Assembly (NCBI RefSeq): GCF_000702065.1
Contig: NZ_JNKN01000005.1
Span: forward strand, 62,001-126,000
Length of the DNA stretch: 64,000 nt
Direction: 5' to 3'
Origin: Kandleria vitulina DSM 20405
Lineage (GTDB): Bacteria; Bacillota_I; Bacilli_A; Erysipelotrichales; Coprobacillaceae
In this document: positions 1 to 64,000 of the stretch, piece by piece
Position numbering within the stretch: the stretch's first letter is position 1
Layout of the letters: each line of letters opens with the position of its first letter
Notes under the pieces: model-generated
Told to the model about the DNA's origin: nothing
Database searches by the model: none
The model's input: only the letters and a program-made list of their open reading frames with translations
Program-made: the position numbers and the translations under genes

Positions 1-1083
<1,083 letters not shown>

Positions 1084-1132
1084 CTATTGTATAATCAATG
1101 ACTTATAAAACAGGGGATAATTTCATATATTG

Positions 1133-1157
1133 AAAAACATCTATCAGATGATAGATG
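1133..1157 (-). terminator. Intrinsic terminator of mutY
   Basis: Read on the minus strand, 9-bp arms (1149-1157 and 1138-1146) with a 2-nt loop are followed by a run of five T. The hairpin overlaps the mutY stop codon. Confidence 0.6.
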
Positions 1158-2151
1158 TGATGATCTTCTTATGAGCTGTCGGAATAGGTAATGTAAGAAG
1201 TTCTTCTTTTGTATACATATGATCAAGTGGTTTGGAAGAAACAAAGTGATAGACATGCATTTTCCATGTACGATGAGTAAAGACATGACGGTAGTCTTTG
1301 ATAAAAGAAACAGCTTCTAATCTTTCATGATAGTCCTCTTCAAACTTAGATATAAAACTATAGGGACTTTCTACTTCATATTGAACAAGACCATACATAT
1401 TTTCTAGAAGGCCATCATCATTCTTGATGAGAAGATATTGATCTTCATAGGTGATGATGCCAGTAATAAGACTCAACTCCTTATGATTGACTTTCTTGAT
1501 AGAAATAGGAAGAAGCTTTTCACTATGATGCTTATAGGAAAGACAATCATCTGATAATGGACAATTTGTACATTGTGGATTCTTCACCTTGCAGATCATA
1601 TTGGCAAGATCCATTAAACCTTGATTGTATGAAGAAGAATCATGATCAACGATAAGTTTATTAGATAATTCAGTAATCATCTTTACTGTCTTATTTAAAG
1701 CAATATTTTCCTTGATCTCAAATACACGAGAAAGTACACGTAAAGCATTGCCATCAATAGCACTGTAGCTTTTATGAAAAGCAAAGGAAGAAATGGCGCT
1801 TGCGGTATAGGGACCGATGCCTTTTAAGGAGAGGATGTCTTCATATTCATTAGGAAAGATGCCGTCGTATTTTTCCATCAGAATCTTGCTTGTTTCATGA
1901 ATGTGCTTTGCACGACGATAATAACCAAGTCCTTCCCATAACTTATAGACTTCTTCTAAATCAGCCTTAGATAAAGAAGAAATAGTAGGGAAACGATTGA
2001 TAAATCGTTCATAGTAGGGAATGACGGCTGCAACGGTTGTCTGTTGCAGCATAATTTCGCTGATCCATATTTTATAGGGATCATCAGTATTTCTAAAAGG
2101 AAGATCACGCTTGTTTTCTTTATACCATTTAATAAGTTTATCTTGTATCAT
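1144..2151 (-). CDS. mutY: A/G-specific adenine glycosylase MutY
   Basis: Base-excision repair glycosylase that removes adenine mispaired with 8-oxoguanine. The HhH-GPD domain shows SEIMLQQTTV (catalytic Glu), the hairpin LKGIGPYTASA and the catalytic Asp in AIDGN. A 4Fe-4S cluster is predicted from C-x6-C-x2-C-x5-C in CKVKNPQCTNCPLSDDC. The C-terminal third is the NUDIX-like 8-oxoG sensing domain. Length is 335 aa, normal for MutY. I chose the ATG at 2151 because GGTGAT lies at proper distance; an in-frame ATG at 2163 is possible. It is transcribed away from darA. Confidence 0.95.
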   Translation of the reverse strand: MIQDKLIKWYKENKRDLPFRNTDDPYKIWISEIMLQQTTVAAVIPYYERFINRFPTISSLSKADLEEVYKLWEGLGYYRRAKHIHETSKILMEKYDGIFPNEYEDILSLKGIGPYTASAISSFAFHKSYSAIDGNALRVLSRVFEIKENIALNKTVKMITELSNKLIVDHDSSSYNQGLMDLANMICKVKNPQCTNCPLSDDCLSYKHHSEKLLPISIKKVNHKELSLITGIITYEDQYLLIKNDDGLLENMYGLVQYEVESPYSFISKFEEDYHERLEAVSFIKDYRHVFTHRTWKMHVYHFVSSKPLDHMYTKEELLTLPIPTAHKKIITSII

Positions 2152-2229
2152 ATTAATCACCACATTGATTATATAGGAAGAAAAATAGGTCGTAAAGAAA
2201 GATGCAATCTCTTAGAATCTATGCTTATC

Positions 2230-2259
2230 TTGTCAAAAGGGTAAAAGATGTGATAGAAT
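2230..2259 (+). promoter_or_regulatory. Promoter of darA
   Basis: TTGTCA (2230-2235), 18-bp spacer, TAGAAT (2254-2259), then AAAGGAGGG shortly before the ATG. It lies in the divergent mutY-darA gap. Confidence 0.6.
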
Positions 2260-2280
2260 GTCGTAAAAGGAGGGCTGAAT

Positions 2281-2607
2281 ATGAAACTGATTATTGCAAT
2301 TGTGAATAACGATGACAGTAGTGCTGTTCAATCAGCTTTAGTAGATGGAGGCTATTTTGTAACAAAAATGGCAACTTCAGGAGGTTTCCTTAAAAAAGGA
2401 AATACGACATTTTTGATTGGTACTGACGATGCCAAAGTTGAAGGTGCGTTAACCATCATTAAAGAAAATGCTAAAAAGAGAGTTGAAAAAGAACCAACTG
2501 TTACCCCAACAGAAATGGGGGATATCTTTACACCGATCATGGTTGATGTCCTTGTTGGTGGAGCAACTGTCTTTGTTGTTAATGTTGATAGATTTGAAAA
2601 AATGTAA
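2281..2607 (+). CDS. darA: Cyclic-di-AMP receptor, PII-like (DarA/PstA)
   Basis: 108-aa PII-like signalling protein of the YaaQ/DarA family that binds cyclic di-AMP as a trimer. Visible family features are the start MKLIIAIVNNDD, the ligand loop around TKMATSGGFLKKGNTT, and the terminal strand GGATVFVVNVDRFEKM. It is a complete single-domain protein with a strong AAAGGAGGG site. It stands alone: own promoter upstream, strong terminator immediately after. The target protein is unknown in this organism. Confidence 0.93.
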   Translation: MKLIIAIVNNDDSSAVQSALVDGGYFVTKMATSGGFLKKGNTTFLIGTDDAKVEGALTIIKENAKKRVEKEPTVTPTEMGDIFTPIMVDVLVGGATVFVVNVDRFEKM

Positions 2608-2615
2608 GATGAAAT

Positions 2616-2639
2616 GGATGGCCATGCCATCCTTTTTTT
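2616..2639 (+). terminator. Terminator after darA
   Basis: Perfect stem GGATGGC / GCCATCC with a CAT loop and seven T. It lies just before the folC ribosome site, so the in-frame ATG at 2614 inside it is not the folC start. Confidence 0.85.
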
Positions 2640-2649
2640 AGGAGAAAGA

Positions 2650-4227
2650 ATGGAAATACAGTTATTATCAAAGAAAAATGAAGAACATGTCCGTAAAATC
2701 TTAAAACAGTATGACATGGTCAATCATTTTTATATCCCTGGATACGTGATGCTTCTTTGCTTTGAAGACAATCAGCTATATGGTTTTATTGAACTTTATC
2801 AATTAGAAACGATTACTGCACTCTACAGCTTGCCTGGAGAGAAGCAGGATGAAACATTTGCTTTGCTTATTGAAGGCGCTAGCCGCATTGGCTTTAGACA
2901 TCTTACGATGTCTACCACTGCTCAGGGCGCTAGCTACTTCAAGCAGTTTGGATTCCATGTGATACAAGAACAGCCGGTTGTGATCTCTAAGACATTGCCT
3001 TGTCCTTATCATTTTAAGGATTATGATGAAATATCTGAATTTATGTCTAAGCAGAAAAGCCGTGTCTATTCATTAGATCATTTTAAAGATTTTATGCATG
3101 AACATTTCAATATTCAATATGTCTTAAAATGTGTTCATATTGGTGGTACTAACGGAAAGGGCAGCACAACCAACTATGTTAAGGAAATCATGAAGACAGC
3201 TGGATATGAGGTTGGAACTTTTACAACACCAGCCTTGGTTAATAGATTGGATGTCATCAGGGTAGATGATCAAGCTATCGATGAAAAAGTCTATGTGAAA
3301 TTATGCAATCGTTTCTTAAAAGAAGCAGTGGATGCTGAACTTTCATTATATGAGATGGAAGTCTTTATTAGTGTGATTTACTTTATTTATAAGAAAGTGG
3401 ATCTTGCTTTATTTGAAGTAGGACTAGGTGGACTTCTTGATGCCACTAATATCATTGGTCCACTTTTATGTGTCAATACGAACATCGGCTTGGATCATAC
3501 GGATTATCTTGGCTCTACTTATGAAGAAATTGCTAGAAATAAGGCTGGTATTGTAAAAGATGGTGTTCCTTATGTTACAAGTGAAACAAGAGAGGAATGC
3601 CTTGATGTCTTTGATGAAGTGACAAAAGCGCATCATGCGCCTTTGTATGTTATTGCACATCCTGAACATGTAGAAAGCTCATCTAAGCAGGTCTTTAATT
3701 ATCATGGCTATCATGTCTGTCTTAATACACCGGCTACCTATCAAAGTGTAAATGCGGCTTTAGCTATCAATGTAGTAGAGCTTATTAGAGCGCACTTCCC
3801 ATTTGATCATGAAGATGTAGAAACAGGATTATACAATGCCAAGTGGCCAGGCAGATTTGAGATTATTCATCATGATCCATTGATCATCATTGATGGTGCT
3901 CACAATAGAGAAGGCATGGATGCCTTTGTGAAGGCAGCAGAATCTTATAGAAATGCGCATATTATCTTTACTGCCTTAAGAGATAAAGATACAACGCATA
4001 TGCTAGAGAGACTGCTTACTTTAAGTGATGATATCACTGTCACTCAGTTTGAACATCATCGAAGAGCATTGGCAAAAGATCTTGCGAAAGATTATCCTGT
4101 CAAGATTGAAGAAGACTGGAAAAAAGCTGTTGATGAAGCAATGGATTATCCTGTTGTACTCATCACGGGATCGCTTTATTTCCTTTCTCAAGTCAGAAAA
4201 TATATTCTTGATCAACCTGATAAATAA
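2650..4227 (+). CDS. folC: Folylpolyglutamate synthase with N-terminal GNAT-like domain
   Basis: Mur-ligase-family enzyme that adds glutamate to folates (possibly also dihydrofolate synthase). From residue ~135 the FolC domain is clear: YSLDHFKDFM, the ATP P-loop HIGGTNGKGSTTNY, GLGGLLDATN, NTNIGLDHTDYLG, NKAGIVK and the DGAHN motif. The first ~130 residues are extra for this family. They end with a GNAT-like acetyl-transferase signature (ASYFKQFGFHVI) but lack a convincing acetyl-CoA loop. The ATG at 2650 follows TTAGGAGA directly. Total 525 aa against the usual ~430. Confidence 0.9.
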   Translation: MEIQLLSKKNEEHVRKILKQYDMVNHFYIPGYVMLLCFEDNQLYGFIELYQLETITALYSLPGEKQDETFALLIEGASRIGFRHLTMSTTAQGASYFKQFGFHVIQEQPVVISKTLPCPYHFKDYDEISEFMSKQKSRVYSLDHFKDFMHEHFNIQYVLKCVHIGGTNGKGSTTNYVKEIMKTAGYEVGTFTTPALVNRLDVIRVDDQAIDEKVYVKLCNRFLKEAVDAELSLYEMEVFISVIYFIYKKVDLALFEVGLGGLLDATNIIGPLLCVNTNIGLDHTDYLGSTYEEIARNKAGIVKDGVPYVTSETREECLDVFDEVTKAHHAPLYVIAHPEHVESSSKQVFNYHGYHVCLNTPATYQSVNAALAINVVELIRAHFPFDHEDVETGLYNAKWPGRFEIIHHDPLIIIDGAHNREGMDAFVKAAESYRNAHIIFTALRDKDTTHMLERLLTLSDDITVTQFEHHRRALAKDLAKDYPVKIEEDWKKAVDEAMDYPVVLITGSLYFLSQVRKYILDQPDK

Positions 4228-4241
4228 TCAGGTTCTTTTCT
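4214..4241 (+). terminator. Terminator after folC
   Basis: Stem AACCTGAT / ATCAGGTT with a 5-nt loop then a T-rich tract; it overlaps the folC stop codon. Confidence 0.7.
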
Positions 4242-4290
4242 TTTGGATGATATGTTACAATTTGGTGAATTGATAATGTAGGAGAGTATT

Positions 4291-4823
4291 ATGGATACGA
4301 AAATATATGAGACATATCTTGACATATTAAAAGAAGAATTGGTTCCAGCAATGGGATGTACAGAACCTATTGCGGTTGCTTATGCAGGTGCTTTGTAGGT
4401 GAAAGACCTGATGAGATCAAGCTTGTAGTAAGTAGAAATATCATTAAAAATGTTAAGTCGGTTGTTGTTCCATATACAAAAGGAAGAAAGGGGCTTAAGA
4501 CAGCACTTTGTGCAGGTATCTGCTTCCTCTATGGTGGAAGCTATAGTGATATTGCGCATACGATTGTAAATATTTTAGCGATTAATTCGGGAATGATCTG
4601 TGATGGGGCGAAGGCGTCGTGTGCGGCTAAGATTGCATCGGCAGTGGAAGCGGGACTTCTTGGCATGCAGATGAATAAGCATGATAGTCAGTTCTACAAT
4701 GGTGATGGTATTGTCGTTAAAGGGGTAGAAAACAATATCAAGGCAGTGTGTGAACTAGCAAGAAATGGAATGCGCGAAACAGACAATGAAATCATTGATA
4801 TGATGACAAAAAAGAATAAATGA
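4291..4823 (+). pseudogene. Degraded UPF0597 / L-serine dehydratase alpha-like (YhaM/CyuA) gene
   Basis: Family members are ~430 aa [Fe-S] enzymes acting on L-serine or L-cysteine. The 5' part encodes MDTKIYETYLDILKEELVPA..GCTEPIAVAYAGAL and then hits TAG at about 4396. After a frameshift, homology resumes with GERPDEIKLVVSRNIIKNVKSVVVP. It then jumps directly to the C-terminal family block GLKTALCAGICFL..GMICDGAKAS and GMRETDNEIIDMM. About 200-250 codons of the middle are missing. The join lies in a short GxKG-like stretch present in both halves, which suggests deletion by micro-homology. Not functional. Confidence 0.85.
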
Positions 4824-4832
4824 TAACCTTCC

Positions 4833-4860
4833 TTGTATAATTTAGTGATTGCTGTATAAT
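4833..4860 (+). promoter_or_regulatory. Candidate promoter of dgt
   Basis: TTGTAT (4833-4838), 16-bp spacer, TATAAT (4855-4860). A second TATAAT follows about 10 bp later, so the exact start is uncertain. Confidence 0.4.
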
Positions 4861-4896
4861 ACTGTATAATTTATATAAGAAATGGAGGTAATGACT

Positions 4897-6063
4897 ATGG
4901 AAAAAGATGCTGTTATTCGCAATGCGTTAAGACAGACAAAAGAATATGATGAGAGATTATCGCCTTATGCGACTAAGAATTCTGAATGCATTAAGGTGAG
5001 AGTAAGCAAGAAGCCAATTACTCATCTTGATATAAGATGGCCTTATGAACGAGATATTGATCGTATTCTTTATTCAAAAAGCTATCGCCGTTATGTCGAT
5101 AAGACACAGGCTCTATCTTTCTTCAGCAATGTGCATATCACAAAGCGTTCTTTACATGTACAGTGGGTTTCACGTATAGCCAGACAGATTGGTCGTGGAT
5201 TAAATCTCAATACCGACTTAATTGAAGCTATCGCTTTAGGACATGATCTAGGTCATGCCCCTTATGGTCATGTAGGAGAAAAGGCACTTAATGATGCCTT
5301 AAAAGAAAAAGGCGTAGGCTTTTTCGCTCATAATGCCAACAGTGTTAGAAATCTATTGTTCGTAGAAAGAAAAGGTAGGGGCTATAATGTCTCATTACAA
5401 GTATTGGATGGCATACTATGCCATAATGGCGAAATCATCAACTGCCGTTATGAACCTGATACAAACAAGACTGCTGAGCAGTTCTGGGAAGAGTATCATC
5501 GCTGCTGGGTAGAAGAAGATGCTTCTTCTCACATTGCACCGATGACCCTTGAAGGATGCGTTGTAAGAATCAGCGATGTCATCAGCTATATTGGAAAAGA
5601 TATCGATGATGCGGTCAACGCAGGATTAATCAAGCGTTCAGATCTTCCAGAAGAAGTCACTTCAGTTATAGGGGATGGCAATGATACAATCATCAACAGA
5701 TTGATCGGTGATATTGTCGTGCACTCCTACAATAAGCCCTATCTGGAGTTCTCTCCAGAAGTGTATGAGGCCCTCATTAAGCTTTACGATTTTATTGGAG
5801 AAAAGATTCATCATAATCCCATTCTCGTTAAAGAGAATGAAAAGCTTTACCGCATGGTAAGAGAACTCTTCGATATCTTCTATGAAGACCTTAACGCGGT
5901 AGGAATCAAGAAGTATCTTGCCAACATGAATGAAGACTATCTCAAGTCTCCACGTGAACTGCTGGTTACTGATTTCTTATCAGGAATGACTGATACTTAT
6001 CTGCTTGATTATTATAAGAAAGTCTTCCTGCCAAAGTGGCATACAGACTTTGATGACGAGTAA
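4897..6063 (+). CDS. dgt: HD-domain deoxynucleoside triphosphate triphosphohydrolase (dGTPase-like)
   Basis: Hydrolyses dNTPs to deoxynucleoside plus triphosphate, limiting dNTP pools. The HD metal site is visible: LGHDLGHAPYGHVGEKAL, with an upstream RRYVDKTQALSF..R.LHVQWVSRIA helix typical of dGTPases and a later SDVISYIGKDIDDA (distal Asp). 388 aa, complete. The ATG at 4897 is chosen because GGAGGT sits 7 bp upstream; the ATG at 4882 would lie before that site. It stands alone between promoter and terminator. Confidence 0.9.
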   Translation: MEKDAVIRNALRQTKEYDERLSPYATKNSECIKVRVSKKPITHLDIRWPYERDIDRILYSKSYRRYVDKTQALSFFSNVHITKRSLHVQWVSRIARQIGRGLNLNTDLIEAIALGHDLGHAPYGHVGEKALNDALKEKGVGFFAHNANSVRNLLFVERKGRGYNVSLQVLDGILCHNGEIINCRYEPDTNKTAEQFWEEYHRCWVEEDASSHIAPMTLEGCVVRISDVISYIGKDIDDAVNAGLIKRSDLPEEVTSVIGDGNDTIINRLIGDIVVHSYNKPYLEFSPEVYEALIKLYDFIGEKIHHNPILVKENEKLYRMVRELFDIFYEDLNAVGIKKYLANMNEDYLKSPRELLVTDFLSGMTDTYLLDYYKKVFLPKWHTDFDDE

Positions 6064-6088
6064 GAGCTGTGAAAGCAGCTCTTTTTTT
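6062..6088 (+). terminator. Terminator after dgt
   Basis: Stem AAGAGCTG / CAGCTCTT with a 6-nt loop and a run of T. Confidence 0.85.
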
Positions 6089-6163
6089 GTTTTTTATGAA
6101 AATAGACTTGTTTATTATGTGTATTCATGTTAAAGTCAAAAGGCTACAAAGAAAGAGGTTAAA

Positions 6164-7732
6164 ATGAGTAAAGTAAATTTTAAAGAATTACCCTTATCAG
6201 AAGCTGTATTAAAAGCTATTGATGAAATGGGGTTTGAGAGCCCAAGTAAGATTCAGGAGAAGAGTATTCCTGAGATCATTAAGGGACGCGACATTATTGG
6301 ACAGGCTCAGACAGGAACAGGTAAAACATTGGCATTTGGTGGTTCACTATTGTCAATGATGGAGCATACAGGATATGTGCAAGCCATTATCTTATCGCCA
6401 ACAAGAGAGCTTGCAAAACAGATTTATGATGAGTTCAAGAAGATTGGACGATTCACTGATTTAAGTTTCACATGCGTATATGGCGGAAGTGAAATCGAAA
6501 GACAGATTCGTGATATTAAGCGTGGGAAAGATATCGTCATTGGGACACCAGGACGTGTTATGGATTTAATGAGAAGAAAGGTTTTATCTTTATCACAGGT
6601 AAAATACTTTGTTCTAGATGAAGCAGATGAAATGTTAAACATGGGATTCGTAGAAGATATTGAAACAATTATGGAAACAATCCCTGAAGAAAGACAGACA
6701 ATTCTTTTCTCTGCGACAATGCCTGATGGCATTAAGAAGATAGCATCTTCTTACATGAAGAATGATTATCTTCATATTCGCATTAAAGAAAAGCAGCAGA
6801 CTTCAAACAATGTTAAACAGTATTTCTATGTTGTAAAACACAACCAGAAATTTGAAGTATTATGTAGAATCCTTGATTCTATGGAAATGCAGTCAGTTAT
6901 TATTTTCTGTAAGACAAAAAGAAGTGTTGATGAAATCACAATGGAACTTCAAAAACACGCTTATAATGTAGAAGCGATGCATGGTGATATGACACAGAAT
7001 GCCCGTATGCATACATTAAGACGCTTTAAGGAAGGCAAGACACAGTTCCTTATTGCAACTGACGTTGCGGCAAGAGGTATTGATGTTGAAACTGTTTCAC
7101 ATGTTATCAACTATGAATTGCCTCAGGAAGATGAACTTTATGTTCATCGTATTGGTAGAACAGGAAGAGCCGGAAATAAAGGGGAAGCTTATTCTATCAT
7201 TACTTCAAGAGAAGTGCGTTTCTTAAGAAAGATTGAAAGAAAGACAAATTCTCATTTTGAAGAATTGGAAATTCCTTCACTTGATGATATCTTCAACCAG
7301 AAGATCAAAGAGCTTCTCTTTGATGTACAAAAAGTCATGGATGAAAACAAGCATGCTGAATATTTCGATGTTGTAAAAGAAATTCCTAAGCATATGAAAG
7401 ATGATGTATTGGCTGCTTTATTAAAGATGAACTTTGATACAAGAGTAGGCTATGATTATTCATCAGAAGATCTTAAAGCAGAACGTTCTGATTCATATGA
7501 TCGTTTATTCTTCAATAGAGGTAAAGCTGATAAGGTCAATAAGAGCAAGATGCTTGAGTTCCTTATTGAAGTAGGTAAGATTGACAAGAAGGCAATCGGA
7601 GAAATTACAATCAAGAGAAAATTCAGTTTTGTTAATGTGGATAAGAATGTTACACAGACTATTCTTAACCATTGTACTAACAAGAAGATTGCTGGTAGAA
7701 AAGTAAATATTGAAATTGCTGATGCAAAATAA
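6164..7732 (+). CDS. DEAD-box RNA helicase with C-terminal DbpA domain
   Basis: ATP-dependent RNA helicase of the CshA/DeaD/DbpA group, acting on structured RNA, ribosome precursors or mRNA decay. Motifs in order: Q-motif region FESPSKIQEKSIPEI, Walker A AQTGTGKT, PTRELAKQ, GTPGRV, DEAD (VLDEADEMLNMGF), SAT, and C-terminal ATDVAARGIDV and HRIGRTGRAG. The last ~70 residues (KSKMLEFLIEVGKIDKK.. to IAGRKVNIEI) match the DbpA RNA-binding fold. 522 aa. Ribosome site AAGAGG. Alone between two terminators. Confidence 0.94.
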   Translation: MSKVNFKELPLSEAVLKAIDEMGFESPSKIQEKSIPEIIKGRDIIGQAQTGTGKTLAFGGSLLSMMEHTGYVQAIILSPTRELAKQIYDEFKKIGRFTDLSFTCVYGGSEIERQIRDIKRGKDIVIGTPGRVMDLMRRKVLSLSQVKYFVLDEADEMLNMGFVEDIETIMETIPEERQTILFSATMPDGIKKIASSYMKNDYLHIRIKEKQQTSNNVKQYFYVVKHNQKFEVLCRILDSMEMQSVIIFCKTKRSVDEITMELQKHAYNVEAMHGDMTQNARMHTLRRFKEGKTQFLIATDVAARGIDVETVSHVINYELPQEDELYVHRIGRTGRAGNKGEAYSIITSREVRFLRKIERKTNSHFEELEIPSLDDIFNQKIKELLFDVQKVMDENKHAEYFDVVKEIPKHMKDDVLAALLKMNFDTRVGYDYSSEDLKAERSDSYDRLFFNRGKADKVNKSKMLEFLIEVGKIDKKAIGEITIKRKFSFVNVDKNVTQTILNHCTNKKIAGRKVNIEIADAK

Positions 7733-7740
7733 TATTGTTT

Positions 7741-7770
7741 AAAAATCACTCTTAACGGAGTGATTTTTTT
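7741..7770 (+). terminator. Terminator after helicase
   Basis: 11-bp stem AAAAATCACTC / GAGTGATTTTT with T-run. Confidence 0.85.
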
Positions 7771-7865
7771 ATGTTTTCATAAAAAAATAAAAAGAAACCG
7801 CATTCAAAAAATGCCTATATAACGGCAAAAAATGGGGGGTGCTTTATAAATTCACTAAATTTAGG

Positions 7866-7895
7866 TTGAATGTAAGGGCTTTTATATTGTATAAT
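7866..7895 (+). promoter_or_regulatory. Promoter of ppdK
   Basis: TTGAAT (7866-7871), 18-bp spacer, perfect TATAAT (7890-7895). The ppdK ATG follows 33 bp later after CAGGAGGA. Confidence 0.6.
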
Positions 7896-7928
7896 GACAA
7901 AGTAAGGTCAAACAGGAGGAATGTTGTT

Positions 7929-10583
7929 ATGAAAAAATATGTATATCTTTTTAAAGAAGGTGCAGCCTTAGAAATGCCACTAGCTAAGAAAAAAGAACTA
8001 TTAGGTGGTAAAGGTGCAAACTTAGCTGAAATGACTGGAATCGGTCTCCCAGTGCCTCAGGGATTCACAGTGTCAACTGAAGCTTGTACAAAATATTATG
8101 ATGATGGCGCTAAGATGGGGGATGACTTAAAGTCTGAAATTATAGAAAACTTAAAAGCCCTAGAAGAAATTACAGGAAGAACATTCGGAGATCCTAAAAA
8201 TCCACTATTAGTATCTGTTCGTTCTGGTGCACGTGAATCAATGCCAGGTATGATGGATACAGTATTAAACTTAGGTTTAAATGATGAAGTTGCTGCTCAG
8301 TTTGCAACTGATACAGGAAATGAAAGATTCGTTTATGATTCATATCGTCGTTTCATTCAGATGTTCGCTGATGTAGTAATGGGATTCCCTAAATCAGACT
8401 TTGAACATAGATTTGATGCTATTAAAGAAGAAAAAGGCGTTGAATTAGATGTTGATTTAACAGCAGAAGATTTAAAAGAAGTTGTTGCTGCATATAAAGA
8501 TGCTTATAAGAAGCATGCAGGAACTGATTTCCCACAAGATCCAATTGAACAGTTAATGGGTGCCGTTGGTGCCGTATTTGGTTCATGGAATAATGATCGT
8601 GCGATTACTTACCGTCGTTTAAATGATATCCCTGGTTCTTGGGGTACAGCTGTAAACGTTCAGCAGATGGTTTACGGTAACCGTTCAGAAACTTCTGGTA
8701 CAGGTGTTGCCTTTACTCGTAACCCTGCTACAGGTGAAAACAAATTATATGGTGAATATTTAATGAATGCTCAGGGTGAAGACGTTGTTGCTGGTATCAG
8801 AACACCTAACCCAATTGATACATTAAAAGAACAGATGCCAGAATGTTATGATCAGTTCTGCAAGATCTGTGATACTTTGGAAGAACATTACAAAGATATG
8901 CAGGATATGGAATTTACTATTGAAGATGGTAAATTATTCATGTTACAGACTCGTAATGGTAAGAGAACTGCTCAGGCAGCATTAAGAATTGCTGTTGAAA
9001 TGGTAGAAGAAGGAATGATCACTAAGGATGAAGCATTATTAATGGTTGATCCTAAAGCATTAGATCAGTTATTGCATCCAAACTTCGATAATGATGCATA
9101 CAAAGCTGCAAAAGCTGTTGCTGTAGGTTTAGCTGCTTCACCAGGTGCTGCTACAGGTCATGTATACTTCACTGCTGAAGATGTTATGGAAGCACATGAA
9201 AATGGTGTACAGGATATGATCCTTGTTCGTAATGAAACATCTCCAGAAGATATCGAAGGTATGGTATTAGCACATGGTATCTTAACAGTACGTGGTGGTA
9301 TGACTTCACATGCAGCCGTAGTTGCGCGTGGTATGGGTACTTGCTGTGTATCTGGATGTGGTGTCTTAAAAGTAGATGAAGCTGCTAAGACTTTAGTATT
9401 ACCTGATGGTAGAACTTTAACTGAAGGTGATTACTTATCATTAAACGGTTCTACTGGTGAAGTATTCGCTGAACAGATCAAGACAGTTGCACCTGAAATT
9501 GGTGGTAACTTCGCTACATTCATGCAGTGGGCAGATGCTGCTAGAACATTAAAAGTTAGAACTAATGCTGATAACCCAAGAGATGCTAAACAGGCAGTTG
9601 AATTTGGTGCTGAAGGTATTGGTTTATGTCGTACAGAACATATGTTCTTCGATGAAGAAAGAATCTTCAACTTCCGTCGTATGATTACTGCTGAAACAGT
9701 TGAAGCACGTGAAGAAGCATTAGGAAAGATTCTTCCATATCAGAGAGAAGACTTTGAAGAATTATATAGAACAATGGGTAAATATGGAGTAACAATCCGT
9801 TTCTTGGATCCACCACTTCATGAATTCCTTCCTCATACTGATGAAGAAATCAAACCATTGGCTGAATCATTAGGAATGAGCTTTGAAGCATTAAAAGCAC
9901 GTGTTGAATCATTAAAAGAATTCAACCCAATGATGGGTCATCGTGGATGCCGTCTAGCTGTAACATATCCAGAAATTGCTGCTATGCAGACAAGAGCTGT
10001 CATTGAAGCTGCAATCAATGTATCTAAAGAAACTGGTACATTAATTACACCTGAAATCATGATTCCTTTAGTAGGAGAAGTGAAAGAATTAGCATTCGTT
10101 AAGAAGACAGTTGTAAAAGTAGCTGACGAATTAATCGCTGAAAGCGGATTAGATATGAAATACCATGTTGGTACAATGATCGAAATCCCAAGAGCTGCAT
10201 TAACTGCAGATAAGATTGCGACTGAAGCAGAATTCTTCTCATTTGGTACAAATGACTTAACTCAGATGACATTCGGCTTCTCTAGAGATGATGCTGGTAA
10301 GTTCTTACAGGATTACTATAGCAACAATATCTATGAACATGATCCATTTGCTACTATCGATGTAGATGGTGTTGGACAGTTAGTTAAATTAGCTGCAGAA
10401 AAAGGTAGAGCTACTCGTCCAGATATCAAGTTAGGTATCTGTGGTGAACATGGTGGAGATCCTAAGACAGTTGAATTCTGCCATAAGGTAGGATTAAGCT
10501 ATGTATCTTGCTCACCATTCCGTGTACCTCTTGCAAGATTAGCTGCTGCTCAGGCTGCTGTTAAAGAAAAATTAGGTAAATAA
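7929..10583 (+). CDS. ppdK: Pyruvate, phosphate dikinase
   Basis: Interconverts pyruvate + ATP + Pi with PEP + AMP + PPi, a PPi-linked glycolytic step common in gut anaerobes. The N-terminal nucleotide-binding domain starts KELLGGKGANLAEMTGIGLPVP. The phosphohistidine domain has GGMTSHAAVVARGMG (catalytic His). The C-terminal PEP/pyruvate barrel has GLCRTEHMFF, FSFGTNDLTQM and GICGEHGG. 884 aa, the usual size. The ATG at 7929 follows CAGGAGGA; the upstream in-frame ATG at 7839 precedes the promoter -10 and is rejected. Codon use is strongly biased (TTA, GGT, AGA), as in highly expressed genes. Confidence 0.96.
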   Translation: MKKYVYLFKEGAALEMPLAKKKELLGGKGANLAEMTGIGLPVPQGFTVSTEACTKYYDDGAKMGDDLKSEIIENLKALEEITGRTFGDPKNPLLVSVRSGARESMPGMMDTVLNLGLNDEVAAQFATDTGNERFVYDSYRRFIQMFADVVMGFPKSDFEHRFDAIKEEKGVELDVDLTAEDLKEVVAAYKDAYKKHAGTDFPQDPIEQLMGAVGAVFGSWNNDRAITYRRLNDIPGSWGTAVNVQQMVYGNRSETSGTGVAFTRNPATGENKLYGEYLMNAQGEDVVAGIRTPNPIDTLKEQMPECYDQFCKICDTLEEHYKDMQDMEFTIEDGKLFMLQTRNGKRTAQAALRIAVEMVEEGMITKDEALLMVDPKALDQLLHPNFDNDAYKAAKAVAVGLAASPGAATGHVYFTAEDVMEAHENGVQDMILVRNETSPEDIEGMVLAHGILTVRGGMTSHAAVVARGMGTCCVSGCGVLKVDEAAKTLVLPDGRTLTEGDYLSLNGSTGEVFAEQIKTVAPEIGGNFATFMQWADAARTLKVRTNADNPRDAKQAVEFGAEGIGLCRTEHMFFDEERIFNFRRMITAETVEAREEALGKILPYQREDFEELYRTMGKYGVTIRFLDPPLHEFLPHTDEEIKPLAESLGMSFEALKARVESLKEFNPMMGHRGCRLAVTYPEIAAMQTRAVIEAAINVSKETGTLITPEIMIPLVGEVKELAFVKKTVVKVADELIAESGLDMKYHVGTMIEIPRAALTADKIATEAEFFSFGTNDLTQMTFGFSRDDAGKFLQDYYSNNIYEHDPFATIDVDGVGQLVKLAAEKGRATRPDIKLGICGEHGGDPKTVEFCHKVGLSYVSCSPFRVPLARLAAAQAAVKEKLGK

Positions 10584-10686
10584 TTTTTCTAGAAATCATT
10601 AATAATAAAACAGAGAGTCCTTATTGGGCACAATTTCAAGAGTGGAGTGTTCAGAATCCTACGGATTCTTGGCTCAATTTCAAGAG

Positions 10687-10727
10687 TGGGGGGTAAATGA
10701 TTTTTGAAATCATTTATCCCTTTTTTG
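10687..10727. terminator. Bidirectional hairpin at the ppdK / ISL3-remnant boundary
   Basis: GGG-T-AAATGATTT paired with AAATCATTT-AT-CCC around TTG, then seven T. The minus-strand transposase stop lies inside it. Two copies of CAATTTCAAGAGTGG (about 10631 and 10675) precede it and may mark IS ends. Confidence 0.55.
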
Positions 10728-10920
10728 TTTCTTCAAAATTAAGAGTGTATTTGAAGCCTAAATGAAGAAGGATTCTCTTTCTCAGATTTATGAAGTACTT
10801 ATAGCCGAATGCATTTCTTTTGACCAATTTAACCTTGTTGTTCAGTGATTCGCAAAAGCCGTTGTTCAATGATGTCTTGTATGTGATTCCATTTCTTCTG
10901 TAGTATGCAGTGTACGTCAA
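10714..10920 (-). pseudogene. ISL3-family transposase, C-terminal remnant
   Basis: A 68-aa open frame with the conserved end of ISL3-type DDE transposases: NGFCESLNNKVKLVKRNAFG followed by YKYFINLRKRILLHLGF. It contains only the last part of a protein that is normally ~400 aa; the DDE core is gone. It marks the left edge of the accessory island. The upstream part is replaced by serine-recombinase sequence on the other strand. Confidence 0.75.
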
Positions 10921-10945
10921 TGCTTGATGAATTAAAACAGATGCA

Positions 10946-11355
10946 GGTCAAAAAATCAGCTTGATGTATATTCGGAAATGTGTGCTGATGGTGATATCTC
11001 TAGAGAGGAATATAGGCAAAAAAAACAAAAGATAAAAACACAACTTTCGAAATTAGAAAAAGGAGCTTTAAATTCTAGAGGTGAAAAAGAAGATTTAACT
11101 GAAGAGGATATACAGCATCATTATGAAAGCTTAGCAGCATTTGTTGAAATGAAAGCATTTGATCCTTGTGCAAAGGTACCTGAAACGCTAATCGAAGCAT
11201 TTGTAGATAAAATTATTTATGACAAGGGCACCTTTTCTTGGTATCTAAATCCAAAGTATGGTAACGAAATATTTGTTATCGACACCACAGATTGGAAAAA
11301 GAGCATGCTAAATCGTAAAAAAAAACAACAACCACGCCGGTGCCTGAATGGTTAA
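10946..11355 (+). pseudogene. Large serine recombinase, C-terminal remnant
   Basis: The frame reads KNQLDVYSEMCADGDISREE, then a charged coiled-coil (YRQKKQKIKTQLSKLEKG) and LIEAFVDKIIYDKG..FSWYLNP. This is the C-terminal coiled-coil and terminal domain of TndX/TnpX-like or phage-type serine recombinases. The catalytic resolvase domain, recombinase domain and zinc ribbon are absent. Likely a relic of an excised or decayed transposon. Assignment rests on motif resemblance only. Confidence 0.6.
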
Positions 11356-11501
11356 TGCAGAACAGCAAAGAGGCGGAGGCATTTTTTGGGGTAAATATGA
11401 AATCTCAGAAGAATTTATGCTTTATAGTATTAAACTAAATAATGATACACATAGACGTTTTCATTTGCCGGAGAAGATTGTAATAAAGGTTTATTTAGTG
11501 T

Positions 11502-11527
11502 AGAGGATCTTAGGATCCTCTTTTTTT
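11502..11527 (+). terminator. Terminator after recombinase remnant
   Basis: Stem AGAGGATC / GATCCTCT with a 4-nt loop and a T-run. Between 11356 and this hairpin I see no gene. Confidence 0.75.
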
Positions 11528-11618
11528 AGAACAGTTATTTCGAAAAATAGTGTTAAATTTTCGAAGTGTGCAGATGGGTTCGGAATATGATTTGTCTTGA
11601 TTTTAGCCAATAAAGGTG

Positions 11619-11663
11619 CTCTTTTTATTTTGTAACATAAATTACGTTACAAAATAAAAAGAG
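11619..11663. repeat. Perfect 18-bp inverted repeat upstream of a MarR-like fragment
   Basis: CTCTTTTTATTTTGTAAC (11619-11636) and its exact complement GTTACAAAATAAAAAGAG (11646-11663) around a 9-bp spacer. The right arm runs into the ribosome site of the next frame. It could be an operator or an IS end. Confidence 0.7.
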
Positions 11664-11671
11664 GGTTGAAT

Positions 11672-11917
11672 ATGAAAGAATTTATAGAGAAGAGCATTGG
11701 GATGGAAGTAGATATTAAAGATGTAGATTACAATGGAAAACTTCCAATGATTTATTCTTCATTATATGATTTCAAGATTGCGAGTATGCATAATATAGAA
11801 TGGCTAATAGCAATTCCAAAGGAAAAAATCAATTTGGCGCAGTTACGAAAAAACCATAGGCAAATTGAAAAGCAGAAAGATGGCTTTGTCATTATAAATT
11901 CAAGTTTGTCGAGATGA
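11672..11917 (+). CDS. Short protein resembling the N-terminus of a MarR-like regulator (fragment)
   Basis: 81 aa starting MKEFIEKSIGMEVDIKDVDYN. It resembles the N-terminal region of a group of ~300-aa Bacillota MarR-like regulators that contain a '...KxxxLxLxxLKKxxxxIEK' segment (here KEKINLAQLRKNHRQIEK). The downstream two thirds are missing, so it is probably a truncated relic. The ATG at 11672 follows GAGGG. I am unsure of the family. Confidence 0.35.
   Translation: MKEFIEKSIGMEVDIKDVDYNGKLPMIYSSLYDFKIASMHNIEWLIAIPKEKINLAQLRKNHRQIEKQKDGFVIINSSLSR
11896..11913. repeat. Module-boundary motif, copy 1
   Basis: AAATTCAAGTTTGTCGAG at the end of the preceding frame. Related copies occur at 14073, 15180 and 16934, each at the 3' end of a cargo gene. 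Confidence 0.45.
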
Positions 11918-11932
11918 GCGATAGAACATAAT

Positions 11933-11943
11933 ACCGGAAGTTA
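11933..11943 (+). repeat. Left direct repeat of the radical SAM module
   Basis: ACCGGAAGTTA, repeated exactly at 14055-14065. The two copies bracket the MarR/radical-SAM module. Confidence 0.5.
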
Positions 11944-11955
11944 TAATATGTGTGC

Positions 11956-12006
11956 TTGACAAAAATACTCCTATATCGTAGTATAAAACTACGATATAGG
12001 AGTATT
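11956..12006 (+). promoter_or_regulatory. Promoter and palindromic operator of the MarR gene
   Basis: TTGACA (11956-11961), 17-bp spacer, TAGTAT (11979-11984). A perfect palindrome with 19-bp arms (11964-11982 and 11988-12006) and a 5-bp centre covers the spacer, the -10 and the GGAG ribosome site. This fits autorepression by the MarR protein that starts 6 bp later. Confidence 0.8.
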
Positions 12007-12011
12007 AAATT

Positions 12012-12449
12012 ATGAAGACAAATGGTGGATTTCTTGTTACAAAAATAAAACAGCTGGGTGATCGTATATTTGAAAGGATACTGGCAGAAAAAAACATTGA
12101 TGCATTTAACGGAGCTCAGGGAAGGATTCTTTATGTCTTATGGCAGGAAGATGGTGTTCCTATTAAAATTATTTCCGAGAAAAGCGGACTTGCAATTACT
12201 TCACTTACAACCATGCTTGAGCGGATGGAAAAAAATGGACTGATAAGCCGCAAAACTGATGAAGCTGATAAGAGAAAAACTCTTCTGTTCCTCACAGATA
12301 AAGCCAAAGAACTTAAAGAAGCTTATGACTCCGTATCCAATGAGATGGGGAATATTTATTATCGTGATTTTACGGATAAAGAGATTCTTCAGTTTGAAGA
12401 GTATCTTAACCGCATCAGGGTAAACCTTGAGGAATGGAGTGACAAATGA
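12012..12449 (+). CDS. MarR-family regulator of the radical SAM mobile pair
   Basis: 145-aa winged-helix regulator. The DNA-binding part is ISEKSGLAITSLTTMLERME.KNGLISR, followed by the wing DEADKRKTLLFLTDKAKEL, all hallmark MarR features. It overlaps the next gene by 4 bp (ATGA), so it is co-transcribed with the two radical SAM genes. A MarR regulator of this kind is a known partner of the 'radical SAM mobile pair'. Its operator is very likely the long palindrome just upstream. The inducing signal is unknown. Confidence 0.88.
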   Translation: MKTNGGFLVTKIKQLGDRIFERILAEKNIDAFNGAQGRILYVLWQEDGVPIKIISEKSGLAITSLTTMLERMEKNGLISRKTDEADKRKTLLFLTDKAKELKEAYDSVSNEMGNIYYRDFTDKEILQFEEYLNRIRVNLEEWSDK

Positions 12450-13144
12450 GTATTTGTATTAAAGATCAGATTCAGAACATGAATCTTGTTATAGGGTGCA
12501 CTGTTGGATGTCCGTACTGCTATGCCAGAAACAATACGAGACGTTATCACATCATAGATGATTTTGAAAAGCCACAGTTTTTTCCAGGAAAGCTTCGTAT
12601 GATGGAAAAGAAAAAGCCGCAGAATTTTCTGCTGACCGGCATGAGTGATCTCTCGGGCTGGCATGAGGAATGGAGAGAGGAAGTCTTTAAAAAGATAGCA
12701 GAGAATCCTCAGCACCAGTTTCTTTTTCTTACCAAACGACCGGATCTTCTGTCTTTTGAAACAGATCTTGATAATGCATGGTTTGGCGTTACAGTTACGA
12801 GAAAGTCTGAGTTATGGCGAATTGATGCACTGCGGAGCAATGTGAAGGCAAAAAAATATCATGTTACCTTTGAGCCTTTGTTCGATGATCCGGGTAAGGT
12901 TGATCTTACAGACATTGACTGGATTGTGGTGGGAACCATGACAGGTGCAAAGAGCAGGACTGTTAAAACAGATCCCGGGTGGGTTTATTCATTGACAGAA
13001 CAGGCTCATGAATTGAACATTCCTGTATTTTGGAAAGAAGATCTTGTTCCGATTATGGGAGAAGAAATGATACAGGAAATGCCGGATGCTTTTAACAAAG
13101 TGTTGGAGGAACAGAGGATATGGAACAACCAGAAATCAAAGTAA
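12446..13144 (+). CDS. Radical SAM mobile pair protein A
   Basis: 232-aa radical SAM protein. The [4Fe-4S] motif is GCTVGCPYCYAR (C-x3-C-x2-C) near residue 18, followed by the phrases FLLTGMSDLSGW and FLFLTKRP typical of the Gp37/Gp68-like group. It belongs to the family known as member A of a pair of radical SAM proteins found side by side on mobile elements, often near resistance genes. Its reaction and substrate are not established. It overlaps the upstream marR stop and the downstream gene start. Confidence 0.88.
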   Translation: MSICIKDQIQNMNLVIGCTVGCPYCYARNNTRRYHIIDDFEKPQFFPGKLRMMEKKKPQNFLLTGMSDLSGWHEEWREEVFKKIAENPQHQFLFLTKRPDLLSFETDLDNAWFGVTVTRKSELWRIDALRSNVKAKKYHVTFEPLFDDPGKVDLTDIDWIVVGTMTGAKSRTVKTDPGWVYSLTEQAHELNIPVFWKEDLVPIMGEEMIQEMPDAFNKVLEEQRIWNNQKSK

Positions 13145-14043
13145 ATCATATAGAAACAAAAAGTGTAATGACAAAATCGAAAACTCCTATTGGAGGATAT
13201 TCGGTGAATCCCTATGTGGGGTGTCCCCATGCCTGTAAATACTGCTACGCATCTTTTATGAAACGCTTTACAGGGCATACGGAGGAATGGGGAACTTTCA
13301 TGGATGTGAAAGACTGGCCTGAAATAAAGAATCCAAAGAAGTATGCCGGCCAGAAGGTAATCATTGGAACAGTTACGGATGGTTATAATCCGCTAGAGGA
13401 AACATATAAAAATACAAGAAGACTTCTAGAAGAACTAAAGGACAGTGGTGCGGACATACTTATCTGCACAAAGTCAGACCTTGTACTAAGAGATCTGGAT
13501 CTGCTAAAAGAGATCAATGAAAATAGCAGACTTACAGTATCATGGTCAATCAATACTCTCGATGAAGAGTTTAAAGATGATATGGATGCGGCAGTAAGCA
13601 TAGAAAGAAGGCTTGCTGCAATGAAAGAGGTATATGCGGCAGGCATTCGTACAATTTGCTTCATTTCACCCGTTTTCCCGGGGATTACGGATATAGAAGC
13701 AATCATAGACAGGACAAAAGATCAGTGTGACCTTGTATGGCTTGAGAATCTGAATCTTCGCGGAGGTTTTAAGGCAGATATCATGAAATACATTTCCGAT
13801 AAACATCCGGATCTGGTGCCGCTGTATGACGAAATTTATAACAAAAAGAACCGCAGCTATTTTGAAGCGCTGGAAAAGAAAGCTGAAGAGCTGGCTAAAA
13901 AGTATGATTGCAGGTTTGTTGATAATGAAACTCCGTATGAGAGAGTAGAGAAAGGACATCCAACAATCGTAAATTACTTTTACCACGAAGAAGTAAGAGG
14001 AACTGCCAATAGTGGAAAGAGAAATGTAATACATAAACCTTGA
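13120..14043 (+). CDS. Radical SAM mobile pair protein B
   Basis: 307-aa radical SAM enzyme with the cluster motif GCPHACKYCYAS (C-x3-C-x2-C) near residue 35. It is related to the SPL/Rv2578c-like group; GTVTDGYNPLEE and LTVSWSINTLDEE fit that architecture. It is the second member of the mobile radical SAM pair and overlaps protein A by 25 bp, which implies translational coupling. A GAGGA-rich ribosome site lies inside the end of protein A. No product is established for this pair. Confidence 0.88.
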   Translation: MEQPEIKVNHIETKSVMTKSKTPIGGYSVNPYVGCPHACKYCYASFMKRFTGHTEEWGTFMDVKDWPEIKNPKKYAGQKVIIGTVTDGYNPLEETYKNTRRLLEELKDSGADILICTKSDLVLRDLDLLKEINENSRLTVSWSINTLDEEFKDDMDAAVSIERRLAAMKEVYAAGIRTICFISPVFPGITDIEAIIDRTKDQCDLVWLENLNLRGGFKADIMKYISDKHPDLVPLYDEIYNKKNRSYFEALEKKAEELAKKYDCRFVDNETPYERVEKGHPTIVNYFYHEEVRGTANSGKRNVIHKP

Positions 14044-14054
14044 TGGAAGAATAA

Positions 14055-14065
14055 ACCGGAAGTTA
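14055..14065 (+). repeat. Right direct repeat of the radical SAM module
   Basis: ACCGGAAGTTA, identical to 11933-11943 and in the same orientation, 12 bp after the protein B stop. Confidence 0.5.
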
Positions 14066-14167
14066 ATCGCACAAATTCCAGTTTGTTGAGTTCTTGACCG
14101 ATTTTGTCTCGTCTCGACCGATATTAGCACTTTTCTTATAGTTTTAACGGTACTATTATTATCATAG

Positions 14168-14210
14168 ACAAGTGAGAGGTAAACAAAAGCCACTCACTTG
14201 TTTTTCTTTT
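14168..14210 (+). terminator. Terminator-like hairpin A of leader copy 1
   Basis: ACAAGTGAG / CTCACTTGT stem, extended by GG/CC across a mismatch, followed by TTTTTCTTTT. Repeated in copies 2 and 3. Confidence 0.6.
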
Positions 14211-14237
14211 GCAGAAGAATAGGAAGCAGATTTAAGC

Positions 14238-14282
14238 GTCCACATGACCAAACCCTCAAGGTCGTGTGTGGCACTTTTTTTG
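14238..14282 (+). terminator. Terminator-like hairpin B of leader copy 1
   Basis: CCACATGACC pairs imperfectly with GGTCGTGTGTGG around AAACCCTCAA, then CACTTTTTTTG. Also present in copies 2 and 3. Confidence 0.6.
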
Positions 14283-14351
14283 TTATCCGAAACCGGTAAG
14301 CGCGCGCCGGTGTTTCTATTAAAACTGTCAAAGAAAAGGAGAAAATTGAAT

Positions 14352-14576
14352 ATGAATTATGAAGGTTTCCAGGATGCTTTAAATGCTGAACTTGCTATTA
14401 GAGGAGCTGATGTTGAACTTACTGCTCGAAGAGTAGATAAGATGAATGAAAGTTATGATGCTATCACAGTAAGACCTGTAGACAATTTCATTGGAGTGAA
14501 CATCAGCGTTGAGAAAGCATTTGCTGCTTATGAGAAAGGGATTGGTTGCTTAAAGGAATTATTAGCAAGAATATAA
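14352..14576 (+). CDS. DUF5688-like short protein (probably truncated)
   Basis: 74 aa, starting MNYEGFQDALNAELAIRGAD and continuing VELTARRVDKMNESYDAITV. This resembles the N-terminal ~60 residues of DUF5688 proteins, which are ~300 aa and common on Clostridial mobile elements. The rest is missing, so it is likely a remnant kept with the leader repeat. AAAGGAG lies 10 bp before the ATG. A diverged second copy sits at 25738. Function unknown. Confidence 0.45.
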   Translation: MNYEGFQDALNAELAIRGADVELTARRVDKMNESYDAITVRPVDNFIGVNISVEKAFAAYEKGIGCLKELLARI

Positions 14577-14675
14577 AGCTATAGTGTGTTAAGATAAGAA
14601 GAAGCACGAAAAGTGCTTATTTTGATAAATCGCGATTTGTCGTACTCTTGTGAAGATAAATAAGGAGATATGGAA

Positions 14676-15173
14676 ATGGAAACAGTTATTCGAAAAGTAC
14701 AGCAAGGTGATGCTAGTAATCTTGCTTATATTCAAACTGAAAGCTGGAAAGCAGCTTTTACGAGCATCCTTGACGCTGAGACATTAACAAAATGTACTAA
14801 TATTGAACGAGCGACCTCTATGTATCAGAGGCTATTAGACGAGAAAAAGGGAAATGGATATCTTCTCACTGTGGACGGAAAACCTCATTGCATTGCATAT
14901 TGGGATGCAGCAAGAGACTCCGAACTTGTCGGGAAAGCGGAACTGATTTGCATTCACAGCTTGCCCAACAATTGGCATAAAGGCTATGGTAGTATGATGA
15001 TGAATCGGGTTCTGAAAGACATCAAGGAATCGGGGTATTCCGAAGTGGTTCTGTGGGTGTTCCGGGAAAACCTTCGCGCTAGAGCTTTTTATGAAGCAAA
15101 CGGGTTCGCATTGACTGATTTTTCAAAGCCTGCGTTTGATACAGAGGAAGTCCTTTATTCCAAAAAAATATGA
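14676..15173 (+). CDS. GNAT family N-acetyltransferase
   Basis: 165-aa acetyltransferase. It begins METVIRKVQQGDASNLAYIQ and has the GNAT core: ELICIHSLPNNWHKGYGSMM (strand 4 and the acetyl-CoA loop HKGYGS) and VVLWVFRENLRARAFYEANGF. The acceptor is unknown; on mobile elements such proteins can modify antibiotics or other amines, which is only a possibility here. I prefer the ATG at 14676 because AAGGAG lies 8 bp upstream; the ATG at 14670 is only 2 bp from it. It sits between leader copies 1 and 2. Confidence 0.85.
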   Translation: METVIRKVQQGDASNLAYIQTESWKAAFTSILDAETLTKCTNIERATSMYQRLLDEKKGNGYLLTVDGKPHCIAYWDAARDSELVGKAELICIHSLPNNWHKGYGSMMMNRVLKDIKESGYSEVVLWVFRENLRARAFYEANGFALTDFSKPAFDTEEVLYSKKI

Positions 15174-15179
15174 TAGGGA

Positions 15180-15466
15180 CAACTTCCTGTTTGTTGTGTT
15201 CTTGACCGACATTGTCTCGTTTTGACTCGTTTTGTCTCGTCTCGACCGACATTAGCATTTTTCCTATAGTTTTAACGGTGCTATTATTATCATAGACAAG
15301 TGAGAGGTAAACAAAAGCCACTCACTTGTTTTTCTTTTGCAGAAGAATAGGAAGCAGATTTAAGCGTCCACATGACCAAACCCTCAAGGTCGTGTGTGGC
15401 GCTTTTTTTGTTGTCCGAAACCGGTAAGCGCGCGCCGGTGTTTCTATTAAAACTGTCAAAGAAAAG
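15180..15466 (+). repeat. Island leader repeat, copy 2
   Basis: Near-identical to 14073-14338: degenerate boundary motif (AACTTCCTGTTTGTTGTG), TGTCTCG-rich stretch with an extra partial unit, hairpins A and B with T-runs, and the GC-rich hairpin. After AAACTGTCAAAGAAAAG it diverges and enters serine-recombinase coding sequence instead of the DUF5688-like frame. Confidence 0.75.
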
Positions 15467-16431
15467 AGGAATTGAAGACCCGTATTTTTGGACACCGACC
15501 ACAGTAGGTTATATCTTAGAAAAAAGAGAATATATGGGGCATACTGTATTAGGAAAGACAATTAGTTTAGACTATAAAACCAAAAAAGAAGAAAGACAAA
15601 AGAAAATGAACTCATTATCTTCAAAAATACCCACGAAGCCATCATTGACGAAGAAACATGGAACAATGCTCAACGATTAAGAAAAACAGTAAGAAGAAGT
15701 CCGAAGTATGGAACAACCTCACACCCCTTTACAGGGCTTTTAATCTGTTCCGATTGTGGAGGTAAGTTAAGCTATCGAGAGCCGGCAGAACATAAAGAAA
15801 AGAAATACGATTGTGATTATTGTTTTGTATGTCAACATTACAGACACAGAAAAGGCTCTTGCAGTATGCACTACATCAAAGTAAAAACAGTGAATGAAAT
15901 TCTCTTAAAATCAATTAAAGAAATAACGGATTTTGCAAAAGAAGATAAACAAGAATTTCTAAAAGTGATGACCAAATTATCCGATGAAAAAAGGGAAGAA
16001 AAATATCAAGGATATAAAGAGAAATTAGAAAAACTGTCCTCAAGGAATGAAGAACTAACAACCCTCATTACAAAGCTGTATGAAGACCACGCACTTGGGA
16101 AAATTCCTGTAAAACACTTTGATAGATTATTTAATATCTATGATACAGAGCAACAAGATTTAGAAAAACAAATACAGTATTTTGAACAAGAAATAGAAAG
16201 TTATCATCAGAAAAAAGTTGACACCGATAAATTCCTAAAATGATAGAGAAATATACAGATATTGAAGAACTGACAGTACCAATGATAAATGAGTATATAG
16301 AAAAAGTTGTAGTCCATGAAGCAACAGGAGAAAGAAAAGGCAAATACAGAAAACAACAAGTTGATGTGTATTTTAATTTTATAGGGAACTGTCAAGTACC
16401 ACAGAAAGTAGATATAGAAAAAATGGCTTAA
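15455..16431 (+). pseudogene. TndX/TnpX-type large serine recombinase, 5'-truncated and frameshifted
   Basis: The middle and C-terminal part of a transposon recombinase: GIEDPYFWTPTTVGYILEKR and EYMGHTVLGK (recombinase domain), then after a one-base shift near 15600 KENELIIFKNTHEAIIDEE, the zinc ribbon SPKYGT..TGLLICSDCGGKL..C, a long coiled coil, a second shift near 16243, and the terminal domain IEELTVPMINEYIEKVVVHE. The catalytic resolvase domain is absent. In intact Tn5397/Tn4451-like elements this enzyme excises and inserts the element; this copy is dead. Confidence 0.85.
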
Positions 16432-16497
16432 AAATGGTATAATATTACTAGTTATTGAGAGAGAAAAATGAGAATTTGATAAGGAGCGAAAAGAAAA

Positions 16498-16935
16498 ATG
16501 TGTGAAGAATGTTACTCTGATGAAAATAGAATAACACCATTACTAAATCCCTTGGACTGCTTAGAAAACCACACTCAATATATTTGTGGAACTTGTGGAC
16601 GTTGCATTTGTATTGAACATGACCCAAATAGAGGATTACAAAGATGGAATTTTCCTTTTAAGTCATTGGAAATTGCAAAACTTTATTTACGAACAGCCGA
16701 TTATACAACGAAAAGTTCATGTGGTATTTATGAGATAGAGAACAGTAAAGGCAGAGTATCTTATAAAATATTCGCCGGGAATGAGGATCTACATCTATTC
16801 TTGAAAAAGAATAAAGACAAGAAATGCAAACAAATGACACCTGTGTTTAATGTTGGAGAGTATAAAGAATATCCACATACAGAAGTACGAAAATTGACTG
16901 CTGATGAAATAAAACAATATATGAGTGAACGTTAA
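16498..16935 (+). CDS. Small Cys-rich (zinc-binding) protein of unknown function
   Basis: 145 aa. Cysteines cluster in the first third: MCEECYSDE and ICGTCGRCICIEHD (CxxC pairs, probably one zinc site), followed by the well-conserved-looking LQRWNFPFKSLEIAKLYLRT and a basic C-terminus. I recognise it only as a type of protein seen on Clostridial mobile elements. GGAG lies about 10 bp before the ATG. It follows the dead recombinase and precedes tnpW, so it is probably cargo of that transposon. Confidence 0.6.
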   Translation: MCEECYSDENRITPLLNPLDCLENHTQYICGTCGRCICIEHDPNRGLQRWNFPFKSLEIAKLYLRTADYTTKSSCGIYEIENSKGRVSYKIFAGNEDLHLFLKKNKDKKCKQMTPVFNVGEYKEYPHTEVRKLTADEIKQYMSER

Positions 16936-16950
16936 ATTCCAGTTTGTCGA
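16934..16950. repeat. Module-boundary motif, copy 4
   Basis: AAATTCCAGTTTGTCGA overlapping the stop codon of the Cys-rich protein gene; matches 14073-14089 with one difference. Confidence 0.45.
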
Positions 16951-16992
16951 AGTAAAACAATTAAATACAAGCAATGATATAACAACTTACGA

Positions 16993-17025
16993 AACAGTAA
17001 ATCAAAATAGGTTTACTGTTTTTTG
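16993..17025 (+). terminator. Terminator before tnpW
   Basis: AACAGTAAA / TTTACTGTT stem with a 10-nt loop and a T-run. Confidence 0.7.
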
Positions 17026-17052
17026 TTTGTCTAAAAACGGAAAGGAGGACTT

Positions 17053-17217
17053 ATGGAAGAAGAAAAAAGAGTAACAAAAGAACCATCACACAAACAGTTA
17101 ATAATGGATATTGGAAAGACAAAATATACTGTAAACCTATATTTTAAGCAAGGTACAGGGGAAACATACAAGGATAAAATACTAAAGCTAATAAAGAGAG
17201 AAACAGAGAAGATATAA
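17053..17217 (+). CDS. tnpW: Transposon-encoded protein TnpW
   Basis: 54-aa protein of the TnpW family found in Tn4451/Tn5397-type transposons. The core MDIGKTKYTVNLYFKQGTGE followed by TYKDKILKLIKRE matches the family pattern. Function is not established. AAAGGAGG lies about 8 bp before the ATG. In intact elements it lies close to the serine recombinase, as here. It abuts the junction with conjugation-gene sequence, so the element's right end is probably within 17218-17270. Confidence 0.8.
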   Translation: MEEEKRVTKEPSHKQLIMDIGKTKYTVNLYFKQGTGETYKDKILKLIKRETEKI

Positions 17218-17270
17218 ATTTATTAAAGAAATTTTGTTTATGTCTTTGACAAATCTTCCCAAAGGGTGAC

Positions 17271-18488
17271 GTGATGATCAAAGCTGGTAAGACTCTTTTG
17301 AAGCATGGATACAGATTGAAAATCTTTAATACCATCAACTTCAAAAAGAGCATGCACTACAACCCTTTTGCCTACATTCACTCAGAAAAGGACATCCTGA
17401 AACTGGTGAATACCCTTATCGCAAATATGAAGGGCGATGGCAAGGAAGGGGATGAATTTTGGACGAAGGCCGAGACTCTTCTTTATTGTGCGCTGTTTGG
17501 ATATATACATTATGAGGCACCGGAGGAAGAGCAGAACTTTTATACGCTACTAGAATTTCTGAATGCTTCAGAGGTTCGCGAGGATGATGAGGATTATGAA
17601 AATCCAGTAGATATGATGTTTCATGATCTAGAAAAGAAGAGTCCAAATCACTTTGCGGTAAGGCAATATCGTAAACACAATCTGGCGGTGGGTAAAACAG
17701 CAAAATCTATTCTTGTGAGCTGCGGTGCAAGACTTGCTCCATTTGATATTGCAGAGCTTCGAGAAATCACAAGCTACTATGAATTAGAACTGGACACCAT
17801 GGGAGATAGAAAGACAGCATTATTTCTCATTATGAGTGATACAGATGCTACCTTTAATTTCTTGATTTCTATGGTCTACAGTCAGCTTTTCAATCTGCTT
17901 TGTGAGAAGGCCGATGATGTGTATGGTGGTAGACTTCCGGTACATGTTAGATGCCTCATCGATGAGACAGCCAATATCGGACAGATCCCAAACCTGGAGA
18001 AACTAGTAGCAACCATTCGAAGTCGTGAGATTAGTGCTTGTCTGTTCTTGCAGGCAAAGTCACAGCTGAAAGCCATCTATAAGGACAACACGGATACCAT
18101 TATTGGAAATATGGATTCTCAGTTGTTCCTTGGTGGCATTGAGCCAACCATGCTGAAGGATTTATCCCAGTTCCTTGGAAAAGAAACCATCAACATGTAT
18201 AACACCGGCGAGAGCAGGGGCAACAATCCTTCCTACTCTATGAACTATCAGAAGAGTGGTAAGGATCTCATGACCATGGACGAAATTGCAGTCATGGATG
18301 GTGACAGATGCATCCTGCAGCTTCGAGGTGTACGTCCATTTTTGTCGGACAAATATGATGTCACTCAGCATCCACTTTATAAAGAGACTGGCGAGTATGA
18401 TGAGAGGAATAAGTTGGATATAAAACGGTTTCTGCATCAGGGGATTAAGGTGAAAAGTGGAGAGATTTTTGATGTAATTAAAGTATAG
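17271..18488 (+). CDS. VirD4/TraG-type conjugation coupling protein, N-terminally truncated
   Basis: 406-aa C-terminal part of a type IV coupling ATPase that delivers DNA to the conjugation channel. Visible: PKGDVMIKAGKTLLKHGY just at the start, then HYNPFAYI, LVNTLIANMKG.., VGKTAKSILVSC, the Walker B region CLIDETANIGQIPNLEKLVA and FLQAKSQLKAIY. The membrane segments and Walker A loop normally found upstream are missing, and an in-frame TGA lies 15 bp before the GTG. Typical of Tn1549-like elements. Not expected to be active. Confidence 0.85.
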   Translation: MMIKAGKTLLKHGYRLKIFNTINFKKSMHYNPFAYIHSEKDILKLVNTLIANMKGDGKEGDEFWTKAETLLYCALFGYIHYEAPEEEQNFYTLLEFLNASEVREDDEDYENPVDMMFHDLEKKSPNHFAVRQYRKHNLAVGKTAKSILVSCGARLAPFDIAELREITSYYELELDTMGDRKTALFLIMSDTDATFNFLISMVYSQLFNLLCEKADDVYGGRLPVHVRCLIDETANIGQIPNLEKLVATIRSREISACLFLQAKSQLKAIYKDNTDTIIGNMDSQLFLGGIEPTMLKDLSQFLGKETINMYNTGESRGNNPSYSMNYQKSGKDLMTMDEIAVMDGDRCILQLRGVRPFLSDKYDVTQHPLYKETGEYDERNKLDIKRFLHQGIKVKSGEIFDVIKV

Positions 18489-18501
18489 AAATTGTATTTC
18501 T

Positions 18502-18541
18502 TCTCACTGCATTTCATGTATAATTAAATGCAGTGGTGAGA
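18502..18541. promoter_or_regulatory. Imperfect palindrome with a TATAAT core
   Basis: TCTCACTGCATTT pairs with AAATGCAGTGGTGAGA (3-nt bulge) around a TATAAT (18519-18524), 45 bp before the next gene. It could be an operator or a terminator-like hairpin of the upstream gene. Confidence 0.4.
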
Positions 18542-18585
18542 GGTATTCCTCAAAAAGTCCTATAAGAATTGTGGGAGAATAAACT

Positions 18586-19221
18586 ATGGATAATAAAGGA
18601 CAGACATTTGCTGAAAAACATCCTAAGTTAAATACTTTATTTGGCTTAGTATTGTTTTTACTACTAGTTGCAGGTGGAATTTATCTGCTAAATTTAATTC
18701 TTGTTTTTTTGAAAAATCTTTTTACGACGTTTGGTTCTTTTTTAAGTAATTTTGTTTCATCAACTGATAAGGTAATTGTAGTGGCAATGATAACTGGAAC
18801 GGTTTCAATTACAGGTGTGGTTATTAGTTCTATTATAGCCAAAATTGTAGATTATCGTTTTAACGTTAAGAAGCTTTTATATGATAAGCGGGAAGTTCCC
18901 TATGAACAATTTATTGAAATGGTATATTCTATAATGGAAGATACTAAAAAACCTGAAAATAAACGAATGACTGAAGAAGAAATAAATAAAAAGGTCTCAG
19001 AGTTTTCTAGAGGGCTAACATTGTGGGGGTCTAATAGAGTAGTAAAAAAATGGATAAAATATAGAAAAAATGCTGCACAGAATCCTGATAATGAGAATTT
19101 GTTTCTATTAGAACAGATATTATACGAGATGCGTAAAGATGTGGGGTTAAGAAGAAAAATGAAAAAAGGGGTAATGTTATCCTTTTTTATCAATGATATC
19201 GAGAATGCGCTAAAAAAGTAG
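18586..19221 (+). CDS. Two-TM membrane protein of unknown function
   Basis: 211 aa. Two hydrophobic segments (about residues 17-50, LFGLVLFLLLVAGGIYLL.., and 65-90, VIVVAMITGTVSITGVVISS) are followed by a charged cytoplasmic tail that may be helical. I recognise no family. It lies between the truncated VirD4 gene and the Abi gene, is AT-rich unlike the VirD4 gene, and may be defence cargo. GGGAG lies before the ATG. Its link to the Abi gene is only positional. Confidence 0.6.
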   Translation: MDNKGQTFAEKHPKLNTLFGLVLFLLLVAGGIYLLNLILVFLKNLFTTFGSFLSNFVSSTDKVIVVAMITGTVSITGVVISSIIAKIVDYRFNVKKLLYDKREVPYEQFIEMVYSIMEDTKKPENKRMTEEEINKKVSEFSRGLTLWGSNRVVKKWIKYRKNAAQNPDNENLFLLEQILYEMRKDVGLRRKMKKGVMLSFFINDIENALKK

Positions 19222-19305
19222 CTACAAATTAAGAAAGCTATTTATTTTGATATTACGCAGTGTTATATTAACATTGTAGTGCTTGTTTTTGATAATGATT
19301 ATGGC

Positions 19306-19334
19306 TTGACAGATAAGGGCAATCTATCTATAAT
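19306..19334 (+). promoter_or_regulatory. Perfect consensus promoter upstream of the Abi gene
   Basis: TTGACA (19306-19311), exactly 17 bp, TATAAT (19329-19334). The expected start is near 19341. Confidence 0.85.
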
Positions 19335-19340
19335 GTAAGC

Positions 19341-19385
19341 ATAGGATTAGGTCAGGAAGCGTACGACGCCCTGGCCATTTTTTTT
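19341..19385 (+). ncRNA. Candidate short self-terminating leader RNA of the Abi gene
   Basis: From the predicted start the RNA runs about 45 nt. It has a 7-bp stem (19350-19356 with 19370-19376, one G-U) and a 13-nt loop AAGCGTACGACGC, and ends in eight T. The Abi ATG follows 10 nt later. It could be a discrete RNA (antitoxin-like) or an attenuator; expression is inferred. Confidence 0.55.
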
Positions 19386-19394
19386 GGAGAAAAT

Positions 19395-20348
19395 ATGAAA
19401 GAGTATAAGACTTTTAATCAGCAATTAAAGATATTACGACAGAGAGGGATGATAGTTCCAACAGATGGAACTCCCAAGCGATTTCTTGAACAAGAAAACT
19501 ATTATAATGTTATAAATGGATACAAGGATTTGTTTTTAAAAAAGGATGCTAATGGTGTTCCTTTGGATCCAGAGGAGTATCAAACAAATACTCAATTTAA
19601 AGAATTAAAGGCGCTTTTTCTCTTTGATAGAGAGCTAAGATTCTTGTTTTTAAAATACATTCTTATTTTTGAAAACTCTTTTAAAACTGTTTTTTCGCAT
19701 GAGTTTTCTAGAAAATATCCTAAAGCAAATTCATACTTGGAATTACAGAATTATGTTGATAATAATCCTAAGAATGTTTTGAAACAGTTGTCTATTCTAA
19801 CTAAAACTATTCATGATCAAGTGGATAAGAAAGGGGCGATAAAACATTATATTGAAACGTATGGTGCTGTACCTTTGTGGGTGTTAGTTAATAATCTTAC
19901 AATTGGAAACATGTCTCATTTATATAATGTTCTTAAAGATACTGAGAAGAATATAATCGCCAAATATTATTCAGATAAGTTTGCAAAACAATATGGCACA
20001 ACTAATTTGCTCAGAGTTAGTGCTGAAGATATGCAATCTGCACTCAAAATATTCAATTTAGTAAGAAATAGATGTGCCCACGAAGAGAGACTTTACAATT
20101 CTGACTTTGGTAATGTTAGAGTAGCTAATATGGCGAAACATTTTGGGATGACAAACTACAATAACAGAAGAATTGTTGTGGCTATTATTTACTTAAAAAT
20201 AATGCTTAATAAGAAGTATTTTAAAAAGTTTTATTCTGAGTTGATGGATATTCTTAGAAGATATCAGGGAGAATTTGTAACAGTTTCTTTTGATAGTATA
20301 CTTGACATAATGGGAATTGATTTGTTGGATATTCAAAAATTAAATTAA
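19395..20348 (+). CDS. Abi_2 (AbiD/AbiF) family abortive-infection protein
   Basis: 317-aa member of the Abi_2 family, HEPN-fold predicted RNases linked to phage abortive infection. Family blocks: TFNQQLKILRQRGMIV, LEQENYYNVINGYKDLFL and FDRELRFLFLKYILIFENSF. A HEPN catalytic R-x4-H is visible in VRNRCAHEERLYN near residue 225. A GGAGAAA site precedes the ATG. It has its own consensus promoter, an early terminator and a downstream structured hairpin. AbiF-type proteins have been linked with RNA antitoxins and with Cas13 ancestry; application to this locus is inference. Confidence 0.88.
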   Translation: MKEYKTFNQQLKILRQRGMIVPTDGTPKRFLEQENYYNVINGYKDLFLKKDANGVPLDPEEYQTNTQFKELKALFLFDRELRFLFLKYILIFENSFKTVFSHEFSRKYPKANSYLELQNYVDNNPKNVLKQLSILTKTIHDQVDKKGAIKHYIETYGAVPLWVLVNNLTIGNMSHLYNVLKDTEKNIIAKYYSDKFAKQYGTTNLLRVSAEDMQSALKIFNLVRNRCAHEERLYNSDFGNVRVANMAKHFGMTNYNNRRIVVAIIYLKIMLNKKYFKKFYSELMDILRRYQGEFVTVSFDSILDIMGIDLLDIQKLN

Positions 20349-20364
20349 TAGAAATGCACTTTAC

Positions 20365-20408
20365 ATAGACCAGTACCTCTGGGGACGCCTAGATTTGTAC
20401 TGGTCTAT
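20365..20408 (+). ncRNA. Strong two-part hairpin downstream of the Abi gene
   Basis: A perfect 12-bp stem (20365-20376 with 20397-20408) is capped by a second 6-bp stem (TCTGGG / CCTAGA, one G-U) with a GACG tetraloop. No T-run follows, so it is not a standard terminator. Possibly an RNA processing or binding element. Confidence 0.45.
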
Positions 20409-20514
20409 TATTATGCCCATTTTTAGCGCAAGGAATGGACATGAGCCGAAACTATTAATCAATTTTCAAGAAAGGAAAATTCGGGAGAAGCTACTTCCGA
20501 ATGAAGGTACGATG

Positions 20515-20841
20515 ATGAAGGTATTTAGGGTGATCAGATCCTGGTGTAGAAAAGTGTTTAGGAAAATTAAGAGATGGATGATGAAGCCGTTTAGGAAGAA
20601 AGCGAAGCCCGGACCAGAAGAGAAAGACATGGCATTTTTCAATTCAGCAATCACTGTATTACAGACACTTGTTATCGCACTTGACGCAGGCCTTGGAGTA
20701 TGGGGCGTTGTAAACCTTCTTGAGGGTTACGGCAACGACAACCCTGGTGCTAAGTCACAGGGAATGAAGCAGCTCATGGCTGGCGGTGGTGTTGCACTCA
20801 TCGGTACACAGCTCATCCCACTTCTTTCTGGGTTGTTCTAA
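20515..20841 (+). CDS. Maff2-family mobile element membrane protein
   Basis: Small conjugation-element membrane protein. The core from residue ~39 reads MAFFNSAITVLQTLVIALDA, then GLGVWGVVNLLEGYGNDNPG and a second hydrophobic segment GGGVALIGTQLIPLLSGLF: the Maff2 pattern found beside VirB-type genes of Tn1549-like elements. The preceding basic segment (VFRVIRSWCRKVFRKIKRW) may belong to the protein. Start at 20515 has GAAGG 8 bp upstream; a start at 20629 would give only the core. Role in mating-pair formation is inferred. Confidence 0.75.
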   Translation: MKVFRVIRSWCRKVFRKIKRWMMKPFRKKAKPGPEEKDMAFFNSAITVLQTLVIALDAGLGVWGVVNLLEGYGNDNPGAKSQGMKQLMAGGGVALIGTQLIPLLSGLF

Positions 20842-20934
20842 TCTGAGGGAAGACACAACTGAATATGGAACAGGTAGCAGGCTGGCATTCGCCAGCTTTT
20901 TTGCTACCCAAATCAAAATGAGGGAGATCATTGC

Positions 20935-21449
20935 ATGGAAAGAATATTTGAGCAAATGACCTCTTGGCTCAAGGACTGGATTGTAGATGGGCTGATGAGC
21001 CTGCTGACAGGAACATTTGACAGTATCAATGCCAGGTTGGAAGTGTAGCTGCAGATGTAGCAACATGCCCGGCGGATTTCACGCCGGGTGTTTTCAACCT
21101 AATGAAGACGGTGTCTAACAATGCGATTATGCCGATTGCCGGTATGATTCTCACATTCATTGCATGTTATGAGCTGATTCAACTGGTCATCGCCCACAAC
21201 AATCTGGCAAACTTTGAAACATGGATATTCTTCAAATGGATATTCAAGACTTATGTAGCAGTAATGCTGATCACGTATTGCTTTGATATCACCATGGCAA
21301 TTTTCGATGTGGCGGGGCATGTGATTTCTCAGAGTGGAAATATTATCCAAAACTCTACAGCAGTGAATGCATCCCAACTTGCGCAGATGCGTTCCACACT
21401 AGAGGCCATGTCCATCAGAGAACTGTTGCCACTGTTTATGGTAATCTAA
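20935..21449 (+). pseudogene. TrbL/VirB6-like conjugation membrane protein, frameshifted and truncated
   Basis: Begins MERIFEQMTSWLKDWIVDGL and LMSLLTGTFDSINAR. A one-base shift near 21034 is followed in the other frame by ADVATCPADFTPGVFNLMK, SNNAIMPIAGMILTFIACYE and long hydrophobic segments. The conserved channel protein of Tn1549-like elements is ~290 aa; here only ~170 aa remain and the C-terminus is lost. It follows Maff2 in the usual order. Not functional as read. Confidence 0.8.
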
Positions 21450-21466
21450 ATGAATATTATAACTTA

Positions 21467-21508
21467 GCGTCAGCTCAGGATTAGATTGATCCTGATGCTG
21501 GCGTTTTT
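21467..21508 (+). terminator. Terminator after the conjugation remnant
   Basis: GCGTCAGC-TCAGGA pairs with TCCTGA-TGCTGGCG (wobble positions) followed by TTTTTC. Between here and 21682 I see no gene. Confidence 0.7.
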
Positions 21509-21682
21509 CTTTGTAAGAGTTCACATTATGTGTACTTTATGTCCACATTCGCGCTAACGATTCATAGGCGCATTCCAATTAGAATTACTCTGGTACAGGA
21601 ATTCAAGCGAAGAGAGTATGTCATTGTGATGATGGCTGATGGATATGCTTCTTTCAGACACATCTTTTTTTGAAAAAATTTA

Positions 21683-21721
21683 GATGTAACCATTGACATT
21701 ACATCAAAGTGATGCTACATT
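21683..21721 (+). promoter_or_regulatory. Promoter with Rrf2-type operator, site 1
   Basis: GATGTAA (21683-21689) and TTACATC (21699-21705) form a 7-bp dyad around the -35 TTGACA (21693-21698). A 17-bp spacer and TACATT (21716-21721) follow. A related GGTTACATC lies at about 21746. Confidence 0.65.
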
Positions 21722-21818
21722 AGCATTGTAAGATGAAACTGTTACGGTTACATCGATGAACTTTATAACATTCGAGGATAATTACCTCGAAGGGCAGAGC
21801 CCAGAAAGGAAAATAATC

Positions 21819-22589
21819 ATGACAAATAAGGAAAAAGCATTAGCACTCATCGGAACATTCGTATCAGGAGATACAGCAAAGGCAAAGGAACTTCTTGCAC
21901 CAGGTTATATTCAGCATAACCTTGCATTTGGTACAGGAGCAGATGCATTTGTAGCAGCAGTTGAAGGACTTGCACAGGCACCTGTAAAAACAACGGTTAA
22001 TAACATTCGCGCATTTGAGGATGGAGATAAGGTTTTTCTTCAGACAGTATATAATTTTGCAGGAGCAGGAGAGCAGGTCGGATTCGATGTTTTCAGATTC
22101 GATGAAGACGGTAAGATTGCAGAGCACTGGGATAATCTGGCAGACAAGGCAGATCCTAATCCTTCAGGACATACTCAGATTGATGGAACTCTTGAGAAGA
22201 AAGATGTAGATAAGGAAGAGACACGTAAGGTTGTAGCTGGATTTGTAGGCGATGTACTTCGTGGAGAGAATCCTGACAAGCTCACATCTTACTACGATGG
22301 AGATAAATATATTCAGCATAATACTTCAATTGCAGATGGTCTTTCAGGTCTTGGAGCTGCACTTGAAGCTATGGCTAAGCAGGGAATCTCAATGGTTTAT
22401 AACAAGACTCATATGGTTCTTGCAGATGGAGATTATGCTCTTGCCTGCTCAGAAGGAACCTTTGGCGGTGTACCTACAACATACTATGATCTGTTCCGTG
22501 TTGAGAATGGATTTATCGCAGAGCACTGGGATGTAATGGAGACATTAGCTGATAAGTCTACATGGGCTAATGAAAACGGAAAGTTTTAA
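21819..22589 (+). CDS. Tandem SnoaL-like domain protein
   Basis: 256 aa made of two similar ~120-aa halves. The first has LIGTFVSGDTAKAKELLAPG, YIQHNLAFG, and ends VFRFDEDGKIAEHWDNLADK. The second has VAGFVGDVLRG, KYIQHNTSIADG, and ends LFRVENGFIAEHWDVMETLA. The YIQHN and IAEHWD motifs mark SnoaL-like polyketide-cyclase-fold proteins (NTF2 fold). Ligand unknown. The ATG at 21819 follows AAAGGA. It shares an operator type with the downstream rrf2 gene, so the two are probably co-regulated. Confidence 0.8.
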   Translation: MTNKEKALALIGTFVSGDTAKAKELLAPGYIQHNLAFGTGADAFVAAVEGLAQAPVKTTVNNIRAFEDGDKVFLQTVYNFAGAGEQVGFDVFRFDEDGKIAEHWDNLADKADPNPSGHTQIDGTLEKKDVDKEETRKVVAGFVGDVLRGENPDKLTSYYDGDKYIQHNTSIADGLSGLGAALEAMAKQGISMVYNKTHMVLADGDYALACSEGTFGGVPTTYYDLFRVENGFIAEHWDVMETLADKSTWANENGKF

Positions 22590-22626
22590 TGTAACCATTG
22601 CAACTACATCTGTCACGAAGTAAAAT
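22589..22626 (+). promoter_or_regulatory. Promoter with Rrf2-type operator, site 2
   Basis: ATGTAA-CCATTGCAAC-TACAT overlaps the -35 TTGCAA (22598-22603). A 17-bp spacer and TAAAAT (22621-22626) follow. Same layout as site 1, placed just before the rrf2 gene. Confidence 0.65.
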
Positions 22627-22646
22627 GATGGCAGGAGGAATTAAAA

Positions 22647-23087
22647 ATGCAGATATCAAGCAGATTTACGGTTGCACTTCATATTTTTACATGTGTGGAT
22701 ACATTTAAAGATGAACATAAGGTAACGAGTGCTTTTCTTGCAGCCAGTATAAATACGAATCCTGTCATCATTAGAAAGATACTTACTCAGCTTAAAAACG
22801 CAGGGTTAATAAATGTTATCAGAGGAACAGGCGGAATAGAGCTTACAAGAGATCTTAAAGATATAACTTTTTATGATGTGTATCAGGCAATAGAGCCTTT
22901 GGAGGATGGAAATCTATTCAGATTTCATGAAGCACCCAATCCAGAGTGCCCTGTTGGTAGGAATATCCATTCACTTTTGGATGATAAGTTGAAAAGCATC
23001 CAGGAAGCGATGGAATCAGAGATGAAAAAATACACTCTTAATGATTTAAGATCCGGAATGCAGGCTCTATTGGCAAAAGAAGCTTAA
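22647..23087 (+). CDS. Rrf2-family transcriptional regulator
   Basis: 146 aa. The winged-helix N-terminus MQISSRFTVALHIFTC and FLAASINTNPVIIRKILTQL, followed by VIRGTGGIELTRDLKDITFYDVY, is typical of Rrf2 (YwnA-like) regulators. Only one cysteine (PNPECPVG) falls in the usual effector region, so a full Fe-S cluster is doubtful; thiol or redox sensing is possible. A ribosome site GGAGGA precedes the ATG. It probably controls itself and the SnoaL gene through the repeated operator, and maybe the following redox/ADP-ribose genes by read-through. Confidence 0.88.
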   Translation: MQISSRFTVALHIFTCVDTFKDEHKVTSAFLAASINTNPVIIRKILTQLKNAGLINVIRGTGGIELTRDLKDITFYDVYQAIEPLEDGNLFRFHEAPNPECPVGRNIHSLLDDKLKSIQEAMESEMKKYTLNDLRSGMQALLAKEA

Positions 23088-23092
23088 TAATG

Positions 23093-23126
23093 AGACTCTG
23101 AGGTGTTTACTTCAGAGTCTTTTTTT
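23093..23126 (+). terminator. Terminator after rrf2
   Basis: AGACTCTGA / TCAGAGTCT stem then seven T. Confidence 0.85.
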
Positions 23127-23141
23127 AGAAGGACGTGGAAT

Positions 23142-23762
23142 ATGGAAACTAAGGAATATTTGAAATATATAGTGGAAGAAATCCATACAACGATCGTGGC
23201 AACGGTAGATGATGAAGGACTACCTGTTACAGCTGCTATAGATATGATGGATTATGATAATGACAGTTTATATTTCCTTACAGCAAAAGGAAAGGGATTT
23301 TATGACAGGCTGATAAAAAGACAGTTTCTTGCGTTTACGGCAATGAAAGGTGAGGATACCATGTCAAGTGTTGCAGTATCCATTCGTGGTAAAGTAAGAG
23401 ACCTTGGACATGGCAAGATACCGGAGCTGTTTAAGAAAAATCCATACATGCATCAGATTTATCCGACGGAAGAATCCATGAAGGCATTAACAGTATTTCA
23501 GATATATGAGGGAACTGGTGAGTGGTTCGATCTGTCAAAGAAGCCTATAGAAAGGGCATCCTTTAACTTTGGAAAAGTAGAAATAAGGCATGAAGGATAT
23601 TTTATTAAAGATAATTGTATCGGTTGTGGAAGATGCTTATCAGTCTGTCCCCAGAGATGTATCATTACTACCAGAATTCCGTATGTCATAGAGCAGGAAC
23701 ATTGTCTGCACTGTGGTAATTGTTTGAATACCTGTCCTGTCGGGGCAGTGGTTAGGAGATGA
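23142..23762 (+). CDS. PNPOx-fold flavoprotein fused to a 2[4Fe-4S] ferredoxin domain
   Basis: 206 aa. Residues ~1-140 form a pyridoxamine-phosphate-oxidase-like split barrel (IVATVDDEGLPVTAAIDMM, LYFLTAKGKGFYDRL, SVAVSIRGKVRD) expected to bind FMN or F420. The C-terminus has two cluster motifs: CIGCGRCLSVCPQRC and CLHCGNCLNTCPVGA. This suggests electron transfer between flavin and ferredoxin-type clusters. The ATG at 23142 has GGACGTGG upstream (weak). It overlaps the macrodomain gene by 4 bp. Substrate unknown. Confidence 0.87.
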   Translation: METKEYLKYIVEEIHTTIVATVDDEGLPVTAAIDMMDYDNDSLYFLTAKGKGFYDRLIKRQFLAFTAMKGEDTMSSVAVSIRGKVRDLGHGKIPELFKKNPYMHQIYPTEESMKALTVFQIYEGTGEWFDLSKKPIERASFNFGKVEIRHEGYFIKDNCIGCGRCLSVCPQRCIITTRIPYVIEQEHCLHCGNCLNTCPVGAVVRR

Positions 23763-24571
23763 AAGCTATGTCAAAGAATACAAAACAAGAAGAACGTCTT
23801 GATTATCTTGTAGAAGAGTTCAAGGCAGATTCAGATGAATATAAGGAATTACAGACTCCAAATAGTACGGAAGATAAAAGACGAATCTTAAGGTCGCTTA
23901 TGAACATCCGTATGCCAAAAGAATTGTCATCTGAAGTAATGAAAGTACAGGATGAATATCTGACAGAAAGATTAGCTGAAAAAGGTGTAGTGAATCTATC
24001 AGACATCCCGGTTATCAGGGATGGACTTTCTATCTGGCAAGGAGATATCACAAGACTTTCGGTGGATGCTATTGTTAATGCCGCTAATTCGCAGATGCTT
24101 GGTTGTTTTGTTCCGATGCATACTTGCATAGATAACTGTATTCATACTTTTGCAGGAGTGCAATTAAGAGCTGAGTGCAACAGGCAGATGAATGAACTTC
24201 GAATCAGATATGGAAGAGACTATGAACAGCCTACTGCCGTTCCAATGCTCACTGAAGCGTATAATCTTCCGGCAAAGAAAGTTATTCATATAGTAGGACC
24301 AATTGTCCAATACAAACTTACTCCTGAATTGGAAAAGGATTTGGAGAACTGCTATAGAAACACTTTGGATATGTGTGCTGAAAATGGCCTGAAGAGTGTT
24401 GCTTTTTGCTGTATTTCGACAGGGGTATTTCATTTTCCTAACAAAAAAGCAGCTGAGATTGCGGTTAAGACTGTATCAGAATGGCTCCGTGATAATCCTG
24501 GTAAGGTAGAAAGGGTGATATTCAATGTTTTCAAAGATGAAGATAAGGCCATTTATGAAAAAATTATATGA
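23759..24571 (+). CDS. Zinc-type macrodomain protein-ADP-ribose hydrolase
   Basis: 270 aa. After an N-terminal helical region, the macrodomain shows DGLSIWQGDITRLSVDAIVN, AANSQMLGCFVPMHTCIDNC (the Cys/His zinc site special to the SirTM-linked class), IHTFAGVQLR, and STGVFHFPNKKAAEIAV. Known members remove ADP-ribose from protein side chains. The ATG at 23759 overlaps the preceding stop; MSKN at 23768 is an alternative. It overlaps the sirtuin gene by 47 bp, so the eraser and writer are coupled. Confidence 0.92.
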   Translation: MKAMSKNTKQEERLDYLVEEFKADSDEYKELQTPNSTEDKRRILRSLMNIRMPKELSSEVMKVQDEYLTERLAEKGVVNLSDIPVIRDGLSIWQGDITRLSVDAIVNAANSQMLGCFVPMHTCIDNCIHTFAGVQLRAECNRQMNELRIRYGRDYEQPTAVPMLTEAYNLPAKKVIHIVGPIVQYKLTPELEKDLENCYRNTLDMCAENGLKSVAFCCISTGVFHFPNKKAAEIAVKTVSEWLRDNPGKVERVIFNVFKDEDKAIYEKII

Positions 24572-25535
24572 TGATATGCCTAATGGTTATCAGGAGACTA
24601 TAAAGAAAGGAATGAATGCTGTGAGATACTTTTCTAGAAGCATGTCCCATGGTAAAGGAAGCAAAGAAGAGCAAATAAAAAGGCTTTTGCAAGAAATCAA
24701 GGAAGCAGACGCCATTGTCATTGGAGCAGGAGCGGGACTATCAACATCAGCAGGGTTTACTTACAGTGGCGAACGTTTTGAAAAATATTTCTATGACTTT
24801 GCCAAAAGATTTGGTATCAGGGATATGTATTCAGGTGGATTCTATCCGTTTCCAAGTGAAGAAATCCGCTGGGCCTGGTGGGCAAGACATATTTATTTTA
24901 ACAGATATATTGATGCTCCAAAGCCAGTGTATAGGGATCTTCTTAAGATGGTTTCCGATAAGGATTATTTTGTTATCACAACAAATGTAGATCACCAGTT
25001 TCAAAGAGCAGGTTTTGACAAGAAAAGACTATTCTATACTCAGGGTGATTATGGTTTATTTCAGAGCGTGAATCCTGCTATTCAGAAAACCTTTGATAAT
25101 GAAGAGTGGGTAATGAAAGCTATGGAAGCACAAGGGTTTGTAAGAGATGATCAGGGAGTATTTCAGGTACCGGTTGATGGGAAGTTATTGATGGAAATTC
25201 CTTCTGAAATGATTCCAAAGTGCCCTGATGATGGCTCTGATATGACTATGAATTTGAGAGCGGATGATTCTTTTGTTGAAGATGAAGGATGGCATAGGGC
25301 ATCTGCAGCATATTCTGATTTTATTCGTAGACATGAGAATCTTCATGTTCTTTATCTTGAATTGGGAGTAGGAGCTAATACGCCCGTAATAATAAAGTAT
25401 CCGTTCTGGCAGATGACGCTGGCAAATGAAAAAGCGGTATATGCCTGCTTAAATTATGGTGAATCATTCTGTCCAGAGGAAATTGCAGATAGAAGTATAT
25501 GTATTGATGGTGATATTGCAACCATATTACAATAG
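24525..25535 (+). CDS. SirTM-class sirtuin (protein ADP-ribosyltransferase)
   Basis: 336 aa. The NAD site is IVIGAGAGLSTSAGFTYSGE followed by RFEKYFYDFAKRFG, the signature of the SirTM class; TTNVDHQFQRAGF and the LELGVGANTPVIIK region follow. The zinc-ribbon cysteines of deacetylase sirtuins are largely absent. Known SirTM proteins ADP-ribosylate a lipoylated GcvH-like carrier encoded beside them. No GcvH-L or lipoate ligase gene is seen here, so the target is open. The ATG at 24525 has AAGGGTGAT upstream; 24555 is an alternative. Confidence 0.9.
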   Translation: MFSKMKIRPFMKKLYDDMPNGYQETIKKGMNAVRYFSRSMSHGKGSKEEQIKRLLQEIKEADAIVIGAGAGLSTSAGFTYSGERFEKYFYDFAKRFGIRDMYSGGFYPFPSEEIRWAWWARHIYFNRYIDAPKPVYRDLLKMVSDKDYFVITTNVDHQFQRAGFDKKRLFYTQGDYGLFQSVNPAIQKTFDNEEWVMKAMEAQGFVRDDQGVFQVPVDGKLLMEIPSEMIPKCPDDGSDMTMNLRADDSFVEDEGWHRASAAYSDFIRRHENLHVLYLELGVGANTPVIIKYPFWQMTLANEKAVYACLNYGESFCPEEIADRSICIDGDIATILQ

Positions 25536-25546
25536 TCATGACTAGC

Positions 25547-25853
25547 ATTATCATAGACAAGTGAGAGGTAAACAAAAGCCACTCACTTGTTTTTCTTTTG
25601 CAGAAGAATAGGAAGCAGATACAAGCGTCATTCCATGACCCTCAAGGTCGTGTGTGGCACTTTTTTTGTTATCCGAAGCCGGTAAGCGCGTGCCGGTGTT
25701 TCTATTAAAACTGTCAAAGAAAAGGAGAAAATTGAATATGAATTATGAATGATTCAAAGAAGTTTTCCAGGATACCCTAAAGGCTGAACTTGCTGTTAGA
25801 GGAGCTGATGTTGAACTTACTCTCGTAGAGTAGATAAGATGAATGAAAGCTAT
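25547..25853 (+). repeat. Island leader repeat, copy 3
   Basis: Third copy, more diverged: starts at ATTATCATAGACAAG, keeps hairpins A and B with T-runs and a GC-rich hairpin (CCGGTAAGCGCGTGCCGG), and includes a broken DUF5688-like start. Confidence 0.75.
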
Positions 25854-25979
25854 CTGGACATGGAGACCATGAATATTGTAAATACGCAGATGTACATTGG
25901 CGGGTATCAGGTGAAGCTGGTCAGTGATACAAGCTATGGAAGCTTGTGGGAGGTGAGTTTTACGTTGAAAGAGTTCTAA
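25738..25979 (+). pseudogene. Broken DUF5688-like gene fused to an unknown C-terminal segment
   Basis: The frame starts MNYE and stops at TGA in the fifth codon. Sequence homologous to 14352 continues (FQDTLKAELAVRGADVELT) with a further shift near 25822. From about 25840 a different sequence reads MNESYLDMETMNIVNTQMYI and VSDTSYGSLWEVSFTLKEF before a stop. I do not recognise the second part. It shows that the leader and the start of the gene were duplicated together and then joined to other DNA. Confidence 0.5.
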
Positions 25980-26006
25980 CGTTTACAAGAAATTTAAACT
26001 TCTTCC

Positions 26007-26058
26007 TTGACACAAAAAGGTAATATGTTACCTTTTAGGAGAACGGTAATATATTACC
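26007..26058 (+). promoter_or_regulatory. Promoter element and twin operators of the MarR gene
   Basis: TTGACA (26007-26012) followed by two near-identical palindromes, GGTAATATGTTACC (26019-26032) and GGTAATATATTACC (26045-26058), 26 bp apart. No convincing -10 is visible. The second ends just before AAGGAGA of the next gene. Confidence 0.65.
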
Positions 26059-26076
26059 TTTTTAAGGAGAAGATAA

Positions 26077-26553
26077 ATGCTGATAGAAGAGGTTATGCAA
26101 AATGGCAATGTGGACTTTTCCAATATTCCATCAAATTATTACTTACTCGGGCTCTTAAGTGCTTTTGAGAATCGCTTTCAGGCAATGGCTGATAATACCA
26201 TGCAGGAAATCAGCTGGAAGCAGTTCTTTGCGATAATATGCATCAACATGTGTAAGGAACCGCCGACACTAAAAGAATTGTCAGATATTCTTGGAAGCTC
26301 ACATCAGAATGTGAAGCAGATTCTGTTGAAGCTTGAAAAGAAGAGCTTTATTCAGTTTCAGACGGACGATGCCGACAAGAGAAAGCAGCGTATTGTTCTG
26401 ACGGACTACTGTAGGGAATTCTGTGAGAGAAACGACGAAATGAGCAAAAGCATTATGGAGAAAATGTTTAATGGAGTAACAGAGAAAGAAGTCGCTACAA
26501 CGATACAAACTATCATCAAAATCGAAAAGAATCTAAGGGGCTATGAAGGATGA
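26077..26553 (+). CDS. MarR-family transcriptional regulator
   Basis: 158 aa. The winged helix shows LKELSDILGSSHQNVKQILL and KLEKKSFIQF, with the wing DDADKRKQRIVLTDYCREFC. Regulators of this type often pair with a flavodoxin gene, as here (the next gene starts 70 bp downstream). The twin GGTAATAT-TTACC palindromes upstream are its probable autoregulatory sites. AAGGAGA lies 8 bp before the ATG. Ligand unknown. Confidence 0.88.
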   Translation: MLIEEVMQNGNVDFSNIPSNYYLLGLLSAFENRFQAMADNTMQEISWKQFFAIICINMCKEPPTLKELSDILGSSHQNVKQILLKLEKKSFIQFQTDDADKRKQRIVLTDYCREFCERNDEMSKSIMEKMFNGVTEKEVATTIQTIIKIEKNLRGYEG

Positions 26554-26623
26554 AGATTTCATATATTTTGACGGGACAATAAGTGATATTACATACGAAT
26601 AAAAAAAGGAAGGTAATCTGATC

Positions 26624-27148
26624 ATGAGTGGAATCATTTTATATAAGTCAAGGTATGGAGCGACAAAACAGTATGCGGATTGGATTGCAGAGAAAACAGG
26701 ATTTTCGTGCATCAAGACAGATGATGCTGATATGAAAAGGGTTTCTGGCTGTGATGTAATTATTCTAGGTGGCGGTATCTACGCATCGGGGATAGCAGGC
26801 CTTTCGTTCTTGAAGAAAAACATAGGAAAACTGAAGGAGAAAAAGATAATTGTATTTTGCTGTGGAGCATCGCCCTATGAGGAGAGTGCATTTGCGGCAA
26901 TCGTACAGCGCAACTTCAAAGGTGATCTTGCCGGTATTCCATGCTTTTACTGTCGAGGAACTTTTGATATGAGTGAGATGTCTTTTATAGATAGGTCATT
27001 GTGCAAAATGCTTCGAAAGGTTGTTGCCAAGAAAAATCCTGATGAGTATGAGATATGGGAAAAGGCATTGATGGCGGTTGGCGATAATGAAAAGGGAAAT
27101 TGGATTGACAAGGCATATATAGAACCAATTATCAAAGCAATAGGATAA
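26624..27148 (+). CDS. Flavodoxin-domain protein
   Basis: 174 aa, flavodoxin-like (Flavodoxin_5, HemG-like). It begins MSGIILYKSRYGATKQYADW, where the T/S-rich loop SRYGATK binds FMN phosphate, and continues VIILGGGIYASGIAGLSFLKKN and VFCCGASPYEE. The C-terminal RGTFDMSEMSFIDR segment fits the same family. Likely an electron carrier or NADPH-linked reductase; substrate unknown. Probably in an operon with the MarR gene and ended by a terminator. Confidence 0.87.
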   Translation: MSGIILYKSRYGATKQYADWIAEKTGFSCIKTDDADMKRVSGCDVIILGGGIYASGIAGLSFLKKNIGKLKEKKIIVFCCGASPYEESAFAAIVQRNFKGDLAGIPCFYCRGTFDMSEMSFIDRSLCKMLRKVVAKKNPDEYEIWEKALMAVGDNEKGNWIDKAYIEPIIKAIG

Positions 27149-27174
27149 GTTCAAAGAGAGTTGGAAGCTTTAGA

Positions 27175-27200
27175 GAGTCGAGTAACATCGACTCCTTTTT
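27175..27200 (+). terminator. Terminator after flavodoxin gene
   Basis: GAGTCGA / TCGACTC stem with a 6-nt loop, then CTTTTT. Confidence 0.75.
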
Positions 27201-27322
27201 CATGTCCGGAGGGAGGTGGTCATTTGTATCCGATCAGCAATGCCTTCCTTGATTGTACTGGTCAACATTTTTGGTAACAAGTCGGATGGATAAATTAGCT
27301 AAATCTTAATTCCATTGATGTT

Positions 27323-27422
27323 TAATTTTTATTATGAGTATGTGGCCTGACGTAGTTATACCAGTTAGTATATTGCTTAGTCATCTTGTCTAACATTTCA
27401 ACGCTATCAAATATAAACCTAT
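27323..27422 (-). pseudogene. IS3-family (IS150-like) transposase, C-terminal scrap
   Basis: On the minus strand the frame reads FDSVEMLDKMTKQYTNWYNY then VRPHTHNKN and a stop. The N-W-Y-N-x-V-R-P-H pattern is the end of IS3-group integrase-type transposases. About 30 codons remain. It marks a former insertion between the flavodoxin gene and the two-gene module. Confidence 0.55.
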
Positions 27423-27444
27423 AATAAAAACTATTCGTTACGAT

Positions 27445-27475
27445 AAAAGGTCTGTGTAGAGTGTACAGACCTTTT
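27445..27475. terminator. Hairpin before the two-gene module
   Basis: Perfect 11-bp stem AAAAGGTCTGT / ACAGACCTTTT; A and T flanks let it work in both directions. Confidence 0.65.
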
Positions 27476-27563
27476 AAGTTTATATATAATCTGTTAAATT
27501 GTCAGACCATTTAGTATAATATAATTATTATAATATCTAAAATCAAATATGGGGTGATATGAT

Positions 27564-28400
27564 ATGAAAAATGAGAATAAAGCAGAAACTATAATAAATG
27601 GATATGAACAAGCTAATAAAGACGCTAAAGAAGTTTTACAGTATTTGGAAAAAATAGATGATCCATCTCAAATGGAGGAATCTCAACTTCCTTCAATTGT
27701 GAGAAATCTAGAAAAAGTTGATTCAAAAGTTTCTAAGTCTTATATAGGAACTGCATCTGTTATGGGGGGAGCTGTAGCTTTTGCTGTTGGAACATCTATT
27801 TCATCGAGCGCATTTGCTGGTGGTTTGGGGATGGCTGCTTTAGGCGGGGCAGGATTAGCAGGTGCTGGAGCTGCTGCAGCGGCTGTACCATTTCTTGGAG
27901 GGTTTGTTGTTCCGGCAATAGCAGTGTCTGTATCTACGAAATTGTTTAGTGATATCAAAATAAAGAAGTATCTTAATGATAATAAAGAAACTATGAAAAA
28001 AAATAAGGCTAAGATGGATAAACAAAGGAATAGACTTCTTACATGGTTAAAGACTTTACAAGAACGCGGTGCAAAGCTTGATACGGAAATTAATGAAGAA
28101 ATAAATAAAAAGTTTTCCGAATTTAAGAAGAAGTCAAAAAAAATGGCAAAAGATATTTCTATTCAAATAGATGATTGTTTGAATATGGATACAAATAAAA
28201 GAATACTTCAATATAATGAGGTGATTTTAAAACAATATCGTTTACAGAAAGATTTAGAGGAAAAAGTTGAGTTTCTATTTGATGAGTATAATGAGCTTCT
28301 CAAAGAAAAGAAAGAGTTAGAAAGACAGGTAAACTGTATTATAAAACTGTTGAATGCTATGGGATGTCCGGAGTCGGTAATTAATCAGGCTTTGAATTGA
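27564..28400 (+). CDS. Coiled-coil protein with long Gly/Ala-rich hydrophobic segment (module gene A)
   Basis: 278 aa, not recognised. Residues ~1-60 are charged and helical. Residues ~62-130 form an unusual hydrophobic stretch rich in Gly and Ala (for example GLGMAALGGAGLAGAGAAAA) that could make a glycine-zipper pair of membrane helices. Residues ~135-270 are highly charged with coiled-coil character (KKKSKKMAKDISIQIDD, LEEKVEFLFDEYNELLKEKK). GGGGTGAT precedes the ATG. It ends 12 bp before gene B. A pore-like effector is a possible role, without direct evidence. Confidence 0.65.
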   Translation: MKNENKAETIINGYEQANKDAKEVLQYLEKIDDPSQMEESQLPSIVRNLEKVDSKVSKSYIGTASVMGGAVAFAVGTSISSSAFAGGLGMAALGGAGLAGAGAAAAAVPFLGGFVVPAIAVSVSTKLFSDIKIKKYLNDNKETMKKNKAKMDKQRNRLLTWLKTLQERGAKLDTEINEEINKKFSEFKKKSKKMAKDISIQIDDCLNMDTNKRILQYNEVILKQYRLQKDLEEKVEFLFDEYNELLKEKKELERQVNCIIKLLNAMGCPESVINQALN

Positions 28401-28412
28401 GGAGGCGAAATT

Positions 28413-29840
28413 ATGATTTCATATAGAGAAAAAGAAATGATGATGGCCATGAAATATTTGGCAAATCATACAAATGAATTTGCTCAAGCTGTTCTCTCGG
28501 CAAACAATAGTATGATAAATGAAGAATCTGTAGATTTAGAATTAAGCAAATTGCCGAATGTTTCATCATATGATGATATTGTCAAACTAGCTAGAGAAAA
28601 TGGTTACGAACCGATTTTTAGAATAGAAGATTTATTATCTCCAGAAGAATTAGAACAATTAGATAAAGAATATAAAGCAATAAAAGAAGATTTTAGAAAA
28701 CAAACTGGATTAAATAAGACGGATGCTGTTTTTATTATTACTGCGGTTATACTTCAAATGATTAGACAGGTATTTCAACCTAAAGTGAATTTTGATGCAT
28801 TTAAGAGCATGGATGATAGAGATTCACATGATAAAACTGCTGAAGATGCGAAAGATAATGATTATGATAGTGAAAAAGCCGATAAATATAAAGAGGATGC
28901 CAAGAAAGATAAAACAAAAGGTTCTAGATATTATTACGCAAGATTAGATGAAGTGGCTGATATTGCGCATGTTCCTTATGATGTAATTAATGGTTCGAAG
29001 AAGTTTGGTTTAAAACTAAATGGTAAAAATCATAGAGCTAAAACTTTAGGACACGATCCTTGGTTAGGTTATATTTTTGGTACTTGTAATATATTGACAA
29101 ATACAATGTCTCTTGGAAAAGATAATGAATTTAGAACTGTTCATATAGGAAAAGATAAAAAAGGTTCCCCTGCTGTTATTGCTGAGGCGGATGCCATAAA
29201 AATGCTAGAGTATAGCATTAATAGATTTCGTGAATCGAAAAAAACTGTTGGATTAGCAGTTATTAAGCAGGCATACCATATAAAGTCAGACGAATACTCA
29301 AAAGAAGGGCTTTCGTTACCTTTCTTACAGCTATTTTTAGATTCTGATGTTATAAAAGAATTATGTGAGTCTGGAATTGATTATGCTAAATTACAGTTTC
29401 TAGGTACAGTTGGTGTTCAAACTATTTTATCTGAGTTTATAAGTTATATTATTTCTGTTGCACATAGAATAACTATTATTTGCGATGACAACAAAAAATT
29501 AGGTAAAGATAAGATTATAACGAAGGAAGAAGTCATTCAGTCTTTAACTAAGAAAAAAACTTTAAATGAAGTTAGAACACGAAAAGTAATTGTTATTTCA
29601 GAAAGCATAGCATCTATAGCAAATGCAATTGTTATAGCAGGAATTGAAGTGGGGGCTACATATACTGAAAATGTAGAGTTGTCGGGGAAGGCAATAAAAT
29701 ATCTAGATATAGGAGGGTATCTGTCTACAGTTATTCATTTATTTTCAGACATCAGGTTTATAACAAAGATAAAGAAAGAGTTTATAGCTCAAGCGGTAGA
29801 AAAGAATTATCAGGAAAAACTTAATTCATTAGGAATATGA
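28413..29840 (+). CDS. Unrecognised 475-aa protein with HDPWLGYIFGT motif (module gene B)
   Basis: 475 aa. After a charged N-terminus there is a hydrophobic segment (AVFIITAVILQMIRQVF, ~110-126). A very acidic/basic linker follows (DRDSHDKTAEDAKDNDYDSE). Next comes a polar block ending KTLGHDPWLGYIFGTCNILT near residue 220, the most motif-like part. The C-terminal third has further hydrophobic helices (VVISESIASIANAIVIAGIE). GGAGG lies 9 bp before the ATG. With gene A it forms a tight two-gene unit. I cannot assign a function. Confidence 0.65.
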   Translation: MISYREKEMMMAMKYLANHTNEFAQAVLSANNSMINEESVDLELSKLPNVSSYDDIVKLARENGYEPIFRIEDLLSPEELEQLDKEYKAIKEDFRKQTGLNKTDAVFIITAVILQMIRQVFQPKVNFDAFKSMDDRDSHDKTAEDAKDNDYDSEKADKYKEDAKKDKTKGSRYYYARLDEVADIAHVPYDVINGSKKFGLKLNGKNHRAKTLGHDPWLGYIFGTCNILTNTMSLGKDNEFRTVHIGKDKKGSPAVIAEADAIKMLEYSINRFRESKKTVGLAVIKQAYHIKSDEYSKEGLSLPFLQLFLDSDVIKELCESGIDYAKLQFLGTVGVQTILSEFISYIISVAHRITIICDDNKKLGKDKIITKEEVIQSLTKKKTLNEVRTRKVIVISESIASIANAIVIAGIEVGATYTENVELSGKAIKYLDIGGYLSTVIHLFSDIRFITKIKKEFIAQAVEKNYQEKLNSLGI

Positions 29841-30061
29841 TTTCAAAACAATACAGCGATATGGCGTCTATGAGTAGTGCACTTGTAGGCGCTTTTTTAA
29901 TGCCCGGGCGGGCGGAAAGGATAAGGGATGATACAGAACAGGTAGCATCTAATACATTTGATATGCAAATTGGTCGAACGAATTATATTGTTAATGTTCA
30001 TTTTGAAGAGGATAGCAAAGAGACCTATTCTGATAAGGATTACAGCAGAGGTTACGCATAA
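29837..30061 (+). pseudogene. TnpW-like fragment fused out of frame to foreign sequence
   Basis: The ATG overlaps the stop of gene B. Residues ~39-66 (NTFDMQIGRTNYIVNVHFEE and DSKETYSDK) match the TnpW family core also seen at 17053, but the usual DKILRLI end is lost. The sequence changes at about 30025 into an ADP-ribosylglycohydrolase gene in another frame. It is a junction scar of a TnpX/TnpW-type element. Confidence 0.55.
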
Positions 30062-30461
30062 TCATCCTGAAGGAATAAAAGGCGCAGAAGCTACAGCTTC
30101 AGCAATTTTCATGGCTCGTACAGGAAAATCAAAGGATGAGATTAAGAAGTATATTATAGATGAATTTGGATACGATTTATCAAGAACACTTGATGAAATA
30201 CGACCTGCTTACCGACATGTAGAAAGCTGCCAAGAAACAGTTCCTGAAGCAATCACAGCCTTTTTGGAAGGAACTGATTTTGAAGACGTAGTTCGATGCG
30301 CAGTATCTCTAGGAGGGGATTGTGATACGTTAACTTGTATCGCATCTGGAATTGCAGAAGCGTTTTATGACGTTCCGGAAAACTATAAAGAAGAGGCTTT
30401 ATCTCGGATTGAACCGGATATGCGCCAGGTATATGAGCAATATATGAAGCATAGAAAGTAA
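30036..30461 (+). pseudogene. ADP-ribosylglycohydrolase, C-terminal fragment
   Basis: The frame reads ITAEVTHNHPEGIKGAEATA, then YRHVESCQETVPEAITAFLE, and the metal-binding motif VSLGGDCDTLTCIASGIAEA with AFYDVPE. This is the C-terminal half of the ADP-ribosyl-(dinitrogen reductase)-hydrolase / ARH family, ~260 aa when complete. The N-terminal half and start are missing, replaced by the TnpW-like sequence. Probably inactive because the N-terminal metal residues are lost. Confidence 0.8.
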
Positions 30462-30474
30462 AACTTAGTATGGG

Positions 30475-30636
30475 ATGATTATTACAAAGAGATTTAAAAC
30501 AAATTTTACAGAAGAGGAATTGAAGAAAGCTCTTTTTTCAAATAAAGGTAAAGCTGAAGAAATACTTAATGATGCAAATAAGTGGGAAAAATTTAAGATT
30601 AAAGAAGTTATCAGATTGAAAACAGGCTATTTATAA
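30475..30636 (+). pseudogene. Short fragment resembling a YkvA/DUF1232 N-terminus
   Basis: 53 codons, MIITKRFKTNFTEEELKKAL then KAEEILNDANKWEKF. The pattern 'EEEL..AL..n..KAEEIL.D..K.E.F' resembles the N-terminal segment of some DUF1232 proteins; the conserved domain itself is missing. Low confidence. Confidence 0.3.
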
Positions 30637-30784
30637 TTTAATCTGTGAGAATAAACATTTTACTGTAGAGCAGGTTATGGCTGAGTTTGATATTTCAAGG
30701 GCAACAGTATTTAGAGACTATGCTAAGATAAAGAAAATCACAGGTGCTGTCTATGATAAAAATGAATCTGTGTGGAAATTATAA
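30637..30784 (+). pseudogene. Helix-turn-helix protein remnant
   Basis: Without a start codon the frame reads ICENKHFTVEQVMAEFDISR and ATVFRDYAKIKKITG, ending in a stop. The FTVEQVMAEFDISRATVFRDY part is a clear DeoR-type helix-turn-helix. It lies directly before a cluster of AGTCTCAT repeats that could have been its binding sites. Confidence 0.4.
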
Positions 30785-30789
30785 TACTA

Positions 30790-30955
30790 AGTCTCATATC
30801 AGTCTCATCAAAATGAGACTATAAATTAATTGAAAAATGCTGAAATGCTGGGATTTATATAGGAAAGTCTCATTGCAGTCTCATCATAGTCTCACTGAGT
30901 CTCATGCGTAAATGAGACTTTATGAGACTTAGTTATAAAATCTATATATGAGACC
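30790..30955. repeat. Cluster of ten AGTCTCAT / ATGAGACT octamers
   Basis: Octamers start at 30790, 30801, 30813(-), 30866, 30877, 30888 (last base C), 30898, 30912(-), 30922(-) and 30948(-, one change). Steps within groups are 10-12 bp, about one helical turn. Likely protein-binding iterons or operator array. Confidence 0.7.
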
Positions 30956-31063
30956 TAAATCAAAACAGCAAAAAATATAAGTGCCTGTCCATATTGGCTC
31001 TCTGTTTTTATTTTACTTCGACTTTATATAGTTATTGATTATATTAGAAAGGATGAATAGGTT

Positions 31064-31351
31064 ATGAAAACATTTAATGATGTGCTTAATGAGCAAATGC
31101 AAAATAATGAATTCAAAAAAGAATATGAAGCTATTCAACCTGGGATGAATGTAATCAGAGCTATTGTAGATGCTAGAACTTCTCAAAACCTTACTCAGAA
31201 GGAACTTGATAGACGTTCAGGTATTAACCAAGCTGACATAAGCAAGATTGAGAATGGAACGAGAAATCCATCACTTAAGTTGCTAAAAAGATTAGCTGAT
31301 GGTATGGGAATGGTACTCAAGATTGAGTTTGTTCCTAAAGAGAATGTATAG
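31064..31351 (+). CDS. XRE-family HTH protein, HigA-like antitoxin
   Basis: 95 aa. The helix-turn-helix is NLTQKELDRRSGINQADISK followed by IENGTRNPSLKLLKRLADGMGM, typical of HigA/XRE antitoxins. A short N-terminal dimer region precedes it. The usual upstream toxin (RelE/HigB-like) is absent, so it appears orphaned. AGGAT lies about 10 bp before the ATG. A decayed paralogue lies at 32115. Confidence 0.8.
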   Translation: MKTFNDVLNEQMQNNEFKKEYEAIQPGMNVIRAIVDARTSQNLTQKELDRRSGINQADISKIENGTRNPSLKLLKRLADGMGMVLKIEFVPKENV

Positions 31352-31448
31352 ATAGAATAACAAAGAAGAGAACATGTTTTTGTAAAGATTAATAAGTTAA
31401 TTGGATTATAATTCTTCTTCAATAGTTCTATAAACCGAGGTGATTATA

Positions 31449-31904
31449 ATGAGAAAAATGAGTAAGAAAGTAACTGCAGTCTTATTGTCTATGATGATGG
31501 TATTTACATTAACAATAAGTAATGCAAGTGCAAAAACAGTTTCTGGGTATTATTTGATTTCTGCTGTTTCAACTACATACTTCAAGAAAAAAGGACGTAC
31601 ATTAACTGTTAAGACAAAGAAAGCTAATCCTATCTCATATGTTAAAACAAATGATTATGGTAAAGCAAAAAAGACAGTTCGTAATAAAAAGTTTAAATTA
31701 AGTAAGACATGTAAGTATTATCTTTCAAGTATTGGTAGTGGTAATAAGTTATATGATTTTAAAAGTATGAAGAAGAAAACTTCATACTCTGCAATTAAAA
31801 AACATATTAAGGATGTCCATAGTCTAAAAGATGGAAGCAACTTTGGTGTTGTATTTGTAGTGAAGAAAGGAACTGTCACAAAAGTTGTGATGGTTTCTGC
31901 ATAA
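31449..31904 (+). CDS. Small secreted basic protein
   Basis: 151 aa with a clear signal peptide: basic start MRKMSKKVT, hydrophobic AVLLSMMMVFTLTI, and a likely cleavage after SNASA. The mature part is very rich in Lys, Ser, Tyr and Thr (KTKKANPISYVKTNDYGKAK) and shows no domain I recognise; no cysteine pair or LPxTG is seen. GAGGTGAT lies just upstream of the ATG at 31449. Its own terminator follows. Confidence 0.7.
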   Translation: MRKMSKKVTAVLLSMMMVFTLTISNASAKTVSGYYLISAVSTTYFKKKGRTLTVKTKKANPISYVKTNDYGKAKKTVRNKKFKLSKTCKYYLSSIGSGNKLYDFKSMKKKTSYSAIKKHIKDVHSLKDGSNFGVVFVVKKGTVTKVVMVSA

Positions 31905-31960
31905 CAATCTTTGTATTATTATTTTAGTGGTCATTCAATTAACATTAATCTTTGTAGCAT

Positions 31961-31995
31961 ATAAAACGGAGCTTTTTATAGCTCCGTTTTATATA
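31961..31995. terminator. Terminator after secreted protein gene
   Basis: 13-bp stem ATAAAACGGAGCT / AGCTCCGTTTTAT with a 6-nt loop. Confidence 0.75.
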
Positions 31996-32114
31996 TTGTG
32001 ATTGTAGAGGGAAGATTTTTCGAAAAAATGTAATTGACTCATAAAGAAGGATTTTTTTAAGTGGTCACTGATAATAGTGCTTGCTTAGTACAGTAATACA
32101 AATGATGAATCAAA

Positions 32115-32375
32115 GTAGATAAAGAATTTAAAGAAAAAGTATTAAATAATCTAGATGTAAAAGATGAATATGATATTATTCAGGAAATGATTAATGTACG
32201 TATAAAGCAACATATCACTTAAAAAGAATTAGCTGATAGAATAGAGATTACTCAAGCTGATATTAGCTGTATTGAGAATGGAACACGAAATCCAAGTTTA
32301 GCAATGGTTAAAAGAATAGCTAAGGGGGTTGGGATGCAAGTGAAGCATGAGTTTATTCATGATTCAATGAATTAA
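32115..32375 (+). pseudogene. Decayed HigA-like XRE gene
   Basis: The frame reads KVDKEFKEKVLNNLDVKDEY and INVRIKQHIT, stops at TAA (32219), then continues KELADRIEITQADISCIENG and TRNPSLAMVKRIAKG to the true stop. The stop replaces a codon that is Gln in the paralogue at 31064 (NLTQKEL), consistent with a CAA-to-TAA change. No intact start is seen. Confidence 0.7.
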
Positions 32376-32517
32376 TAGATAAGGAGCTTATTTAAGCTAT
32401 TTTTTTTGTACTGCAACAAGTAATCTTTGATATAAAAAACCATTATTAATATATGTAGAGGAAAAGAATATATTCATAGTGTTGAGATTCACTTCATTAA
32501 ACTAGGGGGAGCTGATT

Positions 32518-33151
32518 AATTAAAAAAGAGAAGGATGATGTCTATAAAGTCTCAATCGCACCTGATCATAGTTTATTTGATTTTATTTTTGTGAGTGTCG
32601 CAAGTGGGAAGCTTGCGAGTGCGATTGAGACTATCAAGAAGAAAGATATTAAAGGAACAATTGTACTGTTCTGTAATTTTTGGGATGAAAGAAGAGAAGT
32701 GGAAGCACTGCTTGGTGATTATGAATATATAACAGCTTTCCCTACAGCTGGAGGGCATATGGAGAGCCAGATACTTAATTGTGTATTGTTTGATCATATT
32801 ATGCTTGAAGGCAAAGAAAAAGCGCATATCTCAAATTATGACTAGTTAATTTCATTACTCAATTCAGCTCACATTAAACAAGAAATACCACACGACATGT
32901 TTGAATGGATTTGGATTCATATGGCAATTAATGCCGGAGTGACATCGACTGCTGGCCGAAAAGGAGATATTAGTCACCCTAATGAGCTCGCAGAAGAGCT
33001 TATGTCAGATGCGAAAGCACTGACACTCGCCGTAAAAACAATTAGAGAGACACTGAAATGTGTAGAAGCAAGAGATTCAAATAGAGAAAAGAAGTATTCA
33101 AGAGTATTTATAGATGAGTATATAAATAAAGTAGAGGAATACTGGAAATAA
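32518..33151 (+). pseudogene. Ketopantoate reductase (PanE/ApbA) family remnant
   Basis: The frame reads FVSVASGKLASAIETIKKKD, LFCNFWDERREVEALLGDYE, AFPTAGGHMESQILNCVLFD, stops at TAG (about 32843), then continues HDMFEWIWIHMAINAGVTST and LTLAVKTIRETLKCVEAR. This is the middle and C-terminal part of a PanE/ApbA-like reductase (~320 aa). The NADPH-binding N-terminus is missing. The last ~20 codons (RVFIDEYINKVEEYWK) look foreign. Confidence 0.75.
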
Positions 33152-33357
33152 CAGAATCCAAGTTGGATTCTGTTTTAATATAATTCCAATCAAAGAAATA
33201 TTTTGATTAATGATGTGTCACTGATTAGTTAAGTAATATGAATCTTCTAAAGGCAAAAGAATATTACGTTAAGTATGATGAAATCATTGCGGCGAAGTAG
33301 CAAGTTGTACTTAAAAGCGAGTGTAGAGAAGTTTAAATGAAATCAATAGCATCAATA

Positions 33358-33380
33358 AAAAAACGTAAATCGTTTTTTGT
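33358..33380 (+). terminator. Terminator-like hairpin in the gap 33152-33561
   Basis: AAAAAACG / CGTTTTTT stem with a TAAAT loop. Otherwise this ~400-bp gap holds only a 20-codon scrap (33238) and I see no gene in it. Confidence 0.5.
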
Positions 33381-33561
33381 TTAAAATTGTATTTGAATCA
33401 TGAGCGACTGAAGAGTATAATTCTGCCTAGATTTATTTATAAGAATGGAAGGGTTCTTTACTAATATTGAAAGCAAAAAGTATATAGAATGGCATTTCTC
33501 ATTTCAATGCTTTTTAAGTTTTGTTGGGGCTATTAGTATAAGGAATAGAGGGGAAGTTAAA

Positions 33562-35178
33562 ATGACAACGATTATTATTATAGTTCTTGCTGCTTATATA
33601 GTAATTGCAGTATTTAGAACTAGATTGTTACATGAAGTATTAAATAGTTTACACTTGGAAAACATCAATAAGATATTAACAAAATGCGATGATAAAGTGG
33701 TAGTGAAGAGTCGCCAGGCTTTATCGAATTATTCTGATTTAAAGTATTTTAAAGATAATGATTGTTTTGAACAAGTAAAAAGTATATCAGATGAAAAATT
33801 ATTTATACAAAATAAGTTGATGTCCTTTTTACAAGATAATGATTTTAAAACAAGAAAGTTGTACAAATATGTAGAAAAAAGATTGAATAAATATATAAAA
33901 TTGGCTGATGGATATTGTGTACAGGTTACATATATTACTTCGGCAGGAAACAATAAAGGTCAGAGAACAATTTTTATTCCAAACTCAAGAATAAAAGAAA
34001 TATATAATCATCCTGAATATTTGATGACAAAAGGTGAATTCAATAAGTTTAAGAAGCAAAAAGACAAGGAAAAATTAGAGAATAAAAAACATAGTTTTTA
34101 TGATAAAGTTAATTCAATAATTGATTTTGCAAATAATTCAAAAGATGAATTGATTGTAAAATCTAAAGCAAGAATGCTTGATGATTTGGTTCAGCGATTA
34201 TTCGATAGAACTATTAATAATATTCAAAAAATAAAAAAACTTGATAGTGATGAGTGGAATATGTTTAATAATTTTATTGCTGATATTGATTCACAGGTAA
34301 GAAAAATTGTTGAAGATGATAAGCGTATTAGTGATTATTATGCATCTGAAGATTTTGTAAAAATTAAAGAAACGTGCAATTTGTTGACTCAATCAAGAAA
34401 AGAATTTAATGAATACATTGATGAAAAAGCTCAGTCTATATCTCAGTTGTTTGGAACAAGAGTGGTTAGAAATGAGACTAAAAATGAAGATACTTATAAT
34501 TATGTAAGAGCGTATAAAAAAAGCATTACGCCTTTTACAGCCGAGGTATCTTCAAGTGTTTTTAGCAGTGCAGAAAACAATCCAATGGGATACATTATAA
34601 AATACTTTTATCCAAACAAAAGTCAGTATAAAGAACAAATATATAAATTGAAGCTTCTTATTGAAGAACTTGAAACTTTAAAAGAAGCGAAAGTGATCAT
34701 TGATAATTATAAGAAAGATTATGATCAGTATATTCAAGATGTACCTAAGTTTATTATCGAAAATGATGAAGATGGTTTTTATTCTAGATTGGGATTAACA
34801 ATTGTTGATGAAGCAATCTTGAATGTTGAATATAAGTTTACATATACTAGTAATGGAGGTATGGCTCAGCGTTCATTTACTGTTCCAATGAATGAAGAAA
34901 ATATAATTGAGTTAATTCATGGTCTTGAAAGTAAGTTAACTAAAGCAGCTTTAGCAAAAGAACAAAGAGCAATGATGACAACTAAACTTAGAAACCACAT
35001 AAAAGAACGTGATAACTATACGTGCTGTAATTGTGGTAATTCAACACATAAAGAACCGAATCTTTTGCTGGAAATAGATCATATAATTCCTGTTTCAAAA
35101 GGTGGATTAACTCAGGAAAATAATTTACAAACACTTTGTTGGAAGTGTAATAGAAGTAAAGGCTCAAAACTTATTTAA
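33562..35178 (+). CDS. Membrane-anchored HNH endonuclease
   Basis: 538 aa. Residues ~3-19 (TIIIIVLAAYIVIAVF) form one N-terminal membrane anchor with the bulk on one side. A long Lys/Asp-rich helical middle (~30-480) has no domain I recognise. The C-terminal ~70 residues are a classical HNH nuclease: RDNYTCCNCGN, then LLLEIDHIIPVSKGG, NNLQTLCWKCNRSKGSK, with two CxxC zinc pairs. The ATG at 33562 follows AGGGGAAG; upstream ATG 33445 lacks a good site. Possibly anti-phage; no direct proof. Confidence 0.8.
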   Translation: MTTIIIIVLAAYIVIAVFRTRLLHEVLNSLHLENINKILTKCDDKVVVKSRQALSNYSDLKYFKDNDCFEQVKSISDEKLFIQNKLMSFLQDNDFKTRKLYKYVEKRLNKYIKLADGYCVQVTYITSAGNNKGQRTIFIPNSRIKEIYNHPEYLMTKGEFNKFKKQKDKEKLENKKHSFYDKVNSIIDFANNSKDELIVKSKARMLDDLVQRLFDRTINNIQKIKKLDSDEWNMFNNFIADIDSQVRKIVEDDKRISDYYASEDFVKIKETCNLLTQSRKEFNEYIDEKAQSISQLFGTRVVRNETKNEDTYNYVRAYKKSITPFTAEVSSSVFSSAENNPMGYIIKYFYPNKSQYKEQIYKLKLLIEELETLKEAKVIIDNYKKDYDQYIQDVPKFIIENDEDGFYSRLGLTIVDEAILNVEYKFTYTSNGGMAQRSFTVPMNEENIIELIHGLESKLTKAALAKEQRAMMTTKLRNHIKERDNYTCCNCGNSTHKEPNLLLEIDHIIPVSKGGLTQENNLQTLCWKCNRSKGSKLI

Positions 35179-35211
35179 GACAGTATTATATGTTATATGA
35201 ATAGAAATGTG

Positions 35212-35241
35212 AAAAAGAATCCATATCGGATTCTTTTTTTG
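35212..35241 (+). terminator. Terminator after HNH gene
   Basis: AAAAAGAATCC / GGATTCTTTTT stem with a 5-nt loop and T-run. Confidence 0.8.
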
Positions 35242-35355
35242 TTTATGTTGTAAATAATGACTTTCAACATAGTAATACAGTATAATTTAAATATAAATGA
35301 GTATAGGAATAATTCTTCTTTTGGATATTGTGAAACATTATTATGGAGGTATGAC

Positions 35356-36297
35356 ATGGAAATTAAAGCAGTAAAATTTAGAAAAGATGGATTCTATACA
35401 CAGCCTATGGTAATGGGTGGAGAAGAAGGTATGGAACAGTATGATAAGAATGTGAGATATAGAGGAAGTCTACAAAATTATCTTATCGATACTGGTGATG
35501 AAGTTATTCTAGTAGATACAGGAATACCATCAGGAACTCCTGAAGAAGTTCCTGATGAGAATAGTCTTCTCTATACAGGAAAAGATATCTGTAGTTATTT
35601 AGAAGCATTTGATGCACTTGGATATAAGAGGGAACAGGTGACTAAGATTCTATTAACTCATAAACATGCGGATCATTCTGGAGAGATTAGTTCTTTCCCT
35701 AATGCTAAGGTGTATGTTAATGAAGAAGAAATGAGCGCTGATGAATTAAAAGGTAAAGATAATCTAGTACCAGTTAAGTTTACAGATGGAGCATACTATA
35801 ATTTCCCTGAAAGTCAGAAGATACAGGATGGTATTTATTTCATTAAAGCGAAAGGACATACTAATGGGAATAGTATTGTCATTGTAGAAAATGATGGATT
35901 GTTCTATATGATACATGGAGATATTACTTATGTAGATGAAGCTCTATATGAAAATAAGTTATCTATTGTATTTGAAGATTTAGCAGCTGCTCGTGAGACT
36001 ATGGATAGAGTAAGAGAGTTTGTAAAGGATCATCCTACAGTTTATTGTGGTACCCATACACCTCAGGGATATGAGAATCTTGAAGCTAAGAGAGTGATTG
36101 ATTTAGATCATCCTGTAGAGACAGTACTTGCGGATGTTGATTTTTCTTCAAAGAAAGGTACTGGTAAGTATGTATGTTCAGTTTGTGGTTATGTGTATGA
36201 TCCTAGTGAACATGATGGTGTAGCTTTTGAGGATTTACCTGATTATTGGACTTGTCCTAGATGTAAGCAGCCTAAGGAGAAGTTTAATAAGGCATAA
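35356..36297 (+). CDS. MBL-fold metallohydrolase with C-terminal rubredoxin domain
   Basis: 313 aa. Residues ~35-255 form a metallo-beta-lactamase fold with the metal motif [11 protein letters not shown], a later GHTNGN and IHGD. The last ~50 residues are rubredoxin: [16 protein letters not shown] and [13 protein letters not shown] (four Cys for one iron). Such fusions are likely electron-transfer or O2/NO/ROS-linked enzymes, but the di-iron and flavodoxin parts of true flavodiiron proteins are not all evident. The ATG at 35356 follows GGAGGT. Confidence 0.85.
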
Positions 36298-36350
36298 TAG
36301 TTGATGATTAATGAATATAAAAGATGTTTTTAGAAGAGTTGTTATAAGGA

Positions 36351-36605
36351 GTGATATATCTGAAAGCAGCAATCTTGAATGGATATGATAAAAAAGGATG
36401 TGATCTTGTAGTAAAGGATATACCAATTCCTGATATTAATGATCAGGAAGTACTTGTAAAAATCCATACTGCAGGAGTAAATCCACTTGATAATATGATT
36501 ATCCGCGGTGATGTGAAAATGATTGTCCCATATAAGTTTCCACTAGTCATGGGTAATGAGTTTGTGGGAGTTATAGATAAAGTTGGGGCATCTGTCGTGT
36601 ACTAG
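36351..36605 (+). pseudogene. Zinc-type alcohol dehydrogenase / quinone oxidoreductase, N-terminal fragment
   Basis: The frame reads LKAAILNGYDKKGCDLVVKD, VKIHTAGVNPLDNMI and FPLVMGNEFVGVIDKVG, then stops. This is the GroES-like N-terminal ~80 residues of a ~330-aa medium-chain dehydrogenase; the Rossmann domain is gone. The expected ATG of 'MKAAIL' is CTG (36360) after AAGGAG, so even the start may be damaged. The 3' break is followed by unrelated sequence. Confidence 0.7.
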
Positions 36606-36942
36606 ATGAATCAACAACTGACAGTTGGGGCATAGCAGTAAATGAATGGGACATTGTAGATTGTGAGGAAGACGATCATTGTGCATCTTTATAAAGGATT
36701 ATCGCTCAAATTCTTCTTCAATCTCTAACAAGTTTGCTAATTTTATTAGTTATCGTTCTTATAAAGGATTAATCTTTATTTGATTATCAAGAAAAAGAAT
36801 TATCTAGTAGTATCAAATATGTTTAAAAAATAACTCAACATGGAATGATTACGATTAGGATAAGGATACACTAAGGGAATATCGATTGTTTGAGATGTAA
36901 ACTTAAAGAGATTTCATTATTTAAAATAGAATATTAATCAAT

Positions 36943-36976
36943 AAATGACATTCAAGAAGATTGAATGTCATTTTTG
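36943..36976. terminator. Strong hairpin upstream of the HNH/methyltransferase genes
   Basis: Perfect 13-bp stem AAATGACATTCAA / TTGAATGTCATTT with a 5-nt loop and T-run. The preceding gap 36606-36942 holds a 30-codon scrap and no gene I can support. Confidence 0.75.
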
Positions 36977-37023
36977 CGTGGAATATAATATTAATGTGTT
37001 TAAAGTTAATTGGAGGGAATAAT

Positions 37024-38145
37024 ATGCAATTACCATATTCAGAAGAACTCAATATTGGTCAATTGAGTAGACTCTTTGACAATACTACAAATTGTTATAA
37101 ATTCTTTTGGTTTCAAGCAATAATAAGAAAACTAGATGGTAAGCATAGGAGCTTCTCATTTGATGAACTTATTAACGAAATGATCGCTGATGCGTGGTAT
37201 ATGGTAACTGAGTATCATTTACGATTAGGACCATTAGGAATAACAGATAACTTAGAAGAAGTAGTAAAGTATATTTATGATCAATATGATTTTCGCTCTT
37301 CTGAAAAAAGAGTGAAGATCATAGAATTTCTTCAAAGTACTAAAGATAAAAAAATAATAAAGTATAAAAAAGATTTAACACTTAACGTACCATATCGATT
37401 ACAGGTTCCTTTTTATGATGAAATAAAGATAGATAGAAAAGTATGGTATGGATCTAAGAAGACATTAACTGATGAAATTAATCGTCAACGAAGACTGATG
37501 TATTATTTTGTTTATGTTTCGGGGTTATCTACAATAATTGAAGTAGATGAAACATGGGCAGAATATCTATATAAGAATAAAGAAATTCTTAAAGGATGGA
37601 CACAGTTGAAACTCATCCATTATCTTCAAAATAAAAATCCAAGTGTACCTGGAATTGCAGATAAGATAGAACCACCAGTAGAAAGAAATATTGAACGAGT
37701 AAGAAAGTATTGGAAGTTAATAATAAAGAAAGATCCAACCATAAAAGATATTTATGGAGATATTGTACTTAATGATGTCGATATATCTATTGATCATTTT
37801 ATTCCATGGCAGTATGTAGCACATGATGAATTATGGAATCTTCATCCTACTACTAAATCAATTAATAGTAGTAAAAGTAATTCATTACCTTCATGGAAGA
37901 AGTATTTTGAATCACTTGGAGAACTTGAATATCGTGCTTATGTCATGCGTGATCAATATGAAGATATTGCTCGTGAGTTTAATAAGATTGCTCCTTATCA
38001 TTTGAATAATCAGGATATACGTAATCTTTTATATGTTAAAGGATTAAATAAAAATGATTTCATAGAACGATTAGAACACGTCATAAGACCAGTATATGAA
38101 TCAGCACAAACATTAGGATTTAAAGAGTGGGTATATGAAAGATAA
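37024..38145 (+). CDS. HNH endonuclease domain protein
   Basis: 373 aa. The nuclease motif lies near residue 255: DISIDHFIPWQYVAHDELWN followed by LHPTTKSINSSKSN, an HNH variant in which H-F-I-P and N-L-x-P-T are diagnostic. The N-terminal ~240 residues are helical and unassigned. The ATG at 37024 follows GGAGGGA. It overlaps the methyltransferase gene by 11 bp, so the two are translated as a unit. A restriction or nucleic-acid modification role is inferred from pairing. Confidence 0.83.
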   Translation: MQLPYSEELNIGQLSRLFDNTTNCYKFFWFQAIIRKLDGKHRSFSFDELINEMIADAWYMVTEYHLRLGPLGITDNLEEVVKYIYDQYDFRSSEKRVKIIEFLQSTKDKKIIKYKKDLTLNVPYRLQVPFYDEIKIDRKVWYGSKKTLTDEINRQRRLMYYFVYVSGLSTIIEVDETWAEYLYKNKEILKGWTQLKLIHYLQNKNPSVPGIADKIEPPVERNIERVRKYWKLIIKKDPTIKDIYGDIVLNDVDISIDHFIPWQYVAHDELWNLHPTTKSINSSKSNSLPSWKKYFESLGELEYRAYVMRDQYEDIAREFNKIAPYHLNNQDIRNLLYVKGLNKNDFIERLEHVIRPVYESAQTLGFKEWVYER

Positions 38146-38743
38146 AACAAGTTACACGTTAGATTATTATAATCAGCAAGCAGAAGAGTTTGCTAACAGT
38201 ACTGTTGATGTAGATTTCTCTAATATACAAAATCAGTTTATTAAAATGTTGCCAAAAGGAAGTACTATACTTGATTTAGGATGTGGATCAGGTCGAGACA
38301 GTAAAGCATTCAAGAATGCAGGCTACAAAGTTATAGCTGTAGATGGATCAGAAGAACTTTGTAAAATTGCAAGTAAGCATATAGGACAAGAAGTTATCTG
38401 TAGTACTTTTCAGGATTTAGAATTATCTGAGGAGATAGATGGAATATGGGCATGTGCTTCATTACTTCATCTTGAAAAGGAAGAGATTATTTATACAATC
38501 AATAAACTTTCTAAGAATTTAAAACCTGGTGGCATATTATATGCTTCATTTAAGTATGGGGATTTTACTGGTGAGAGAAATGGAAGATTCTTTACAGATA
38601 TGACTGAAGAGAGTTTTTCTATTATGATGAATGACATCAAAGATTTAAAAGTCATTAAACAAATGACTTCAGATGATGTAAGAGAAGATAAGACTATCAA
38701 GTGGTTGAATGTATTTCTTAAAAAAGAGAATGTTCTCTTGTAA
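38135..38743 (+). CDS. Class I SAM-dependent methyltransferase
   Basis: 202 aa. Motif I is ILDLGCGSGRDSKAF, motif II VIAVDGSEELCKIAS, and the post-motif IWACASLLHLEKEE.. fits the methyltransf_11/25 type. No NPPY-type DNA-methylase motif is seen, so a small-molecule, RNA or protein substrate is more likely than DNA. It overlaps the HNH gene by 11 bp. Confidence 0.88.
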   Translation: MKDKTSYTLDYYNQQAEEFANSTVDVDFSNIQNQFIKMLPKGSTILDLGCGSGRDSKAFKNAGYKVIAVDGSEELCKIASKHIGQEVICSTFQDLELSEEIDGIWACASLLHLEKEEIIYTINKLSKNLKPGGILYASFKYGDFTGERNGRFFTDMTEESFSIMMNDIKDLKVIKQMTSDDVREDKTIKWLNVFLKKENVLL

Positions 38744-38829
38744 ATGATTTATAGAAGTAATTTATATATATTACTTTCATTAATCTACAATAACGAGATA
38801 TAATAAAGATGCTTATATGAGGTGACATG

Positions 38830-39147
38830 ATGGAAGAACTACAACAATTAGTAAATAAATTCGTAAGTGATAGAGACTGGGATCAATTTCATGCACCAGT
38901 ACATTTAGCAAAGAGTATTGTAATTGAAAGTGCTGAATTATTGGAATGTTTTCAATGGGATAATGATCACTTTGATTACCAACATGTAAAAGAAGAATTA
39001 GCTGATGTGATGATTTATTGTTTACAAATGTGTGATAAGCTCAATGTTAAAGCAGATGATATTATCAAGATGAAAATGAAGATGAACGAAGAAAAGTATC
39101 CAGTAGAAAAAGCAAAAGGAAAAAGCGATAAGTATAATGAACTATGA
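38830..39147 (+). CDS. MazG-like nucleotide pyrophosphohydrolase
   Basis: 105 aa, single-domain all-alpha NTP pyrophosphohydrolase. Metal ligands are visible as IVIESAELLECFQW (ExxE) and VKEELADVMIYCLQMCDKL (ExxxD). These enzymes clear non-canonical or excess NTPs to NMP + PPi. GAGGTGAC precedes the ATG at 38830; 38827 is an alternative. It overlaps the next gene by 4 bp. Confidence 0.88.
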   Translation: MEELQQLVNKFVSDRDWDQFHAPVHLAKSIVIESAELLECFQWDNDHFDYQHVKEELADVMIYCLQMCDKLNVKADDIIKMKMKMNEEKYPVEKAKGKSDKYNEL

Positions 39148-39506
39148 TTATTTATAAAGAGACTAAGAGACAATTTATTGAAGATGTTTTTAATGATGAA
39201 ATAGAAGGTAATATTGATCATCTTGTATTAGAAAAGATGCATAGACATACTGGAAAAGCAGAGTTTAATTCATGGATGAATTCAATGCAGTACATGTATA
39301 AAGTACTAAATACATCAGATATTCCTGACGATAGTGATGTTGCGATTGAATATAGAATTCCTAATACAAATAGACGTGTTGATTTCATTGTTGCAGGGGA
39401 AGATGAAACAGGTAAACAAGCCAAAGAGCTGATTTCATGTAACTTTTCATATTTTATAAAAAAACGGCGTACGAATGGCGTGATTTCAGTAGATTTAGTC
39501 GATTGA
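39144..39506 (+). pseudogene. DUF2075-protein N-terminal fragment
   Basis: 120 codons: MIIYKETKRQFIEDVFNDEI, EFNSWMNSMQYMYKVLN, and VAIEYRIPNTNRRVDFIVAGEDE. This matches the N-terminal nuclease-like part of the ~600-aa DUF2075 (Schlafen-like P-loop) proteins that are often encoded after MazG. The following helicase domain is absent: at about 39415 the sequence changes and soon stops. It overlaps the mazG stop by 4 bp. Confidence 0.7.
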
Positions 39507-39590
39507 CTACAAAGTGATTATTATAGTAACCTCCAAAACTGAGTCTTGGTGCAAACGCACTTATTCATAAGTGCTTGAACAATACAAAAT

Positions 39591-39656
39591 AAACCCTCCC
39601 GGAAATGTCAAAAGCAGTAGAAATGAGCTGAACTTTGACATTGCTGAGGAGGGTTT
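39591..39656. other. Long imperfect hairpin before the R-M locus
   Basis: Outer arms AAACCCTCC / GGAGGGTTT (39591-39599, 39648-39656) and inner arms AATGTCAAA / TTTGACATT (39604-39612, 39634-39642) give a 66-nt structure without a clear T-run. It may be a terminator, IS end or small RNA. Confidence 0.5.
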
Positions 39657-39678
39657 GTTATTTACTCATTATAATACT

Positions 39679-39794
39679 TAATTTAGTCATAGTGCGCCAA
39701 AATGACTGAATTAAATTCATTGACATCAAATTAAAAAGAGAGTAAGATTAAAAAGAACTTAATTAAGTCGTGAGAGATGAAAATGACTAAATTA
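39679..39794 (+). promoter_or_regulatory. fic-hsd promoter with twin operator dyads
   Basis: Promoter TTGACA (39720-39725), 17 bp, TAAGAT (39743-39748). Dyad 1: TAATTTAGTCAT (39679) and ATGACTGAATTA (39702). Dyad 2: TAATTAAGTCGT (39760) and ATGACTAAATTA (39783). Both dyads have 12-bp arms and an 11-bp spacer, and their centres are 81 bp apart. Confidence 0.7.
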
Positions 39795-39815
39795 AAATGA
39801 TTATGAGGTAATTGG

Positions 39816-40865
39816 ATGAGAGATTATAATTACAAGGAAAAATGGCAGAAACTGCTAACGCCAGAGATCGTCCAGAAACTTACGCTTATCAACGAATTTA
39901 AGGGTGAGCAGCGCTTGTTTATTGAAGCACATAAGGATGAATTGAACGGGTTAATAGAGATTGCCAAGATTCAAAGTACAGAGGCTTCAAACAGAATAGA
40001 GGGAATCTTTACTGCGGATGACAGACTTAAAAATCTTGTACAGGAAAAGACAACGCCTAGAAATAGGGATGAGTCTGAAATTGCAGGATATCGAGATGTA
40101 TTAAATACAATTCATGAAAGCTATGAGTATATTCCGATTAACGCGAATTACTTTCTTCAGTTACATCGTGATTTGTATAAGTTTATTGGTAATGTTGACG
40201 GCGGTGTTTTTAAGAATGGTGACAACATAATTCGAGAACGTGATGAGCAGGGAAATGAAAAAATAAGATTCAAACCGGTTCCAGCGTGGGAAACTCCTGA
40301 ATCTTTGGATGCGCTCTGCTTAGCATATAAAGATGCGAAGAATGAGGCGGATCCGCTTATTTTGATGAGTATGTTTATTTTGGATTTTTTGTGTATCCAT
40401 CCGTTTGATGATGGAAACGGAAGAATGAGTAGACTTCTGACGTTGCTTCTTTTGTATCAGTCAGGGTTCATCGTTGGAAAGTATGTCAGTATCGAAAAAA
40501 TCATCGAGGAGTCAAAGGAAACCTATTACGAGGTGCTTCAAGATAGTTCGGTTAGTTGGCACGAGAACGAAAATGATTATAAGCCATTTGTAAATTATAT
40601 GCTTGGCGTAATAGTAAATGCATATAAGGAATTTGAATCGAGAGTAAAATTGGTGACGAATCCTAATTTATCTAAAGCAGATCGAATCCGAGAGATTATA
40701 AAAAATCATATTGGAACTATTACAAAAGCAGAACTTATTAAGATGAATCCGGATATCAGTGATACTACGATTCAGAGAACATTGGCTGAACTTTTGAAAA
40801 ATGATGAGATTAAGAAAATTGGCGGTGGCCGTTATACGAAATACACATGGAATGTGGAGGATTAA
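39816..40865 (+). CDS. Fic-family protein (AMPylase-type) of the R-M locus
   Basis: 349 aa. The Fic core is CIHPFDDGNGRMSRLLTLLL near residue 195 (HPFDDGNGR: catalytic His, all key residues present). An inhibitory helix TEASNRIEGI at ~52-61 fits class II autoinhibited Fic. The C-terminal ~55 residues form a winged helix (TKAELIKMNPDISDTTIQRT). It likely transfers AMP (or UMP/phosphocholine) to a target protein. It sits 3 bp before hsdM, and its own HTH may bind the upstream dyads. Confidence 0.92.
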   Translation: MRDYNYKEKWQKLLTPEIVQKLTLINEFKGEQRLFIEAHKDELNGLIEIAKIQSTEASNRIEGIFTADDRLKNLVQEKTTPRNRDESEIAGYRDVLNTIHESYEYIPINANYFLQLHRDLYKFIGNVDGGVFKNGDNIIRERDEQGNEKIRFKPVPAWETPESLDALCLAYKDAKNEADPLILMSMFILDFLCIHPFDDGNGRMSRLLTLLLLYQSGFIVGKYVSIEKIIEESKETYYEVLQDSSVSWHENENDYKPFVNYMLGVIVNAYKEFESRVKLVTNPNLSKADRIREIIKNHIGTITKAELIKMNPDISDTTIQRTLAELLKNDEIKKIGGGRYTKYTWNVED

Positions 40866-40868
40866 TTA

Positions 40869-42371
40869 ATGATTACAGGTGAATTGAAAAACAAAATTGA
40901 TGGACTTTGGGATGTGTTTGCTGCAGGTGGATTGGTAAATCCTTTGGAAGTAATCGAGCAGATTACATATCTTATGTTTATCAGAGATTTGGATGATGTA
41001 GATAATAAACGTGAAAAAGAGAGCGCAATGCTTGGTCTTCCTTATACAAGTATTTTTGCAGAAGAAGTGAAAATCGGTGATCGTTCTATCGACGGAAAAC
41101 AGTTGAAGTGGTCTGTATTTCATGATTTCCCTGCAGGAAGAATGTATACGGTAATGCAGGAGTGGGTGTTTCCATTCATTAAGAATCTTCACAGCGATAA
41201 GAACAGTGCATATTCTAAATATATGGATGATGCAATCTTTAAGTTGCCAACTCCGTTATTGTTATCTAAGGTTGTGGATTCATTGGATGAAATCTATGAA
41301 ATTATGAATAGCATACAGTCTTCTGATGTACGTGGGGATGTGTATGAGTATCTTTTAAATAAGATTGCGTCTGCAGGAAGAAATGGTCAGTTTAGAACAC
41401 CGAGACACATCATTCGTATGATGGTAGAAATGGTAGATCCGAAGTCTGACGATGTAATCTGTGATCCAGCTTGTGGTACCTCTGGATTCTTGGTATCTGC
41501 AGCGGAGTATTTGAAGGAGACAAAGAAAGAAGAAATCTTCTTTGATAAGGATAAAAAAGAGCATTACATGAATTCTATGTTCAATGGATTTGATATGGAT
41601 AGGACTATGCTTCGTATCGGTGCCATGAACATGATGACTCATGGGATTGATAATCCGTTTATTGAATATCGTGACAGCTTGTCTGATCAGAATGCAGACC
41701 ATGATAAGTATTCCCTTATTCTTGCAAATCCACCTTTTAAGGGTAGTTTGGATGCAAATGCAGTATCCGCTGACTTGCTTAAAGTTTGTAAAACAAAAAA
41801 GACGGAATTATTATTCCTTGCACTTTTCCTTCGTATGTTAAAGGTTGGTGGAAGATGTGCATGTATCGTTCCGGATGGAGTTCTTTTTGGCTCATCTAAG
41901 GCTCATAAGGGTATTAGAAAACAGATTGTAGAAGAGAATAGGTTAGAAGCAGTTATTTCAATGCCTTCCGGTGTGTTTAAGCCATATGCCGGAGTGTCTA
42001 CAGCGATTCTTATTTTTACAAAGACTAATCATGGTGGAACCGATAATGTGTGGTTTTATGACATGACTGCTGATGGATATAGCTTGGATGATAAACGTAC
42101 ACCGGTAAATGAAAGTGATATTCCGGATATTATCGAACGCTTCAAGAATCTTGATAAAGAAGCAGATAGAAAACGTACAGATAAATCATTTATGGTTCCG
42201 AAGCAGGATATTGTAGATAAGGACTATAATCTTTCTATAAATCAATATAAGGAAATTGAATACGAAAAAGTTGAGTATCCACCTACATCTGAAATCATGT
42301 CTAATATCCGTGAGATTGAAGCGGAGATTGGTAAAGAGATGGATGAGTTGGAGAGATTATTAAATTTGTAG
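40869..42371 (+). CDS. hsdM: Type I restriction-modification DNA methyltransferase subunit
   Basis: 500 aa N6-adenine methyltransferase subunit. HsdM N-terminal helical domain, then RTPRHIIRMMVEMVDPKSDD, SAM motif DPACGTSGFLVSA, and catalytic ANPPF (LILANPPFKGSLD), the NPPF form of motif IV. It works as M2S with HsdS and as R2M2S with HsdR. Preceded by AGGATTAATTA, with a weak ribosome site, and probably coupled to fic. Confidence 0.95.
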   Translation: MITGELKNKIDGLWDVFAAGGLVNPLEVIEQITYLMFIRDLDDVDNKREKESAMLGLPYTSIFAEEVKIGDRSIDGKQLKWSVFHDFPAGRMYTVMQEWVFPFIKNLHSDKNSAYSKYMDDAIFKLPTPLLLSKVVDSLDEIYEIMNSIQSSDVRGDVYEYLLNKIASAGRNGQFRTPRHIIRMMVEMVDPKSDDVICDPACGTSGFLVSAAEYLKETKKEEIFFDKDKKEHYMNSMFNGFDMDRTMLRIGAMNMMTHGIDNPFIEYRDSLSDQNADHDKYSLILANPPFKGSLDANAVSADLLKVCKTKKTELLFLALFLRMLKVGGRCACIVPDGVLFGSSKAHKGIRKQIVEENRLEAVISMPSGVFKPYAGVSTAILIFTKTNHGGTDNVWFYDMTADGYSLDDKRTPVNESDIPDIIERFKNLDKEADRKRTDKSFMVPKQDIVDKDYNLSINQYKEIEYEKVEYPPTSEIMSNIREIEAEIGKEMDELERLLNL

Positions 42372-42390
42372 AAAGGAAAACAAGTCTTAA

Positions 42391-42426
42391 ACAAATTGAG
42401 ATTTGTAGGGATGATAGATGGAGAAA
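42391..42426 (+). repeat. hsdS 5' direct repeat, copy 1
   Basis: 36 bp identical to 45574-45609, covering the start codon of hsdS1. It begins with the small palindrome ACAAAT-TGAG-ATTTGT. Confidence 0.85.
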
Positions 42427-43539
42427 ATAATATTAGAAGATTGCTGTGAAATATTGGATTCCATGAGAGTTCCAATTACTTCATCAGATAGAGAAGAAGG
42501 ACCATATCCATATTATGGAGCAAATGGGATTCAGGACCACGTGGCTGATTATATATTTGATGATGAGTTAGTTCTTCTTGCGGAGGATGGAGGTAACTTT
42601 GGATCCAAAAAAAGACCCATTGCTTATCGCGTTTCTGGGAAATGCTGGGTTAATAATCACGCTCATGTATTAAAGCCAAAGGAAGGACTAGATGTTGATT
42701 ATTTATGCTATTCATTGATGTTCTATAACGTTGGCGGGATGGTCAATGGAGCTACAAGGAAAAAACTCACTCAGGCAGCAATGAGACAGATGTTGATTCC
42801 GAAAAGAACTTTAGAGGAGCAGAAACGTATAGTTGATTTGCTTGCAAAGGTGATTGCCGTTAAAGAAAAAAGACAGCAGGAATTGGAAGAGTTGGACAAC
42901 CTCATCAAAGCCCGATTTGTCGAGCTCTTTGGTGATGAAAGTAATTCTAAAAACTGGGATGTTATAAATATTGAAGAAGTAGCGGATGTTCAGGTCGGAG
43001 TTGTTATAAAACCAGCACAGTATTATACGGATGAAGCTAATGGAATAAAAGCTTTTCGTTCCTTAAATATAGGCGAAGGATACGTAAAAGATTCTGATTG
43101 GGTATATTTTTCAGAGGAGGGACATCGTAGGAACTCAAAGTCTAAACTTAAGGAGAATGACATTCTTATTGTTAGATCTGGAGCTCCAGGCACTGCCTGC
43201 GTGGTAAGTAAAGAGTATGAGGGATGCAATGCAATTGATATTATAATTGCCCATCCAGACTGTGATAGAGTGAATCCGCATTATCTATGTACTTACACAA
43301 ATATGCCTCATGGAAGGAAACAGATCGATGAAGGAACAGGTGGGGCAGCGCAGCAACATTTTAATGTTGGAAAGTATAACAAGATGAAATTGATGCTTCC
43401 GCCAATGAATAAGCAGAATGAGTTTGTAGATTTTTTAAAACAAGTCGACAAATCAAAAGTTGTAGTGCAGAAGGCATTGGATGAAGCACAATTGTTATTT
43501 GATAGTTTGATGCAGGAATATTTTGGGGAGGGGAAATAA
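42418..43539 (+). CDS. hsdS: Type I restriction specificity subunit, copy 1
   Basis: 373 aa with two target-recognition domains. TRD1 (~1-140; YPYYGANGIQDHVADYIFDD, NNHAHVLKP) is followed by a conserved helix EEQKRIVDLLAKV with LDNLIKARFVELFGD. TRD2 (~180-345) ends PPMNKQNEFVDFLKQVDKSK, followed by the terminal helix to LMQEYFG. It shares exact DNA repeats with hsdS2 at its start, centre and end. It overlaps the next gene by 1 bp. Complete and probably the active specificity gene. Confidence 0.93.
   Translation: MEKIILEDCCEILDSMRVPITSSDREEGPYPYYGANGIQDHVADYIFDDELVLLAEDGGNFGSKKRPIAYRVSGKCWVNNHAHVLKPKEGLDVDYLCYSLMFYNVGGMVNGATRKKLTQAAMRQMLIPKRTLEEQKRIVDLLAKVIAVKEKRQQELEELDNLIKARFVELFGDESNSKNWDVINIEEVADVQVGVVIKPAQYYTDEANGIKAFRSLNIGEGYVKDSDWVYFSEEGHRRNSKSKLKENDILIVRSGAPGTACVVSKEYEGCNAIDIIIAHPDCDRVNPHYLCTYTNMPHGRKQIDEGTGGAAQQHFNVGKYNKMKLMLPPMNKQNEFVDFLKQVDKSKVVVQKALDEAQLLFDSLMQEYFGEGK
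42901..42924 (+). repeat. hsdS central direct repeat, copy 1
   Basis: 24 bp identical to 46147-46170, coding for IKARFVE between the TRDs. It contains GATTTGTCGA, the inverted form of the core in the 3' repeat. Confidence 0.85.
43441..43465 (+). repeat. hsdS 3' direct repeat, copy 1
   Basis: 25 bp identical to 46627-46651, coding for QVDKSKVV after TRD2. Contains TCGACAAATC. Confidence 0.85.
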
Positions 43540-43967
43540 TGGATAAAAAAGCCTTAAGTGACGCGATATCTCAAATTGGGAAATTAGATTTGAGTAAGAT
43601 TTATGATTCTTGTAATAATTTTGCAAAGTTAGATATGCCTAAAATTGATATTCCACAATATGAAATGCCGGAAATTACTGCAATTGATCCTGAAGATACA
43701 ATAGTAGGCGACATAAAGAGAAAAATAGAAGAGCAGAATAATTTGGTATCTCAACAGATGTCAATACTATTGGAGCAAAATCAGTTGCTAGCGGATAATT
43801 ATGACAAATTAAAGAATATGTATGATCAGCAGGTCAAGCTTAATAGTGAATCGAAAGAGGAATTAGAAAAAAGTAAATGGTATAACCGCTGGATGATGGT
43901 TATAGCTATTGTTGCGATGATTGCTGCAATAGCTGGACCGATTGTCACGTTGGTTGTAAGTAAATAA
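43539..43967 (+). CDS. Coiled-coil protein with C-terminal membrane anchor in the hsd operon
   Basis: 142 aa, not recognised. A Pro-rich N-terminus (MPKIDIPQYEMPEITAIDPE) leads into a coiled coil (IEEQNNLVSQQMSILLEQNQ, LKNMYDQQVKLNSESKEELE), then KWYNRW and a membrane helix MMVIAIVAMIAAIAGPIVTL. It overlaps hsdS1 by 1 bp and precedes the recombinase, so it is made with the R-M proteins. A membrane tether or separate defence effector is possible; this is inference. Confidence 0.65.
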   Translation: MDKKALSDAISQIGKLDLSKIYDSCNNFAKLDMPKIDIPQYEMPEITAIDPEDTIVGDIKRKIEEQNNLVSQQMSILLEQNQLLADNYDKLKNMYDQQVKLNSESKEELEKSKWYNRWMMVIAIVAMIAAIAGPIVTLVVSK

Positions 43968-44012
43968 TAAATGGTCGCAGGGATGCTGGTATTTATGAAA
44001 GGAGATACCAGT

Positions 44013-44981
44013 ATGGAGGAAAAGGTTGTATCAATTCTAAACGAGATGGCAGAGTATTTGTCTGTGGCTCAAATGAAAAAGCTTCAGGAAGTTATGCTTA
44101 AAAATTTTAGCGAAAAAGTTGTTGAGAAAAAACAAATTTCAAATGAAGAATACTTGGCGATGTTTATTGCTGCCAAGAGCATTGAAGGATGTTCAAAAAG
44201 GACGTTGCTCTATTATAAATCAACAATAGAAACAATGCTTAAAGAAGTCACGATTTCAATTCGAAAGATAACGACTGAGGATTTGCGTCAATATCTTGCG
44301 GATTATCAAAAACGCAATAATTGTAGCAAAGTAACAGTGGATAATATCCGTAGGAATATATCAAGTTTCTTCTCTTGGCTGGAAGAAGAAAACTATATTT
44401 TGAAAAGCCCCATGCGAAGGATACATAAGATTAAGACTAATCAACAGGTGAAAGAAGTTATTTCGGATGAGGATATTGAAAAGCTTCGAGATCATTGTAA
44501 CTGCAAGCGAGATTTAGCAATGATTGATTTGCTATATTCTACTGGAATCCGTGTTGGCGAACTTGTGAATCTGAATATTTCAGATGTGGATTTTGAAGCA
44601 CGTGAGTGTGTTGTTTTTGGAAAAGGCGGAAAAGAGCGTCGGGTATATTTTGATGCAAAGGCAAAATTGCATTTGAAGTCTTATATAGAAAGCAGAAAAG
44701 ATGATAATCCGGCGTTGTTTGTAACATTAGATTCGCCGAATGACAGATTGAAAATCAGTGGAGTAGAAATAAGGATACGCCAATTGGGACGAAGCCTTAA
44801 TCTGACTAAGATTCATCCGCATAAGTTCCGCAGGACGATGGCTACTAGAGCTATTGACAAGGGGATGCCTATAGAGCAAGTGCAGAAGATTTTGGGGCAT
44901 TCTCAGATAGATACGACTATGCAGTATGCGATGGTGAATCAAAGTAATGTTAAGGCATCGCATAAAAAATTTATTTCATAG
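44013..44981 (+). CDS. Tyrosine recombinase associated with hsdS shuffling
   Basis: 322 aa XerC/D-like integrase. N-terminal SAM-like domain (CSKRTLLYYKSTIETML), catalytic residues in order: Arg in STGIRVGELVNL, Lys in FGKGGKERRV, HxxR in HPHKFRRTMA, His in LGHSQIDTTM and Tyr in MQYAMVN. All are present, so it should be active. The ATG at 44013 follows GAAAGGAGAT. Such enzymes beside hsdS genes recombine repeats to switch specificity; its site here is inferred. Confidence 0.92.
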   Translation: MEEKVVSILNEMAEYLSVAQMKKLQEVMLKNFSEKVVEKKQISNEEYLAMFIAAKSIEGCSKRTLLYYKSTIETMLKEVTISIRKITTEDLRQYLADYQKRNNCSKVTVDNIRRNISSFFSWLEEENYILKSPMRRIHKIKTNQQVKEVISDEDIEKLRDHCNCKRDLAMIDLLYSTGIRVGELVNLNISDVDFEARECVVFGKGGKERRVYFDAKAKLHLKSYIESRKDDNPALFVTLDSPNDRLKISGVEIRIRQLGRSLNLTKIHPHKFRRTMATRAIDKGMPIEQVQKILGHSQIDTTMQYAMVNQSNVKASHKKFIS

Positions 44982-44994
44982 AACGAGGAAATAC

Positions 44995-45558
44995 ATGAAC
45001 AAAATAACGAAACATGTCTTGAAATATCCTAAGGGGGAAGAACCTGATTTTATTTTGCCTCAGAAATATGGCAGATATAGATACGCATTAGGAAAAAAAG
45101 GAACGAATCCATTAGTAGCTATTTGTATGAATCTAGTAGCTATTTGTATGAATCCATCTGCGGCAAAAGAAGATTCAAGTGATATGACTATTAATAGAGT
45201 TATAAGTGCAAGTGAGAAACTTAATCATGATGGCTGGATTGTATTTAATCTCTATCCGGAAAGAGCTACTGATGCTAAGAATTTAGAAGAGTTTAATGAA
45301 GCTATCAGTAAGGAAAATATTGATATAATTAGGAGGTTTCTTATAGAACATAAGATAAAGGAAGTCTGGGGAGCTTGGGGGAATGCTAAGGGTATAGAGA
45401 CGTTGAGACTAGCAAAGAAAGATATATTTAATATGCTTTCGGAGATAAGTGTCCGAGTATTTTATTTTGGCACGTTGAGTAAAGAAGGAAATCCAAGACA
45501 TCCTTTGCAAAGAAATGAAAAGGTTGTCTTTGCGGATAATTGTAAAAAATATTTATAA
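44995..45558 (+). CDS. DUF1643-family protein
   Basis: 187 aa. DUF1643 features: RYRYALGKKG, ICMNPSAAKEDSSDMTINRV, GWIVFNLYPERAT, and GAWGNAKG. Function unknown; common in phage and defence contexts. A 21-bp tandem duplication gives LVAICMN twice in a row (45113-45154) immediately before PSAAKED, in a spot normally free of insertion, which may disturb the fold. The ATG at 44995 follows GAGGAA. Lies inside the recombinable hsdS segment. Confidence 0.8.
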   Translation: MNKITKHVLKYPKGEEPDFILPQKYGRYRYALGKKGTNPLVAICMNLVAICMNPSAAKEDSSDMTINRVISASEKLNHDGWIVFNLYPERATDAKNLEEFNEAISKENIDIIRRFLIEHKIKEVWGAWGNAKGIETLRLAKKDIFNMLSEISVRVFYFGTLSKEGNPRHPLQRNEKVVFADNCKKYL

Positions 45559-45573
45559 GTATTGTTATTCTTC

Positions 45574-45609
45574 ACAAATTGAGATTTGTAGGGATGATAG
45601 ATGGAGAAA
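45574..45609 (+). repeat. hsdS 5' direct repeat, copy 2
   Basis: Identical to 42391-42426 and covers the start of hsdS2. Confidence 0.85.
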
Positions 45610-46671
45610 GTTAAACTTGGAGATATTGCTGTATTAATAAATGGTGATCGAGGTAAGAATTATCCTTCTCAGGCGGATATAACGGAAGAAGGGGATGTAC
45701 CTTTTGTAAATGCAGGGCATTTAACGGGGCGTACGATTGATTTTGGGGACATGAATTATATCTCTAAAGAAAAGTATGAAAAACTGAACTCTGGTAAATT
45801 TGAAAAGGGCGATATACTCTATTGTTTGAGAGGTTCACTGGGGAAGAAAGCTATTGTAAATGATGATGTTGTAGGTGCAATTGCATCATCATTGGTTATC
45901 ATTAGACCTGACTATGAAAAGATTGATGGAGAGTATCTGATGTTTTCCCTGGATTCACCATCAATAAAGGAGCAACTTGTAAAAGCTAATAATGGAAGCT
46001 CACAGCCTAACTTGTCAGCTGCTAGTGTGAGAGAGTATCAGATTGAATTGCCGGACATTAGTCTTCAGAAGGAAGTTGTAGAGAAACTAACCAGAGTAAG
46101 AAATGTTATGGATGAAAGACAAAAGGAATTAAATCTGTTAAACGAACTCATCAAAGCCCGATTTGTCGAGATGTTTGGAGATCCAATAGCAAATACAAAA
46201 GGACTTGAGGTAAGAAGTCTGAAAGACGTGATGGTATTAAAAGCAGGTGATTTCACTGCAGCTTCGGATATATCAGAAGAGCCTAATGAAGTAAACATGT
46301 ATCCTTGCTATGGTGGCAATGGTATTCGCGGATACGTGGCTGAGTATAATCAGGAAGGTAATTATTCATTAATTGGTAGGCAAGGGGCACTAAGTGGTAA
46401 TGTTCAGTATGCTACTGGTAAGTTTAAGAATACAGAGCATGCTTTGTTGGTTACACCAACAATTAAAATGAACAGTATATGGTTAAATCAATTATTGATT
46501 AACCTTGACCTGAAGAGATATCAAACAGGAGCAGCGCAACCTGGATTATCAGTAAAGAATTTACAGGAAATACAGATTATTATTGTTCCAATTGATGAAC
46601 AGAATAAGTATGCAGAGTTTGTTCGACAAGTCGACAAATCAAAAGTTGTAGAGTTAAACGCAGTTGCATAA
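45601..46671 (+). CDS. hsdS: Type I restriction specificity subunit, copy 2
   Basis: 356 aa with two TRDs different from copy 1: TRD1 (DIAVLINGDRGKNYPSQADI.., GSLGKKAIV) and TRD2 (PCYGGNGIRGYVAEYNQEG). Conserved helices ELIKARFVEMFGDPIANTK and EQNKYAEFVRQVDKSK are shared with copy 1 at DNA level. The protein ends VVELNAVA, lacking the usual terminal helix seen in copy 1 (LMQEYFG), so it may be a donor cassette rather than fully active. Confidence 0.9.
   Translation: MEKVKLGDIAVLINGDRGKNYPSQADITEEGDVPFVNAGHLTGRTIDFGDMNYISKEKYEKLNSGKFEKGDILYCLRGSLGKKAIVNDDVVGAIASSLVIIRPDYEKIDGEYLMFSLDSPSIKEQLVKANNGSSQPNLSAASVREYQIELPDISLQKEVVEKLTRVRNVMDERQKELNLLNELIKARFVEMFGDPIANTKGLEVRSLKDVMVLKAGDFTAASDISEEPNEVNMYPCYGGNGIRGYVAEYNQEGNYSLIGRQGALSGNVQYATGKFKNTEHALLVTPTIKMNSIWLNQLLINLDLKRYQTGAAQPGLSVKNLQEIQIIIVPIDEQNKYAEFVRQVDKSKVVELNAVA
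46147..46170 (+). repeat. hsdS central direct repeat, copy 2
   Basis: Identical to 42901-42924. Confidence 0.85.
46627..46651 (+). repeat. hsdS 3' direct repeat, copy 2
   Basis: Identical to 43441-43465. Confidence 0.85.
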
Positions 46672-46683
46672 ATGGAGATTATA

Positions 46684-47016
46684 TGGGATTAGTAGAAAAG
46701 GCTCCCAAGAAGATAGTTTGGCGGGCGATTAAATACTATAAACAGAATAAGGTTTCGGATGTAAAGGAAACAGAACCTGATTGTTATATGGGAGAAGTTT
46801 CCGGAAGTGGGAAGTCAAAGTATAAGGTATTTATTTGATACCAAGTCTCTGAAGAAAACTATGTGTATTTGTCCATTTGTAAAAGAAAATGATATAATAT
46901 GTAAGCAGATGTTTTCGGTATATTTTAAGATGAACTTGGAATATATAGATGACTTTCTTGTAGATGAAAAACGTTGTTTAGAAGATAAGGTTTATCGTTA
47001 TCAAAGAGACAAGTAA
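46684..47016 (+). pseudogene. SWIM zinc-finger protein, frameshifted
   Basis: The first frame encodes MGLVEKAPKKIVWRAIKYYK then EVSGSGKSKYKVFI and stops. Removing one T near 46835 restores KYKVFIDTKSLKKTMCICPF followed by VKENDIICKQMFSVYF, a SWIM-type CxCx(n)CxH motif. The final His is changed (CKQ instead of CKH), so zinc binding would be lost even without the shift. ~110 aa, between hsdS2 and hsdR. Confidence 0.65.
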
Positions 47017-47167
47017 AGTTGAAAGTGTTTACCAGAAAAAAGTCGAAACAAGAACTTATAGGTGAATTAGTAGAGTGTAGATTTGTTGATTTAAAACCAC
47101 ATGTTGTTGGATTTTAAGTTGCTATACCAGATAGTGCTATTTCGTCAAAAAAGTAGGGGGCGGTTAT

Positions 47168-50100
47168 ATGATTACAAATTTTGATTATTTAAAGGAAGAA
47201 CCAAAATTTAAGAGTTTTGCAGACGTTGCGATTTCTGCAGAACGTATTATTTTGATGGATCCAGAGGCAAGTATCATTAATAGCCGACGTGCTATGGAGT
47301 TTGCTTTGAAGTGGATGTATTCCGTAGATAAAGAGTTGGAGATGCCATACCAGGATAATCTTCAGAGTCTTATGAATGCGGAAGAGTATCGTCAGATTAT
47401 CGGTCCGGATTTGTGGAAGAGAATGGATTTTATCCGTAGGTGCGGTAACAACGTGGCTCATAGAGGAAAGAAGCTTGGTCGAGATGAGGCTATGCTTTGT
47501 CTTGAAAATCTTTTTATCTATTTGGATTATATTGCTTACTGTTATTCTGACTTGTATGAGGAAAGAAGTTTTAATCCAAATCTTGTACAGGAGAGAATCC
47601 AAAAGAGTAAAGAGTTTCGTGAGCAGGCAGAAGCTACAAAAGTAGAGCTGAAGAAGGAAATTGAAAACTCTGCTCAGAAGGAATTGGATTTACAAAAGCT
47701 TCGCGAAGAAAATGAGTCTTTAAAAGAAGCTTTGTCTTCTCGACGTGTAGAGAAACAGCAGACGTATGTTTCGAAGCCTCTTGATCTTTCTGAGTATAAG
47801 ACCCGAAAGATATATATTGATTCCATGCTGATTGATGCGGGCTGGACGGAAGGAAAAGATTGGATTAACGAAGTAAAACTCCCGGGAATGCCAAATAAGT
47901 CCGAGGTCGGAGTTGCAGATTATGTTCTCTACGACGATGCACATAAACCTCTCGCAGTTGTAGAAGCAAAGAGAACATGTGTAGATGTTGCAAAGGGACG
48001 CCAGCAGGCAAAGCTTTATGCGGATATACTCGAAAAAAAATATGGCAGAAGACCTGCAGTATTTTTAACAAACGGATTTGAAACAAGAATTGTAGTTAAT
48101 CAGTATCCGGAACGAAGAGTAGCTGAGATTTATTCAAAGCGTGATTTGGAAAAGCTTTTTAACCTTCAGTCTATGAAGAAAAGCCTAAATCACGTAAATG
48201 TAGATAAAGAAATTGCAGGAAGATATTATCAGGAAGCTGCAGTGAGAGCTGTTTGCGAAAGTTTCGATAAGAAAAATAGACGCAAAGCACTGCTTGTTAT
48301 GGCTACAGGATCTGGTAAGACTAGAACGGTGATTGCACTTTGTAAAGTTTTAGTAGACGCAGGATGGGTGAAGAATATTCTTTTCCTTGCAGATCGAAAT
48401 TCTCTGGTTACACAGGCAAAGAGAAGTTTTGTGAATTTTCTTCCTAATTTGTCATGCACAAATCTTTGTGAGGAAAAAGATAATTATAATGCTCGTTGCG
48501 TATTTTCAACTTATCAGACTATGATGGGATGTATTGACACAGTAAAAGATAAAGATGGAAAACTTTTCACCAGTGGACATTTCGACCTCGTGATTTGCGA
48601 CGAGGCCCATAGATCCATTTATAACAAGTACAAGGATATCTTTAACTATTTTGATGCTCCGCTTGTGGGCCTTACAGCGACACCAAAGGATGAGATTGAT
48701 AAGAATACGTATTCTATTTTTGAATTGGATAATGGAGTTCCGACTTATGGATATGAATTGGCGCAGGCAGTAAAGGACGGCTATCTGGTTGATTATATGT
48801 CTGTTGAGACCAAGCTTAAGTTTATCGAGCAGGGAATCAGTTATGCTGAGCTTTCTGAGGAAGAAAAAGAAGAGTATGAGAATACTTTTGAAGATGAGAA
48901 CGGGGAACTTCCAGAAAGAATCAATTCATCTGCGCTGAATACTTGGCTTTTTAACGAAGATACTATCCGTCAGGTGTTGCATATTGTTATGCGTGATAGT
49001 TTGAAGGTGGACTACGGCGAGAAAATCGGTAAGACGATTATTTTTGCGAAGAATCATGCACATGCTGAGAAGATATTGGATGTGTTCAATAAGGAGTATC
49101 CTAATCTTGCGAAAGGTTCCAATGGTCAAGCATTTGCCAAGGTTATTGATAATTATATGACCTATGCACAGAGTGCAATTGATGAGTTCTCTGATGCGAA
49201 AAAATTGCCTCAGATAGCGATTTCCGTAGATATGTTAGATACCGGTATTGATGTTCCGGAAGTTTTGAATCTTGTATTTTTTAAGAAGGTTATGAGTAAA
49301 GCAAAGTTCTGGCAGATGATTGGTCGTGGTACTAGACTTTGCCCGGGGCTTATGGACGGTGATGATAAGTCTAAGTTTTATATTTTTGATTTTTGTGGGA
49401 ACTTTGAATTCTTCCGAATGGGAGAAGGTCGTCCGACTGCAAATATGATTGCACTTCAGGGAGCTGTATTCAACTTGGAGTTCCAAATTGCGTATAAGTT
49501 ACAGGATATCAATTATCAAGTAGAACGATTGATAGCTTATCGAAATCGATTGGTTGAGATGATGACCGGAAAGGTAAAAGAGCTTAATCGTGAAAACTTT
49601 GCGGTACGTCAGCATATTAAGTATGTAGATTTATATTCATTTGAATCAAATTATCAGACGCTTTCCTACGAAGATACATTATTGGTCCGTGAGGAACTAG
49701 CACCGCTTATTTTGCCGGATAGTGATGAGGCAACAGCGGTTCGTTTTGATGCATTGATGTATGGTATGGAATTGGCTCAGCTTGCAGGACGCAAATATGG
49801 TCGATTAAGAGCGGATCTTATGAATAAGGTAAGTGGTATTGCCTCTGTTGCAAATATTCCGCAGATTCAGGCTCAGAAGGACCTTATCGACAAGATTCTT
49901 AATACGGATTATGTGGAGCGTGCCGGAATAGATGACTTTGAGCATATCAGAGAGAACCTCAGAAATTTGATGAAATATGTGCCAAAGAAAAAGCTTCGTT
50001 ACGATACGGATTTTACAGATGATATTTTGGATTCGTCTTGGAATGAGTCTGAGCTTGAAAGCGATGATTTGGCAAACTACAGAGCAAAAGCTGAGCATTA

Positions 50101-50530
50101 TATCCGCCAGCATCAGGATAATATTGTTATTGCTAAGTTAAAAACGAATCAGCCTTTGACACACCTAGATGTGGAATCATTAGAGCAGATTCTTTGGTCT
50201 GAAGTTGGACCTAAAGAGGATTATGAGAAGGAGTACGGTCAAAAGCCGTTGGGAGAGCTTGTTCGAAGTATTGTCGGAATGGATATGAATGCTGCAAAAG
50301 AGGCTTTTTCAGAGTTCCTAAATGATGCAAATCTCGATAGTCGACAGATTTATTTTGTAAATCAAATTATAGAGTACATAGTCCATAACGGTATGATGAA
50401 AGACTTTTCTGTGCTTCAGGAATCTCCGTTTACGGATCAGGGAAGCATGGTTGACATCTTTACGGATATATCTGTATGGGCGTCGATAAGGAACGTTATA
50501 GAGAGAATTAACATAAATGCGGTAGCGTAA
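47168..50530 (+). CDS. hsdR: Type I restriction endonuclease subunit R
   Basis: 1120 aa. N-terminal DUF4145 domain (~1-130), coiled coil (~150-190), PD-(D/E)xK nuclease (VGVADYVLYDD..LAVVEAKRT, ~245-265), SF2 translocase with Walker A VMATGSGKTRTV, DEAH box CDEAHRSIYN, TATPKDEIDK, and motif VI QMIGRGTRLCPG. The C-terminal helical region binds MTase. All catalytic residues are present. GGGGGCGG precedes the ATG. EcoEI-like family R subunit; cuts DNA lacking HsdM/S methylation. Confidence 0.95.
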   Translation: MITNFDYLKEEPKFKSFADVAISAERIILMDPEASIINSRRAMEFALKWMYSVDKELEMPYQDNLQSLMNAEEYRQIIGPDLWKRMDFIRRCGNNVAHRGKKLGRDEAMLCLENLFIYLDYIAYCYSDLYEERSFNPNLVQERIQKSKEFREQAEATKVELKKEIENSAQKELDLQKLREENESLKEALSSRRVEKQQTYVSKPLDLSEYKTRKIYIDSMLIDAGWTEGKDWINEVKLPGMPNKSEVGVADYVLYDDAHKPLAVVEAKRTCVDVAKGRQQAKLYADILEKKYGRRPAVFLTNGFETRIVVNQYPERRVAEIYSKRDLEKLFNLQSMKKSLNHVNVDKEIAGRYYQEAAVRAVCESFDKKNRRKALLVMATGSGKTRTVIALCKVLVDAGWVKNILFLADRNSLVTQAKRSFVNFLPNLSCTNLCEEKDNYNARCVFSTYQTMMGCIDTVKDKDGKLFTSGHFDLVICDEAHRSIYNKYKDIFNYFDAPLVGLTATPKDEIDKNTYSIFELDNGVPTYGYELAQAVKDGYLVDYMSVETKLKFIEQGISYAELSEEEKEEYENTFEDENGELPERINSSALNTWLFNEDTIRQVLHIVMRDSLKVDYGEKIGKTIIFAKNHAHAEKILDVFNKEYPNLAKGSNGQAFAKVIDNYMTYAQSAIDEFSDAKKLPQIAISVDMLDTGIDVPEVLNLVFFKKVMSKAKFWQMIGRGTRLCPGLMDGDDKSKFYIFDFCGNFEFFRMGEGRPTANMIALQGAVFNLEFQIAYKLQDINYQVERLIAYRNRLVEMMTGKVKELNRENFAVRQHIKYVDLYSFESNYQTLSYEDTLLVREELAPLILPDSDEATAVRFDALMYGMELAQLAGRKYGRLRADLMNKVSGIASVANIPQIQAQKDLIDKILNTDYVERAGIDDFEHIRENLRNLMKYVPKKKLRYDTDFTDDILDSSWNESELESDDLANYRAKAEHYIRQHQDNIVIAKLKTNQPLTHLDVESLEQILWSEVGPKEDYEKEYGQKPLGELVRSIVGMDMNAAKEAFSEFLNDANLDSRQIYFVNQIIEYIVHNGMMKDFSVLQESPFTDQGSMVDIFTDISVWASIRNVIERININAVA

Positions 50531-50818
50531 GAAATATAGAAGTGGTTGGTTTGTATTATGAAGGGTGCAAAGGCAAAGCCGATTTCATATAAGCAGGGAT
50601 CTGATAAATGATTCATTATTTCAGGGGGGATTAGATAATATTGAGACTGAAAATAGAGAACTGCAAACGACTATAAGATGATCGGGTTTCAATTATCAAG
50701 AAGGTTTGTAAGAGTCTTTTTTCGGTAGTATCGTATCTGTTCATATTGATTGGAAATACAATGATTGGGATTCTTATGTAAGCGATTCTCCCTCAAAATT
50801 GCGCTACTCTTGATTGCA

Positions 50819-50853
50819 ATAGAAGTTATGAGACTAAGTCGTCTTCTATTTTT
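50819..50853 (+). terminator. Weak terminator-like hairpin downstream of hsdR
   Basis: ATAGAAG / CTTCTAT arms with a long loop then TTTTTG. The rest of 50531-51019 contains no gene I can support. Confidence 0.3.
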
Positions 50854-51019
50854 GTACATTTGACGAATGTAGGTACTTCCAATGAAATTGATTGGATTCA
50901 GATGTCAAAATTTCATGCAAAATGGGAAAAATATGACGTATTTGTTCTATTGTGAAGAGAGTAGGTAAGTCATGCTAAGACTATGGAACTTTGACTGTAG
51001 CTGATAAATATCTTAATAT

Positions 51020-52040
51020 AAAAGACCACTTTTCACATAACAGACAAATATAGGTTTTAAGGAGCTTCTTAAAGCAGAAAGTTGAGGATTGAATTATGAG
51101 CACTGTAAAACCTAGAAAAGATTCTTTAGTTGATTTCATCAAAAGATTTTCCAAGGAAGATAAATAGATCAATTTCTTTTTAAATCTGAAATGGCCTAAT
51201 GGCTTTTCCTGTGATAAATGTGACTGTCATGACTATTACCTGGTCAAAAGAAAGAATGTCAAAAATGGATATCTGCTTATCTGTAGAAAATGTGGACATC
51301 AGCACTCACTTCTGGCCCATACTATTTTTCAGGATTCAAATCTACTGATTGGCTTATATGTTTTCTTTAGCTCCAATAATGGGGTAAACGGTAATCAATT
51401 AGCCAATTATATGGATGTCAATGTCAAGATAGCCCGAAAATTCAGCAAAAAATGTCGCATCTTAATGGCTGAAAGCAATATTACAAAATTCATTCTATGA
51501 ATCGATATACTTGAAATAGGTGGACATCATACCGGAAAACGTAGGAAATGCTCTGAAAACAGGCATCCCACGCTTTTGGTATTGTCTACATCTGAAGATA
51601 ATGAATATCCTCAGTATATCAAGCTTCATGCTTTGCCTGATTATAAAGGTGAACCTATTGAAAGCTATCTTAAAGAAAAATGCCTATTCAACGATCAATA
51701 GTTATTAATTGCGATGGTGATAGAGCTTTTTTTCACCTGGAAAAATTAACACAGTTAGAAAACAGTGTAGTAGATTATACAAATGAAAATCATAAATTAA
51801 GATGGCTAAATACATTTGCAGGAAAATCACCTTTATAGATCCGTAAAGAAAAGAGATCTGCCGCTATTCTTAGCTGAACAGGAATGGAGAACAAATCACC
51901 GTTATTCAGGGAAGAACATCATGAAAAAGGTGATGAAATACATCAGTATGTCATGGCCAATTACATTTAAGCAAATAACCAATTCAGTACGTGCTTATGA
52001 AAAGCAGTTTCTACTAACGAAGTGAGAAAGGTGGTCTTTT
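51020..52040 (+). mobile_element. Degenerate IS1595-type insertion sequence
   Basis: Terminal inverted repeats: left AAAAGACCAC-TTTTCACAT (51020) and, read on the other strand, right AAAAGACCAC-CTTTCTCACTT (ending 52040). The interior is a broken zinc-ribbon transposase. Confidence 0.65.
51096..52025 (+). pseudogene. IS1595-family transposase with several stops
   Basis: The frame reads MSTVKPRKDSLVDFIKRFS, then WPNGFSCDKCDCHDYYLVK and LLICRKCGHQHSLLAHTIFQ (the zinc ribbon of IS1595 transposases). DIL.IGGHHTGKRRK, HALPDYKGEPIES and the C-terminal HHEKG follow. Stops at about 51168, 51498, 51699 and 51836 plus shifts break it. Inactive relic. Confidence 0.75.
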
Positions 52041-52066
52041 ATTTATTTAATATATCCTTTTTTACA

Positions 52067-53162
52067 CTTGAATTTACAATCTAAGTGCAACAAATAGAAA
52101 ATGACACATAGGTCTCTGATATAATGGTGTTTGCAAAGACAATCATTTATCAGGAGGAACCGTATGTGCCATTACAAACATCTTACACTAATTGAGCGAG
52201 AAAAGATAATGTTTTTTCTGGCTCAGAACTATTCTGTTACAGAAATTGCTAGAGCTATTGGTCGAAATAAATCTACCATATCCAGAGAAATCAAACGAAA
52301 TTCCAAGGAGGATTATTATCAGCCAGCTGTAGCTCATAATAGTTATTTAAAGAGACGTACAGCCTGTAAGCCTCATAAGAAACTTGAAGATCCAGATCTA
52401 TATTTATTAGTAAAGGAAAAATTCCTTGATCACCAATGGTCTCCAGAAGAGATATCCGGCAGATTAAGATATGAATCCGGCAAATGTATTATTAGTTGCA
52501 ATACTATTTATAGAGCCATCTATTCCGGAATGTTTGATGAACCAAACAAATCCCACGTAAACAGAGGCGCCATTAGAAAGCTTAGACATCGCGGCAAGTC
52601 TCGTCATACAAAAGATTATGAGGAGCGCCGCGGTAAAATACAAATATCCAATGATATTTCTCAAAGACCTGTCGGGTCGACAAATCGCTCTCAAAGAGGC
52701 CATTGGGAAGGAGACAGTGTTGTTGGGAAAAAGGGCAAAGCATGCCTGGTTACATTAGTTGATCGCAAAACAAGATTTCTAGTTGGCGGCAAAGCTTTCC
52801 GCAAAGCCGCTGCTGATGTCAATGTTGTTATAATACAATCACTTAAGGATCATCCTGTAAAATCAATAACTCCAGACAGAGGAAAGGAATTTGCAAATCA
52901 CAAAGAGGTAATTGTGGCACTGGATTATGTGCAATTCTATTTTCCATTACCTCACCATCCATGGCAGCGAGGAACCAATGAAAACACAAATGGTTTATTA
53001 AGAGAGTACTTTCCTGAAGGTGTCGATATAACAGAGATATCAGAAGAATATATTCAAGCAATGTATGATGAATTAAATAAGCGTCCACGAAAATGTCTTG
53101 GATACAAAACACCATATGAGGCTTATTACTCAACATCGTTGCACTTAACTTGACAATTCAAG
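52067..53162 (+). mobile_element. IS30-family insertion sequence
   Basis: About 1.1 kb bounded by imperfect 25-bp inverted repeats: 52067-52091 (CTTGAATT..TAAGTGCAAC) and 53138-53162 (GTTGCACTTA..AATTCAAG), 18-19 of 25 matched. It encloses one intact transposase gene. No clear target duplication. Inserted just beside the dead IS1595 element. Confidence 0.8.
52164..53153 (+). CDS. IS30-family transposase
   Basis: 329 aa. N-terminal HTH YKHLTLIEREKIMFFLAQNY and SVTEIARAIGRNKSTISREI, then the DDE core: GHWEGDSVVGKKG (first D), SITPDRGKEFANH (second D) and PWQRGTNENTNGLLREYFP (E). Complete, with all catalytic residues, so probably active. ATG at 52164 after CAGGAGGA. Its 3' end lies within the right inverted repeat. 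Confidence 0.94.
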   Translation: MCHYKHLTLIEREKIMFFLAQNYSVTEIARAIGRNKSTISREIKRNSKEDYYQPAVAHNSYLKRRTACKPHKKLEDPDLYLLVKEKFLDHQWSPEEISGRLRYESGKCIISCNTIYRAIYSGMFDEPNKSHVNRGAIRKLRHRGKSRHTKDYEERRGKIQISNDISQRPVGSTNRSQRGHWEGDSVVGKKGKACLVTLVDRKTRFLVGGKAFRKAAADVNVVIIQSLKDHPVKSITPDRGKEFANHKEVIVALDYVQFYFPLPHHPWQRGTNENTNGLLREYFPEGVDITEISEEYIQAMYDELNKRPRKCLGYKTPYEAYYSTSLHLT

Positions 53163-53349
53163 AATAAAACTTTTGATTTAAATATTTTACCATCTCAATT
53201 TCATTAAAGAGAAAATTATGAAGATGTGGAAGAGGTTTTTTACTTACTTCAAAGTACACCAATAAGAAGTAAGAAATCTTTTGATTCTTTAAGATCGGAC
53301 GTAAGTGGAATAAGTAAAAAATGTGGACAATTTGTTAGGAAAGAATTTG

Positions 53350-53613
53350 ATGTTAACATTTACAGGATCAATCAGTTATAATATTTTAGGGAATAATGTT
53401 ACTTTATACACTGCAAATTGTTTATTTAATGCCAAAGTGGCTAGATTTGATGATCATGAAGGTTCTATTATATTAAATCCAATGGAAGATAAATCCATGT
53501 ATATTGCATATACAACATATCAGGTAAATGAAGAGGCCGAAAAAGAACTTCAAAAAATAGAAGAAGAATTAAATGTGTATTATAACGCTATTAACAATAG
53601 ATCAGTTGATTAA
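53350..53613 (+). CDS. Hypothetical small protein
   Basis: 87 aa, MLTFTGSISYNILGNNVTLY, beta-rich in the first two thirds (VARFDDHEGSIILNPMEDKS) and ending with a short charged helix (NEEAEKELQKIEEELNVYY). No family recognised. GGAAAG lies 8 bp before the ATG at 53350. Located directly after the IS30 element and before a strong terminator. Confidence 0.5.
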   Translation: MLTFTGSISYNILGNNVTLYTANCLFNAKVARFDDHEGSIILNPMEDKSMYIAYTTYQVNEEAEKELQKIEEELNVYYNAINNRSVD

Positions 53614-53668
53614 GAAAAGATATGAAGAAGAAAAGTAAATGCCAATTTATCTGACTAATTTTATATAT

Positions 53669-53713
53669 AGAGAGCAAAATAAGAGCATGAACTTATTTTT
53701 CTCTCTTTTTTTT
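53669..53713 (+). terminator. Strong terminator after the small ORF
   Basis: AGAGAGCAAAATAAG pairs with CTTATTTTTCTCTCT (one mismatch) around an 8-nt loop, followed by eight or more T. Confidence 0.8.
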
Positions 53714-53894
53714 GGGGATTCTACATAATATTTGAATGCAGTATTATTTTTTTTAATAAAACATATTCGACACCATCTAAAAAAATGACATTTGTACAAC
53801 TGATGAAATTATATTTGAAAATAGTTAAAGGGAGACATAAAATGTAATATAGAATTCTTGATAAGAAATAGATGTAAAAGTTAGGAGGGGAAAT

Positions 53895-54767
53895 ATGGCT
53901 AATCTAGTTAGTTTGGAAAAAATATCATTAAAAAATCATCCAGAAATAAAAGAAGATCTAATTCAAAAGTTTATTTTTGAACATCCTGAATCATTAGGAC
54001 TGGGTGAACTTACACCTATACAAAGAGAACGTATCCAGCCTGCAGGAGGTAGATTGGATATATTGATGGGAACAGCTGATAATGATACAAGATATGAAAT
54101 AGAAATACAGTTGGGAGCAACTGATCCAAGTCATATTATTAGAACAATAGAATATTGGGACACAGAAAAGAAAAGATATCCACAGTATGATCATTGTGCT
54201 GTTATTGTTGCAGAGGAAATAACAGGACGCTTCATGAATGTAATAAATCTATTTAATGGAGCAATTCCTCTTATTGCATTACAAGTATCAGCATATAAAG
54301 TTGGAAATGATGTTTCTCTTGCTTTTACTAGAGTAATAGATAGAATCACACTTGGAACAGATGAAGAAGATGAATACGAAGTTACTGATCGAAAGTATTG
54401 GGAAAATCGAAGTACTAAAAAAATAATGGGAGTAGTAGATAAGATTTTCACTGATCTTGAGAATTATACATCTGGTTATGAACTTAAATATAATAAATTT
54501 TATGTTGGTTTAGCAAAAGATGGAATTGCAAAAAACTTCATATCTTTTAAGCCAAAGAAATCATTTTTGTATATGTTTTTTAAAACAAATGAAAATCAGG
54601 AGTTATCTCAGAAACTTGAAGATGCAGAACTTGATGTAACATATGAAGGTAGATGGAAACAATATAGAGTAAAGCTTCAAGGATATGATGAATATAAAAA
54701 ACATGAAGAACTTATTAGAAAGTGCGTAGAAGCAGCAATGGAATATTTTAATATTTCAGAGTATTAA
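53895..54767 (+). CDS. PD-(D/E)xK-like nuclease-fold protein
   Basis: 290 aa. Residues ~50-110 show the restriction-nuclease fold signature: GGRLDILMGT (metal Asp) and YEIEIQLGATDPSHIIRTIE (E-x-Q in place of the usual E-x-K), then YWDTEKKRYPQYDHCAVIVA. The C-terminal ~100 residues form a separate domain (FYVGLAKDGIAKNFISFKPK). This family often stands alone on accessory DNA; activity has to be inferred. GGAGGGG lies before the ATG. Own terminator. Confidence 0.75.
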   Translation: MANLVSLEKISLKNHPEIKEDLIQKFIFEHPESLGLGELTPIQRERIQPAGGRLDILMGTADNDTRYEIEIQLGATDPSHIIRTIEYWDTEKKRYPQYDHCAVIVAEEITGRFMNVINLFNGAIPLIALQVSAYKVGNDVSLAFTRVIDRITLGTDEEDEYEVTDRKYWENRSTKKIMGVVDKIFTDLENYTSGYELKYNKFYVGLAKDGIAKNFISFKPKKSFLYMFFKTNENQELSQKLEDAELDVTYEGRWKQYRVKLQGYDEYKKHEELIRKCVEAAMEYFNISEY

Positions 54768-54779
54768 AAGAAATGTTTT

Positions 54780-54810
54780 GCAAGTAAGCCTAAAGCTTAC
54801 TTGCTTTTTA
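54780..54810 (+). terminator. Terminator after the nuclease-like gene
   Basis: Perfect 10-bp stem GCAAGTAAGC / GCTTACTTGC with a 5-nt loop and TTTTT. Confidence 0.9.
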
Positions 54811-54901
54811 AATAAAAAAATAACGCTATTCCTACATATAATAAACAAACAAATGATTTTTATTGTTACCATTATGATATAATAAACATCAGGTGATACA
54901 T

Positions 54902-55903
54902 ATGAAGATATATTTAAATCTAAATAGTTTTTCTGCAATTCTATATTGCAGTACGCTTATTCCAACATCCATACCACCATTGACCTATGATGAATGGTAT
55001 GAAGTAGAAAAGAAGATAGAAGAACATAATTTAAATGATGTCAGTCGTTTAATGGGGATGAACGAAATGACATTAACGAATGTAGTAGGACTAGATGCCT
55101 ATCTTTCATTAAAGATTATTGCAAGAGCAACCTTGATGGCAGAAATGTTCTATGCGCTCTATCGATTAGAACAAGAAGGAATACAGGTGACAACCAAGTA
55201 TGAAGATAACTATCCAAAAAGTCTATTAAAACTAAAGAAACGTATGCCTCCTGTATTATTCTATGCTGGAGATTTATCTTTAATTAAAGAAGATAATGTT
55301 TCCATAGTAGGTCCACAGACTTCAAGCAAGAAACTAAAGAGAATGGTCAAGATGGCTGTTTCAAAGCTTGCTAGAGAAAGACGTACTCTTATAAGTGGAG
55401 ATATCAAAGGCGTAGATCAGTATGCCTTAAAACAGATGCTTTCTAGTGGAGGCAATGTAGTAGGGGTATTATCTGATCATCTTATTGATAAAATAAAAGA
55501 GTATAAACGATATATATCTAAAGGAAAGCTCTGTCTTATTAGTGCCATTGATCCTTATGCCTTCTTTGATGTCACTAATGCTTTAGATCGTAATATTTAT
55601 GTATGTGGTCTTTCATCTTGTCAGATCATTGCGGCTGTTCTTATTAATAGTGGTGCTGTATGGTTTACAGCCATACAGAACTTGCATTATAATTGGACAA
55701 GACAGCTGGTCATGGAAGTTCCTGAATATAATGGAAATCTTCGTCTTGAAGAGATGGGGGCTATTCCTATTAGCCGCGATGATCTTCAATCACCATTATC
55801 TATTGATGAAATCATAGAAAAAAACAATGTCTATGGAGAAGATGAACAGCCACAGATAGATCAGATGTCAATTTTTGAATTTATTGGAGAAAAGAATGGA
55901 TAA
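54902..55903 (+). CDS. dprA: DNA-processing protein DprA (SMF family)
   Basis: 333 aa. The Rossmann-like DprA core: YPKSLLKLKKRMPPVLFYAG and NVSIVGPQTSSKKLKRMVK, TLISGDIKGVDQYALKQML. The usual GSR motif (G-S-R-x-x-S/T) appears as GPQTSS, an altered version, so RecA-loading of incoming ssDNA by a typical mechanism is less certain. An N-terminal SAM-like part precedes it. AGGTGA precedes the ATG at 54902. It overlaps the rhomboid gene by 8 bp. Confidence 0.82.
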   Translation: MKIYLNLNSFSAILYCSTLIPTSIPPLTYDEWYEVEKKIEEHNLNDVSRLMGMNEMTLTNVVGLDAYLSLKIIARATLMAEMFYALYRLEQEGIQVTTKYEDNYPKSLLKLKKRMPPVLFYAGDLSLIKEDNVSIVGPQTSSKKLKRMVKMAVSKLARERRTLISGDIKGVDQYALKQMLSSGGNVVGVLSDHLIDKIKEYKRYISKGKLCLISAIDPYAFFDVTNALDRNIYVCGLSSCQIIAAVLINSGAVWFTAIQNLHYNWTRQLVMEVPEYNGNLRLEEMGAIPISRDDLQSPLSIDEIIEKNNVYGEDEQPQIDQMSIFEFIGEKNG

Positions 55904-56510
55904 AAATTTTAAACATTACCCTATAACTTATGGTATGATTCTATTATGTATGGCGGTCTATATTGTCACAACATTATTGTATGGTCCAGAAATGGATGCC
56001 ACTCAAGCATTGAACATGGGTGCTTTTAATGGTATCGCTGTAGATATGTACGGTGAGTATTGGCGATTGTTGACGGCTAACTTTCTACATTTTGGATTGG
56101 TTCACATTTTTGTAAACTGTTATTCACTCTATAATGTAGGACTCATTTCTGAAGAAATCTTTGGAAAAAGAGATTATGCGATCATCTGTCTTGCAAGTGC
56201 TATTTCTACAAACTTGATTCCATTGCTTATGTATATGTACAATGGCTTTGAAGCTTCTGTTGTATCAGCAGGAATCAGTGGTGTCATCTTTGGAATCATC
56301 GGTTCATTATTGGCACTTGTGTATGTCAGAAGAGATTTAACAGATATCTTTAAGCCACTATTTATCAATGTAGCTTTTATGATACTAATATCTGTCATTG
56401 TACCAAACATATCATTAAGCGGGCACATGTCAGGGCTTGCTGGAGGATTCTTTAGTGCATTGCTCATATTGAAATATCGAATGAAAAAGAAGAATCAGTT
56501 ATTGAATTAA
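55896..56510 (+). CDS. Rhomboid-family intramembrane serine protease
   Basis: 204 aa, six predicted membrane helices. Rhomboid motifs: LTANFLHFGLVHIFVNCYSL (H-x-x-x-H/N-x-x-x region), catalytic Ser in SAGISGVIFGIIG (GxSG), and catalytic His in LSGHMSGLAGGFF. It cleaves membrane-spanning proteins; the substrate is unknown. It overlaps dprA by 8 bp and is followed after 10 bp by galU. Confidence 0.9.
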   Translation: MDKNFKHYPITYGMILLCMAVYIVTTLLYGPEMDATQALNMGAFNGIAVDMYGEYWRLLTANFLHFGLVHIFVNCYSLYNVGLISEEIFGKRDYAIICLASAISTNLIPLLMYMYNGFEASVVSAGISGVIFGIIGSLLALVYVRRDLTDIFKPLFINVAFMILISVIVPNISLSGHMSGLAGGFFSALLILKYRMKKKNQLLN

Positions 56511-56520
56511 GGAGATTAAA

Positions 56521-57414
56521 ATGAGACAAACGAAAGTAAGAAAAGCAGTTATACCTGCAGCCGGTTTAGGAACAAGATTTTTACCTGCCACTAAGGCATT
56601 GCCAAAGGAAATGCTGCCAATTGTAGATATTCCTACAATTCAGTATATTATCCAGGAAGCAGTAGATAGCGGCATTGAAGAAATTCTTGTTATCACTAAT
56701 AGCAACAAGCATGCTATGGAAAACCATTTCGACGTTAACTATGAACTAGAAGAACGTCTAAAAGCATCAGGAAAAACTGAACAGGTCAAGATGGTTAGAG
56801 ATATTGCCAATATGGCCAATATCTATTACATTCGTCAGAAGGAACCTAAAGGTTTAGGTCACGCAATCATGTGTGCAAATGACTTCATCGGAGATGAACC
56901 ATTTGCGGTATTGCTTGGTGATGACGTTGTCATCAATAAGGAAGGGCAGCCTGCTTTAAAGCAGCTTATTGATGCTTATCAGGAAACTAAGTCTTCAGTA
57001 GTAGGGGTACAGACTGTACCAAAGGAAACTGTTAACAAGTATGGTATTATTGCACCATCACGTTCACATCCTGCTAAGGGACGTTTAGTTAAGTTATCAG
57101 ACATGGTAGAAAAACCAAAAATAGATAAGGCACCAAGTCAGATGGCTATCTTAGGTCGTTATGTATTAACACCAGAAATCTTTGATTTCCTTGAAACACA
57201 GGGTAAAGGTGCTGGAGGAGAAATTCAGCTTACTGATGCAATCAAGAGATTGATGGATCGTCAGGCTGTTTATGCTTATGATTTTGAAGGTAACAGATAT
57301 GATGTAGGGGATAAATTTGGATTCATCCAGGCGACAATAGATTTCGCTCTTGATCGTCCAGAATTACATGATGCTGTTGCAAAATATATTAAAGAAAAGG
57401 CTGAAAAGTTATAA
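56521..57414 (+). CDS. galU: UTP-glucose-1-phosphate uridylyltransferase
   Basis: 297 aa. Makes UDP-glucose from UTP and glucose-1-P, feeding polysaccharide, teichoic acid and glycolipid synthesis. Nucleotide motif VIPAAGLGTRFLPATKALPK, then GLGHAIMCANDFIG, LLGDDVV and RYDVGDKFGFIQA. Complete. AAGGAG precedes the ATG. The next gene starts inside its stop codon (1-bp overlap). Confidence 0.95.
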   Translation: MRQTKVRKAVIPAAGLGTRFLPATKALPKEMLPIVDIPTIQYIIQEAVDSGIEEILVITNSNKHAMENHFDVNYELEERLKASGKTEQVKMVRDIANMANIYYIRQKEPKGLGHAIMCANDFIGDEPFAVLLGDDVVINKEGQPALKQLIDAYQETKSSVVGVQTVPKETVNKYGIIAPSRSHPAKGRLVKLSDMVEKPKIDKAPSQMAILGRYVLTPEIFDFLETQGKGAGGEIQLTDAIKRLMDRQAVYAYDFEGNRYDVGDKFGFIQATIDFALDRPELHDAVAKYIKEKAEKL

Positions 57415-57860
57415 TGAGTCTAAAAGAAAAAGTTCGAGAGTATCAAAAGAGAAGGGAAGCTAAAAAGTATTTTCGTTCACAAAATCAGTATGTCATTCAT
57501 GGTAAAGATCTGCCTAAGTATATTGCTGCTATTGTTGTAGCATCAATTGTCATTGGGGGAATTGCGGCTTATATTGAAAGAGCACTTCCAATTGTACCAA
57601 TGGTACTTTACCTTATAATCGGTATTGCAATCGCTGAAATTCTGTATCGTGTATCTGGCATGAAATCCAAGGAAATGGGTATCCTTGCAGTTATAGCCTG
57701 TATTCTTTGTTATATTGTAAAAGGCATTGTCACATTGCTTCTAGCTGGAGTGATGATCACTCTTTCAAATGTGTTATCAGTGCTATTTAACAATAGTCTT
57801 ATAGGATACTTGTTCATGTTTGCAGGATGCTACTTTGCCTATATGAGATCTGTTGATTAG
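57414..57860 (+). CDS. Four-TM membrane protein of unknown function
   Basis: 148 aa. A basic N-terminus (REYQKRREAKKYFRSQ) precedes hydrophobic segments at about 39-58, 59-80, 90-120 and 125-142 (VASIVIGGIAAYI, YLIIGIAIAEILY, AVIACILCYIVKG, GYLFMFAGCYFAYM). No family recognised. Overlaps the galU stop by 1 bp, so it is co-transcribed. Confidence 0.7.
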   Translation: MSLKEKVREYQKRREAKKYFRSQNQYVIHGKDLPKYIAAIVVASIVIGGIAAYIERALPIVPMVLYLIIGIAIAEILYRVSGMKSKEMGILAVIACILCYIVKGIVTLLLAGVMITLSNVLSVLFNNSLIGYLFMFAGCYFAYMRSVD

Positions 57861-57869
57861 GGTGAAACA

Positions 57870-58295
57870 ATGAATATCGCTGTTGTAAACTTAGGAAGAA
57901 GTCAACAGATCAAAACATTAGCTGATGACATGGCAAGACAGGCACGTACCTATATGCGAGAAGCTGCTGATTTTTCAAGCACTGAACATGCTGATCTATT
58001 ACTCATTGGATTTGATACACGCTTTTTCAATAAAAAAAGAGAAAGAGAAGTCTTCTCTTTCTTATCACGATTAAATCGAGAACACATTAACAATGTTGCT
58101 TTATTTTCAGTATACAGTCATTCCAACAAAATGATGAAACATGTCGTTTCCTACTGTCAAAAGCAAGATCTCCCATTACTTAGAGATCTCTACAGCGTAC
58201 AGGTCTCTTTCTCCAAAGAACTGCCTCCGTCAGTTCTTCAGGGAGGAAGAGTGTACGTTGATGATATGGTCAATATTGTTAATAATTACTATTAA
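57870..58295 (+). CDS. Flavodoxin-like-fold protein
   Basis: 141 aa, MNIAVVNLGRSQQIKTLADD.., DLLLIGFDTRFFNKKRER. The alternating strand-helix pattern and ADLLLIG resemble flavodoxin-like folds, but the N-terminal phosphate-binding loop (NLGRSQQI) is not a standard FMN loop. Function unknown. Last gene of the dprA-galU run before a bidirectional terminator. Confidence 0.6.
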   Translation: MNIAVVNLGRSQQIKTLADDMARQARTYMREAADFSSTEHADLLLIGFDTRFFNKKREREVFSFLSRLNREHINNVALFSVYSHSNKMMKHVVSYCQKQDLPLLRDLYSVQVSFSKELPPSVLQGGRVYVDDMVNIVNNYY

Positions 58296-58324
58296 AAAAG
58301 ATTGTCAAAAAGACAATCTTTTTT
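58294..58324. terminator. Bidirectional terminator between convergent genes
   Basis: 13-bp stem AAAAAAGATTGTC / GACAATCTTTTTT with an AAAAA loop serves the plus-strand run and def on the minus strand. Confidence 0.9.
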
Positions 58325-58325
58325 G

Positions 58326-58895
58326 TTATTCGATTACCATTGCATTAGGAATAGGTGCTGTAGGATTTTCTTTGTTGAAATGATCATAGTAAAGAACACC
58401 GTCAAAATGATCCATTTCATGCTGAATACAGATGGCAGTAAAGCCTCTTGCTACAATCTTGACATCTTTTTTAGTTAAGGCATCATAAGCTTTTAATGTA
58501 ATCTTGGCATGTCTTGGGACAAGTCCTGATTTATCTTCAGGAACAGAAAGACATCCTTCACCATGTCTTAAGTAAGCTTCTTTTTCTGTATAAGAGATAA
58601 CCTTAGGATTTACAAGAACCCATTGGTCAATATTCTTTACATTACCTTCACTATCCACATTTGGAATATAGATAGCACACATTCTTTTAAGCTGTCCTAC
58701 CTGAACGGCTGCAAGGCCAACACCTGGTCTTAAATCATATTTTTCTGCGATTTCTTCATCCTGTGAATTTTTAAGATATTCAAACATATCTAATGCTAGT
58801 TTTTCATCTTCTTCACTTAAAGGGACTTTAACTTCCTTAGAAATTTCCCTGATTAATGGATGACTGTCATCGATTATATCTTTCATAGTAATCAT
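58326..58895 (-). CDS. def: Peptide deformylase
   Basis: 189 aa. Removes the formyl group from new proteins. Three family motifs are present: GVGLAAVQVG, EGCLSVP and IQHEMDHFDG (metal ligands Cys, His, His). The insertion between motifs 1 and 2 and the EGCLSVPE form fit type II enzymes of Gram-positive bacteria. GAGGTGAT precedes the ATG at 58895; an in-frame upstream ATG at 58913 is less likely. Confidence 0.95.
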   Translation of the reverse strand: MITMKDIIDDSHPLIREISKEVKVPLSEEDEKLALDMFEYLKNSQDEEIAEKYDLRPGVGLAAVQVGQLKRMCAIYIPNVDSEGNVKNIDQWVLVNPKVISYTEKEAYLRHGEGCLSVPEDKSGLVPRHAKITLKAYDALTKKDVKIVARGFTAICIQHEMDHFDGVLYYDHFNKENPTAPIPNAMVIE

Positions 58896-59015
58896 GTTTT
58901 TATCACCTCGCACGCATTATATCAAATATCCTTATTTGTTGCTAGTCAAATGAAACTGAAGTATTTTATTTTGATGTAGAATCATGTATAATATTTTTAA
59001 TATTGGGAGGTTTCT

Positions 59016-59276
59016 ATGTACGATTATCCTTTATTGGAAGAATGGACAACACAGGAAATCTGTGATGTCATTGCATTATATAACGCAGTTGAAAAAGCAT
59101 ATGAAGGCGGTATTAAACGTGATCAGTTCATGAAAGCCTATCGTCGTTTTACTGAAATTGTAGACTCCAAGTCTTTACAGAAACAGTTGGATCGCGCTTT
59201 TATGAAAGCATCTTCGTATTCAATCTATAAAGTATTTAAAGCGTCGCAAGAAGGGAATGATATGATTTGTCTTTAA
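59016..59276 (+). CDS. UPF0223 family protein
   Basis: 86 aa, MYDYPLLEEWTTQEICDVIA then YRRFTEIVDSKSLQKQLDRA: the UPF0223 (YktA-like) pattern, complete. Small helical protein of unknown function. GGGAGG precedes the ATG. It overlaps the ftsW-like start by 10 bp, so the two are probably coupled. Confidence 0.88.
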   Translation: MYDYPLLEEWTTQEICDVIALYNAVEKAYEGGIKRDQFMKAYRRFTEIVDSKSLQKQLDRAFMKASSYSIYKVFKASQEGNDMICL

Positions 59277-60514
59277 GTGAAAATGTAAAAAGCATACTTC
59301 GTATCTTTAAGCGTTCAGGCGTTGACAAGAGTCTCTACTTTGCGACTTTTCTATTGGCCATATTTGGTATCTATATGATTGCGGATGCTTCAGTAGGAAG
59401 CACCATCCGTTTAGGACCAAAGTTTGTTTTTGTGAATCTATTTAAACAGCTGTTCTTTGTTTCCATTGGTACTGTCGCATTATTTGTGGCGGCTAAAGGG
59501 ATGAATAAAAAACTAGGAATGAACAATCTTAATAAATGTAAACTTTATTATGGGATTGCTTTAATCGCACTTTTTGCCTGTAGACTATGGAATATCAATG
59601 GGTCACATGCCTGGATTGTACTTGGTCCAGTGACCATTCAGCCGGCTGAATTCATGAAGATTATACTTGTCTTTGTATTAGCCTATACACTTGGAGAATT
59701 ACCAAAAAGATATAAAATAAGCAAGTACATTAGTCCAAGAAAACGTCGTGAACTCTTAAGAATCAAAAAGAGAGATTGCTTATATTGGCCAGTGGGCATG
59801 GTACTTGGTGCAACTGCCACTATCATTGTGATTCAGAAAGACTTTGGGTCAGCAGCCATCTTGCTCGCGATGTGTTTCGTTGTCTTTTTATGTGCGCCAG
59901 ATCCATACTATCGTCCTTATAAGAAAATGGCGATTATGGCTGCGGCTGTTGGGGTTGTAGTAGTAGCTGTTGGTTCAACTTTTATCTTTAGATCACATCA
60001 GCTTCAACGTATTGTCACTTGGAAAGATCCATTAAATGAGAAATACATCTATTCTAAAGCTATGCAGGTCATCAATGGTCTCATTGCTTTTACTAACGGT
60101 GGACTTATCGGACGTGGTGCTGGAAATTCCGTTATGAAATTCGGTTATATCCCAGAAGCACAAAACGACTATATTTCAGCTATTGTCGCTGAAGAATTTG
60201 GATTCTTTGGTATATTGATTATTATTGTTTTATATTGTTATATTATCTTCAAGTTATTTAACTATGCACAAAAAATCAAGAATGATAAATATAAGCTTAT
60301 CCTTGTCGGAATCTCAAGTTACTTCTTTATGCACATGATTGTAAACTTAGGTGGTGTATCAGGATACATTCCAATGACCGGTGTGCCACTTCTTCTGATC
60401 AGTGCCGGGGGAACATCTACAGTTGTCGCGATGTATTCAATAGGGGCTGCTCAGCGAGTGATTTCTATCTACAATAAAGATAAGCTAAAAAGAGAGGCGG
60501 AAGAATCATTATGA
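59267..60514 (+). CDS. FtsW/RodA/SpoVE-family peptidoglycan glycosyltransferase
   Basis: 415 aa SEDS protein that polymerises lipid II in division or elongation with a partner PBP. About ten membrane helices; key motifs ADASVGSTIRLGP, WNINGSHAWIVLGPVTIQPAE, QKDFGSAAILLAM, PEAQNDYISAIVAEEFGF and GVPLLLISAGGTSTVV (catalytic-region Asp and lipid-binding loops). Start is a TTG at 59267 inside the upstream gene after AGAAGGG; no ATG fits. FtsW versus RodA cannot be told from sequence alone. Confidence 0.9.
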   Translation: MSLSENVKSILRIFKRSGVDKSLYFATFLLAIFGIYMIADASVGSTIRLGPKFVFVNLFKQLFFVSIGTVALFVAAKGMNKKLGMNNLNKCKLYYGIALIALFACRLWNINGSHAWIVLGPVTIQPAEFMKIILVFVLAYTLGELPKRYKISKYISPRKRRELLRIKKRDCLYWPVGMVLGATATIIVIQKDFGSAAILLAMCFVVFLCAPDPYYRPYKKMAIMAAAVGVVVVAVGSTFIFRSHQLQRIVTWKDPLNEKYIYSKAMQVINGLIAFTNGGLIGRGAGNSVMKFGYIPEAQNDYISAIVAEEFGFFGILIIIVLYCYIIFKLFNYAQKIKNDKYKLILVGISSYFFMHMIVNLGGVSGYIPMTGVPLLLISAGGTSTVVAMYSIGAAQRVISIYNKDKLKREAEESL

Positions 60515-60885
60515 TCTACGATCTAGTCGCCGATTTTGTATCCTCACTCAAAGATGAAGATATCTATAAAACATATATTGAAGCACGACAGCGTGTTGTA
60601 TCTCACGAGACTTTATCTCGTGAGATACGCACGCTTGAACGCTATCGTGATGAAAAAGAAGCGCTTTCTCAATACGGAGAATATGCCAATACAAAAGAAT
60701 TAGATGAAAAGATTTCAAAGCAAAGATTGCTGATAGATTCTTATGAAGAAATGAGAGAGTATCGTAAAGCTCTTTTAGATTTAAATAATTATCTAGATGA
60801 ACTAAACAGTATTATCTTTGCTAATATTTCTGATGAACTAGTACTAGGAAGGATGGGAAAAATCTATGCGCGTCATCGCCGGTAA
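60511..60885 (+). CDS. ylbF: YlbF/YmcA-family protein
   Basis: 124 aa, helical: YDLVADFVSSLKDEDIYKTY and SREIRTLERYRDEKEALSQY. In Bacillus, YlbF belongs to a complex that stimulates RNA maturation by RNase Y. The order ylbF-rsmD-coaD seen here is the usual one in Bacillota and supports the assignment. It overlaps ftsW by 4 bp (ATGA) and rsmD by 20 bp. Confidence 0.82.
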   Translation: MIYDLVADFVSSLKDEDIYKTYIEARQRVVSHETLSREIRTLERYRDEKEALSQYGEYANTKELDEKISKQRLLIDSYEEMREYRKALLDLNNYLDELNSIIFANISDELVLGRMGKIYARHRR

Positions 60886-61417
60886 ATATCGCAGCAGACA
60901 GCTTAAGAGCGTAAAGTCTGATTTAACAAGACCAACTACCGATAAGAATAAAGAAAATCTATTCAATATGATAGGTCCTTACTTTGATGGAGGCGTAGTC
61001 CTTGACCTCTTCGGTGGAAGCGGTGGACTTGGCATTGAAGCCATGAGTCGAGGAATGGATGAACTCTATAGTGTCGATAAACAGTACAAGGCTTTTGCGG
61101 TAATCAAGGAGAATGTCAATATGCTTAAGATTGACAATGCTCACGTCTTAAAGATGGATTATCGTAAAGCATTAATGAAGTTCAACGATGAACAGGTTCA
61201 CTTTGATCTTGTTCTCCTTGATCCACCTTATGCGATGAAGATCAATAAGGATATCATTGAAACACTAGCTAAACAAGGAAACCTCAATGATGGTTGTACT
61301 ATTGTCATTGAAGATCTAAAAGAAGAAAGAATAGAGGTCGAAGCACCTTTTGTATTAAAAAAAGAAAAAGATTTTGGGATTACTATAATGCAGATACTTG
61401 AATACAGGGGGAACTAG
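60866..61417 (+). CDS. rsmD: 16S rRNA (guanine(966)-N2)-methyltransferase
   Basis: 183 aa. Methylates G966 of 16S rRNA. Motifs: MRVIAGKYRSRQLKSV, RPTTDKNKENLFNM, the SAM site VVLDLFGGSGGLGIEAMSRG and the catalytic LVLLDPPYAM (DPPY). Complete. Starts inside ylbF (20-bp overlap) and is followed after 2 bp by coaD. Confidence 0.94.
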   Translation: MRVIAGKYRSRQLKSVKSDLTRPTTDKNKENLFNMIGPYFDGGVVLDLFGGSGGLGIEAMSRGMDELYSVDKQYKAFAVIKENVNMLKIDNAHVLKMDYRKALMKFNDEQVHFDLVLLDPPYAMKINKDIIETLAKQGNLNDGCTIVIEDLKEERIEVEAPFVLKKEKDFGITIMQILEYRGN

Positions 61418-61419
61418 TT

Positions 61420-61899
61420 ATGCGAAAAGCTGTCTATGCAGGCACGTTTGATCCCATTACAAATGGGCATCTTGATATCATTGAACGCTCTTTGTCGTTA
61501 TTTGATGAAATCCATGTCGTAATATTCTATAATCCTTATAAGAAAACAGCGTTTTCTTTAGAAGAGAGATTAGAGATGATAAGACAAGCTACAAGTCATT
61601 TAAAAGGCGTTGTAGTTGATTCAAGTGACGATCTAGCCGTAGAATATGCACGTAAGATTGGTGCAAGTGCACTAGTTAGAGGACTAAGAGCGACTCAGGA
61701 TTATCAATATGAATCACAGTTGGCTTATACCAACCAGTATTTAGCAGAAGATATTGAAACAGTCTTTCTTATGACAAGACTATCTCAGATGTTTATATCA
61801 TCATCTTCAGTTAAAGAAATTGCATCACACAAAGGTGATGTATCGGCACTCGTACCTGCCTATGTCAACGAAAAAATAGTAAATAAGTATGGAAAGTAG
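61420..61899 (+). CDS. coaD: Phosphopantetheine adenylyltransferase
   Basis: 159 aa. Catalyses the fourth step of coenzyme A synthesis. Nucleotidyl-transferase motif AGTFDPITNGHLDIIERS, LVRGLRATQDYQYE, TRLSQMFISSSSVKEIASHKG with the S-S-S-x-x-K active loop. Complete, 2 bp after rsmD, with GGGGGAAC before the ATG. Confidence 0.96.
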   Translation: MRKAVYAGTFDPITNGHLDIIERSLSLFDEIHVVIFYNPYKKTAFSLEERLEMIRQATSHLKGVVVDSSDDLAVEYARKIGASALVRGLRATQDYQYESQLAYTNQYLAEDIETVFLMTRLSQMFISSSSVKEIASHKGDVSALVPAYVNEKIVNKYGK

Positions 61900-61909
61900 G
61901 AAAGAAGAA

Positions 61910-62665
61910 ATGAATTATCAGGGGAAGATGACAATTTCGTCTCACAAGGAACTGACAAAAGATGTATTTGAAATGGTTGTAGAAGGGGACGCAGCTAAAT
62001 ATATCAAGGAGCCAGGCCAGTTTGTGAATATTAAGATTACAGATGATATGACACCTTATTTAAGAAGACCAATGAGCATCTGTGATTATGATGAACATTC
62101 AATCAAGATGATCTACAAGGTTGTAGGAGAAGGCACTAAGCTCATGTCAAAAAAACAGGTCGGAGACCAGATGGATTTCTTAACTGGATTAGGACATGGA
62201 TTTATTGATTATGAGGCTAAAGAAGCCATTGTGATTGGAGGAGGACTTGGGGTTCCACCAATGTATAATCTTGTCAAGAAATTAAAAGAAGAAGGCGTAA
62301 AAGTCAGTGCCGTATTTGGCTTTGGGAAAGAGTCAGATATGTTCTATATCAAAGAATTTGAAGCACTATGTCCAGTCTATGTTGCAACTATGGATGGCAG
62401 CTATGGCGTAAAGGGCACAGTGATTGATGCGATTAAAGAAAACAATCTTTCTTTTGATAAATACTATGCCTGTGGACCAGTACCAATGCTTAATGCCTTA
62501 GTGAAAGCTTATCCAGACAATGGCTATCTTTCATTTGAAGCAAGAATGGGCTGCGGTTTTGGTGCCTGCATGGGATGTTCTATGAAAGTAAAAGGCGCTT
62601 CCTACAAGCGCGTATGTGTAGAAGGTCCAGTATTTAAATCAGAGGAGGTTATTGTCAATGGCTAA
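61910..62665 (+). CDS. pyrK: Dihydroorotate dehydrogenase B, electron transfer subunit
   Basis: 251 aa FAD / [2Fe-2S] subunit that passes electrons from PyrD to NAD+. FAD motif YLRRPMSICDYDE, NAD region AIVIGGGLGVPPMYNLVK, and the cluster CGFGACMGCSMKVKG..CVEGPVF (C-x4-C-x2-C-x(n)-C). The ATG at 61910 follows AGGAAAG; 61889 overlaps coaD and is less likely. Overlaps pyrD by 8 bp. Confidence 0.93.
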   Translation: MNYQGKMTISSHKELTKDVFEMVVEGDAAKYIKEPGQFVNIKITDDMTPYLRRPMSICDYDEHSIKMIYKVVGEGTKLMSKKQVGDQMDFLTGLGHGFIDYEAKEAIVIGGGLGVPPMYNLVKKLKEEGVKVSAVFGFGKESDMFYIKEFEALCPVYVATMDGSYGVKGTVIDAIKENNLSFDKYYACGPVPMLNALVKAYPDNGYLSFEARMGCGFGACMGCSMKVKGASYKRVCVEGPVFKSEEVIVNG

Positions 62666-63575
62666 GTTACATGTTACATTACCAGGGTTGGATATGAAAA
62701 ACCCTGTCATTCCAGCGAGTGGAACATTTGGATTCGGATATGAGTTCACTAAATTTTATGATATTAATGTATTAGGTTCTATCGCTACTAAAGGAACAAC
62801 ATTTACAGAACGCTATGGCAATCCTCTACCAAGAATTGCGGAAGGACCTGCCGGCATGCTTAATGCGATTGGTCTACAGAACCCTGGTGTTCACGCTGTT
62901 GTCAATGAAGAATTTGATAAGCTTTCCCATGTCTTCAATGGAAAAGTATTAGCCAATATGGGCGGACACAGCTTAGAAGAATATATTGAAACAGCTAAAG
63001 TACTTTCACAAAGTGACATTGTCGGTGCCTTGGAATTAAATATTTCATGTCCAAATGTCAAAGAAGGCGGTATGCAGTTTGGAACAGATCCAGAACTTGC
63101 AGCTAAAGTCACTCGTGAAGTCAAGAAGGTTTCTTCAAAACCAGTCTATGTCAAGCTTTCTCCAAATGTCACTGATATAGTCGCTATCGCTAAAGCCGTA
63201 GAAGCAGCTGGCGCTGATGGAATCTCTATGGTCAATACTTTATTAGGTATGCGCTTTGACATTAAGACTGGTGCACCTATTATTAAAAATAAGACAGGGG
63301 GCTACTCTGGCCCTGCCATCTTCCCAGTAGCCTTGAGAATGGTTTATCAGGTTTCTCAGGCCGTCAATATTCCTGTCATCGGAATGGGAGGTATTTCATC
63401 TGGAAAAGATGCTATTGAAATGATGATCGCTGGTGCAAGCGCCGTAGAAGTAGGATGTGCCAACCTCGTAGATCCTTATGCTTGTCCTAAAATCATTGAA
63501 GAAATGGAATCCATTCTTGATGAAATGGGAATCGAAGATGTCAACGACATCGTCGGTAAATCACATCAATTTTAA
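62658..63575 (+). CDS. pyrD: Dihydroorotate dehydrogenase B, catalytic subunit
   Basis: 305 aa FMN barrel enzyme of class 1B, fourth step of pyrimidine synthesis. FMN/substrate motifs: NPVIPASGTFGFG, IATKGTT, GLQNPG, LELNISCPNVKEGG (catalytic Cys), YVKLSPNVTDI, VNTLLGM and IPVIGMGGI. The ATG at 62658 follows GAGGAGG. Works with PyrK encoded just upstream. Confidence 0.95.
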   Translation: MAKLHVTLPGLDMKNPVIPASGTFGFGYEFTKFYDINVLGSIATKGTTFTERYGNPLPRIAEGPAGMLNAIGLQNPGVHAVVNEEFDKLSHVFNGKVLANMGGHSLEEYIETAKVLSQSDIVGALELNISCPNVKEGGMQFGTDPELAAKVTREVKKVSSKPVYVKLSPNVTDIVAIAKAVEAAGADGISMVNTLLGMRFDIKTGAPIIKNKTGGYSGPAIFPVALRMVYQVSQAVNIPVIGMGGISSGKDAIEMMIAGASAVEVGCANLVDPYACPKIIEEMESILDEMGIEDVNDIVGKSHQF

Positions 63576-63600
63576 CAAGAGTGCAACGCACTCTTGTTTT
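63574..63600 (+). terminator. Terminator after pyrD
   Basis: 11-bp stem AACAAGAGTGC / GCACTCTTGTT with an AAC loop and T-run. Confidence 0.85.
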
Positions 63601-63624
63601 CACTAAAACGAAAGGATGATACAT

Positions 63625-64000
63625 ATGAATTTGGATAATCTATTAAATCCTAAACAAAAAGAAGCAGCCACATACCTTGATGGACACTTGCGTATTATCG
63701 CTGGTGCAGGATCAGGGAAGACGAGAGTTGTTACATATAGAATTGCTTATCTAATTGAAGAAATAGGAGTCAACCCACGTAATATCTTAGCCATCACATT
63801 TACCAATAAGGCGGCTAATGAGATGAAAGAAAGAGTAGAAAAGATACTTGGTGCTTCCGCATTTGGAGCAACTATCTGTACTATTCATTCTTTATGTGTA
63901 AGAGTTCTCCGTCAGCATGCTTCTTTATTAGGTTATCCACATAATTTCATCATCATGGATGAAGAAGATCAGAAAGCACTCATTAAAAAGCTATTTAAAG
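63625..64000 (+). CDS. pcrA: UvrD/PcrA-type DNA helicase (3' end outside window)
   Basis: First 125 aa of an SF1A 3'-5' helicase used in repair and replication-fork maintenance. Q-motif LLNPKQKEAAT, Walker A IIAGAGSGKTRVVTYRIAYL, motif Ia ITFTNKAANEMKERVEK and TIHSLCVRVLR. AAAGGAT precedes the ATG. The remainder lies beyond the window. Confidence 0.93.
   Translation, partial: MNLDNLLNPKQKEAATYLDGHLRIIAGAGSGKTRVVTYRIAYLIEEIGVNPRNILAITFTNKAANEMKERVEKILGASAFGATICTIHSLCVRVLRQHASLLGYPHNFIIMDEEDQKALIKKLFK

What the first reader, a model, noticed from the sequence alone, without database searches (positions are those of the whole stretch)
19306..20408. Abi_2/AbiF HEPN gene with a perfect promoter, a self-terminating 45-nt leader RNA and a downstream two-part hairpin
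The Abi gene (R-x4-H HEPN motif RNRCAH) has a perfect TTGACA-17-TATAAT promoter. The RNA from it would meet a 7-bp stem plus eight U within ~45 nt, 10 nt before the ATG. A second structure (12-bp stem plus 6-bp stem with GACG loop) sits right after the gene. From memory of recent work, AbiF-type HEPN proteins are toxins held by small RNAs and related to Cas13 ancestors. The layout here suggests a toxin with an RNA antitoxin or attenuator, but I cannot tell which hairpin is the partner.
Basis: partly seen in the sequence, partly recalled or inferred. Interest (0 to 1): 0.75.

Follow-up and report, generated by a model that had tools for sequence, protein, structure and literature searches.

The report
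AbiF toxin with hairpin RNA antitoxin
A bacterial RNA-cutting suicide gene is preceded by a 45-letter RNA hairpin that should stop its own transcription and is probably the toxin's antidote; nearly identical hairpins precede all close relatives of the gene, and a few copies stand alone, one of them in a phage, where it may disarm the toxin.

Summary
At 19306-19385 a perfect TTGACA-17-TATAAT promoter precedes a predicted 45-nt RNA ending in a bulged hairpin and eight U, 9 nt before the ATG of an Abi_2/AbiF HEPN gene. Which hairpin is the partner can now be answered: the leader. All 14 AbiF relatives of 61-97% identity whose upstream DNA is held carry it, almost letter-identical where coding DNA has fallen to about 70%, and it varies by compensatory changes. 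A model of this RNA alone found a further locus, and AbiF (75%) lies right behind it. The downstream hairpin is confined to the nearest relatives. Rfam's abiF RNA (RF03085) does not match, so this is a clade-specific abiF RNA in which one hairpin seems to be both antitoxin and terminator. L. lactis AbiD1 has a Northern-proven 50-nt RNA of the same layout; C. difficile AbiF is neutralised by its leader RNA. That suggests action in trans, possibly as an anti-AbiF decoy. No wet evidence exists for this locus.

The parts
19306..19334 (+). SigA-type promoter TTGACA-17-TATAAT
   Evidence: Sequence; only perfect match in the window; same hexamers or near and 17-nt spacing in 13/13 homologous loci
19341..19385 (+). 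Predicted 45-nt leader RNA: proposed AbiF antitoxin RNA that is also an intrinsic terminator
   Evidence: Conserved in all 14 close AbiF loci held, with covariation; fold z -3.1
19350..19376 (+). Hairpin: 7-bp outer stem, 5' AA bulge, 4-bp inner stem, ACG loop
   Evidence: RNA fold, pair counts
19378..19385 (+). U8 tract of the terminator
   Evidence: Sequence
19395..20348 (+). abiF: Abi_2-family HEPN protein, 317 aa, proposed RNase toxin
   Evidence: Pfam Abi_2, PADLOC AbiD, homologous to PDB 8VZ6
20064..20081 (+). Codons of the HEPN R-x4-H motif R224-NRCA-H229
   Evidence: Alignment of seven homologues
20365..20408 (+). Downstream two-part hairpin: probably 3' end or border of the cassette, not the antitoxin
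   Evidence: Fold z -5.5; kept with a different paired inner stem in L004, absent from distant relatives

Best explanation
This is an AbiF-type, type III-like toxin-antitoxin (abortive infection) module carried as cargo in a conjugative element. A strong SigA-type promoter makes a 45-nt RNA whose single bulged hairpin plus U8 stops most transcription before abiF. Occasional read-through makes the abiF mRNA, translated from the GGAG that follows the U-tract. The abundant short RNA binds the AbiF HEPN RNase and keeps it inactive. If the short RNA is lost, for example when a phage takes over transcription, the toxin is freed and arrests the cell. Shown here: layout, conservation, covariation, linkage to one AbiF clade, and existence of the RNA apart from abiF. 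Inferred from the C. difficile RCd22 and L. lactis AbiD1 precedents: the transcript, termination, binding, neutralisation and toxicity.
For: Leader in 14/14 close AbiF loci, identical in core at 65-69% protein identity; compensatory changes, 99.2% of cells paired, above all shuffles and slid controls; invariant promoter spacing; RNA-only search found L116, which has AbiF right behind it; within the order the RNA occurs in exactly the four genomes with this AbiF clade. Unpaired letters (5' tail, bulge, loop) are conserved too, and the RNA exists without abiF, so it is more than a cis terminator. [quoted passage not shown] a 50-nt terminated RNA lies upstream of abiD1 (PMC2661086).
Against: No transcript, binding or toxicity data for this clade. 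The RNA has one unit, whereas RCd22 has two motifs plus a separate terminator. RF03085 does not match. Orphan copies in genomes lacking Abi_2 could mean another function. Within sister pairs of orphans the RNA differs about as much as its flanks.
Confidence: 0.8

Rival explanations
1. The leader is only a transcription attenuator: its terminator keeps AbiF low in cis, and the released RNA has no activity of its own.
For: The hairpin is followed directly by U8 and the gene. In AbiD1 a 50-nt terminated RNA is seen and control was placed at translation (PMC2661086).
Against: A bare terminator needs neither a fixed stem sequence nor a fixed 5' tail, bulge and loop, all of which are conserved. The RNA occurs with its own promoter apart from abiF, and in phage Javan291 without a U-tract.
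Confidence: 0.1
2. The RNA is a general small RNA with another target; AbiF merely uses it as a leader, which would explain stand-alone copies in mycoplasma-type genomes and before KilA-N genes.
For: Seven records hold the RNA without AbiF next to it, four of them in genomes with no Abi_2 gene.
Against: All close AbiF loci held carry it; outside the orphans no hit lies apart from AbiF in the order (316 genomes) or the Lachnospiraceae sample (329). No shared second gene family accompanies the orphans.
Confidence: 0.07
3. The downstream two-part hairpin (20365-20408) is the RNA partner of AbiF.
For: Strong fold, z -5.5; the inner stem stays paired with different letters in L004.
Against: Absent or degenerate in relatives below about 75% identity and in L003 and L008; interrupted by an IS3-type element in L002 while abiF and leader remain.
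Confidence: 0.02

Closest known systems
C. difficile phi027/phiC2 AbiFCd with ncRNA RCd22 (abiF RNA motif, Rfam RF03085)
   Same: Abi_2 HEPN protein; RNA directly upstream from a SigA promoter; terminator before abiF; conserved bulged hairpin; read-through needed for the toxin.
   Different: RCd22 is about 130 nt with two abiF motifs and a separate terminator; here one 45-nt hairpin does both. The RF03085 model matches phiC2 but not this leader. The two proteins are about 29% identical.
L. lactis AbiD1 (pIL105)
   Same: Northern-proven 50-nt RNA that stops at a terminator just before the gene (PMC2661086); Abi_2 family.
   Different: Different RNA sequence; neither R2 nor RF03085-like. Activation there was linked to phage Orf1 and translation.
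PbAbiF with AbiFr ncRNA (PDB 8VZ6; Zilberzwige-Tal et al.)
   Same: Homologous protein (phmmer E 9.6e-9, residues 2-237) with R-x4-H; RNA-inhibited HEPN dimer, proposed Cas13 ancestor (described in PMC12737573).
   Different: Its RNA could not be compared with the tools here; the primary paper is not in the library.
ToxIN and the pseudo-ToxI RNA of phage PhiTE
   Same: RNA antitoxin upstream of an RNase toxin with a terminator between; a phage carries an antitoxin-like RNA without the toxin, as Javan291 does here.
   Different: ToxN is not a HEPN protein and ToxI is repeated. PhiTE mimicry was shown by experiment (PMC3475682); the Javan291 case is sequence only and concerns an AbiF RNA joined to a tRNA gene.

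Membership tests
AbiF/AbiD (Abi_2) HEPN proteins | Abi_2 domain | tested here: met
   PF07751 E 4.8e-40, whole profile
AbiF/AbiD (Abi_2) HEPN proteins | HEPN motif R-polar-x3-H | tested here: met
   R224-N225 ... H229 invariant in seven homologues
AbiF/AbiD (Abi_2) HEPN proteins | RNase activity and toxicity | not testable with these tools
   Needs expression
Type III toxin-antitoxin (AbiF type) | RNA encoded directly upstream of the toxin, same promoter, terminator between | tested here: met
   Promoter, hairpin and U8 before the ATG in 13/13 loci measured; by sequence only
Type III toxin-antitoxin (AbiF type) | RNA structure under selection | tested here: met
   Covariation above 500/500 shuffles
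Type III toxin-antitoxin (AbiF type) | RNA binds and neutralises the toxin | not testable with these tools
   Shown for RCd22 (PMC12373285), not for this clade
Type III toxin-antitoxin (classical ToxIN) | Tandem repeats in the antitoxin RNA | tested here: not met
   Single copy of the hairpin in the window and one unit in each leader
Rfam RF03085 abiF RNA | Match to the covariance model | tested here: not met
   No match up to E 10 in the locus or in the leader alone, though the model finds phiC2
AbiF RNA models of Zilberzwige-Tal et al. | Match to those covariance models | not testable with these tools
   The models are named in PMC12804078 but are not held here

The most novel reading that the evidence does not exclude
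The 45-nt AbiF RNA is a mobile, trans-acting antidote. Phage Javan291 carries it without AbiF, joined to a tRNA-Tyr whose RNase P processing would free it, as an anti-AbiF decoy. The Anaerococcus and mycoplasma-type copies are stand-alone antidotes that protect against incoming AbiF elements.
Probability: 0.4. Interest if true: 0.78.

Novelty: new variant of a known kind. Interest (0 to 1): 0.58.

Why it matters
AbiF with its RNA is the proposed ancestor of Cas13 and its crRNA. A clade whose RNA is one 45-nt hairpin that also terminates transcription would be about the simplest such pair, convenient for structural and in vitro work, and Rfam lacks it. Orphan copies in a phage and in genomes without AbiF make a testable case of RNA-based counter-defence outside ToxIN and CRISPR.

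Tried and rejected
Rfam on the window, the locus and the leader alone: no RF03085. Downstream hairpin as partner: rejected, not conserved. A general AbiF leader architecture (outer stem, 5' bulge, short inner stem, small loop): 11 of 33 distant AbiF leaders fit against 0.6 in shuffles, but the descriptor was formed on some of these, and in a hold-out of 13 only 2 fitted, one of them a plain terminator; some clades share it, so it is not claimed as general. The AbiD1 leader as a member: no match. AlphaFold model from 7 sequences: mean pLDDT 39, not used. Leader in plasmids by blastn: none. Short 16-mer scan of viral contigs: apart from two AbiF prophages the hits are chance matches lacking the hairpin. 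Degenerate full-length pattern in viral contigs: only the two streptococcal prophages already known.

Full report
OBSERVATION. The sequence is as described. TTGACA (19306-19311), 17 nt and TATAAT (19329-19334) form the only perfect promoter of this type in 64 kb. From the predicted start A19341 the RNA reads AUAGGAUUAGGUCAGGAAGCGUACGACGCCCUGGCCAUUUUUUUU (45 nt). It folds at -15.6 kcal/mol into a 7-bp stem, an AA bulge, a 4-bp inner stem and an ACG loop. GGAG and the ATG follow. The gene is a 317-aa Abi_2 protein with R224-N-R-C-A-H229, homologous over residues 2-237 to the solved Abi family protein 8VZ6. The downstream structure exists (12+6 bp, z -5.5).

CONTEXT. Upstream lie a VirD4-like coupling protein of the CD1115 family and an unknown 211-aa protein; downstream lie Maff2 and a TrbL-like protein. 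The cassette is therefore probably cargo inside the conjugation module of an integrated element. It is the only Abi_2 gene found in the 2.1-Mb genome. In L004 homology to the window runs only from 19296 to 20431, so promoter, leader, gene and downstream hairpin are together there in a different setting.

WHICH HAIRPIN IS THE PARTNER. Relatives were gathered from GTDB genomes and phages. Fourteen AbiF loci at 61-97% protein identity have their upstream DNA held: window, L002-L007, L009, L011, L029, L030, L045, L046, L116. All carry the leader. Its 29-nt core is identical to the window in L006 and L007, which are 65-69% identical in protein and 69-70% in aligned DNA. In the 13 loci measured the promoter has a 17-nt spacer and exactly 5 nt between the -10 box and the conserved RNA start, while the remaining flanking DNA differs. 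Changes inside the hairpin are compensatory: GCG/CGC to GCA/UGC, and G-C to U-G at the bulge-closing pair. Of the cells, 99.2% are paired, and the covariation score exceeds all 500 shuffles and all slid controls. Adding four orphan or stand-alone copies gives five pairs with changes on both sides. The downstream hairpin is found only in the closest loci. L004 keeps it with a different paired inner stem. An IS3-type element (rve and HTH_21 domains) splits it in L002. L003 and L008 keep remnants, and the other loci examined lack it.

LINKAGE. Model R1 on 316 genomes of the order hit exactly the four genomes that hold an AbiF of at least 61% identity. None of the 33 distant AbiF-bearing loci tested, AbiD1 included, carries the RNA. 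Model R2 on 329 genomes of the Lachnoanaerobaculum family gave one previously unseen hit, L116, with AbiF (75%) starting right behind it and an AbiEi-like/AbiEii pair upstream; this was a blind confirmation. The RNA is rare: under 2% of genomes in the order, phylum, class and Lachnospiraceae samples.

ORPHANS. The same RNA also occurs without AbiF. (a) Streptococcus phage Javan291 (L044:3001-3041, R1 61.5 bits): no U-tract, but a tRNA-Tyr begins at the next bases, and the phage has no Abi_2. It differs by two bases from the leaders of the AbiF-carrying streptococcal phages Javan119 and Javan235. (b) Two Anaerococcus genomes (L080, L101): own -10 box and U-tract, followed by a frameshifted KilA-N gene. 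One of these genomes also has the AbiF-linked copy. (c) Four small genomes (0.8-1.0 Mb) whose genes read TGA as Trp: one locus type lies between DHH-type genes and uvrC, the other elsewhere. They have TATAAT or TAAAAT boxes at the same distance, several compensatory changes, and no Abi_2 gene in the genome. In L009 abiF is broken after 33 codons while the RNA persists. Caution: between the sister pairs the RNA differs about as much as its flanks, so present-day constraint on the orphans is not proven.

MECHANISM. The RNA's unpaired letters are conserved as well as its pairing, and it exists as a separate gene. A bare terminator explains neither. The best reading is that one 45-nt RNA is both the terminator that limits abiF read-through and the RNA that inhibits AbiF. 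This follows C. difficile RCd22, reported to terminate, bind and neutralise in cis and in trans (PMC12373285), and has a layout precedent in AbiD1, where a 50-nt RNA was seen by Northern (PMC2661086). Expression, binding and toxicity for this clade are inferred.

KNOWN OR NEW. The kind of system is known: AbiF with an RNA antitoxin. This RNA is not matched by RF03085, is not repeated, and merges the conserved motif with the terminator. Zilberzwige-Tal et al. built models of AbiF RNAs (named in PMC12804078) that could not be tested, so this subtype may be listed there. An abiF (RF03085) RNA was noted in cyanophage S-CREM1 (PMC9964418). Phage RNA mimicry is proven for ToxIN (PMC3475682). An AbiF RNA joined to a phage tRNA was not found in the literature searched.

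Noticed in passing
L044:3001-3125 (Streptococcus phage Javan291, MK448727.1:14330-14454): An AbiF leader RNA without abiF, placed directly 5' of a tRNA-Tyr in a phage, upstream of the terminase region: candidate RNA decoy.
   Followed up: partly
L080 (reverse strand about 1541) and L101 (reverse strand about 1508): Stand-alone copies of the RNA with promoter and U-tract before a frameshifted KilA-N gene in two Anaerococcus genomes; one lies near SIR2-like and DUF4062-like genes.
   Followed up: partly
L081, L082, L083, L071: Stand-alone copies with compensatory changes in four small genomes that read TGA as Trp and have no Abi_2 gene. L083 also holds a DUF3800-I RNA (RF02969) at 1102-1216.
   Followed up: partly
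L014, L015, L016, L018, L024, L051, L058, upstream of abiF: Distant AbiF genes have other leader RNAs, often as two tandem units of about 30 nt (such as GCGATGGTAACTCTACGGGGCCCATTGC), each followed by its own terminator-like hairpin.
   Followed up: partly
window 17271-18488 and 21102-21449: The VirD4-like and TrbL-like genes match only parts of their families, so the conjugation module of this element may be decayed or rearranged.
   Followed up: no
window 23759-25535: A macro-domain protein overlaps a 336-aa protein without a Pfam match that resembles sirtuins, like known macrodomain-sirtuin operons (resemblance from memory).
   Followed up: no
L116:5-1311: An AbiEi-like and AbiEii pair lies directly upstream of the AbiF cassette, pointing to a small defence island.
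   Followed up: no
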